From Roseibacillus sp. (GTDB taxonomy: Bacteria > Verrucomicrobiota > Verrucomicrobiia > Verrucomicrobiales > Akkermansiaceae): a DNA stretch of 34,010 nt. The translations under genes and the position numbers were made by a program. The notes under the pieces were generated by a model. It was given only the letters and a program-made list of their open reading frames with translations, had not been told where the DNA came from and ran no database searches. Below are positions 1 to 34,010 of the stretch, piece after piece. Every line of letters begins with the position of its first letter. Position 1 is the first letter of the stretch. The stretch covers positions 26,030 to 60,039 of the forward strand of contig PAQU01000081.1 of NCBI GenBank assembly GCA_002709395.1, in the 5' to 3' direction.

Positions 1-177
1 AAAAAGCGGCTATGGGAGGCATACTGGGAGTTTTTTGCTCCCATGCGTGATCGGCGGGAAGAGCTTCTTGAGCATCCCGATTACGTTGACCAGGTGTTGG
101 CCGAGGGTGCTGGCCGGGCGCGGGAGGAGGCGGAGCGGGTGCTTGCCCGGGTGCGTAAGGCGGTGGGTTTGCAATAA
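1..177 (+). CDS. trpS: Tryptophanyl-tRNA synthetase, C-terminal end (partial)
   Basis: Frame 1 is open from the first base to the TAA at 175-177 and gives 58 residues; the start lies outside the window. The visible part is the helical tail typical of TrpS: a FFAPMRDRREEL stretch, then DYVDQVLAEGA, and an end in VRKAVGLQ. This tail follows the class I catalytic core, which charges tRNA-Trp and is not visible here. The call therefore rests only on the tail pattern. No HIGH or KMSKS motif can be checked. Confidence 0.8.
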   Translation, partial: KKRLWEAYWEFFAPMRDRREELLEHPDYVDQVLAEGAGRAREEAERVLARVRKAVGLQ

Positions 178-326
178 CGGAAGATCCTGGGAAAAGCAGC
201 CTGCAGGGCTCACCGAGCATTCTTGAAGATATGGCTATTAAGGGGGTTTAGCCCTCTTTCAGCCTTGATTTTTTGCATTTGACGCCATCGGCGTTTCGTT
301 AGATGTTATCGCCAGAATAACCATCT

Positions 327-334
327 GAGGAGGA
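327..334 (+). promoter_or_regulatory. Strong ribosome binding site selecting a GTG start
   Basis: GAGGAGGA lies five bases upstream of the GTG at 340. It is one of the few strong Shine-Dalgarno sequences in the window, and it supports the GTG as the start of the PUR-domain protein. Confidence 0.7.
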
Positions 335-339
335 TAGTT

Positions 340-564
340 GTGGAAAGCGATTTATTGCACACGGAAAAGATTCTTGCGGATCGGAAGGTGTTTTTTCTCG
401 ATCTCAAGGAGAACGCCCGCGGGAAAGTTGTAAAGATCACGGAAGACGTGTCCGGCAACCGAGACACTATCATGGTGCCCGCAGAAATCCTCGGCGATTT
501 CATTGCGGCCCTCCAAGACATCCAAGCCACCTCGGACTCTGGCGCTGACTCGGACTCTGAATAA
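340..564 (+). CDS. PUR-domain (DUF3276) DNA/RNA-binding protein
   Basis: This is a 74-residue protein starting at GTG, with a strong GAGGAGGA site five bases upstream. It matches the compact PUR-alpha-like single-domain family (DUF3276) known from Bacteroidota and Verrucomicrobiota. The N-terminus TEKILADRKVFFLDLKEN is followed by GKVVKITED and a DTIMVPAE segment, and the protein ends in an acidic tail (DSGADSDSE). PUR repeats bind single-stranded nucleic acid; the cellular role of the bacterial members is largely unknown. It stands alone between trpS and the convergent trmL. The family call is by recognition of these segments. Confidence 0.8.
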   Translation: MESDLLHTEKILADRKVFFLDLKENARGKVVKITEDVSGNRDTIMVPAEILGDFIAALQDIQATSDSGADSDSE

Positions 565-575
565 GGCCCTCGGGT

Positions 576-1025
576 TCAGGATACCTGCCGGACGCCCTCG
601 TAGAGCACAACGGCTGCGGCAGTGGCGAGGTTGAGGGATCGTATTCCCCTCTCATGCATGGGAACCCGGATGAGCCGGTCGGGAAATGTCTCCAAGACAG
701 ATTCGGGGAGCCCTCTTGTTTCACAGCCGCAGACGAGGTAATCCCCCTTACGGAAGGAGATATCCCAGTGAGCTGTTTTTCCCTTGGTTGTGAGGAGCCA
801 GATACGATCGGGGCTGGTTGAGCGGAAAAACTCCTCAAGTGAATCCCAAAGCCTCAGATCCACATCTTTCCAGTAGTCCAACCCAACCCTGCGGACCTGT
901 TTGTCATCGAGGGAGAATCCAAGAGGCTTGACAAGGTGCAGGGTTGAGCCTGTCGCGAGGCATAGGCGGCCAGCCGCACCTGCATTGTGAGGGATTTCGG
1001 GGTTAACGAGGACGAGGTTGAACAT
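576..1025 (-). CDS. trmL: tRNA (cytidine(34)-2'-O)-methyltransferase, SPOUT family
   Basis: The 149-residue protein begins MFNLVLVNPEIPHNAG, the usual start of TrmL-type SPOUT methyltransferases. The conserved LVCGCETRGLP segment and the C-terminal RIPM/SLN-type motif (RVPMHERGIRSLNLATA) form the SAM-binding trefoil knot. TrmL methylates the wobble ribose of tRNA-Leu isoacceptors in the cytoplasm. The frame stays open further upstream, but the family start and length fit the ATG at 1025. No Shine-Dalgarno sequence precedes it. The U-tract of the rplU-rpmA terminator ends only three bases before the ATG, so expression depends on read-through or on a promoter not obvious to me. Confidence 0.88.
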   Translation of the reverse strand: MFNLVLVNPEIPHNAGAAGRLCLATGSTLHLVKPLGFSLDDKQVRRVGLDYWKDVDLRLWDSLEEFFRSTSPDRIWLLTTKGKTAHWDISFRKGDYLVCGCETRGLPESVLETFPDRLIRVPMHERGIRSLNLATAAAVVLYEGVRQVS

Positions 1026-1028
1026 GAC

Positions 1029-1057
1029 AAAAAAAGCGACCCCGGTTCCGGGGTCGC
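1029..1057 (-). terminator. Rho-independent terminator of rplU-rpmA
   Basis: On the minus strand a 9-bp GC-rich stem (GCGACCCCG against CGGGGTCGC, four-base loop) is followed by seven U residues. It lies about 45 bases downstream of the rpmA stop codon. It directly abuts the start codon of trmL. Confidence 0.9.
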
Positions 1058-1102
1058 TGGAAAGAGGGTTTTTTGTTTCCGGGGAGACCTCCCTGTAAGC
1101 AG

Positions 1103-1357
1103 CTAGCTCGCTTCTGCGGCAGCAACATTGACGCGGCGCCCCTTGCGGTCGAAGTAGACGTTTCCTTCTACCAGCGCAAAAATGGTGTGGTCTTTGCCCA
1201 GTCCAACGTTTTGTCCGGGATGCCACTTGGTTCCTCGCTGGCGGATGATGATGTTGCCTGCGATGACAGCCTCGCCACCGAATTTTTTCACGCCAAGTCG
1301 CTTGCTGCGGGAATCGCGGCCGTTCTTGACGGATCCTTGTCCTTTCTTATGAGCCAT
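1103..1357 (-). CDS. rpmA: 50S ribosomal protein L27
   Basis: The 84-residue product is close to the usual bacterial L27 length. It starts [16 protein letters not shown] and continues with the hallmark [12 protein letters not shown] and [17 protein letters not shown] segments. The N-terminal tail of L27 reaches the peptidyl transferase centre of the 50S subunit. It is the second gene of the conserved rplU-rpmA pair, 31 bases after rplU, and is followed by a strong terminator. It has no N-terminal cleavage extension of the kind seen in Firmicutes. No clear Shine-Dalgarno sequence precedes the ATG. Confidence 0.97.
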
Positions 1358-1388
1358 GGGATTTGGGGTCTTGGATTACAGCGGGCAT

Positions 1389-1703
1389 TCAGCCAGCGAT
1401 GCCGGTGATCTCCACCTTGGTAAGAGCCCGGCGGTAGCCTTTGGTCTTATGGTGGCCCTTGCGGCGCTTGAGTTTAAAGGCGATCTCCTTTTTGGCACGA
1501 AACTGGTCGAGCACCTTGGCGGTTACCGCGGCCCCCTCAACCAGGGGAGTTCCTACCGTGGTCTTTGACCCGTCATTGAGGAGGAGGACCTCGGCGAAAC
1601 GAATTTCGCCGTCGACCTCGGCATCAAGCTTTTCAATGTCAAGCTTGTCGCCTTCCTGGACGCGATACTGCTTTCCGCCGGTCTTGAATACTGCGAAGGC
1701 CAT
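1389..1703 (-). CDS. rplU: 50S ribosomal protein L21
   Basis: The 104-residue protein starts MAFAVFKTGGKQYRVQEGD, the classic L21 opening. The C-terminus carries the KRRKGHHKTKGYRRALT segment that binds 23S rRNA. It is the first gene of the rplU-rpmA operon. The upstream gap to the divergent tsaE is about 127 bases and must hold the promoter, although no strong -35/-10 pair stands out. A GC-rich hairpin lies about 40-55 bases before the start codon. No Shine-Dalgarno sequence is visible before the ATG. Confidence 0.97.
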   Translation of the reverse strand: MAFAVFKTGGKQYRVQEGDKLDIEKLDAEVDGEIRFAEVLLLNDGSKTTVGTPLVEGAAVTAKVLDQFRAKKEIAFKLKRRKGHHKTKGYRRALTKVEITGIAG

Positions 1704-1743
1704 GATAGTTGGAGGTGACGGGATTTAACAGCCGGACAGGAGG

Positions 1744-1757
1744 CCCGGCGGGCCGGG
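1744..1757. other. GC-rich hairpin in the rplU/tsaE intergenic region
   Basis: CCCGGC-GG-GCCGGG is a perfect six-base inverted repeat about 40 bases upstream of rplU. It could fold in the rplU leader RNA. There is no U-tract, so it is not a standard terminator, and a function is not established. Confidence 0.35.
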
Positions 1758-1830
1758 AATTCACCACAGGCTTCCGGGAGGGGCAAGAAATTTTTGCCAA
1801 GCCGGGGCCCGCAGGGCACAGTTCCCGGGT

Positions 1831-2256
1831 ATGGATTTTCCCCTGAAATGCGACAATCCGGGCGCTATGCAGGCCCTTGGGCGCGATCTGGCAGGGGAAT
1901 TGGCGTCTGGGGGGGTAGTTGGGCTGGATGGTGAGCTTGGAGCGGGAAAGACGGAATTAGTCAGGGGATTGGCGGCAGGGATGGGTTGCGAAGGAGAGGT
2001 GACCAGCCCCACCTTTGCCATTCTTCAGGAATATCGAGCTGGGGCCCGCAATCTCTACCACTTTGATTTTTACCGGGTTGAGAGCGGAGAGGAAATCCTA
2101 GCGCTAGGCTGGGATGAGCTGCTGGAGGAACCGGCCAGCGTGGTAATAGTAGAGTGGGCGGAAAAGTTTGCCGGGTTGCTTCCTTCCAAGGCTCTGCGCT
2201 TGCGCATAGAAATACTCTCTCCGGAAGAGCGACTCGTCCTTTGTGAGGGACCCTGA
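1831..2256 (+). CDS. tsaE: tRNA threonylcarbamoyladenosine biosynthesis ATPase TsaE
   Basis: This is a 141-residue small P-loop protein. The Walker A motif GELGAGKT is at residues 34-41. It is followed by the family motif TSPTFAILQEY and by YHFDFYRVES, and then by the VVIVEWAEKF motif near residue 110. TsaE is the ATPase partner of TsaB/TsaD in making the t6A modification of ANN-decoding tRNAs. It is divergent from rplU and convergent with a small lipoprotein gene 12 bases downstream. Length and motif order are normal for the family. Confidence 0.92.
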   Translation: MDFPLKCDNPGAMQALGRDLAGELASGGVVGLDGELGAGKTELVRGLAAGMGCEGEVTSPTFAILQEYRAGARNLYHFDFYRVESGEEILALGWDELLEEPASVVIVEWAEKFAGLLPSKALRLRIEILSPEERLVLCEGP

Positions 2257-2268
2257 ACGGTGAGAGTT

Positions 2269-2472
2269 TTACCTTGAGGAGGCCTTCAGGGCGATGCCGT
2301 GGGAGCGGGTGGCGTCGGCACTTGCCGCTGGCAGGGTCTCGTCAACATCAGTTACGGTACGGACCCCTGCCTGGAACAGGCGGATCGGAGTCTGGATGAC
2401 CCTTCCTGCGAGGGTGCAGGAGGACAGGCTGGCGATGGCAAGGAGGGGGAGAAGCCGAACGAGATATTTCAT
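2269..2472 (-). CDS. Small lipoprotein of unknown function
   Basis: This is a 67-residue protein with a lipoprotein signal peptide: MKYLVRLLPLLAIASLSSC ends in the lipobox LSSC at Cys19. The mature part of about 49 residues has no recognised domain (TLAGRVIQTPIRLFQAGVRT, then a polar tail). The frame is open to 2541, but the start at 2472 is the one that gives a proper signal peptide. It lies 116 bases downstream of the selenoprotein pair on the same strand and may be part of that transcript (inference). Confidence 0.65.
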   Translation of the reverse strand: MKYLVRLLPLLAIASLSSCTLAGRVIQTPIRLFQAGVRTVTDVDETLPAASADATRSHGIALKASSR

Positions 2473-2588
2473 GGGGCCGATGTGCGGGAAAGAGTATGGC
2501 GGAGCAGTAACACAGGGCAAGGGTCGATCGGCGCAAAACACGACCCGGAAGTCCGGACCAATGACGATGCCCCGGTTGTTGAGATTCC

Positions 2589-3308
2589 CTAGGTCTCCTC
2601 CTTCTTCAGTTCCGCAACCTTTGCAAATACTTCCCCCTTGCCTTCAGCCACGATCTTGCCGTCCTTGCTTAGAAGTTTATAGTTAGGTACGGCCCGGGGC
2701 ATGTACTCTTCAAGCCCACTCTCCTTGATTTTATCCATCATCACGGTAGGCCAGGGAAAGCCCTCCTTGGCGGCCCATGACTCCGCGGCGTTCTTGTCCC
2801 GGTCGAGGCTGGCGTGAATCATTTCGACAGCGGGATTAGTTGCGATCTCTTCGTTGTATTGCTTCACCAACTGTGGAGCGGATCTAATGCAGGGCGGTCA
2901 CCAGCTCGCCGAGAAGTAGACAATGTAATATTCCGGAGCCTTCTCCAGCTTGTACCCTGCAAATTTTTCTCCCGCGAGCTTGGAAAGAACGCCTTCCTTC
3001 GCCAGGCCCTTGCCGATTTTCTGTTCGTTGAGAGCGCCCCCGGCTTCCGCTCCGCCCCCAACCTTCTCGATAGCCGCTTCATTTTCCCGGATGAACGCCT
3101 TGTCCGCATCGGAAAGCAGCTCAGTAGAAAAAGAGACCGTCTTGCCGGTGCTCAGAAGGACAGTGATTTTTCCAGCGGCCTTATCGAGGGCCTTCAGCTC
3201 CCCCTTGAAGGTTTTTTTGCCATCTGCGCTGGTCCATGTCCGGGCTGTCAGCGTTCCCAAGCCCCACAAGGAGGCGAGAGCAACTGCGAGGATGTATCTC
3301 TTTTTCAT
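2589..3308 (-). CDS. Exported SHD1-thioredoxin-like selenoprotein (in-frame UGA, UPPC active site)
   Basis: A single reading frame runs from the ATG at 3308 to the stop at 2589, interrupted only by UGA at 2900-2898; read through, it gives 239 residues. Residues 1-22 are a signal peptide. Residues of about 23-75 match an SHD1 domain (RTWTSADGKKTFKGEL). A thioredoxin-like domain follows. The active-site region reads YFSASW-U-PPC, where homologues carry WCPPC, so UGA sits at codon 137 in place of the catalytic Cys, and the resolving Cys is kept. Downstream are EGFPWPTV and AVPNY, the latter holding the cis-Pro, as in tryparedoxin/nucleoredoxin-like proteins. A hairpin lies 19 bases after the UGA. 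It would act in the periplasm as a thiol/selenol oxidoreductase. A conventional annotation would split it into two ORFs. Confidence 0.82.
2862..2878 (-). promoter_or_regulatory. Putative bacterial SECIS hairpin for the UPPC selenoprotein
   Basis: On the minus strand, 19 bases after the UGA, CUCCAC and GUGAAG can pair (five of six pairs, one C-A mismatch) around the loop AGUUG; an outer G-C pair extends the stem. The loop starts 25 bases after the UGA. That distance, and a G within the first two loop bases, fit the general bacterial SECIS pattern. The paralogous gene has the same loop at the same spacing. Confidence 0.6.
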
Positions 3309-3363
3309 GATAGGGAAAGAAGCTTGTTCTCAGGGAGTTAACGTCACACGGGCTTAAAAGTTG

Positions 3364-3939
3364 TCATTTAAGAGCGGAAATTTTTTCAAAGGCCTCCTCT
3401 TCAGTTTTGGCAAGGACCTCCCCGCTGCTGTCCACCAGATAGATCTCCCCTGCAAAAGCGCCGTAGGTGTTCAACCCAGTTGCCTCCCATTCCGGCATGA
3501 GCACGGTTGGCCAGGGGAAGCCTGCCTTGCGGGCCCACGCGAGCGCGTCCTTCTCGACGTCGTCGTAGCTGGCATGGATGAGCTCAACAATGGGGTTGGG
3601 CTCAATAATCTTCTTATATTTCTCCAGCAACTCTGGAGCGTGTTCCTGGCATGGGCCTCAGAAGCTTCCGCTGAAATTCAGAAGATAGTAGCGCGGGGCC
3701 TTCTGCAGGTCGGCAAGAATGTATTCCCCCTTTACCAGGTAATGGGTCCGGCCAAGGAGCTTGCTGCCGAATTCTTGCTTTTTGAGCGCCTTGACGATCT
3801 CCGCTCTCGGTGCTGGCGGAGGCTGCTGGAGGGCTGGTGGGGCAGTGGCCGTGGCCGCCTCGGATGTTTTTGAGTCCTGGCAGGAGCCCAGGAAAAGGAC
3901 CCCGGAGCAGAAAAGCGGAGCGAGGTAATAGGTTTTCAT
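3364..3939 (-). CDS. Thioredoxin-like selenolipoprotein (in-frame UGA, UGPC active site)
   Basis: One frame runs from the ATG at 3939 to the stop at 3364 with a single UGA at 3660-3658; read through, it gives 191 residues with Sec at 94. The signal peptide ends in a lipobox (FLGSC, Cys20). A Pro/Ala-rich linker follows, and then a thioredoxin-like domain with LNFSGSF-U-GPC in place of the usual CGPC. After it come ELIHASYDD and AGFPWPTVLM, closely paralleling the neighbouring paralogue. The position of the cis-proline (AVP in the paralogue) reads FAG here, which is unusual. It would sit on a membrane facing the periplasm. It is 34 bases after the hydrolase-like gene and 55 bases before the second selenoprotein, so one operon is likely. 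Confidence 0.82.
3622..3638 (-). promoter_or_regulatory. Putative bacterial SECIS hairpin for the UGPC selenoprotein
   Basis: On the minus strand, 19 bases after the UGA, CUCCAG and CUGGAG form a perfect 6-bp stem around the five-base loop AGUUG. Spacing and loop are identical to those of the hairpin in the adjacent paralogue. The sequence also codes for the conserved Ala-Pro-Glu-Leu-Leu-Glu stretch, so part of the conservation could be protein-driven. Confidence 0.65.
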
Positions 3940-3973
3940 CGTTTGGTTCGATCGAGGGGCAAGCCCGTGAATG

Positions 3974-4930
3974 TCACTGGCGCCTTGCGGCAGGAGGGCT
4001 TTCCGCGGCCTCCCCTGCAGGAGCCCACAGGTCTTGCAGGAACCCCCTCAGGAGGCCCCAGGCCCTTGTGTCCGCTTCTTGGTTGTATGCTTGAGGGATG
4101 CGGAACTTTTCGCCGACCCTGTTTGCGCCCGGGACAGTAAAGCTCTGCATCGCGTTGGGAAAATCAATCATGGTGAGGTCTGTTTTGACCCGGGCCATCT
4201 CCTTCCTGAACGCCTCCACCTTACCCTTTCTCAGATGGACATAGGGATCCTCGCGCGCGTCACAGACCATGACTCTGGCGGTCGCCCTCCGGATGGGTGG
4301 CTGGGAGGGAACGACTGTAAAAAAAGGGTGGAAGGCGACAACGCCATCGAGGCCGCGCATTCCGTTTCGCGCCATCTGCAGGCAGACGTCTCCTCCGCTG
4401 CCGTAGCCGATCGCCGCGATTTTGTTATCATCCACCTCGGGCCTGGCAGCGAGAAACTTGAGATGGGCGAGGACGCGGGCGGCCATCTCCTTCTGGTTGC
4501 CCTTGAGGCCGCCATCAAGCTTGATGGCTGTCTGCGGATCATGGGCCTTCTGACCGTCACCGTAAAGATCCATGGCGAGTGCGGCGTAGCCCAGCTTGGC
4601 GAGCATGTCAGCCCGCATGCGGACATAATCATTGTGTCCCCACCATTCCGGGCTGATCAGGACGCCGGCGAATGGGCCCTGTGCTTTGTTCTTTGGAAGT
4701 GCCAGATAGGCCTTTGAGGTGACTGCACCAGCCTTGAAGGTTACCTCTTCGGAGAGATAGCCAGGGTCATTCTTAAATCCGTCACCATCGGGAACCCGGG
4801 CCTGAGGAATTTGTTCCCGGGGGGCAGGCTCCGTGGACTGGGCGTCTTGACTCCGTCCGGGCAGGGCGGCGGCCAGAGCCAGGGCAAGTGCGGCAGTGGC
4901 GCCAACCTTGGACCTGAGGGCAGACTTCAT
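3974..4930 (-). CDS. Exported dienelactone-hydrolase-like protein, catalytic residues lost
   Basis: This is a 318-residue protein with an Ala/Leu-rich signal peptide (MKSALRSKVGATAALALALA). The fold signature is that of the dienelactone hydrolase family: PEWWGHNDY, a LAMDLYGDG segment, a nucleophile elbow and a C-terminal AYNQEADTRAW stretch. The elbow reads IGYGSGG where active members have GxCxGG, so the Cys nucleophile is Gly. The usual AxHSFT histidine is Gln (AMQSFT). Only the acid-region Asp (REDPYV) remains. It is likely a non-hydrolytic binding protein or has a changed mechanism. It is upstream of the two selenoproteins on the same strand (34-base gap). The frame is open further upstream, but the start at 4930 gives the signal peptide. 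Confidence 0.85.
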   Translation of the reverse strand: MKSALRSKVGATAALALALAAALPGRSQDAQSTEPAPREQIPQARVPDGDGFKNDPGYLSEEVTFKAGAVTSKAYLALPKNKAQGPFAGVLISPEWWGHNDYVRMRADMLAKLGYAALAMDLYGDGQKAHDPQTAIKLDGGLKGNQKEMAARVLAHLKFLAARPEVDDNKIAAIGYGSGGDVCLQMARNGMRGLDGVVAFHPFFTVVPSQPPIRRATARVMVCDAREDPYVHLRKGKVEAFRKEMARVKTDLTMIDFPNAMQSFTVPGANRVGEKFRIPQAYNQEADTRAWGLLRGFLQDLWAPAGEAAESPPAARRQ

Positions 4931-5051
4931 AGGGTGGACGATACCCGGACTTTCCGGCATCGCAAGACCCCAGATTTTCTTGTCACGAGCTTCATCATGA
5001 ATAGCCAATTTCCCTCGCCCAATGGCGGACGATGGTGTTGTTTCATAGCGC

Positions 5052-6314
5052 ATGAAAGAGTCGCTGCTGCAGAACCCCGTCTTCGGAATGGCCGCCCGGC
5101 AGTTTGACCAGGTTGCCGATTTCATGGAGCTGGAGGAGGAGATTCGGGAGCGCTGCAAATGGCCCAAGCGCCTGATCACTGTTTCTCTCCCTGTCCGGAT
5201 GGATGACGGAAGAACGGAAGTTTATCTGGCGCACCGGGTGCAGCATCACCTGTCGCGCGGGCCGGTCAAGGGGGGCCTGCGGTATCATCCGAATGTTGAT
5301 CTGGGCGAAGTGGCAGCCCTCGCGATGTGGATGAACTGGAAGTGCGCGCTCATGCGCCTTCCCTACGGGGGAGCCAAGGGAGGAATTAACTGCGACCCGC
5401 GGGCAATGAGTCCCCGGGAAAAGGAAGGAGTAACCCGCAGGTTTGCCGCAGAGATCCTTCCGTTTATCGGAAAGGAGGTCGACATCATGGCACCTGACAT
5501 GGGGACGGATGAACAGACCATGGCTTGGATTGTGGACGTTTATTCAGCCAATACCGGGCACCTCGTGCCCGGTATTGTCACTGGCAAGCCTGTGGAGCTT
5601 CAGGGGTCGGAGGGCCGCCGGGAGGCCACGGGTTACGGGGTGGCCTTCCTGGCAATGCGGGCTCTTGATAAGCTTGGTTGTGCCATTGAAGGAGCGAGTG
5701 CGATCATTCAGGGATTTGGCAACGTTGGCTATCACGCTGCGGAGAGGCTTGCCTGTTCCGGAGTCATGGTGAAGGGGATTTCGGATATCACCGGGGCCAT
5801 CTGGAATGACAATGGGATTGATGTAGCTAAACTGGGTGAGCACGTGAGAGCAACCGGGGGGGTCTCCGGCTTTGATGAAGCGGAAGGAATCGATCCTGAC
5901 GAGATGTTGCTTCAGCCGTGTGAGATCCTCGTGCCTGCTGCCTTGGAGCGGGTAATTACCGGGGAGAACGCGCCCAAGTTGAATTGCCGGGTGCTGGCGG
6001 AAGCGGCCAACGGGCCGACTACGCCGGAAGCGGATGCGGTCATTTCCGAACGCGGGGATATCTTTCTCCTTCCGGATATCCTGTGTAACGCGGGAGGAGT
6101 AACCGTCTCTTATTTCGAATGGGTTCAGAATTTGTCACGCTTCCACTGGTCGGAGCAGGAGGTATTTACCAAGTTGGAGACCATGCTGGAGAGAGCCTTT
6201 GAGCGGATGCTCAATTTTGCAGGCGAGCAGCAGGTGAGTCACCGGATGGCTGCGCTTTGCCTCGGGGTGCGTGAGGTCGCTGAGGTGAAAAAGAAACGGG
6301 GCCTCTTTCCCTGA
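5052..6314 (+). CDS. gdhA: Glutamate dehydrogenase (Glu/Leu/Phe/Val family)
   Basis: This is a 420-residue protein of the usual length for NAD(P)-dependent glutamate dehydrogenases. The substrate-binding segment GPVKGGLRYHP (Lys73) and the catalytic PYGGAKGGI loop (Lys109) are intact, as is the APDMGTDEQTM stretch. A Rossmann motif GFGNVG follows near residue 225. The C-terminal segment has ILCNAGGVTVSYFEW, typical of the family. It interconverts glutamate and 2-oxoglutarate plus ammonia in the cytoplasm. It is divergent from the hydrolase-like gene with a gap of about 120 bases. No Shine-Dalgarno sequence is visible. Amino-acid specificity within the family and NAD/NADP preference cannot be decided here. 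Confidence 0.93.
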   Translation: MKESLLQNPVFGMAARQFDQVADFMELEEEIRERCKWPKRLITVSLPVRMDDGRTEVYLAHRVQHHLSRGPVKGGLRYHPNVDLGEVAALAMWMNWKCALMRLPYGGAKGGINCDPRAMSPREKEGVTRRFAAEILPFIGKEVDIMAPDMGTDEQTMAWIVDVYSANTGHLVPGIVTGKPVELQGSEGRREATGYGVAFLAMRALDKLGCAIEGASAIIQGFGNVGYHAAERLACSGVMVKGISDITGAIWNDNGIDVAKLGEHVRATGGVSGFDEAEGIDPDEMLLQPCEILVPAALERVITGENAPKLNCRVLAEAANGPTTPEADAVISERGDIFLLPDILCNAGGVTVSYFEWVQNLSRFHWSEQEVFTKLETMLERAFERMLNFAGEQQVSHRMAALCLGVREVAEVKKKRGLFP

Positions 6315-6624
6315 TCCCGAAACAAGAATCCTGATTTTGGGATTCCCGGGCTTCTTAAGCTGAAAGGCAGGAGGAAACAAAGCAGGTCCGGGTGTGGGAA
6401 AGTTGAGCGTAGATTACTAAAATCCTCGCAGTAAAACCGTCGAAAACGTGAAAATACCCACCCAGAAAGGGGACGATTTTCATTGTTGAGGGTCGATTTC
6501 TCTCCGCCCCGCCCCATATTTAAGGTATCTTTACCAACGTGGCGACCGTAACCGAGCTGGGAGGACCAGACTGCCTTTTGACTGCCCGGTCAGAATGGCT
6601 CCTTGTCCCTGGGAAGGAGGGGCG
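6315..6624. other. 310-base intergenic stretch between gdhA and cdd
   Basis: No gene is evident here. Near the start, GAATCC and GGATTC (6326-6331 and 6340-6345) can form a six-base stem, but without a U-tract it is a weak terminator candidate at best. The middle is relatively AT-rich (around 6410-6540) and probably holds the cdd promoter, though I see no convincing -35/-10 pair. Confidence 0.5.
6614..6620 (+). promoter_or_regulatory. Ribosome binding site deciding the cdd start
   Basis: AAGGAGG ends four bases before the ATG at 6625. It favours that start over the in-frame ATG at 6595. Confidence 0.7.
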
Positions 6625-7026
6625 ATGAACGCGGAAGAGGAGGAGACGCTCATCAAAGCCGCCCAAGCGGCCCGGGAGTATGCCTATGCGCCCTATTCGG
6701 GATTCTCGGTGGGCTCAGCCCTGCAGGCCCGCTCCGGGCGAATCTTCACTGGCTGTAACGTAGAGAACGCATCCTATGGCCTTACGATCTGCGCTGAACG
6801 GGTTGCGCTGACCAAGGCGGTATCAGAGGGGGAGCGGGATTTTGCGGCCCTTGCGATTTGTGCTGCCGGAGCCCCCGCGCCTTGTGGAGCTTGCCGGCAG
6901 GTTCTTCATGAATTTAGTCCGGACCTCTCTCTTGTCCTCGTTGACCCCGGGGACGGGACGAGAAAAAAAGTAGATCTCTCCACTCTTCTGCCTTGGGCTT
7001 TCGAAAGGGCGTCCCTGGATCTGTAA
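6625..7026 (+). CDS. cdd: Cytidine deaminase (homotetrameric type)
   Basis: This is a 133-residue protein of standard size for the small zinc cytidine deaminases. The YAPYSGFSVGSAL motif near residue 21 is followed by GCNVENASYGLTICAERVAL, in which Cys56 binds zinc and Glu58 is the proton shuttle. PCGACRQVL supplies zinc ligands Cys87 and Cys90. It deaminates (deoxy)cytidine to (deoxy)uridine in pyrimidine salvage. The start at 6625 has an AAGGAGG ribosome binding site; an upstream ATG at 6595 lacks one. It is convergent with the AraC-type gene. Confidence 0.95.
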   Translation: MNAEEEETLIKAAQAAREYAYAPYSGFSVGSALQARSGRIFTGCNVENASYGLTICAERVALTKAVSEGERDFAALAICAAGAPAPCGACRQVLHEFSPDLSLVLVDPGDGTRKKVDLSTLLPWAFERASLDL

Positions 7027-7184
7027 TTTGTGTCCTGACAGTATTTTAGTTTATGGCTTCCATGATCTGGCCGCGCATCCATGAAGAATTCCGAGCCACC
7101 GGATTTCATGGGGAACGTCGGGGCCACAAGATCCTGCAGGCGATTGCCAGGAATGCGAGGGCTGTAGTGTCGGGATGCTCCCGG

Positions 7185-7562
7185 TCAGGTTTCCGGGCAC
7201 AGAGCCCGGACCGATTTCTGGAACTGACGGGGAGGCAGGTCGAAGTAGGATTTAACTTCGGATGCGAAGTGGGTGTAATGCTTGAAGCCGAGGCGGTGAG
7301 CAATGACCTGGAGGGAAAACCCTTCCGCGACCAGGCGGCGGGCGAGAAGCATCCGGTGGCGCCGGAAGAGCTCCTTGGGCCGGAGCCCGGAGGCGCGTTC
7401 AACGGCATATTCCAACTGCCTGTTTGTGAGATTGAGCGCCTCGGCTACCCCGGAGACCGAAAACTCTTCTGCTTCAGCAAGTTCAAGCAGGTCCTGCCCG
7501 TCCGGGCACCTGAAGTGCTGGCCTTCGCGGGCGATCTTAAACTTCGGGGGATCTTCAGCCAT
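7185..7562 (-). CDS. Stand-alone AraC-family DNA-binding protein
   Basis: This is a 125-residue protein consisting mostly of an AraC/XylS-type double helix-turn-helix. The first helix pair is seen around LNLTNRQLEYAVERASGLRP, and the second around IAHRLGFKHYTHFASEVKSYF, which fits the RxxLGF...FSxxFKxxFG signature with changes. There is no obvious ligand-binding domain, only about 30 extra N-terminal residues. It is transcribed divergently from the quorum-sensing-like operon across a 107-base gap, which makes it a candidate regulator of that operon (inference). The open frame extends upstream to 7685, but that would overlap the start of the divergent gene, so I chose 7562. Confidence 0.75.
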   Translation of the reverse strand: MAEDPPKFKIAREGQHFRCPDGQDLLELAEAEEFSVSGVAEALNLTNRQLEYAVERASGLRPKELFRRHRMLLARRLVAEGFSLQVIAHRLGFKHYTHFASEVKSYFDLPPRQFQKSVRALCPET

Positions 7563-7669
7563 ACATTTGTTCAGAACTAATGATTGCCAAGTTTCAAGAA
7601 AATACCGGGAAGCCGGCCTATTCTGAGTTGTTTTACCGCCCGCCTTTTTTGACTCCCGCCTCCTAGCCC

Positions 7670-9103
7670 ATGCAGAAAGGATCATCGCTTCTCAGCAGCG
7701 TCGTTGTCTGTCGCAACAGCCAAGGGGCTGAAATTACGGCCAATATCCTGAGGTTACGCCGCTACTCGGTGGCCTTTGAGATCTATAACCCTTACAGCAT
7801 TCTGCAGCTCTCCGAGGTTTTACGGGACTTCAGGATCCGGGTAGGGGACCGGGTTGTCTACCAAGGCGAGGCGGTAGTTACCGGCCTCGTCAACACGGGG
7901 ATTCTCCTGGTTTGTGAGGCAACCCTCGGGAATGCATGGCTGGATGTGGATTTCCTGTCGGACCGGGAAGGCCGGGACCCTCTCGCCAACCAGTTTGATG
8001 CCTTTGTCCAGGATTGGAAAAGAGCGCATGAAGTTGACCTTTCATTCAAGCTGACCGTGGCCGACATGCAGAATCTTCTCGTGGGACTGCAGCGCTGGAT
8101 GGAGCAGATAGACCTTGGGATTCGCGCGACAACCTCCGTGGATCGGCCCACTCTTGAGCGCGAGATCATCGATCAACTGGAGGAGAGTGTTCTCGAGGAA
8201 ATGCAGGAAGCGATGGGGAGCTTTGAGGAGTCGGTGCGTAACATCCCGGAAGGAAGGGAGGCCACCCACAAGTTTTATGTCCGGCGCCAGATCCACCCCT
8301 TGGTCCTCTGCTCGCCCTTTACGTATCGCACCTTTCACAAGCCGCTCGGCTACGCTGGAGACTATGAAATGGTGAACATGATGATGCGCGACCCTTATGA
8401 AGGGGGCTCCCTCTTTGCGAAGCTGATCAACCACGCCTTCCTGCAGACGGCGCCGGTGGTAGCGCATCGTAACCGCATAGAGTATCTCACCACCAAGATC
8501 CGGGCGGAAGCGGAACGTAATGCCATGAAGGGCCGGAGGACGCGGATTCTGAACCTAGGGTGCGGGCCCGCCCACGAGGTAAAGCAGTTCCTGGAAAATG
8601 AAGAATTGAGTGATCTGTGTGACATCACGTTGCTGGATTTTAACTCCGAGACCATCGAGTATACCGGAAAGGAGCTTGCCAAGGTGCGGACCCAGGCCGG
8701 GCGGGTGACTCCCATTTCCCTGCTGCAACGTTCCGTGCACAAGCTCCTGCGGCAGGCATCCACCGGGGATGTCGATCTGAAATGGGAATCCTATGACATG
8801 GTCTATTGTTCGGGCCTCTTCGACTATCTTTCACAGAGGGTCTGCCGGCGCCTTAATGATCTTTTTGCCCGGCTGCTGGCCCCGGGAGGGCTCATGATGG
8901 TGACCAACGTGAGCGACACCAACCCCAGCCGGGCCTGGATGGAATATGTCCTCGAGTGGAACCTGATTTACCGTGATGACTCAGCCATGATGGAAATTGC
9001 CCCGCTTAACGGAGGCCAATTTGAAACCGTCCTGAACCGGGATGACACAGGAGTGAACCTTTTCCTGGAGGTTCGGAAAAAAGATGGCGATGGGAGGGCC
9101 TGA
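7670..9103 (+). CDS. PhcB-like SAM-dependent methyltransferase (quorum-signal synthase candidate)
   Basis: This is a 477-residue protein. The N-terminal 100 residues look like a PilZ-type beta-barrel (ILRLRRYSVAFEIYNPYSI ... GDRVVYQGEAVVTGL). A middle segment carries the family motif HPLVLCSPFTYRTFHKPLGY and AGDYEMVNMMMRDPYEGGSL (residues 209-247). The C-terminal methyltransferase has motif I NLGCGPAHE (295-303) and the acidic residue of LLDFN (Asp323). I recognise the middle and C-terminal pattern from proteins annotated as extracellular-factor (3-hydroxypalmitic acid methyl ester) biosynthesis, PhcB. In Ralstonia, PhcB methylates a 3-hydroxy fatty acid to make the diffusible signal. The next two genes are the expected sensor kinase and response regulator. 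It overlaps the kinase gene by 20 bases. The actual substrate here is unknown. Confidence 0.75.
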   Translation: MQKGSSLLSSVVVCRNSQGAEITANILRLRRYSVAFEIYNPYSILQLSEVLRDFRIRVGDRVVYQGEAVVTGLVNTGILLVCEATLGNAWLDVDFLSDREGRDPLANQFDAFVQDWKRAHEVDLSFKLTVADMQNLLVGLQRWMEQIDLGIRATTSVDRPTLEREIIDQLEESVLEEMQEAMGSFEESVRNIPEGREATHKFYVRRQIHPLVLCSPFTYRTFHKPLGYAGDYEMVNMMMRDPYEGGSLFAKLINHAFLQTAPVVAHRNRIEYLTTKIRAEAERNAMKGRRTRILNLGCGPAHEVKQFLENEELSDLCDITLLDFNSETIEYTGKELAKVRTQAGRVTPISLLQRSVHKLLRQASTGDVDLKWESYDMVYCSGLFDYLSQRVCRRLNDLFARLLAPGGLMMVTNVSDTNPSRAWMEYVLEWNLIYRDDSAMMEIAPLNGGQFETVLNRDDTGVNLFLEVRKKDGDGRA

Positions 9104-11897
9104 TAAACAAGAGCCGGAAGTAAGGCTGACCGCCCACCAGCAGCGGTTTGAGGCTCAGGAGGATGAAGTTCGCCTCCTGAACTATCGCCGTGGGGCCTTT
9201 CTTGCCGCCCTGTTCATGGCTCTCGGCGCAGGCATGGACCTGGTGGCCTTTGGGGATGTCCGAAATCCGACATACGAAGGAGTGGTCGGAAGGCTGTTCC
9301 TGTTGCGGATGGCTTGTTCGCTAGGCCTGCTGTTTGTTTTGTTTTTGCTCTACCGGGTTCGCAGCAAGTCGCGCCGGACCCTGCATCTTCTTGGGCACCT
9401 CGTGGCACTGATCCCGATGGTAACCATCCACGGGATGTTGTTCGAAACCGGGGGAGGGGGCTCGCCATACTATGCGGGGCTCAACCTGGTCATGGTGGGC
9501 GCTGTGCTTCTGCTGCGCTGGCGGTGTGTAGATGGGATCATCAATTCCATCCTGTGCATTGTCGGATATCTAGGGGTCGCGTTTGGAACCGGGGCCGGGA
9601 TCCAGAGCATCACGATCGCCCTCTTTTTCCTGTTTGTGACAGCCGCCTTTGTCTGTATCGGCCTCTATTTTTACAATCGTCTCCGCTTTGCCGAGTTTTG
9701 CCTGAGGGAGGAGGTGGTTGCCCAGCAGGAGGCGCTGGCGGAGAACCACCGGAAACTGCAGGACCTGGATGAGGCCAAGACCAGGTTTTTTGCGAATATC
9801 AGCCATGAGCTCCGGACGCCGCTTACGCTCATGCTCGCGCCCATCGAGAAGATGCAGGGCCTTAATGCGGTGCGGAACGATGCCAAGATTGCGGAACTGG
9901 TGGAGGGCCTGGAGGACAACGGCATGCGGCTCCTTCGTCTGATCAACGATATCCTCGACCTTGTCAGGATGGATAGCGGGGATATGCCGATGCGGCCCGA
10001 GCGCTTCCGGCCCCTGACCTTTATTGACGGGCTTGGGCGCAACCTGCAACCAATGGCGGAGCGCAAGAGGATCAGGCTCCACTGGCATGCGGTCTGCGGG
10101 GAAGACGAGGAGGTTTACCTCGACCGTGATCGCCTTGAGAAAGTGGTTCTCAACCTGGCAGTCAATGGCCTGAAATTCACCCCTCCGGGAGGGGAGGTCT
10201 CTCTGTCGGTGGAACTGAAAAACGGACGACTGATTCTCAAGGTGGTCGACAATGGAGCAGGGATGAAGGAGGACCAGGTCAATTCCGCATTCGAACGCTT
10301 CTGGCAGGCAGATACTTCCGCTGCCAAGAAGCATAATGGTGTCGGGATCGGCCTTGCTCTTGTCAAGAGCCTGACGGAATCGATGGACGGAACTGTCACC
10401 ATCGAGAGTGAGTATGGAAAAGGGACGGCATTCACCATCTCCGTTCCTCTCCTGCCGGTCCCGGGAACGTCTGAACTCATTCCGGCGGGGGATGACGACC
10501 CCCTTTCTGAAATTCACAACAAAGCCCGCATCCAGGGGGCGCTGGGCAGCAGGGAGAGCAGTTTTGCCTCTTCGGGAGGGCCTTTCGTCTCGGTCGGGTC
10601 CTGCGTGGAGGGTATAGCCAACAGGGAACTTGTCCTTATTGCCGAGGACGAGAATGGCTTGAGGCGCTTCCTCAAGGGAGAGATGGAAGAGATGGGTTGT
10701 GGGGTGGTAGAGGCATGTGACGGGATGGAGGGCTGGGAATTGGCCCGCCAGTTCGAACCCCAGCTGATCATCCTCGACTACATGATGCCTGCGATGGACG
10801 GGATTACCCTCACGCAGCGGTTGCGCCAGCATGGCCCGACGTCTCAGGTGCCGATCCTGCTTGTAACCGCTGCCGCAGATGAAACCCCCAGAATTCAGGC
10901 CCTGGAGGCCGGGGTGAGCGACTTTCTTACAAAGCCCTTCACGACAGCAGAGTTACGCCTGAGAGTTCGGAATCTTCTCGATCGCCAGAAGTATCAGAGG
11001 GAGCTGGGAGTGATCAACCAGGAGCTGCGCACCGCGGTCGAGGAGCGGGACGTTGCCCTTGCCGAGATCAAGGAGAACGAGGCCCGTCTACTGCAGGCGG
11101 AGACCCTGTCTTCACTCGGGCGGATGAGTGCGGGGATCGTGCATGAAGTCAACAACCCGATGAATTATGTCAGGACCGCCCTGCACGCCCTGAGGATGTA
11201 TTCCGATGATGTTGACGAGAAAGAGCGGGCCGATTTTGAGGAGACCATCGCGGATGCGGAAGATGGAGTGAACCGGGTTATCAGGATTGTGAGCGACCTG
11301 CGCTCCTTTACCAAGGGCGAGGCGGCCATGAAGGAGGAGGTTGGAGTCGCAGAAACGGTAGAGAATGCACGGCGCCTTCTGGCCGGGGAACTCCAGGGGA
11401 TAGACTTCCGTGTTGATATAGCGGAGGACCACAAGGTCAGTGGAAACGGGAATCAGTTGTGCCAGGTCATGGTGAATATGATCCAGAATTCGGCGCAGGC
11501 CCTGGAGGGAGCGATGGAACGTGGGGTGGCCCCGCAGATCTCCGTCTCTTCGGAGAAGGAAGGAGAGGAGAATATATGGATCCGGGTGCGTGACAACGGG
11601 CCGGGAATCGAGCCGGAGGACCTGGATCATGTCTTTGACCCGTTCTTTACCAAAAGGGACGTAGGAGAGGGAATGGGCCTGGGCTTAAGCATCTGTCACC
11701 GGATTCTCGAATCGCACGAAGGACGGGTTGAAGTCGAAAGTGAACCCGGGAAGGCCACGGTTTTCAGCATTCGGATTCCTCAACCATGGCAGGGAGGCTT
11801 GGAGAGCAGAGGTCCCTCCGGGGACGGGCAGGAGCCCGAAGATGCGGATGTCCTGGCGCAGGAGGGACCCGAACTTGAAGAAGCTTGGAAGAAATGA
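9084..11897 (+). CDS. Six-TM hybrid sensor kinase with two kinase modules (PhcS-like)
   Basis: This is a 937-residue membrane protein. Hydrophobic segments between residues 38 and 197 give about six TM helices with a short loop around GGGGSPYY. A linker coiled coil leads to kinase 1, with H-box FFANISHELRTPLTL (His241) and ATP-lid GVGIGLALVKS near 420. A receiver domain follows (about 514-635; phospho-acceptor Asp565 in LIILDYMMPAMDG, Lys617). Kinase 2 has H-box AGIVHEVNNPMNYV (His687) and G boxes DNGPGI and GMGLGLSI. The second H-box is of the type seen in PhcS/LqsS/CqsS-like kinases. Its place between a PhcB-like enzyme and a PhcR-like regulator suggests it senses the signal made by the first. 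A GGAGG lies about 11 bases before the ATG, inside the previous gene. Confidence 0.85.
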   Translation: MAMGGPDKQEPEVRLTAHQQRFEAQEDEVRLLNYRRGAFLAALFMALGAGMDLVAFGDVRNPTYEGVVGRLFLLRMACSLGLLFVLFLLYRVRSKSRRTLHLLGHLVALIPMVTIHGMLFETGGGGSPYYAGLNLVMVGAVLLLRWRCVDGIINSILCIVGYLGVAFGTGAGIQSITIALFFLFVTAAFVCIGLYFYNRLRFAEFCLREEVVAQQEALAENHRKLQDLDEAKTRFFANISHELRTPLTLMLAPIEKMQGLNAVRNDAKIAELVEGLEDNGMRLLRLINDILDLVRMDSGDMPMRPERFRPLTFIDGLGRNLQPMAERKRIRLHWHAVCGEDEEVYLDRDRLEKVVLNLAVNGLKFTPPGGEVSLSVELKNGRLILKVVDNGAGMKEDQVNSAFERFWQADTSAAKKHNGVGIGLALVKSLTESMDGTVTIESEYGKGTAFTISVPLLPVPGTSELIPAGDDDPLSEIHNKARIQGALGSRESSFASSGGPFVSVGSCVEGIANRELVLIAEDENGLRRFLKGEMEEMGCGVVEACDGMEGWELARQFEPQLIILDYMMPAMDGITLTQRLRQHGPTSQVPILLVTAAADETPRIQALEAGVSDFLTKPFTTAELRLRVRNLLDRQKYQRELGVINQELRTAVEERDVALAEIKENEARLLQAETLSSLGRMSAGIVHEVNNPMNYVRTALHALRMYSDDVDEKERADFEETIADAEDGVNRVIRIVSDLRSFTKGEAAMKEEVGVAETVENARRLLAGELQGIDFRVDIAEDHKVSGNGNQLCQVMVNMIQNSAQALEGAMERGVAPQISVSSEKEGEENIWIRVRDNGPGIEPEDLDHVFDPFFTKRDVGEGMGLGLSICHRILESHEGRVEVESEPGKATVFSIRIPQPWQGGLESRGPSGDGQEPEDADVLAQEGPELEEAWKK

Positions 11898-13087
11898 GCG
11901 AGCCAACCTTGGATTACCGGCAGCATCTTGTCCTCTTCGTTGATGATGAGCAGAAGACGCGGAAGTATTTTGCAAAGCTCTTCGGCAAAACCTTCCGAAT
12001 TGTTCTTGCGGAGGACGGAGTGGCTGGCCTGGAGCGTTTTCGTGAATACCAGGACGAAATCGGCGTGGTGGTAACTGACCAGCGCATGCCAAACGAGACC
12101 GGAAGTGAATTTCTGGAGAAGGTTTCCCTGCTCAAGCCCGGAGTAGTGAGGATTCTTTCGACCGCGTATGCTGATATCGATGCTGCTGTTTCGTCCGTTA
12201 ACAAGGGCGGAATATATCGTTATGTAACCAAGCCTTGGGAAGTTCCCGAGCTGGAAGTCACCCTCAAGCGGGCGATGGAGCTCTACATGGTCCGGCTGGA
12301 ACGAGAAGAGCTGGTCCGCCAGAAAATGATGAGCGTCGATATTCTGGCGGCTTCGGACCGGATCACCTCCCTTGCGGCTCTGGCCATTTTCCGGGATTCG
12401 GGAATTCGTTACGTAGGCGAGGCCCTCCGGGCCGTGGTCAGGTTGGCGGAGGAGCCGCGGGAAAAATTGCTCTCCGATGCGATCGGCGGGGAAGGACTCT
12501 CCTGGCGCGAGCTCTACCGGAGGCACCTTTCGTTCCTTGGGGCGGTCAATTCCTTCCTTCCTGAAGATCTCACCAGCCCGGCGGGGCTGGCCTTCGACGA
12601 CCGGTGCGCGGTGCGGGAGGCTTTGGACCCGGTGGTCTCAGGAAGCCCGGCCCTTCAGTGGGGGGAGGCGCGGGCGACTCCACCGCACTGGCCGGGCCCT
12701 CTGGCCGATCTTCGAAAAGTGGTCGTTCCCTTCCTCGAAATCCTGTCCCGGGCGGTGGAGGGTGAAGGAGGGGTTCGTCTGGAAGAGTGCCTGTCTGGCC
12801 TGGAGCTTGCCTTTCCCGGGCGCCCGATCAGGGCCCTTCTCGCTCCCGCCATGAGCGCCAGTGCAGAGGAGCCTTCCAAGGATGCCCTTGCCCTTATTGG
12901 GGCGTGCATGCGGATCGCCCATCATGGGGGAGTCATAGACTTTCTTCCGGAGCCCAACCAGAGCGACGCCCGGGTGCGGATTGGCTTTGATGTCTCCCGG
13001 ATTGAGCGGGCCCCCGACGACCCCTTTGAGGAGCTGGCCGCCGATCTGGTGGGAAATGAGCTCTTCTGGTCCCGTTTTGTCGAATAG
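11894..13087 (+). CDS. Response regulator with degenerate kinase-like output domain (PhcR-like)
   Basis: This is a 397-residue protein. Residues of about 10-130 are a receiver with the acidic pair VDDE (17-18), phospho-acceptor Asp62 (TDQRMPNETG), Thr/Ser in LSTAYAD and Lys113 (VTKPWEVPEL). The rest has no DNA-binding motif. Residues of about 148-187 resemble an H-box helix, ending YVGEALRAVVRL like YVRTALHALRMY of kinase 2, but the histidine position is Ile. The end (GVIDFLPEPNQSDARVRIGF) looks like the last strands of an ATPase domain. From memory, Ralstonia PhcR also has a sensor-like output region. The ATG overlaps the kinase stop codon as ATGA, a sign of translational coupling. A TTG nine bases upstream is an alternative start. 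Confidence 0.8.
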   Translation: MSEPTLDYRQHLVLFVDDEQKTRKYFAKLFGKTFRIVLAEDGVAGLERFREYQDEIGVVVTDQRMPNETGSEFLEKVSLLKPGVVRILSTAYADIDAAVSSVNKGGIYRYVTKPWEVPELEVTLKRAMELYMVRLEREELVRQKMMSVDILAASDRITSLAALAIFRDSGIRYVGEALRAVVRLAEEPREKLLSDAIGGEGLSWRELYRRHLSFLGAVNSFLPEDLTSPAGLAFDDRCAVREALDPVVSGSPALQWGEARATPPHWPGPLADLRKVVVPFLEILSRAVEGEGGVRLEECLSGLELAFPGRPIRALLAPAMSASAEEPSKDALALIGACMRIAHHGGVIDFLPEPNQSDARVRIGFDVSRIERAPDDPFEELAADLVGNELFWSRFVE

Positions 13088-13130
13088 GAGGCAAGCTCCT
13101 GAGAATTGATTCCAAACACCCCCAATAGAA

Positions 13131-13505
13131 ATGATAAAACTTGTATACTGCGTTCATCGGAAAGCCGGGATGTCACCGGAGGAATTCTACCGTTACTGGA
13201 AGGAGGGCCATGGGCCCCTGGTAAAGAGTTATGCGGAAGCACTGCAGGCACAGCGTTACGTTCAGAGCCACCTGCTTGAATCGCCGCTCAACGAAGTTGC
13301 CCAAGGTGGTCGGGGGGCGGCCGGGCCATACGATGGCATAACCGAGATCTGGTGGAATTCCCACGATGAGCTCCTCGCTGCGATGCAGACCCCTGAAGGC
13401 GTTGCTGCCCACGGGAAGCTCATTGAAGACGAGGCCAGATTCTGTGACCTCTCCCGGTCATCGATTTTCCTTACGGAGGAGCATACCATCTTCGATTCCC
13501 AATAG
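13131..13505 (+). CDS. EthD-domain protein
   Basis: This is a 124-residue protein with the dimeric alpha-beta barrel (ferredoxin-like) EthD pattern. MIKLVYCVHRKAGMSPEEF is followed by RYWKEGHGPLVKSYAEALQ, then a PYDGITEIWWNSHDELL strand-helix and a late FLTEEHTIF strand. EthD relatives include small degradative or accessory proteins of unclear catalytic role. It follows the response regulator after 43 bases and precedes the FadL-type gene by 26 bases on the same strand, so it is probably in the same operon. Its function here is unknown. Confidence 0.82.
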   Translation: MIKLVYCVHRKAGMSPEEFYRYWKEGHGPLVKSYAEALQAQRYVQSHLLESPLNEVAQGGRGAAGPYDGITEIWWNSHDELLAAMQTPEGVAAHGKLIEDEARFCDLSRSSIFLTEEHTIFDSQ

Positions 13506-13531
13506 AGATAACCCAACCGAGATTCTTCGAC

Positions 13532-14758
13532 ATGAACGTCCTTAATATTAATTACCGACAGGTCCCAGTGGCGATACTTGCTGCAGCGCTCCTGCTATCT
13601 GCACAGCCGGGCCTCCAGGCTAATGGCTTCTATATCCCCGTCCAGGACCCCTTTGCAACGTCACGGGGTAACGCCTTTGTGGCAAGTGCGGACCGCCCTT
13701 CCGCGGTCTACTATAATCCGGCCGGGCTGACTCAGCTGGACTCGTTTGCTGCGCATGCGGGTGTCTACGGGGTGCGCCTGGGAATCGAGGCGGAGACGGC
13801 TATCGACGGTGGGCGCCATGAGAACGACGCCGAGTTCATTCCGGTACCTCAGGTTTACCTGGGAGGCCCGGTCAGTGATCGTCTCGCGGCGGGGGGGGGC
13901 CTCAACGCACCCTTTGGGCTTAGAACGGACTGGGGGCCGGCGACCCCCTTCAGCGTGGTAGCTACCGAGACGGACCTGACCTATGCCACCGCGTGGGGAG
14001 TTCTGGCGTATGAACTCAACGACCAACTCTCGATCGGGGGCGGTATTGGGGTGACTTACGCGGACGGAACCCTCAAGCGGTTTCTGGCACCTCCCAATCC
14101 GGTCGCCGAGTTCGAATTCGAGGGAGACGATATCTCCACCAACTGGATTGCGTCCCTCCTGTGGAGGCCGGATGAGCGTCATTCCTTCGGGTTGACCTAC
14201 CGGGCGAGAACGGAGCTGGACCTGGAGGGCGCAGCGGGAGCTCCGGCCATAGGGCTGGCAATACCCGGCGCCTCCCTCGACCTTGTGACTCCCGATACCT
14301 TGGTTGCGGGCTACGCTTACCGGCCGGATGAACATTGGACCCTGGAGGCCAATGTGGAATGGGTTAACTGGAACCGTCTTGGAACCTCCACCCTGCGGCA
14401 GGCTCCTCTCCCCGATAATCCAATCCCCTTCAACTGGGAATCAAACTTCATGTATGGGGTGGGGGTGACCTATGCTCCGAATGAGAAATGGGCTTTCAGC
14501 GCAGGTTACATCTTTATCGAAAACAGTCAGCCGGACCTGAACTTCAATCCGGCGGTGGCAGATGGCGACCGGCACTGGCTCAGTGCGGGGGTAAGCTACA
14601 AGGCGGCGGCATGGACCATGGACCTTGCGTATCAGTATGCCTTTTCAGACCGGACGGTCACGGATCCGACCGCGGGATTTGATGCCGGGGATCTCGTGGC
14701 GGGAGACTACAGCTCACGGTTTCACGGGCTGATGCTCTCGTTCAACAGATCCTTCTAG
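13532..14758 (+). CDS. FadL/TodX-family outer-membrane channel (OMPP1)
   Basis: This is a 408-residue protein with a signal peptide up to about residue 30 (LSAQPGLQA). The mature end begins NGFYIPVQDPFATSRG, the FadL hatch region, and continues with SAVYYNPAGLTQLDSF, the NPAGL motif of the family. The rest is a run of amphipathic beta strands ending in an aromatic residue (LMLSFNRSF), as in outer-membrane barrels. FadL proteins pass long-chain fatty acids or other hydrophobic compounds across the outer membrane. It ends a plus-strand run with the PhcBSR-like genes, so a role in moving a lipid signal is plausible but unproven. Confidence 0.88.
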   Translation: MNVLNINYRQVPVAILAAALLLSAQPGLQANGFYIPVQDPFATSRGNAFVASADRPSAVYYNPAGLTQLDSFAAHAGVYGVRLGIEAETAIDGGRHENDAEFIPVPQVYLGGPVSDRLAAGGGLNAPFGLRTDWGPATPFSVVATETDLTYATAWGVLAYELNDQLSIGGGIGVTYADGTLKRFLAPPNPVAEFEFEGDDISTNWIASLLWRPDERHSFGLTYRARTELDLEGAAGAPAIGLAIPGASLDLVTPDTLVAGYAYRPDEHWTLEANVEWVNWNRLGTSTLRQAPLPDNPIPFNWESNFMYGVGVTYAPNEKWAFSAGYIFIENSQPDLNFNPAVADGDRHWLSAGVSYKAAAWTMDLAYQYAFSDRTVTDPTAGFDAGDLVAGDYSSRFHGLMLSFNRSF

Positions 14759-14840
14759 GGAGATCTTCCAGGCCCCCGGGAGTGCAGTTGCCCTTGCGAA
14801 AGAAGGAAAGGGCAGGCACTTTAAGGGCGTAACGTTCACG

Positions 14841-17327
14841 ATGCCAGTGCGAGTCCCAGCTGCGGTTTTACTTGGGGTCATCGCGCTCCTGCCGGCGGCC
14901 GTGCCGGGAGGGGTGTCGCTGGATGGTGCCCGGTCGCACTGGGCATTCCAAGCGCCCAAAAGGGTGGCTCTTTCCGGCAAAGGGCACCCGGTCGACGAAT
15001 TACTTGCTATTCGGCAGAATGAGAAAGGCCTCACGCTTGTGCCTGAGGCCTCGAGGGAAGTTCTCCTCCGGCGGGCCTGGCACGTGATAACCGGTTTGCA
15101 ACCGGAAGGCGGTATACTGGCGGGGGCCCTGTCCGAGCGGAAGGGATCGTTGCCGGACTGGAGTGCGAGGATCGTTGACGAAGCACTGGCTTCTCCGCAT
15201 TTCGGGGAGCGCTGGGCCCGCCATTGGCTCGATGTAGCGAGATATGCAGATACGAAGGGTTACGATTTCACGGCAGGTCGACTTTTCCCCTTTGCCTTTA
15301 CTTACCGGGACTGGGTTGTTCGATCGCTCAATGAGGACCTGCCCTATGATGAGTTTCTCAGGCGTCAGGTTGCGGCTGACCTGATGGATGTTCCGGTGCG
15401 GGAGCAGGCAGCCCTCGGCTTTCTTACCCTCGGGAGGCGCTACCTGAACAAACATGATCTTATTATTGCGGACCGAATCGATGTCACTTTTCGCAGCACG
15501 ATGGGGCTCACCATGCAGTGTGTCCGGTGCCACGATCATAAGAGCGACCCCCTCACGATGGCCGATTACTATGGGCTGTATGGGGTGTTCGACAGCACCG
15601 AGGAGCTTCCGGAGGGGGAGTTGCCGGTCATCAGTATCCCAGAGGACTCTCCTGGCTACCGGAAGTTCAGGGACGAGCTTACCGCGCGCGCCAACGCGGC
15701 CCACGATTACGCGGCGGAAAAGATCAAGGGTTACCAGCGACCTTCCAACCCGCTCAAATTCGATCGCAAGGCGGCCCTGAATAAGCTCAACCAGACGGAG
15801 CGTGGTAAGTATCGTGGATTACTAGCCAAGCTCGATGAGCTGGAAGGAAGCTCGGAATTCGCTCCTGCACGAGCCATGGCGGTGCGTGATCGGGTGACTC
15901 CCCGCGAGCCGGTGATCTTCGAGCGGGGGCAACTGGGAAACCGGGGGGCGAGGGTGCCGCGTGCCTTTCCAGCCTTTTTCCGCGACGACCCGGACCGCAT
16001 CTTCAAACGGGGAAGTGGACGGCTTGAACTCGCACAGCAGCTGACGCGACCGGGCAACCCCCTTACTGCACGGGTTTGTGCCAACCGGGTGTGGATGCAT
16101 GTGATGGGATCGCCGCTGGTCGCTACCCCGGGAGACTTCGGGCTTCAGGCACAAGAACCTCTCCATGCAGCGCTTCTGGATCATCTGGCGCTTCATCTCA
16201 TGGAGCACCGCTGGTCCGTCAAGGCTCTGATCCGACATATCATGGCCTCCCGGGCATGGCGCAGCAGTAGCGTGTCCGATGAGAATCTTGCCGGGAACGA
16301 CCCCGAGAATCGCTACTACGCCCGTAGCAACAGACAGCGGAAGGATCTTGAATCCTGGCGTGATACTACCCTGCAGGCGAGTGGCCGGCTTGATCGTAAG
16401 CTGGGGGGCCGGCCCGTGAAGATCCATGCCGCACCTTTTCCGGGGCGAAGGACAATCTATGGATTGATCGAACGGCAGAATACGCCCTCCTTCTTCCGTA
16501 TTTTCGACTTTCCTGATACCAGCCAGCCAGTGGTAAAGCGGGTTAGTACCACCACCCCGAACCAGGCCCTTTATCTGATGAACAGCCCTTTTCTCCATGG
16601 AGAAGCCCGGGCCACTGCGGAGGCCACCGCCTCTCATGGAGGCGAGAAAGAGAGAATCCTCGCGCTTTACCAACGGATTCTTCTCCGGAGGCCTTCCCCG
16701 GAGGAACTAGTGCGCGCGCGAGTCTTTCTTGGCAGCGCAGAGCAGGGAGTGCGGCAGAGCGCAGGGGCCTGGAGTTATGGTCATGGGAGATTTAGCCGTG
16801 ATTCGCAGCGAGTGGATTTCAAACCCCTTCCGCATTTCACAGGCAAGGCATGGCAGGGAGGGCCGAAACTTCCTGACCGGGAGACCGGTTGGGTCCACTG
16901 GAACTCCCAGGGGGGGCATCCGGGTCACGGTGACCATGCCGCAATCCTGCGCTGGGTGGCACCCCGAAAGGCCACGGTCAGGATCTCGGGGGAGTTGTCG
17001 CGCCCAGCGGGGAAAGGAGATGCGGTGCGAGGACTGGTGGTCGCGGGCAACGAGAAGGTCGTAAGCGAATGGACCGTTAAGCCTGGGGGGAAGGTCGAGA
17101 CCCGCCTCGTCCTACGGGTTGTTGCCGGTCAGACAGTGGATTTCCTGGTGGAGTCAACCGGGGATGAGTCCTGGGATGGGTTTCAATGGGCCCCGGTGAT
17201 CATGGAGGAAGGGGGAGAGCTCCCCCTCGCTGAAGCGCAGGCCGGGTTCTCGGGCCCGGCGCTCGATCGCTGGCCGTTGCTTGCCCAGGTCTTGCTTCTT
17301 TCCAACGAGTTTCTTTATGTCGACTGA
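14841..17327 (+). CDS. Secreted DUF1549/DUF1553 protein with inserted beta-sandwich domain
   Basis: This is an 828-residue exported protein with a signal peptide (MPVRVPAAVLLGVIALLPAA). DUF1549 (PSCyt2) covers about residues 45-260, with RWARHWLDVARYADTKGY and the heme-type motif CVRCH at 227-231 (CVRCHDHKSDPL). DUF1553 (PSD1) follows from about 330. Residues of about 637-785 are an inserted carbohydrate-binding-like module (SYGHGRFSRDSQ ... HFTGKAWQGGPKLP ... DGFQWAPVIM) before the final LLLSNEFLYVD. The N-terminal c-type cytochrome domain often found in relatives is absent. These proteins are abundant in Planctomycetota and Verrucomicrobiota, and their enzymatic role is unknown. It is 32 bases upstream of its usual DUF1501 partner. 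Confidence 0.9.
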   Translation: MPVRVPAAVLLGVIALLPAAVPGGVSLDGARSHWAFQAPKRVALSGKGHPVDELLAIRQNEKGLTLVPEASREVLLRRAWHVITGLQPEGGILAGALSERKGSLPDWSARIVDEALASPHFGERWARHWLDVARYADTKGYDFTAGRLFPFAFTYRDWVVRSLNEDLPYDEFLRRQVAADLMDVPVREQAALGFLTLGRRYLNKHDLIIADRIDVTFRSTMGLTMQCVRCHDHKSDPLTMADYYGLYGVFDSTEELPEGELPVISIPEDSPGYRKFRDELTARANAAHDYAAEKIKGYQRPSNPLKFDRKAALNKLNQTERGKYRGLLAKLDELEGSSEFAPARAMAVRDRVTPREPVIFERGQLGNRGARVPRAFPAFFRDDPDRIFKRGSGRLELAQQLTRPGNPLTARVCANRVWMHVMGSPLVATPGDFGLQAQEPLHAALLDHLALHLMEHRWSVKALIRHIMASRAWRSSSVSDENLAGNDPENRYYARSNRQRKDLESWRDTTLQASGRLDRKLGGRPVKIHAAPFPGRRTIYGLIERQNTPSFFRIFDFPDTSQPVVKRVSTTTPNQALYLMNSPFLHGEARATAEATASHGGEKERILALYQRILLRRPSPEELVRARVFLGSAEQGVRQSAGAWSYGHGRFSRDSQRVDFKPLPHFTGKAWQGGPKLPDRETGWVHWNSQGGHPGHGDHAAILRWVAPRKATVRISGELSRPAGKGDAVRGLVVAGNEKVVSEWTVKPGGKVETRLVLRVVAGQTVDFLVESTGDESWDGFQWAPVIMEEGGELPLAEAQAGFSGPALDRWPLLAQVLLLSNEFLYVD

Positions 17328-17359
17328 CCGGAGGCCTTTCCGTTCAAGCAACCGAGCAG

Positions 17360-18805
17360 ATGTCCCATCACGCGCTTAACCCCAGGCACCTCTTTCTAAC
17401 GAGGCGACAGATGTTGTCGCGTTGTGGAATGGGCATGGCGGGGGTCGCCCTGAACGGGGTGCCCGGGCTGGTTGCGGCCGCGGAGGGAGACGGCCCTGCA
17501 ATGGGGCTCAATCCGCTTGCGCCGCGCCGGCCGCAGTTTCCGGGGAAGGCCAAGGCGGTCATTCATCTTTTCATGAATGGAGGGCCTTCACATCTCGACA
17601 CCTTTGACCCCAAGCCGGAACTCACGAAGCTGCATGGGCAGGAGTTACCCAAGATGCTGAAGACGGAGCGCCCGACCGGGGCCGCGTTCAAGTCGCCGTT
17701 CAAGTTTTCCAGGAAAGGCCAGTGTGGACTGGAAGTCTCCGAGCTCTTTCCCCAGGTCGGCGACATGGCGGATGAGCTCTGTGTCATCCGCTCGATGCAT
17801 GCGGATGTACCTAATCATGAGCCCTCTCTCCTCCTGATGAATTGCGGGGATGGGCGCCTGGTGCGGCCGGCGATGGGGTCCTGGGTTACCTACGGGCTGG
17901 GTTCGGAGAACCAGAACCTGCCGGGGTTCGTGGCGATGTGCCCAGGGGGTTACCCCATTCAGGAAACCCAGAACTGGCAGTCGGCCTTCCTGCCCGGGAC
18001 GTTTCAGGGGACCTACGTCGATACGAAGCATTCCGATCCCAAAAAACTGGTGGAATATATCGACCGCAAGACCGGGGCGGGTGAGCAACGGCGGCAACTT
18101 GACCTGCTGCGCCAGTTAAATGAGGACCACCAGCGTGAACGAGCCCATGACTCGCGCCTGGAGGCCCGCCTCCAGTCCTTCGAGCTTGCTTACCGCATGC
18201 AGATGGAGGCCAGCGATGCCTTTGATATAAGTAAGGAGCCCGAGGAGATCCGGAAGATGTACGGGAAGGGAACCCAGGCCCGGCAAATGCTTATCACACG
18301 GAGGCTAATTGAGCGTGGAGTCCGATTTGTTCAAGTCTGGCATGGAGCGGGCCAGCCCTGGGATAATCATGATGACCTGGAGAAGAATCACAGGAAACTG
18401 GCCCGGGAATGTGATCAGCCCATTGCGGCCCTGCTCAAGGACCTGAAAATGCGAGGCCTTCTGGAGGAAACTCTTGTCATGTGGGGTGGGGAGTTCGGGC
18501 GGACGCCGACGGTGGAAATGCCCAAGAAGGGCTCTAATGCGGGCAAGATCAACGGTCGGGACCACAATCATTACGGGTTCTCGGTGTGGCTTGCGGGGGG
18601 AGGGGTTAAAGGAGGCCACGTTCATGGGAGCACTGACCCCTATGGGTTCCAGGCTGAGGACAAGCCTGTTCATGTCCATGACCTGCAGGCCACTATCCTG
18701 CACCTGCTGGGTTTCGATCACGAGAAGCTGACCTATCGCTATTCTGGACGCGATTTCCGCCTCACGGACGTCCACGGGAAGGTGGTCCGCGAGCTTCTGG
18801 CCTGA
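17360..18805 (+). CDS. DUF1501 (sulfatase-fold) exported protein
   Basis: This is a 481-residue protein. The N-terminus carries a twin-arginine-like signal (TRRQMLSRCGMGMAGVAL). The body has the DUF1501 hallmarks VIHLFMNGGPSHLDTFDPKP, then FKFSRKGQCGLEVSELFP, VWGGEFGRTPTVE (seen as MWGGEFGRTP), GRDHNHYGFSVWLAGGGVKG and a terminal YRYSGRDFRLTDVHG. The fold is related to alkaline phosphatase/sulfatase enzymes; the substrate is unknown. It is paired with the preceding DUF1549/DUF1553 gene, as is normal in this group. It converges on the Lon-like gene with a gap of only nine bases. Confidence 0.93.
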   Translation: MSHHALNPRHLFLTRRQMLSRCGMGMAGVALNGVPGLVAAAEGDGPAMGLNPLAPRRPQFPGKAKAVIHLFMNGGPSHLDTFDPKPELTKLHGQELPKMLKTERPTGAAFKSPFKFSRKGQCGLEVSELFPQVGDMADELCVIRSMHADVPNHEPSLLLMNCGDGRLVRPAMGSWVTYGLGSENQNLPGFVAMCPGGYPIQETQNWQSAFLPGTFQGTYVDTKHSDPKKLVEYIDRKTGAGEQRRQLDLLRQLNEDHQRERAHDSRLEARLQSFELAYRMQMEASDAFDISKEPEEIRKMYGKGTQARQMLITRRLIERGVRFVQVWHGAGQPWDNHDDLEKNHRKLARECDQPIAALLKDLKMRGLLEETLVMWGGEFGRTPTVEMPKKGSNAGKINGRDHNHYGFSVWLAGGGVKGGHVHGSTDPYGFQAEDKPVHVHDLQATILHLLGFDHEKLTYRYSGRDFRLTDVHGKVVRELLA

Positions 18806-18814
18806 TGCCCTCTC

Positions 18815-20584
18815 TTAACCGCGGATCTCTTCGAAAATCTCGGGGTCATCCCGGAGCTTCTTCCTGATACTGTTGATTCTGGACCACTTGCCCTTGAGGT
18901 CGGAGATGAAATCCTTCCCGCTTCCTTCGGGGCCTTTCCCGACGGTCCGGCAGAGATCAAGCGCGGCCCTGTGATAGGCTTCGAACTTTTCATGGATCTT
19001 GCCGTCAAGCTCCTCAAGTTCTTCGCGGGCTTCCTCCGCTGAAGAGCGGGCTTCATCGGCGTCACTGAATTTCTCCCGGAACATCGTGCGCTGCACGCGG
19101 CTGAAGACCGCTGAGGAACGGGAATCGATCTCGTGGAAACTCCCTCCGACGGAAAGCCGCTCGGGAGCCTCTCCCCGGATGTGGTCGAGCAAAAGCTGGG
19201 CGGAGATATGATTTGGCATAGCCTTCAGGACTTCTTCGAGGCGCTCTTGAACGCGGGTGTTCTTGAGGGCCGCTTCGCCCTGGTCCGCGATCACGTCTGC
19301 TACTGATTTGAAATCGTCGAGGGTGGATTGCACGTCCTTGTCCTTTTCCGCCCGTGAGAGGGCACGAGCCTCATCCATGTCTTTCATGGTAAAGACCTGA
19401 ATATCCAGGAGCTGCTGGATGCCGTCGAGGACAAGAATGTCGTTTACCCCCTTGGCGTTGCCCTCGGGCACCCCGACAATCGTGCACTTCCGCCGGGTGG
19501 CCCCCCGGATCTTGGCCGCTACTCCTCCGATACTGGTAACCTTCCCGTTAGGAGTGATTCCGCCGGTGCAGGCGAATCCTCCATCAAGTTTTTCCCCGGA
19601 AAACAGGGAGTCCAGCATCAGGGCCATGGCAGTCCCAGCGGATGGGCCGTCCACCCTCTGGTCACGATCCTGAAATACAATGCTGACCTGATAGCCGTCA
19701 GGAACCATGCCCTTGGGCTCGTAGGTGACCCTCAGATAGTCACGGATGGATTTAAGGCTATTGCCCATCATGTCCCCCACCTTCTGGTCTATCTTGAACT
19801 CCACTCCCTTGACGTCTTCCTCCCGGAGGGCTGTTGCGATGATCTCGCTTGCGGCGCCGGCATGTTTGCCGCTGCCAAGGGTGACCACGACAAGGCCAAC
19901 AACGGAGCTCTGGTTGGAAGCGAGCCCCTCAGCCTTCCCGGCGGGCATTTTTTCCCTGCGGGGCTCCATCCGTCCTCCCTGGCCGAAGGGGTTCCAGGGG
20001 GTTTCCTTGACCACGGCCTTGCCCTGGAGCTGGTCCCAGTCAATTTCGATACCGTCCTGTTCAAGGTCCTGCTGGATCTTTTCCAGATCTTCGGAGTACT
20101 GATGATCAGGCTGGAGCCGCAGGGCAACGTCGACGCAGTAGGCGGCACAAACCTTGTTGTCCTCGTTACTCTTCTCCTTGAGCAGGGTGCGAATTCCCCG
20201 GTAAATATTTCCGACCAGACGGTCCTTGCTGGTGCCGCTGCTCCCGTAGGCCTCCGCGTCTTGCTCTAGCTGCTCGTAGGTGGTCTTGAAAGACTTGGCA
20301 TCAGGGTTGATGCGCCCGGCGATTCCAAGGGCATTTGAACGCAGCAGGTTGGGGACGCTGCCGTTTTTCTCTTCCGGGTCAAAGTCACTGGCAATCCGGG
20401 CAAGGGCGGCAACCAGGCCGGATTTGTCAAAGGTACCGCGCCTTCCGAAGTCGAGCTTTCCAGTTTCAAAAAGCTCGGCCTCCATGTCCGGAAGATAGAA
20501 CAAGCTGTCTTCCTCCTGGGCCTGGAGCCCGGGAAGGACCAGGAGGGAACTAAGTGCAAGGGCTCTGAGAAGGTTCTGGTTCAT
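18815..20584 (-). CDS. Exported Lon-like (S16) serine protease without ATPase domain
   Basis: This is a 589-residue protein with a signal peptide (LALSSLLVLPGLQA). The N-terminal 220 residues have no recognised domain. The proteolytic domain of Lon follows: VDGPSAGTAMALML with catalytic Ser315, and SIGGVAAKIRGA with Lys358. The 43-residue Ser-Lys spacing equals that of E. coli Lon (Ser679/Lys722, from memory). There is no AAA+ module, so it cannot unfold proteins like true Lon. The last 200 residues are charged and helical. The next gene upstream encodes a homologue of the same length whose dyad is lost. It likely works in the periplasm. Confidence 0.85.
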   Translation of the reverse strand: MNQNLLRALALSSLLVLPGLQAQEEDSLFYLPDMEAELFETGKLDFGRRGTFDKSGLVAALARIASDFDPEEKNGSVPNLLRSNALGIAGRINPDAKSFKTTYEQLEQDAEAYGSSGTSKDRLVGNIYRGIRTLLKEKSNEDNKVCAAYCVDVALRLQPDHQYSEDLEKIQQDLEQDGIEIDWDQLQGKAVVKETPWNPFGQGGRMEPRREKMPAGKAEGLASNQSSVVGLVVVTLGSGKHAGAASEIIATALREEDVKGVEFKIDQKVGDMMGNSLKSIRDYLRVTYEPKGMVPDGYQVSIVFQDRDQRVDGPSAGTAMALMLDSLFSGEKLDGGFACTGGITPNGKVTSIGGVAAKIRGATRRKCTIVGVPEGNAKGVNDILVLDGIQQLLDIQVFTMKDMDEARALSRAEKDKDVQSTLDDFKSVADVIADQGEAALKNTRVQERLEEVLKAMPNHISAQLLLDHIRGEAPERLSVGGSFHEIDSRSSAVFSRVQRTMFREKFSDADEARSSAEEAREELEELDGKIHEKFEAYHRAALDLCRTVGKGPEGSGKDFISDLKGKWSRINSIRKKLRDDPEIFEEIRG

Positions 20585-20707
20585 CGTGATGCTGGGGGAG
20601 GAGTGTAGGCGATCTGCGGGTATTCGCTAAATCAAAAGCGTCAGGTTGGCAGGAAGGAGTGTCTTTCTTCCACAGGGGCAGCGGTTCCCGGCCCATAATT
20701 TGTGTAA

Positions 20708-22477
20708 TCAGGGGGTTTTACCCGCATTGGCCGGTTCGGCAGGGGTTGCCGGGTCCCTGATCGTTTCGCGGGTAAACGGGGAGAGTTTCCGGAGAAATGC
20801 GGCAAACTTCGTCTGCAAGCTCTGGTGGTAACTCGGAAGGGGGACCTTCCGGTAATAGAGGACACCCTCTCGGAGGGCGCCATCACGTTTGCCGCGGCCC
20901 ACGGTCTCTGCAAGCTGCGAGATCTCCCGTGCCTCCTTGACCAGGTCCCCATCTTTTGGGGAGATGAACTTGGCGAAGCGTTCGATTTCGGCACCTGAAG
21001 CTTCCCCCGATGTGATCAGACGTTTTGAAGTGAGCTGAGACAGCGGGCTACGGGAAATTCCGCTGAGGGGTTCAATGGCACTGCGCAGGATTCGCGCGGC
21101 AACCTCACGGTCGACGCGGGTCGGCCGCCGGGCGGCATCCCCCTGGATGAGAAGCATCCTGGCCGAGTAATGAAAAGGAGCCTTGCTGACGATTTCGTTC
21201 AGGCGTTCACGAACCTTGGCATTTACACAGAGCTGCCCGACATCCTTGCTTTCTCCTACCTTGCGGAGTTCTTCATAAAGGAGGGAGGTTGCGGCCAACC
21301 CCTCCGGGTCGCCGTCCTCACTGGCCAGACTGAGGGCAACATCAATCGAGCTAACAATAAGAACTTCCCAGCGAAGGAAGAAGGCGGGGTCGGAGAGTGC
21401 AATCATGGCTCGCAGTTCCGGCTGGAAATCAGGGGGGACCAGAAGGCGGCCTTTTCCCTTAACGCGGAGGAGCCGAAGGTAGTCCCAGCTCTGGCGGGGC
21501 CGGGTAAGATTGCCTCCCGGTGCGAGTTCGCCCACGAAGATGACATCAGGCCGCAGCTTCCTGCCGGTGAGAGCGGAGTGCATTAAGAGCGCGGCCGGCC
21601 CGGAAATCGCCTGCTCATTCTTCGTGGCGTAACGCTCCGTGCCTGTTGCGATGTGCGCGATTTGCTGGACAGGGAGGTGGGGCCATTTTTTTTCCAGGAG
21701 CTTGCGGACCTCGCCTCGGGCTGCATCAATATCGGGAGAGGTGACGTCTGGCTGGAGAGCGAAGGTAAGAAGGTCAGGCTGGGCCAATTCCTCGATCCGT
21801 AATTGGAGGGGGGCGATACGGAGATGTCGCCGGAGATCCTGGTCGTAAAGGAAGAGCGGGGTCTGGGTGCTGGCTTCCCTCAGCAGAATGGGTGGACGCT
21901 CAACGGGAGGAGGCTCAGGGGCAGGAGGCTCGGGGGCCTTTGCCGGCTTCGGGCTTTGTCGGTAGGCGGCAAGGGGGGAAACTACATTTTTCCACCGCTC
22001 AGCTTCGCCGTCCGGGTCCCGGAGCTTGGACAGTGGATTCCGGGGATTGACCACCGCGAGAGCGTCGATGACCTGGTGACCCAGGAGCTTTCCCCCCTCC
22101 CCGGACCCCGGGTCGACGAGCCATTCTGCAATTCCCCATGCCTGACGCAGCGGCCCATTGATATCGTCGTCAAAGCGCTCGACCGGCCTCCCTTCCCGAA
22201 GGGCCTTGTCGATCTCAAGTGCCGCACGATTGGCAGGGTCGAGCCGGATTGCGATTGCCAGCAGCTGGGCGGAAGCCCGCATCTGGGAAGGGTCTCCCTC
22301 GATTTCCCGCCGGGAAACGCTCGTGAGGTGGCGGGAGAGCTCCCGCATGGTATCCGTGTCGATCGGGAGCTTGTCCCTTGGGAACAGGGCCGCGAATGGG
22401 TCTGGCCCAACGTATACCTCTGCCTCCAGAGGAAACAGGGGCAGTTGGAAGAGCAGAACCAGAAAGGCGGCGCGCAT
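20708..22477 (-). CDS. Exported inactive Lon-like paralogue
   Basis: This is a 589-residue protein from the ATG at 22477, with a signal peptide (MRAAFLVLLFQLPLFPLEA). It has a Pro-rich linker near 177-197. The middle aligns with the Lon-type domain of the neighbouring gene: ISGPAALLMHSALTGRKL matches VDGPSAGTAMALMLDSLF, and ELAPGGNLT matches GITPNGKVT. The catalytic Ser is Ala295, and the Lys position is Tyr333 by hand alignment. It should therefore be non-proteolytic. It is 123 bases upstream of the active-looking paralogue on the same strand, suggesting duplication. The frame extends to 22525, but the later start gives the signal peptide and has a GGGGGA-like site about 12 bases upstream. 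Confidence 0.75.
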   Translation of the reverse strand: MRAAFLVLLFQLPLFPLEAEVYVGPDPFAALFPRDKLPIDTDTMRELSRHLTSVSRREIEGDPSQMRASAQLLAIAIRLDPANRAALEIDKALREGRPVERFDDDINGPLRQAWGIAEWLVDPGSGEGGKLLGHQVIDALAVVNPRNPLSKLRDPDGEAERWKNVVSPLAAYRQSPKPAKAPEPPAPEPPPVERPPILLREASTQTPLFLYDQDLRRHLRIAPLQLRIEELAQPDLLTFALQPDVTSPDIDAARGEVRKLLEKKWPHLPVQQIAHIATGTERYATKNEQAISGPAALLMHSALTGRKLRPDVIFVGELAPGGNLTRPRQSWDYLRLLRVKGKGRLLVPPDFQPELRAMIALSDPAFFLRWEVLIVSSIDVALSLASEDGDPEGLAATSLLYEELRKVGESKDVGQLCVNAKVRERLNEIVSKAPFHYSARMLLIQGDAARRPTRVDREVAARILRSAIEPLSGISRSPLSQLTSKRLITSGEASGAEIERFAKFISPKDGDLVKEAREISQLAETVGRGKRDGALREGVLYYRKVPLPSYHQSLQTKFAAFLRKLSPFTRETIRDPATPAEPANAGKTP

Positions 22478-22551
22478 GCGGCGGAATTGTCCCCCAAGCC
22501 CGGGAGCGGTGCAACCTTTTGCCATCGCTCTTCGTCCGTTACAGTAGCCTC

Positions 22552-22959
22552 ATGCCGAAGCACATCCGCCCAGAGGAGCATACGCAGGATGAGGTGATGT
22601 TCTATGATACCGATGTTGGTGGGGTCGTGCACAATCTCGCCTACCTGCGAATGATTGAAAAGTGCCGGACCAGACTTGCAGCTCAGCTGGGTTTCGACCT
22701 CTGCGAAATGGCACGAACCCAAGTCTATCCCGTGGTGGTACGCACGGAGATCGACTATCGCCGACCGGGCCGGTTGGGGGACCTTCTGGAGACGCGGGGC
22801 TGGCTTGAGGAATGGGGTCGCGTGCGTTTCTGGTGCTCCTTCGAGATGCGGCGCCCGCTGGATGGGACCCTTCTGGTGACTTGTCGGCAACAACTCGCCC
22901 TGGTGCAGATGCCCGGGGGCAAACCCCTGCGGCTGGAGCCCCGGGCCGAAGGGGCCTGA
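22552..22959 (+). CDS. YbgC-type hotdog acyl-CoA thioesterase
   Basis: This is a 135-residue single hotdog-domain protein. The catalytic region FYDTDVGGVVHNLAYLRM carries the D-x-x-G-x-V pattern and the Tyr typical of 4HBT/YbgC thioesterases (Asp near residue 20). A TEIDYRRPGRLGD strand pair follows. It should hydrolyse short acyl-CoA or acyl-ACP thioesters in the cytoplasm. It starts 74 bases from the divergent Lon-like gene and converges on the CAP-domain gene with a seven-base gap. The start at 22552 is chosen because the family begins just before the first strand. Confidence 0.88.
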   Translation: MPKHIRPEEHTQDEVMFYDTDVGGVVHNLAYLRMIEKCRTRLAAQLGFDLCEMARTQVYPVVVRTEIDYRRPGRLGDLLETRGWLEEWGRVRFWCSFEMRRPLDGTLLVTCRQQLALVQMPGGKPLRLEPRAEGA

Positions 22960-22966
22960 ACGTGCC

Positions 22967-23986
22967 CTAGCGCCCGAACATCTGGGTCCAGTGTGACCCG
23001 TAGTTGCCCAGCCCGATCCTGTTGTGACCGGGGCTGAACATGTTGCGATGGTGGCCGGGGGAACGGAACCACCCCCGGTTGGCGGACGTGGGCTTGGCCG
23101 ATCCCATGAAAATATTCTCCCCGCTTGAGGTGGTGCCCGAGAGGGCCGCTCGTTGCCCGAAGGACTGCTTTCCCTTCACCGGGGAGGTGTGGCTGAAAAA
23201 GTTCAACCTTGCCATGTCCTCGGAATGACCTCGCGAGGCATCGCAGAGCCTGGGATCGAGGAGGAGGGCATTGAGGCCTACCAGCAGTCGCATCTGGTTA
23301 AGCTCTTCAACCCCCCGCCGTTCGTTCTCGGGGACCATCTCGGCTTCCGCAATCTTGCGATTATTTTCCATGACCCGGAGTCCGTTACGGTCGAGGTCGG
23401 AGAGATCCTCAGCCACGGATTGCTCCTCGGCCCTCACCTTGGCGACGGATTCCGCATCCTCAATGGCGATGGCGGCCTTGAGAATTCCATCCCGGAACTT
23501 GCCGAGGCGGAGGATCTGGGCTCGTTGTCTGTTGAGGGGCTCTCCCGCGAGCTTGAGGATGCGCTCAGCAGATGGGAGAAGGAGTTCCCTTAGCAGGGCG
23601 ACCGCTGGCTCACTCCGGGCAATGATGGCCCCCTTCATCGGGCCCTCCGGCATGACGCGTACAGAGTGGAAGCTCTCCCGGGCTTCCCTGATGGCCTTCT
23701 GGTTGGCTTGACGCGCTGAACCCGAGTGCTGCTGCTTGGCTTCGGCCTTGAAGGCGCTCAGGTAGGTGTCACGCATGCGGGGCCAGACTTTGTCATATTC
23801 TGCCTGGAGGCGTGCCAGTTCCCTCGGTTCAAGGTCGCTTAGTTGCTCGATGAGGTCGTCAAAGCCGGCATTATTTTCCAACCGTGTCTGAAGAGCGGAG
23901 AGGATTTCATCGGTTGCCCGGGGTGCCGCCATCATACCCGGTGCTCCCAGCAGGAGGGCGAGAAGGATAGCAGGGGCTCGTCTCAT
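22967..23986 (-). CDS. Exported CAP-domain (SCP/PR1-like) protein
   Basis: This is a 339-residue protein with a signal peptide (MRRAPAILLALLLGAPGMMA). The first 220 residues are charged and predicted helical, and probably form a coiled coil. The C-terminal 110 residues are a CAP domain: VEELNQMRLLVGLNALLLDP, then ASRGHSEDMARLNFFSHTSP with the His/Glu cavity residues, SGENIFMG and a final GWFRSPGHHRNMFSP. Bacterial CAP proteins are exported and of mostly unknown activity. It lies downstream of a strong terminator that separates it from the small exported protein. Confidence 0.9.
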   Translation of the reverse strand: MRRAPAILLALLLGAPGMMAAPRATDEILSALQTRLENNAGFDDLIEQLSDLEPRELARLQAEYDKVWPRMRDTYLSAFKAEAKQQHSGSARQANQKAIREARESFHSVRVMPEGPMKGAIIARSEPAVALLRELLLPSAERILKLAGEPLNRQRAQILRLGKFRDGILKAAIAIEDAESVAKVRAEEQSVAEDLSDLDRNGLRVMENNRKIAEAEMVPENERRGVEELNQMRLLVGLNALLLDPRLCDASRGHSEDMARLNFFSHTSPVKGKQSFGQRAALSGTTSSGENIFMGSAKPTSANRGWFRSPGHHRNMFSPGHNRIGLGNYGSHWTQMFGR

Positions 23987-24076
23987 GCCGGGAGGTTAGA
24001 CGCGAAAAAGAGAATAGCGAACTGCTAAATTTCCTCCCGCAAGGGCGTCCCTCAGATCCGTTCCCGCAGGAGCGGG

Positions 24077-24108
24077 AAAAAAGCGGGGAGGACCGTGGTC
24101 CTCCCCGC
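24077..24108 (-). terminator. Rho-independent terminator after the small Cys/Arg-rich gene
   Basis: On the minus strand, GCGGGGAGGACC and GGTCCTCCCCGC form a 12-bp (or 11-bp with four-base loop) stem followed by six U residues. It lies about 40 bases after the stop codon of the gene at 24147. A second small inverted repeat (TTCCCGC/GCGGGAA, 24061-24078) sits immediately beyond it. Confidence 0.9.
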
Positions 24109-24146
24109 GACCGGGCGCAATTATGAGCCCGGGGACGATATCCTTT

Positions 24147-24530
24147 TCAGCGGCACCTCCGTCCGCCGAAGGAAAAGCTCAGGGAAACTCCGGAAGAACG
24201 GCGGATGGCCCGGTGAGAGCCAAGGGAGACCCGGGGAGGCGCACAGGGAATGGCCCGCGAAATGATGGGCCGGGAAATGACGGGCCGTGGCCGATAGCAG
24301 GAGGCCTGATGACGATAGGCGCGGGTGACGGGCACCCTTGCATAGCCAAAAACGGGCCGGCCGCAGCGGTCGTATCCTCGAACGTAGCGTTGCGTATAGA
24401 TGGGGCTGCCGCAGGAAGTAAATCCGCTCCTGTAAGTGATGGAGGTGTGGGAGTGGCCGGCTTCGGCAAGGGGTGCGGAAAAAAGGCCAGTGAGGGCCAG
24501 GGCAGCGACGGTGATAAGTGTCTTGATCAT
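24147..24530 (-). CDS. Small exported Cys/Arg-rich protein
   Basis: This is a 127-residue protein with a clear signal peptide (MIKTLITVAALALTGLFSAP then AEA). The mature part is rich in Arg, Tyr and Ser and has five Cys, several in the repeated context SCGSP, RCGRP, SCYRP and PCAPP. It ends SFSFGGRRCR. No family is recognised. The pattern suggests a basic cell-envelope or matrix protein. The start at 24530 is chosen for the signal peptide; the open frame reaches 24629. It sits 107 bases after the VKOR gene on the same strand and is followed by a strong terminator. Confidence 0.65.
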   Translation of the reverse strand: MIKTLITVAALALTGLFSAPLAEAGHSHTSITYRSGFTSCGSPIYTQRYVRGYDRCGRPVFGYARVPVTRAYRHQASCYRPRPVISRPIISRAIPCAPPRVSLGSHRAIRRSSGVSLSFSFGGRRCR

Positions 24531-24637
24531 GGGGTCGTGAGTGGTGGTTACCTGCGGTTGGACGCAGCGGTGCCCGTTCCTATTCAGCGGAAGCGTTCTT
24601 TTTTGGTTCCTGACCCCGCCGGGCCCCACGCTTAAGT

Positions 24638-25786
24638 CTACTTAGACAGCTTATAAGCGTTGTTGAGGGCCTTTAAAAAATCCTCTTCGCGAGGTTCTCC
24701 GCTGAGAACCTGGCCATTCATGAAGACAACTTTTGGCATGGCTCCAATCCGGGTGCTCCGGGCTAGTTGACCATAATCAGCTACTCCTGATTTCAGCTGT
24801 TTTTCTACCCATGGGTCCTTCAGTGCGTTTTCCAGTTCCTCAAAACCAACGATCTGCCCGACAGCGGCCTCAGCTACTTCCGGAAGGAGGGTCGGACTGG
24901 CAAACAACTGTTCATGAACCTCGGGCCAGCGGTCTGGAGCAGCGCGCCAAGCTGCGAGGCTCAGGAGTGAGAGGACACACCCGTGCTGATGCTTGGTTCC
25001 CCTGGCCGGAGAATAGGGATTGCACGATTGCTCAAGGGGGGCAGGGAGAAGGATGGTGCAGAAGGCTCCGGGATATTTGTTCTCTATCTTGTGGAGATAC
25101 TCATGGACCCGTAGACACGAGCTGCAAGTGTAGTCGAAGTATTTGATGATGACATGCTCTGCGTTGGGTGGACCGAGGTGTGGGAGGTCGGCTGTGCTGT
25201 AGCGCTTTCCGTTCAAGATGCGAACCTCGCGGCCAGCCTTCCGAGGTGACAGGTCCTCGAGTTCCACCACCTCCTCAGTCACGGTATGGGTCTCGGACTT
25301 GGGCCCGAGGGCTTGTCCCAGAGCCAGTGCCAGAAGGGCGGCGATAGCTGCGGCAGGGGCAAAACGGATGGGCGTAGTGGGGTGGGGAGCCGGGACGCGG
25401 TGAAGTGAAAGCACCAGAATGATGGAGGTGACGATCCCGATCGTGTGCATGGCGAGGCACCAGGGGCAGACGGACTTGATGGTGAGGTACAGGAGTCCGA
25501 TGAACCAGAGTGCCGCCCCGGTAAGGCAGATGGCAAAGGCCAGGTAGAGGGGCCGGGAAGGCCGGAAGGTTGTGATGAGGAGGGCGAGGTAAACGGCCCC
25601 GGCGAGGACACTGACGGGAATCCCGAAGAACTGGGACCACTCGGAGCCGAGGACGTTGCTGCAGCCGGACCCGGCACCGCATCCGGCGAGGGAGGTGGTT
25701 TTCCCGGCGAGCTTCAGCCCCCCGAGATAGCTGCAGATGCCCAGCCCGGCGAGGGTGAGAAAGCGCAGGATCCAGGGGGACTTCAT
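24638..25786 (-). CDS. VKOR-DsbA-like fusion (disulfide-forming membrane protein)
   Basis: This is a 382-residue protein. The first 160 residues are four to five TM helices with the VKOR cysteines: Cys36/Cys42 in the periplasmic loop (AGCGAGSGCSNVLGSEW) and the CPWC redox pair at 107-110. After a linker comes a soluble thioredoxin-fold domain with YFDYTCSSCLRVHEYL (CSSC, 221-224) and a cis-Pro region GAMPKVVFMNG. VKOR reoxidises the DsbA-like domain and passes electrons to quinone, which drives disulfide formation in the periplasm. A GTG one codon upstream (25789) is an alternative start. The Cys-rich exported protein downstream could be a client (inference). Confidence 0.9.
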   Translation of the reverse strand: MKSPWILRFLTLAGLGICSYLGGLKLAGKTTSLAGCGAGSGCSNVLGSEWSQFFGIPVSVLAGAVYLALLITTFRPSRPLYLAFAICLTGAALWFIGLLYLTIKSVCPWCLAMHTIGIVTSIILVLSLHRVPAPHPTTPIRFAPAAAIAALLALALGQALGPKSETHTVTEEVVELEDLSPRKAGREVRILNGKRYSTADLPHLGPPNAEHVIIKYFDYTCSSCLRVHEYLHKIENKYPGAFCTILLPAPLEQSCNPYSPARGTKHQHGCVLSLLSLAAWRAAPDRWPEVHEQLFASPTLLPEVAEAAVGQIVGFEELENALKDPWVEKQLKSGVADYGQLARSTRIGAMPKVVFMNGQVLSGEPREEDFLKALNNAYKLSK

Positions 25787-25822
25787 CACGGGAGGATGGG
25801 GGGAGGGGGTTCTTACTCAAAG

Positions 25823-26629
25823 TTAAAAGTCCTTCTCCGTGGCCTTGAGCAGCCATGCGGTAAGTTCGTCCGGTGGGTGAAGGCCGTGGGGGTGATGTCC
25901 CTTCCCGGGCTTGCGCCAGATCTTGAGAGTGCCTCCCAGGGATTCGTAATTGCGGGCGAGGGCCTCCCCGTTTTCCCCGGCCGGGACGACCATGTCGGCA
26001 AGCCCAAGCACAAGAGCGATGGGGACCTTTTTCTCCGCGAGCGGCTTGAGGGTGGCCGGGCTGAGGGGTTGCGGGTGATCTGTCGCGGCTGCTGCGGAGA
26101 GTCCATAGGCCTTGAGACAGCGCTGCCAGTCCTTCTTGGAGAACTTGCCGTTTTTCCCGCCGGGCCAGGAATTGAAATTGCAGACCGGGTTGTCTCCGTA
26201 GATCGCGGTTACCTTATCCGGGTTGGCCGAAGCCCAGTTGACGATGATCAGGCCCCCTCTCGACATGCCCTCGAGGACCGGCCGGGAGGAAAGCCCCTGC
26301 TGCACCGCCAGGGCATGGAACTTGTTCCAACGTTCCACCGCGCGGGGGGCCCCGAAAAGGCCGCCAACCTCACAGTAGGTGAGGTGGAACCCCTTCCCAA
26401 GGAGTTGCAGGTCGAGGGCGGGCTGGTGCCCCCAGAAGCGGGCGCGCCAGATCCAGGGGTTACCCTTGGCAGGGGTTTTCGGCTTAACGAGGATGCAACG
26501 GGCTCCGTCCCCCGGCAGGGAAAAGTCGATCCGCTCATAACCGTGCCACGCGGAACGTTTCCCCGAGGGCCACGCGGCAGTTGCGATTGTAGTGAAGGAC
26601 AGAAAGGCGATTAGGAGAAGGGAAGGCAT
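25823..26629 (-). CDS. Exported alpha/beta hydrolase
   Basis: This is a 268-residue protein with a signal peptide (MPSLLLIAFLSFTTIATA). The nucleophile elbow is GMSRGG (Ser123), the acid candidate is Asp in LGLADMVVP, and the His is in GKGHHPHGLHP. An oxyanion-side segment PWIWRARFWGHQPALD is seen in exported hydrolases that often accompany polysaccharide-degradation genes. Esterase activity is likely; the substrate is unknown. It is divergent from the endonuclease/exonuclease/phosphatase gene across a 39-base gap. Confidence 0.85.
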   Translation of the reverse strand: MPSLLLIAFLSFTTIATAAWPSGKRSAWHGYERIDFSLPGDGARCILVKPKTPAKGNPWIWRARFWGHQPALDLQLLGKGFHLTYCEVGGLFGAPRAVERWNKFHALAVQQGLSSRPVLEGMSRGGLIIVNWASANPDKVTAIYGDNPVCNFNSWPGGKNGKFSKKDWQRCLKAYGLSAAAATDHPQPLSPATLKPLAEKKVPIALVLGLADMVVPAGENGEALARNYESLGGTLKIWRKPGKGHHPHGLHPPDELTAWLLKATEKDF

Positions 26630-26668
26630 GGCTTGGACAGTTGATCGGTTCCGGTTAGCATTTCCACC

Positions 26669-27562
26669 ATGTTTCGTCCCGTCCTATTTTCCCTGCTCCC
26701 TGTCCTGATGCCCTTGCTCCCTGCCGCGGAACTTACCGTGGCCACCTTCAACATTCGCATGGAGACCAGGGGCGATCTGGGAACCCGCAACTGGAATGCC
26801 CGCAAAGACCTCGTGGTAGAGACCATTCGGAAGATGAACCCCGATCTTCTTGGGGTCCAGGAAGCCCTTCCGCGGCAGATGGATTATCTTGCCGGGAAGC
26901 TCCCGGATTACGAAAGGTATGGAGTTGGGCGGGATGACGGGAAGAACCGGGGAGAGTATTCGGCGCTGTTTGTCCGGAAGGAGCGACTCGAGCGGGACCC
27001 GGAGGAAGGGGGCACCTTCTGGCTCAGCGCTACCCCGGAAAAAGCAGGGTCAAAGACGTGGGGGAACGGGGTGACCAGGATTTGCACGTGGGCCCGGCTG
27101 GTGGACCGCAGGACCGGGAAAGGGCTTTATTTCTATAACACCCACTGGGACCACCAGAGTCAGCCGTCCCGAGAACAGGCTGGCCGCCTGATGGCGCAAC
27201 GAATTGACGGTCGCAAGCGCCCCGGGGAGCCGGTGGTTCTGACCGGGGACTTCAATGCCACTGAGACGAACCCGGGAGTTGCCTACCTGCTGGGCCGCAA
27301 GGTGGAACTGGCGGGAGGCAAGGTCCCGGGCCGATGGAAGAACCCGCTGAGGGCTCCGTTTTTTGAGCTGCACCCCGGGGTGAGGAACCGCAATACGTTT
27401 AATCGTTGGAAAGGAGTGATTCCAGGTTCGCGCATGATTGATCATGTGCTGGTGTCGTCGCATTGGGAGGTCCGCAAGGCATGGATTGAGCACCACATGC
27501 GCGGGAAGATGGTTCCCTCCGATCATTGGCCAGTGGCTGCGGTGATCGCACTGGCGAAGTGA
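26669..27562 (+). CDS. Secreted endonuclease/exonuclease/phosphatase-family protein
   Basis: This is a 297-residue protein with a signal peptide (LFSLLPVLMPLLPAAE). The metal-dependent phosphoesterase motifs are complete: TFNIRM (Asn28), LGVQEA (Glu65), NTHWDH, TGDFNATETNPG and SDHWPVAA near the C-terminus. Exported members of this group act on phosphodiester or phosphomonoester substrates, for example sphingomyelinase-like or DNase-like; the substrate here cannot be read from the motifs. It is divergent from the hydrolase gene and 60 bases before lemA. Confidence 0.9.
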   Translation: MFRPVLFSLLPVLMPLLPAAELTVATFNIRMETRGDLGTRNWNARKDLVVETIRKMNPDLLGVQEALPRQMDYLAGKLPDYERYGVGRDDGKNRGEYSALFVRKERLERDPEEGGTFWLSATPEKAGSKTWGNGVTRICTWARLVDRRTGKGLYFYNTHWDHQSQPSREQAGRLMAQRIDGRKRPGEPVVLTGDFNATETNPGVAYLLGRKVELAGGKVPGRWKNPLRAPFFELHPGVRNRNTFNRWKGVIPGSRMIDHVLVSSHWEVRKAWIEHHMRGKMVPSDHWPVAAVIALAK

Positions 27563-27622
27563 GATGTCCGGGGCATTAAATTATTGGTGGAGAATTGCCT
27601 CAGCTAAGCGTATGACGTCCGA

Positions 27623-28168
27623 ATGATCGCGCTGGGGGTTCTGCTGGGGGTTCTGGTCCTCGTGGTGGCGCTTATGTACAACGGCTTCATCAGCCGACGG
27701 AATAGACTGCGCAATGGCTTTGCGGCCATGGACGTACAGCTGAAAAAGAGGTGGGACCTCGTGCCCCGGCTCGTGGAAACGGTCAGGGGCTATGCCTCCC
27801 ACGAACAGGAGCTGTTTGAAAGGGTGACCAGGGCCCGGCGTGGGATAGAGTTGGCGGAGTCTGCTGGTCCGGAGCGTTTCAGCCACGAGCAGGATCTTGG
27901 AGCGGGGGTCGCCAGGGTCATGCTGCTGGCGGAAGATTACCCCGAACTCAAGGCGGGGGAGCAATTCCTCAACCTGCAACGGAACCTGAGTGAGGTGGAG
28001 GCTCAGATTGCGGCTGCGCGCAGGGCCTTCAACGCGGCGGTCACGGACTGGAATGATGGCGTTGAAAAGTTTCCCGGCAATTTGCTGGCAGGGGTTTTTG
28101 GCTTCCGGGTCCACGATTGGTTTGAGACTCCCAGGGCTCAGAGGAAGGTGACCGACATCCAGCTTTAG
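27623..28168 (+). CDS. lemA: LemA family protein
   Basis: This is a 181-residue protein with one N-terminal TM helix (LGVLLGVLVLVVALMYNGF). It is followed by the LemA signature NRLRNGFAAMDVQLKKRWDL and VPRLVETVRGYASHE. The rest is a helical bundle with NLQRNLSEVEAQIAAARRAF. LemA proteins are membrane-anchored with an outward-facing or cytoplasmic helical domain, and their role is poorly known. The next gene, 12 bases downstream, is DUF3137, a common LemA neighbour, so the two are probably co-transcribed. Confidence 0.93.
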   Translation: MIALGVLLGVLVLVVALMYNGFISRRNRLRNGFAAMDVQLKKRWDLVPRLVETVRGYASHEQELFERVTRARRGIELAESAGPERFSHEQDLGAGVARVMLLAEDYPELKAGEQFLNLQRNLSEVEAQIAAARRAFNAAVTDWNDGVEKFPGNLLAGVFGFRVHDWFETPRAQRKVTDIQL

Positions 28169-28180
28169 CGAAGCGGACAG

Positions 28181-29140
28181 ATGAGCGGAGCGCCAGGGCA
28201 GGAACTCATCGGAAAGCCTTCCGATGAGTTTCGCGACTTGGAAAAGCTACGGCGACAGAGCCTGGCGGAGCGCAGGCAAGGCATATTCCTGATGATAGCC
28301 GTGTGGATCCTTGGCCTCCTTCTTGCCCTGGGGGCCCAGGAAATAGGTCTCAGCTGGTTGGTAGTGCTGGGGGTCTTTGGGGCAACCGGATGGATCCATA
28401 AGCATTGGCACCAGAATGCGGAAGGGCACTACCAGAACATTTACAAGAGGCAGGTGGTGCCCGCATTGGTTCGAAGCCTGCAGCCCGGAATGACCTTTAT
28501 CAGCGACAGGGGGATCGAGGAGCACACGTTCAGTTCCGCGGGCCTTTACTGGTGGGGGATTCCCGGACTCAGGCCCTCGATCGACAGGTATATGAGCGAG
28601 GACCTCTCAACAGGGGATGTGGGCATAACGAGGCTGAGAGTAGCGGATGTGCATGCAGAATATAAAAAAGGGGATAAAGGCGATAGCTATGGAACCCTTT
28701 TCCGGGGGGTATTTATCGAGGCCGATTTCCACAAGGACTTCCGGACCGAACTTTACGTCATGCCGGAAAATTATCTCAAGAGCGCGAGCATGGTTCTCTT
28801 GAGCGAACTCGGGGAACGGATGGATCTTGAGAACCCTGATTTCGAGAAGGCGTTCGTGGTTTTTGGACAGGACTCCGTTGAGGCGCGCTACATTCTAACT
28901 CCCGACATGCAGGAACGGTTACTTCTCCTCAAGAGGGTCCTTGGAAACGACCTCAGGATAGCCTTCAAGGACTCGAACGTTTACATTGCAACCTCTATAA
29001 ACAAGGACATGTTTGATCCCCAGTTGTCGCGGCCTGCCAACTGTCCAGAGCAAATTAAGGAGCTAACACAGCAGCTAGCGGCCTGTTTTCACGTTGTGGA
29101 GGTCCTGGATCTGAACACCCGGATCTGGAGCAAGCAGTAG
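28181..29140 (+). CDS. DUF3137 membrane protein
   Basis: This is a 319-residue protein. A cytoplasmic N-terminus with FRDLEKLRRQSLAERRQGIF is followed by two TM helices (about 40-75, MIAVWILGLLLALGAQE and LSWLVVLGVFGATGW). A long soluble domain contains FRGVFIEADFHKDFRTELYV and a terminal region with PDMQERLLLLKRVLG and NVYIATSINKDMFDP, typical of DUF3137. It is placed directly after lemA with a 12-base gap. Function is unknown; the pairing suggests a membrane complex. Confidence 0.85.
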   Translation: MSGAPGQELIGKPSDEFRDLEKLRRQSLAERRQGIFLMIAVWILGLLLALGAQEIGLSWLVVLGVFGATGWIHKHWHQNAEGHYQNIYKRQVVPALVRSLQPGMTFISDRGIEEHTFSSAGLYWWGIPGLRPSIDRYMSEDLSTGDVGITRLRVADVHAEYKKGDKGDSYGTLFRGVFIEADFHKDFRTELYVMPENYLKSASMVLLSELGERMDLENPDFEKAFVVFGQDSVEARYILTPDMQERLLLLKRVLGNDLRIAFKDSNVYIATSINKDMFDPQLSRPANCPEQIKELTQQLAACFHVVEVLDLNTRIWSKQ

Positions 29141-29200
29141 CGTTGGGCGGGCTGCCTCACGGTTGAGATTGAGGAAGAACAGCGGCCTGGGGAAAACTCC

Positions 29201-29232
29201 TTGAAAGCGGGGCTTTACCCGTAGGGTATACT
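29201..29232 (+). promoter_or_regulatory. Possible promoter of the second DUF1549 operon
   Basis: TTGAAA (29201-29206) and TATACT (29227-29232) lie 39 bases before the GTG start at 29271. The 20-base spacer is longer than the usual 17, so this is tentative. Confidence 0.3.
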
Positions 29233-29270
29233 CCGGCATCAGAAATCCGTTTTCCAAGATAACTGGAATT

Positions 29271-31418
29271 GTGGCAGGTTTGTTGCCCGCCCTTTTGTTT
29301 CTTCCCGCTGCCGGGGACGTCCGCGAGTTTGCGGGGGCCTCGAGCCATTGGGCCTGGGGCCCTCTTGAGAAGCCGGATCTGCCGTCTTCCGCCACATCAC
29401 GGGTGAAGACGGGGGTTGATCACTTTATCTTGGCACGGCTGTCTGAATCCGGAGTTCAGCCAGCTCCCGAAGCCGCCCCGCGCGAACTGCTCCGTCGCGT
29501 CCATCTGGACCTGACCGGGTTGCCGCCCACTCCGGGCGAGATTGAAGCCTTTCTCCTGGATCATGGAGATGAGGCGTATGAGCGGGTTGTGGATGACCTC
29601 CTCAGCCGTCCCCAGTATGGGGAGAGGTGGGGGCGCCACTGGCTCGATGTGGTGAGATATGCCGAGTCCAAGGGGTATGAGCGGGACGAGTATAAGAAGT
29701 TTGTCTGGCGTTACCGGGACTACGTCATCGAATCCTTCAACGAGGATAAGCCTTACGACCAGTTCATCCACGAACAGCTCGCTGGCGATGAGCTCGACAA
29801 CGTCACGCTGGAGACCCAGCTGGCCACCACCTTCCTTGCACTCGGCACCTTTGATACCATTGCGGCAGACCGGGAGGTGGCGGTCTACGATACCCTGGAT
29901 GACATCGTGGCCACGACCTCCATGGCGTTCCTTGGCCAGACCTTGCAGTGTGCCCGGTGCCACGACCATAAATTTGAGCCCTTCAGCCAGAAGGATTATT
30001 ACCGCGTGCTGGCAGCCTTTGAACCGTTGAATGTGACAGGCCGGGAGCGGCAGGTGGGAACGGCGGAGGACCGCAAGCGGCACCAGGAGGCGGAAGAGAA
30101 CTATCGACGCGAGGTGCTGGAGCCCCGGCGTCAGGCCGAGGAGAAGTTCTGGCTGCCGATTCTCGAGCGGTGGTCGAGGGATGGGTTGCCGGAGGGTCGG
30201 AAGGCAAAGTTGAACGACAAGCAGCTGGCACTCACGATTCAGGCGATCCCCCTGCCTCCGGACAAGCGCTCCAAGGAGCAGGGCAACATGCTGGAGAAGG
30301 AACGTAACCGGGTGCGGTCCGCGGTCCGCGAGGTGGCGACGGAAGAGGAGCGCAGCAAAATTTCTGAGCACGAGCAGGACCTCAGGGCCGTGGAGAAGGA
30401 CAAGCCCGAGCCGATGATGGGCTGGGTTTATCCCGGGAACGCCCGGCCGAAACCCACCCATCTCCGGATTCGGGGAGAGGTGCACCAGAAAGGGGAGGAA
30501 ATTCCCTTCGGGGTGCCGGTGGTCCTTGATGGGGTATTGCCGGAGCCGCGCCCGACGGGGCAATCCTCCGGACGGAGGAAGGCGCTCGCAGAATGGATCA
30601 CGGGGTCGCAGGCTCCGCTGGCGGCCCGGGTCATGGCCAACCGCGTGTGGCAGTATCACTTCGGGCGGGGCCTGATGGAGGACGGCAACAACCTTGGAAT
30701 GGAAGGGGGAGAGCCGACGCATCCGGAGTTGCTTGAGTGGCTGGCAAGCTCGTTGATTGAGGGAGGCTGGAAACTGAAGCCCCTCCATCGCCAGATCGTG
30801 CTGTCGTCCACGTATCGCCTCTCGGCCAAGCATCCTGATCCGGGGAAGGATCCGGATAACGCTCTCTACTCGCGCTGGCCCCTCCACCGGCTGGAAGCCG
30901 AGGCTATTCGCGACTCGATTCTGGCAGCCAGTGGGAAGTTGAACCGCGAGATGAAGGGGCCTCCGATTTATCCCCCGTTCGCGGACAAGGTTGTCGGGGC
31001 GTCCTCGGGAGCGGACTGGAAGAATTCCACCGAGGAAGAGGCTTCGCGGCGGAGCGTTTATGTTTTTGCCAAGCGAGCCATTCCTCTCCCGGAGCTGGCG
31101 GTCCTCGACAACCCCGATTCGTCGTGCAGCTGTGCCAAGCGGACGGTTTCCACCACGGCGGTGCAATCGCTCCTGATGATGAATGGCCGTTTTATCAACG
31201 AACAGACGGCTCACCTGGCCGACCGCCTCCGGAAACTTGAGGGGGAGGAGGCTCAGATCCGGGCGGCCTTTGATTTTATCCTGTGCCGCCCTCCGACGAG
31301 TCGCGAGGCGGAGCAGGCCAAGGCCTTTCTCGTGAAGGCGTCCCGCGAACAGAAGATAGATCCACTTGCCTCGCTTGCGCTGGTGCTCTTCAACACTAAT
31401 GAGTTCAGTTACCGCTAG
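29271..31418 (+). CDS. Secreted DUF1549/DUF1553 protein
   Basis: This is a 715-residue protein from a GTG start. The N-terminus is short and hydrophobic (MAGLLPALLFLPAAG), consistent with export. DUF1549 shows RVHLDLTGLPPTPGEIEAFL, RWGRHWLDVVRYAESKGYE and the heme-type motif CARCH at 227-231. DUF1553 follows with MANRVWQYHFGRGLMEDGNN and HRQIVLSSTYRLS, and ends LVLFNTNEFSYR. It has no cytochrome domain and no inserted beta-sandwich, unlike the homologue at 14841. It is six bases upstream of its DUF1501 partner and near a sulfatase gene, which points to polysaccharide or sulfated-glycan metabolism (inference). Confidence 0.92.
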   Translation: MAGLLPALLFLPAAGDVREFAGASSHWAWGPLEKPDLPSSATSRVKTGVDHFILARLSESGVQPAPEAAPRELLRRVHLDLTGLPPTPGEIEAFLLDHGDEAYERVVDDLLSRPQYGERWGRHWLDVVRYAESKGYERDEYKKFVWRYRDYVIESFNEDKPYDQFIHEQLAGDELDNVTLETQLATTFLALGTFDTIAADREVAVYDTLDDIVATTSMAFLGQTLQCARCHDHKFEPFSQKDYYRVLAAFEPLNVTGRERQVGTAEDRKRHQEAEENYRREVLEPRRQAEEKFWLPILERWSRDGLPEGRKAKLNDKQLALTIQAIPLPPDKRSKEQGNMLEKERNRVRSAVREVATEEERSKISEHEQDLRAVEKDKPEPMMGWVYPGNARPKPTHLRIRGEVHQKGEEIPFGVPVVLDGVLPEPRPTGQSSGRRKALAEWITGSQAPLAARVMANRVWQYHFGRGLMEDGNNLGMEGGEPTHPELLEWLASSLIEGGWKLKPLHRQIVLSSTYRLSAKHPDPGKDPDNALYSRWPLHRLEAEAIRDSILAASGKLNREMKGPPIYPPFADKVVGASSGADWKNSTEEEASRRSVYVFAKRAIPLPELAVLDNPDSSCSCAKRTVSTTAVQSLLMMNGRFINEQTAHLADRLRKLEGEEAQIRAAFDFILCRPPTSREAEQAKAFLVKASREQKIDPLASLALVLFNTNEFSYR

Positions 31419-31424
31419 GAACCA

Positions 31425-32819
31425 ATGAATAGCCCTTCCAGCCCCTTCCACTTTCCCTGCGGCCGAACGCGGCGGGAGTTTCTCTGGCAGGCGGGCAATG
31501 GATTTTTCGGGACCGCGATGGCCTGGATGCTGGCGCGGGATGGCGTGCGCGCGGGGGAGATCACTCCTTCCACCCATTTTCCGGCCAAGGCCAAGAACTG
31601 TATATTCCTTTTCATGGTTGGGGGCCCCAGCCACATGGATACCTTTGACCCCAAGCCGGTGCTCGGAAATCGCCACGGGGAAGAATACGATTTCAAGCCG
31701 GCCAAGGGCGTCAGCCAGAAAGGGAAGGGCAAGCTCAAGGGCTCCCCCTTCAAGTTCAAGGCCTGCGGGCAGTCCGGGATCGAGGTTTCCGAGCTTTTTC
31801 CCCACCTGCGCGAGCACGTGGACGAGATGGCGGTGATCCGCTCCACGAAGGCAGATAGCGCAGCCCATGGGGCGGCTTCTCTCCAGATGAACACCGGCTT
31901 TGTCCGGCAGGGGCACCCTTGCCTCGGATCGTGGGCGAACTATGGGCTGGGGTCGCCAAACAACAACATGCCTGGCTTTGTGGTGCTCGTGAACGGAGCT
32001 CCCTACTCGGGGGCTCAGAACTGGAGCTCCGGGTTCATGCCGTCCGGCTATCAAGGGACCGTCTTCAAGACCTCGGGGACTCCCGTGCCCAACCTGAATC
32101 CTGCGATGAGTCGATCCCAGGAAACGCAGCGCGATCAGCTCGACCTCCTCGCGGCCTGGAACCAGGAGCATCAGAGGCATCTGCCGGGTAATTCGGAGCT
32201 GGCAGCCCGGATCGAAGCCTACGAGCTTGCCTACCGGATGCAGGCTCATGCCCCTGAGGCGGTGGACCTTTCAGGGGAGACCGAGTCGACCCGGAAGCTC
32301 TACGGGATCGGCGAGGGGGAGGCGGACCGGTTTGGCAAGAGCTGCCTCATGGCGCGTCGACTGGTGGAGAGGGGAACGCGCTTCGTGCAACTCTATCACT
32401 CGAACTGGGACACCCATGGGGATAACGACAAGCGGCACCAGAAACTCTGTGGCCAGACCGACAAGCCCATCGCCGGCCTCCTTGCCGATCTCAAGGCGAG
32501 AGGCCTGCTGGATGAGACCCTGATTGTGTGGGCGGGAGAGTTTGGCCGGACCCCGGTGGGAACCGGGGGCCGCGACCATCATGCTGCCGGATTTTCGACC
32601 TGGATGGCCGGGGGCGGGATCAGGGGGGGAACGATCCAGGGAGCCACCGACGAATTCGGGTTCCGGGTGACGGAGGGCGAGGCCCACGTGCATGACCTTC
32701 ACGCGACGATCCTCCACCTCATGGGCCTCGATCACAAGGAGTTGACCTATTTCCATTCCGGGCGCGATTTCCGGCTCACGGATGTTTTTGGACGGGTCCT
32801 GACTGATATCGTGGCCTGA
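31425..32819 (+). CDS. DUF1501 (sulfatase-fold) exported protein
   Basis: This is a 464-residue protein with a Tat-type signal (RTRREFLWQAGNGFFGTAM). The body shows the family motifs CIFLFMVGGPSHMDTFDPKP, SGIEVSELFPHL, VWAGEFGRTPVGTGGRDHH and a terminal YFHSGRDFRLTDVFG. It is homologous to the DUF1501 protein at 17360 and paired with the preceding DUF1549/DUF1553 gene. Export through Tat implies folding with cofactor or metal in the cytoplasm. The substrate is unknown. Confidence 0.93.
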   Translation: MNSPSSPFHFPCGRTRREFLWQAGNGFFGTAMAWMLARDGVRAGEITPSTHFPAKAKNCIFLFMVGGPSHMDTFDPKPVLGNRHGEEYDFKPAKGVSQKGKGKLKGSPFKFKACGQSGIEVSELFPHLREHVDEMAVIRSTKADSAAHGAASLQMNTGFVRQGHPCLGSWANYGLGSPNNNMPGFVVLVNGAPYSGAQNWSSGFMPSGYQGTVFKTSGTPVPNLNPAMSRSQETQRDQLDLLAAWNQEHQRHLPGNSELAARIEAYELAYRMQAHAPEAVDLSGETESTRKLYGIGEGEADRFGKSCLMARRLVERGTRFVQLYHSNWDTHGDNDKRHQKLCGQTDKPIAGLLADLKARGLLDETLIVWAGEFGRTPVGTGGRDHHAAGFSTWMAGGGIRGGTIQGATDEFGFRVTEGEAHVHDLHATILHLMGLDHKELTYFHSGRDFRLTDVFGRVLTDIVA

Positions 32820-32835
32820 GGAGGCCTGGGAAGAT

Positions 32836-32853
32836 GGGTCGGTTAACCGACCT
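32836..32853. other. Palindromic hairpin after the DUF1501 gene
   Basis: GGTCGGTTAACCGACC is a perfect 16-base palindrome 17 bases after the DUF1501 stop. It has no U-tract on either strand, so it may be a 3' stabilising hairpin or a protein-binding site rather than a classical terminator. Confidence 0.4.
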
Positions 32854-32865
32854 GCCGCGAAAGAA

Positions 32866-32961
32866 AAAGTGCCAGGGAGCCGCGGCAAAGCCGGACAGGC
32901 TACCGTTGCTTCCTTTCGGACCTGGCGGATTTCACCAGCCGTCCCTCCACGGCCCCTGACG
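32866..32961 (-). ncRNA. ffs: Signal recognition particle RNA (small bacterial type)
   Basis: The minus strand carries the conserved SRP helix 8 core: CCAGGUCC, a GAAA tetraloop, then GGAAGCAACGG, matching the bacterial pattern GGUCCGGAAGGAAGCAGCC. The two ends pair as CAGGGGCCG (5') with CGGCUCCCUG (3'), and a U-run follows the 3' end, acting as terminator. The length of about 95 bases fits the small 4.5S type without an Alu domain. SRP RNA binds Ffh to target membrane proteins co-translationally. Ends are approximate. Confidence 0.85.
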
Positions 32962-32966
32962 TCGGC

Positions 32967-32994
32967 ACTCTAGGGGTGAGTGGGCCTGATGCAA
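32967..32994 (-). promoter_or_regulatory. Candidate promoter of the SRP RNA gene
   Basis: On the minus strand TTGCAT, a 16-base spacer and TAGAGT precede the inferred 5' end of the SRP RNA by about six bases. The hexamers match the sigma-70 consensus only partly. Confidence 0.35.
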
Positions 32995-33022
32995 GAAGCG
33001 AGTTTCCTGCAGGATGGTTGTC

Positions 33023-34010
33023 TTATTTCCTGTCAGCAAGGGCCTCCCGGAAAGAGGAGGCCATCTGCTCCCAGCGTTTTTCAAGGGCCTTCACCCGGTC
33101 CGGATGATGGTCAGCAAGGTCCTGGGTTTCGGTCCGGTCCCTGGCGAGATTGTAGAGTTCCCATGGGTCTCCCTTGGCGGCGACCAGTTTCCAGTCCCCC
33201 TGTCGCAGGGCGCGGTGACCCTCGTGAAGCCACCAGAGTTCTTCGTGCAGCGCTTCCCCATTGCCTGCAAAGGTAGGTCTCAGGGAGCGTCCGGGGGAGG
33301 GCACTTTCCGGGATGGCTTTACGCCTGCGAGATCGAGAAGGGTCGGGGCAAGGTCGATGACATGGGCTGGGGTGCCCCGTAATGCGTTGCGCACCTTGAT
33401 CCCTGCGGGCCAGTGGGCGATGAAGGGGGTGGCGCACCCTCCCTCGTGCACCCATGTCTTGTGGCGGCGAAAGGGGGTGTTGCAGGTGGTGGACCAGCCA
33501 GGGCCGAGGCAGAGATAGGTGGGTGCCGACCCCGCAGGGGCCTTGGAGTCGTGTCCATCGCCGCGAACCATGATTTCAGCGCTGGCGCCGTTGTCGGAGA
33601 GGAAGATGACGAGGGTATTCTCCCACTCATCCATTGCCCGTATTTGTTGGAGAATGCGTCCGATCTCCTTGTCCATGCGCTCGATCATGGCGGCGTGGAT
33701 GGCCATCTTGGTCTGCTGGAAGACTTGCTGCTGTCTGGTGAGAGTGTCCCACGGGAGAGGGCGATTGACCTCGCCCGGGCCGAGGATCTCGAGGTGCTCG
33801 GGGAAATGATAGGGAGGCCCGATCTCCTTTTCCACGGAGGAGAGTCTCCCGCGAACGATTCCGAGCTCCTGAACCTTTTTCCAGCGCTGGTTCCGGATCT
33901 TGTCCCACCCTCCGGCATAGCGGTCCATGCACCGGGCGATATCCTCCGGCAGGGCGTGCAGGGGGAAATGGGGGGCGGCGAAAGCGACGTAATGGAAGAA
34001 GGGCTTATTA
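33023..34010 (-). CDS. Sulfatase, C-terminal part (5' end outside the window)
   Basis: The frame is open from the window edge at 34010 to the stop at 33023, about 328 residues. The visible start reads KPFFHYVAFAAPHFPLHALP, the arylsulfatase core just after the substrate site. It is followed by MDKEIGRILQQIRAMDEW, VIFLSDNGASAEIM and the C-terminal KTWVHEGGCATPFIAHWPAG, and later by DWKLVAAKGDPWELYNLARD. These are standard type I sulfatase segments. The Cys/Ser-x-Pro-x-Arg formylglycine site lies upstream and cannot be seen. It presumably removes sulfate from glycans outside the cytoplasm. An internal Met at 33928 is not the start. Confidence 0.9.
   Translation of the reverse strand, partial: NKPFFHYVAFAAPHFPLHALPEDIARCMDRYAGGWDKIRNQRWKKVQELGIVRGRLSSVEKEIGPPYHFPEHLEILGPGEVNRPLPWDTLTRQQQVFQQTKMAIHAAMIERMDKEIGRILQQIRAMDEWENTLVIFLSDNGASAEIMVRGDGHDSKAPAGSAPTYLCLGPGWSTTCNTPFRRHKTWVHEGGCATPFIAHWPAGIKVRNALRGTPAHVIDLAPTLLDLAGVKPSRKVPSPGRSLRPTFAGNGEALHEELWWLHEGHRALRQGDWKLVAAKGDPWELYNLARDRTETQDLADHHPDRVKALEKRWEQMASSFREALADRK

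Follow-up and report, generated by a model that had tools for sequence, protein, structure and literature searches.

Tandem genes with in-frame UGA codons in Roseibacillus sp. very probably encode exported thioredoxin-fold selenoproteins

We analysed a 34,010-nt stretch of DNA from a MAG of Roseibacillus sp., hereafter called the window. On its minus strand, the gene P0001 occupies positions 2589 to 3308 and gives a protein of 239 aa when TGA is translated as a residue. Codon 137 (2898 to 2900) is the only UGA of the gene, and the terminator is TAG. The product consists of a signal peptide, an SH3-like beta domain resembling SHD1 and a thioredoxin-fold domain with the motif U137-PPC, and it reads MKKRYILAVALASLWGLGTLTARTWTSADG...YFSASW-U-PPC...EGFPWPTV...AVPNY.... 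Translation of the minus strand from 3308 to 2589 confirmed the coordinates, the SASW-U-PPC motif and the UGA at codon 137 that an earlier, sequence-only reading had given. That reading also held that a normal thioredoxin-like domain follows the UGA through EGFPWPTV and AVPNY. This is borne out by a Thioredoxin_8 match at residues 126-219 (2652 to 2933, minus strand; Pfam E=1.6e-9) and by the AlphaFold model (mean pLDDT 91.7), in which the thioredoxin fold runs on past the UGA and U137 stands directly before helix 138-154, at the start of helix 1. Elsewhere in the window, a bacterial small SRP RNA was found at 32867-32961 on the minus strand (Rfam RF00169, 59.8 bits).

The N-terminal domain of P0001 (residues 22-76; 3081 to 3245, minus strand) contains beta strands at residues 23-61 of the AlphaFold model. 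It had been called SHD1, and SHD1 (PF03983) is indeed its best Pfam family, yet the score of 14.2 bits is below the gathering score of 23.7. Despite this weak match, SHD1-like is a fair label, since a same-order Cys homologue (L096) scored 33.5 bits, above the cut-off, and 10 of 37 family members matched SHD1 at E<0.01. The domain perhaps has a role in docking.

The sequence-only reading was right about the UGA of P0001 but overlooked a second gene with an in-frame UGA of its own. This gene, P0002 (3364 to 3939, minus strand), lies 55 nt upstream of P0001 and encodes 191 aa with a lipoprotein-type signal (LFLGSC) and a thioredoxin fold with the motif U94-GPC. Its UGA at codon 94 (3658 to 3660, minus strand) stands in the context ...YYLLNFSGSF-U-GPC... 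and is kept in the genus orthologues examined, and its regular terminator is also TGA. The fold is of the Thioredoxin_8 type (AlphaFold mean pLDDT 86.9), and sequence comparison identified P0001 and P0002 as paralogues. A third family member, a selenoprotein with a U-GGC motif, is encoded on another contig of the source MAG (contig C28; L106:882-1694, minus strand). Three UxxC thioredoxin-like selenoprotein genes lie in a row in one related genome (L032 of G010), and a genome from another family of the same order (G076) also has a tandem pair.

A relative of these genes is encoded in 91 of the 117 related genomes, and exactly one TGA was present at the site in 44 of the 117, among them every one of the 15 same-genus genomes. 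Across the related genomes, 49 distinct post-UGA sequences were read. All 12 same-genus P0001 orthologues keep the same single UGA, and the pN/pS ratio among them was 0.18 downstream of the UGA vs 0.46 upstream. The post-UGA part of P0001 is, by these substitution rates, under strong purifying selection as protein. These data bear on whether the UGA is really a TGC or TGT, or marks a dying gene. The source is a MAG of 100 contigs, and one TGC-to-TGA difference would suffice for such an error. However, the same UGA recurs across 14 genera whose genomes were assembled independently, as well as in the paralogues, and selection acts downstream of it. Conservation of the UGA and purifying selection beyond it exclude sequencing error, pseudogene and chance, and we consider an error or a pseudogene extremely improbable.

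Homologues from genera without Sec factors, for example Akkermansia and Haloferula, carry a Cys codon in place of the UGA (CGPC or CPPC); the alignment thus returned the Cys at codon 137 that the sequence-only reading had proposed to look for. A scan of named genomes with a Cys-only peptide pattern returned Cys homologues. In this analysis the label Akkermansiaceae depends on one same-family genome (G049), whose homologue and the Akkermansia muciniphila one are identical (L092/L115). We placed 86 domains on a maximum-likelihood tree, where 50 Sec forms made up one group with a single Cys pair (L111/L112) nested within it, and one further Sec form (G090) was placed among the Cys forms of its own family. 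The exchange between Sec and Cys took 3 state changes on this tree, vs 27 expected when the states were shuffled. The Cys homologues also bear on a reading in which P0001 is two separate proteins, a functional 136-aa N-terminal product and a separate or decayed C-terminal ORF. Without selenium, a stop at the UGA would yield such a 136-aa product, and a TTG-started ORF of 93 aa is present after the UGA. However, the Cys homologues are one continuous protein of equal length, a product that stops before UxxC would have neither the active site nor most of the thioredoxin fold, and the 93-aa ORF would begin within the first helix. We judge the two-protein reading to be very unlikely.

A stem-loop lies 19 nt past each UGA, over the codons of APQLVEK, with the consensus CUCCAC-AGUUG-GUGGAG. 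In P0001 it occupies 2862 to 2878 (minus strand) as CUCCAC-AGUUG-GUGAAG, with one C-A mismatch; in P0002 it occupies 3622 to 3638 (minus strand) as CUCCAG-AGUUG-CUGGAG (E=1.5e-13 with model R1). Between the paralogues the loop-closing pair is swapped from C-G in P0001 to G-C in P0002, so that the pair is kept while the amino acids change from Q to E and from V to L. In an alignment of 34 distinct sequences, pairing holds in 91.7% of cells, and both sides have changed in four of the six pairs. The score for covariation was 0.158 vs 0.045 for shuffled alignments; none of 500 shuffles reached it, and no slid version came close. The apical loop is AGUUG, and A29-G30 and U32 are invariant. Synonymous change is also restricted at the hairpin: in the 12 P0001 genus orthologues, pS over its six codons was 0.00 vs 0.55 for the entire downstream half; in all Sec forms pS at the hairpin codons was 0.19 vs 0.66 at the same codons in Cys forms. 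RNAalifold alone predicted just the inner three pairs, and the case for the hairpin is therefore built on pair counts, shuffles and synonymous rates.

The hairpin is absent from the Cys forms. In one Cys homologue with CGPC (L113, at about position 1915), the next codons, GCTCCGCAACTCGTGGAA, resemble a decayed hairpin, and this gene is possibly a recent Sec-to-Cys conversion. A covariance model of the hairpin matched exactly three genes in the source MAG, namely P0001, P0002 and the copy on contig C28, and the next match had E=0.26. In a 388-genome sample of the phylum, matches were confined to same-family genomes that encode this selenoprotein, with zero matches in the Akkermansia genomes of the sample. 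The hairpin resembles the E. coli fdhF SECIS in lying in the reading frame shortly past the UGA and in having a G in the apical loop, but it differs in its short 6-bp stem with no obvious bulged U. In E. coli fdhF the distance from the UGA to the apical loop is about 18 nt; it is 25 nt here, about 7 nt farther. This somewhat larger distance and the C-A mismatch of the P0001 copy count against the Sec reading. In the sequence comparisons, the hairpin behaves as a bacterial SECIS element. Promoter and terminator scans returned nothing above chance.

Given the in-frame UGAs, we searched the source MAG for the selenocysteine factors. The genes selA (490 bits) and a Sec-type selD (371 bits) are present. 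The selD gene (contig C69; L018, about 1396-2435, minus strand) is itself UGA-coded: its product reads MSREEIKRLTELSSCGG-U-ASKLG (CGG-U-ASK), with the UGA at the known Sec position of SelD, and a standard gene caller would start after the UGA. Neither selB nor tRNA-Sec was found in the source assembly, an 86%-complete MAG of 100 contigs, which counts against the Sec reading. The matches to the tRNA-Sec model in this MAG were tRNA-Ser, -Leu, -Gly and -Arg, and the top match for selB was EF-Tu, the rest being other GTPases; none of these was counted. By contrast, each of the other 14 genomes in the genus has selB, and 7 of them have tRNA-Sec, with the anticodon UCA. The selB gene of sister genomes is flanked by a tyrA-aroA-cmk block on one side and by the gene of a conserved 409-415-aa protein on the other. 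In the source MAG the latter gene is located on contig C16, about 3.4 kb from its start, and a search for aroA gave no match at all; the stretch with selB is thus absent from the assembly, and an assembly gap is the best explanation for the lack of selB. Of the four genes that the sequence-only reading had proposed to search for, selA and selD were found and selB and selC were not. It had also named the absence of selB or selC from a complete genome as evidence against a selenoprotein; that absence was seen, but in an incomplete genome with an apparent gap at the selB locus.

We compared the distribution of the factors with that of the UGA form. Among the 117 genomes, selB and/or tRNA-Sec occurred in 43 of the 44 genomes with the UGA form vs 15 of the 73 others (Fisher 5e-18, a value that overstates independence since the genomes are related). 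The sole UGA-form genome with neither factor is the source MAG. The count by genus is the safer statement: all 14 genera that have the UGA form also have Sec factors, and the UGA form is found in 0 of 18 genera without the factors. In many related MAGs tRNA-Sec lies near a contig end (L074, L079, L083, L071, L073, L076 and L089), and some have selB and no tRNA-Sec, as if the adjacent sequence, perhaps a repeat or an integration site, breaks assemblies. In one relative (L107 of G037), tRNA-Sec lies 266 bp from a UGA thioredoxin-like gene in divergent orientation. Among the relatives this was the only match to the SECIS model close to tRNA-Sec, and none was close to selB; co-localisation of such matches with either gene is not general.

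The UGA might also be reassigned or leakily read as Trp, or read as Cys by a modified tRNA. Cys-inserting tRNAs with a UCA anticodon have been reported in some bacteria, and the exchange of UGA and Cys at the site is also compatible with such a tRNA. However, TGA terminates 11 of the 24 genes in the window, P0002 included, the UGA form is linked to the hairpin, selB and tRNA-Sec, and selA is present together with a selD that is UGA-coded itself. There is thus very little to recommend reassignment. The selenoprotein reading first proposed for P0001 is strongly supported by the Cys homologues, by selA and selD, and by selB and tRNA-Sec(UCA) in the genus. We infer Sec insertion from these data, and both UGAs are almost certainly read as selenocysteine. 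The region from 3939 to 2589 on the minus strand very probably holds two tandem genes for exported thioredoxin-fold UxxC redox proteins with Sec at the in-frame UGA.

UxxC selenoproteins of the Thioredoxin_8/TlpA-like kind have been known since 2005. A thiol-disulfide isomerase-like selenoprotein (pfam13905/cd02966, UxxC) was described from four Sargasso Sea sequences (PMC1088965), and the thiol-disulfide isomerase-like protein was kept in inventories of 87 families (PMC9312934) and 119 families (PMC13188914). The Sargasso family and the proteins described here have in common a Thioredoxin_8/TlpA-type fold, UxxC, a downstream SECIS-like hairpin and widespread Cys homologues. The Sargasso family was described without an SHD1-like domain, a tandem arrangement or a Verrucomicrobiota host; it is set apart by this description, and a direct relation is possible. 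The Redoxin family and the UGC-containing TlpA-like selenoproteins (PMC13188914, Table 1) likewise place Sec within the active-site motif, in a thioredoxin fold of the AhpC/TlpA-like type, but no SHD1-like fusion is listed for them and the UGC type spaces the motif differently. Akkermansia, Haloferula and further Verrucomicrobiota have exported SHD1-thioredoxin proteins (L115, L118, L141 and L144) that share the architecture and align with the proteins described here, but carry Cys (CGPC/CPPC) instead of Sec and have no hairpin; these genera have neither selB nor tRNA-Sec.

Tryparedoxin and ResA/StoA/DsbE share the fold and the active-site position with the proteins described here, and ResA, StoA and DsbE also the envelope location; however, they are Cys-based, about 20-28% identical and without an SHD1-like domain. 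Scores against the NCBIfam equivalogs for ResA and DsbE were far below the cut-offs (32.3 vs 170 for NF002854; 22.9 vs 123 for TIGR00385). By sequence and fold, the redox domain is thus most similar to exported thiol-disulfide oxidoreductases and their kin such as tryparedoxin, ResA and StoA, but it belongs to none of these equivalog families. Neither SHD1 nor the stem Verrucomicrobi- is mentioned in the 2022 and 2026 selenoprotein inventories (PMC9312934, PMC13188914). A literature search that covered few subscription journals found nothing on SHD1 with thioredoxin or on selenocysteine in Verrucomicrobiota, Verrucomicrobiales or Akkermansiaceae. The suggestion of an undescribed architecture therefore needs to be narrowed: the UxxC Thioredoxin_8/TlpA-like kind is not new, whereas the SHD1-like fusion, the tandems and Verrucomicrobiota are not in the inventories. 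As far as searched, the features that are apparently new are the fusion with an SHD1-like domain, the arrangement in conserved pairs and in triplets, the spread across Akkermansiaceae and related families, and a hairpin specific to the lineage.

We propose the following mechanism. SelB and tRNA-Sec(UCA), recruited by the hairpin 19 nt downstream, would insert Sec at each UGA, where it would be the exposed, N-terminal nucleophilic residue of UxxC in the thioredoxin fold. P0001 would be exported by its signal peptide, with the SH3-like/SHD1-like domain ahead of the redox domain, and P0002 is a predicted lipoprotein. The Sec selenolate would attack an oxidised envelope substrate, which resolving Cys140 (P0001) or Cys97 (P0002) would then release. 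Electrons may be supplied by a membrane transporter of the DsbD type, and a DsbD-type protein is encoded on contig C96 of the source MAG. No conserved substrate or partner gene was found beside P0001 and P0002. The window also encodes a VKOR-thioredoxin fusion, an envelope disulfide-forming enzyme (24638-25789, minus strand; VKOR 54 bits, Thioredoxin_4 30 bits), which shows that oxidative folding takes place in the envelope too. Judged by sequence and fold, P0001 and P0002 are most likely reductants or isomerases of envelope disulfides or oxidised thiols; their envelope location, redox direction and partners are likewise what we infer.

The cis-Pro loop differs between the two proteins. P0001 keeps AVPN; P0002 has AGE, not VPN, and the P0002-type proteins of the genus have AGE, PGE or PGD where VPN is expected, the canonical cis-Pro being lost. 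The cis-Pro is normally needed for substrate binding of the thioredoxin type. Because of this loss, P0002 is perhaps not a thiol-disulfide reductase of the standard type and has possibly diverged in function. The same loss could indicate that both are selenoproteins of another kind, for example a peroxidase or a selenol metal-binder that is reduced by its tandem partner, and the conservation of the tandem suggests that P0001 and P0002 act together. However, UxxC with its resolving Cys, which the sequence-only reading had described as retained in P0001, is kept in all members, P0001 retains the cis-Pro, and the most similar folds are those of tryparedoxin, ResA and StoA. We regard a non-reductase function as possible, though rather unlikely. 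In a broader and tentative reading, which still falls short of even chances, P0001 and P0002 would belong to a lineage-specific envelope selenium redox system. Its duplicated Sec thioredoxin-like proteins might have divergent roles, with the SHD1-like member anchored or docked and retaining the cis-Pro, and the lipoprotein, without the cis-Pro, having gained other chemistry, which could conceivably be a peroxidase activity or a metal or selenosulfide relay. As part of this reading, the tandem duplication would be older than the family split within the order, since the other family (G076) has the pair.

These findings contribute a selenoprotein architecture that is well supported and seemingly missing from the inventories, which do not name the phylum either. 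A standard gene caller would halt at every UGA, leaving these genes split or truncated. With its compensatory changes between paralogues, the hairpin yielded a covariance model that finds the family with no false matches in 388 genomes of the phylum. The clean split of Sec and Cys between sister genera, with Akkermansia among the Cys users, offers a natural comparison of the worth of Sec in one enzyme. In genera that make the Sec form, most genomes have at least two copies, and selenium is thus probably important to the envelope redox chemistry of these bacteria.
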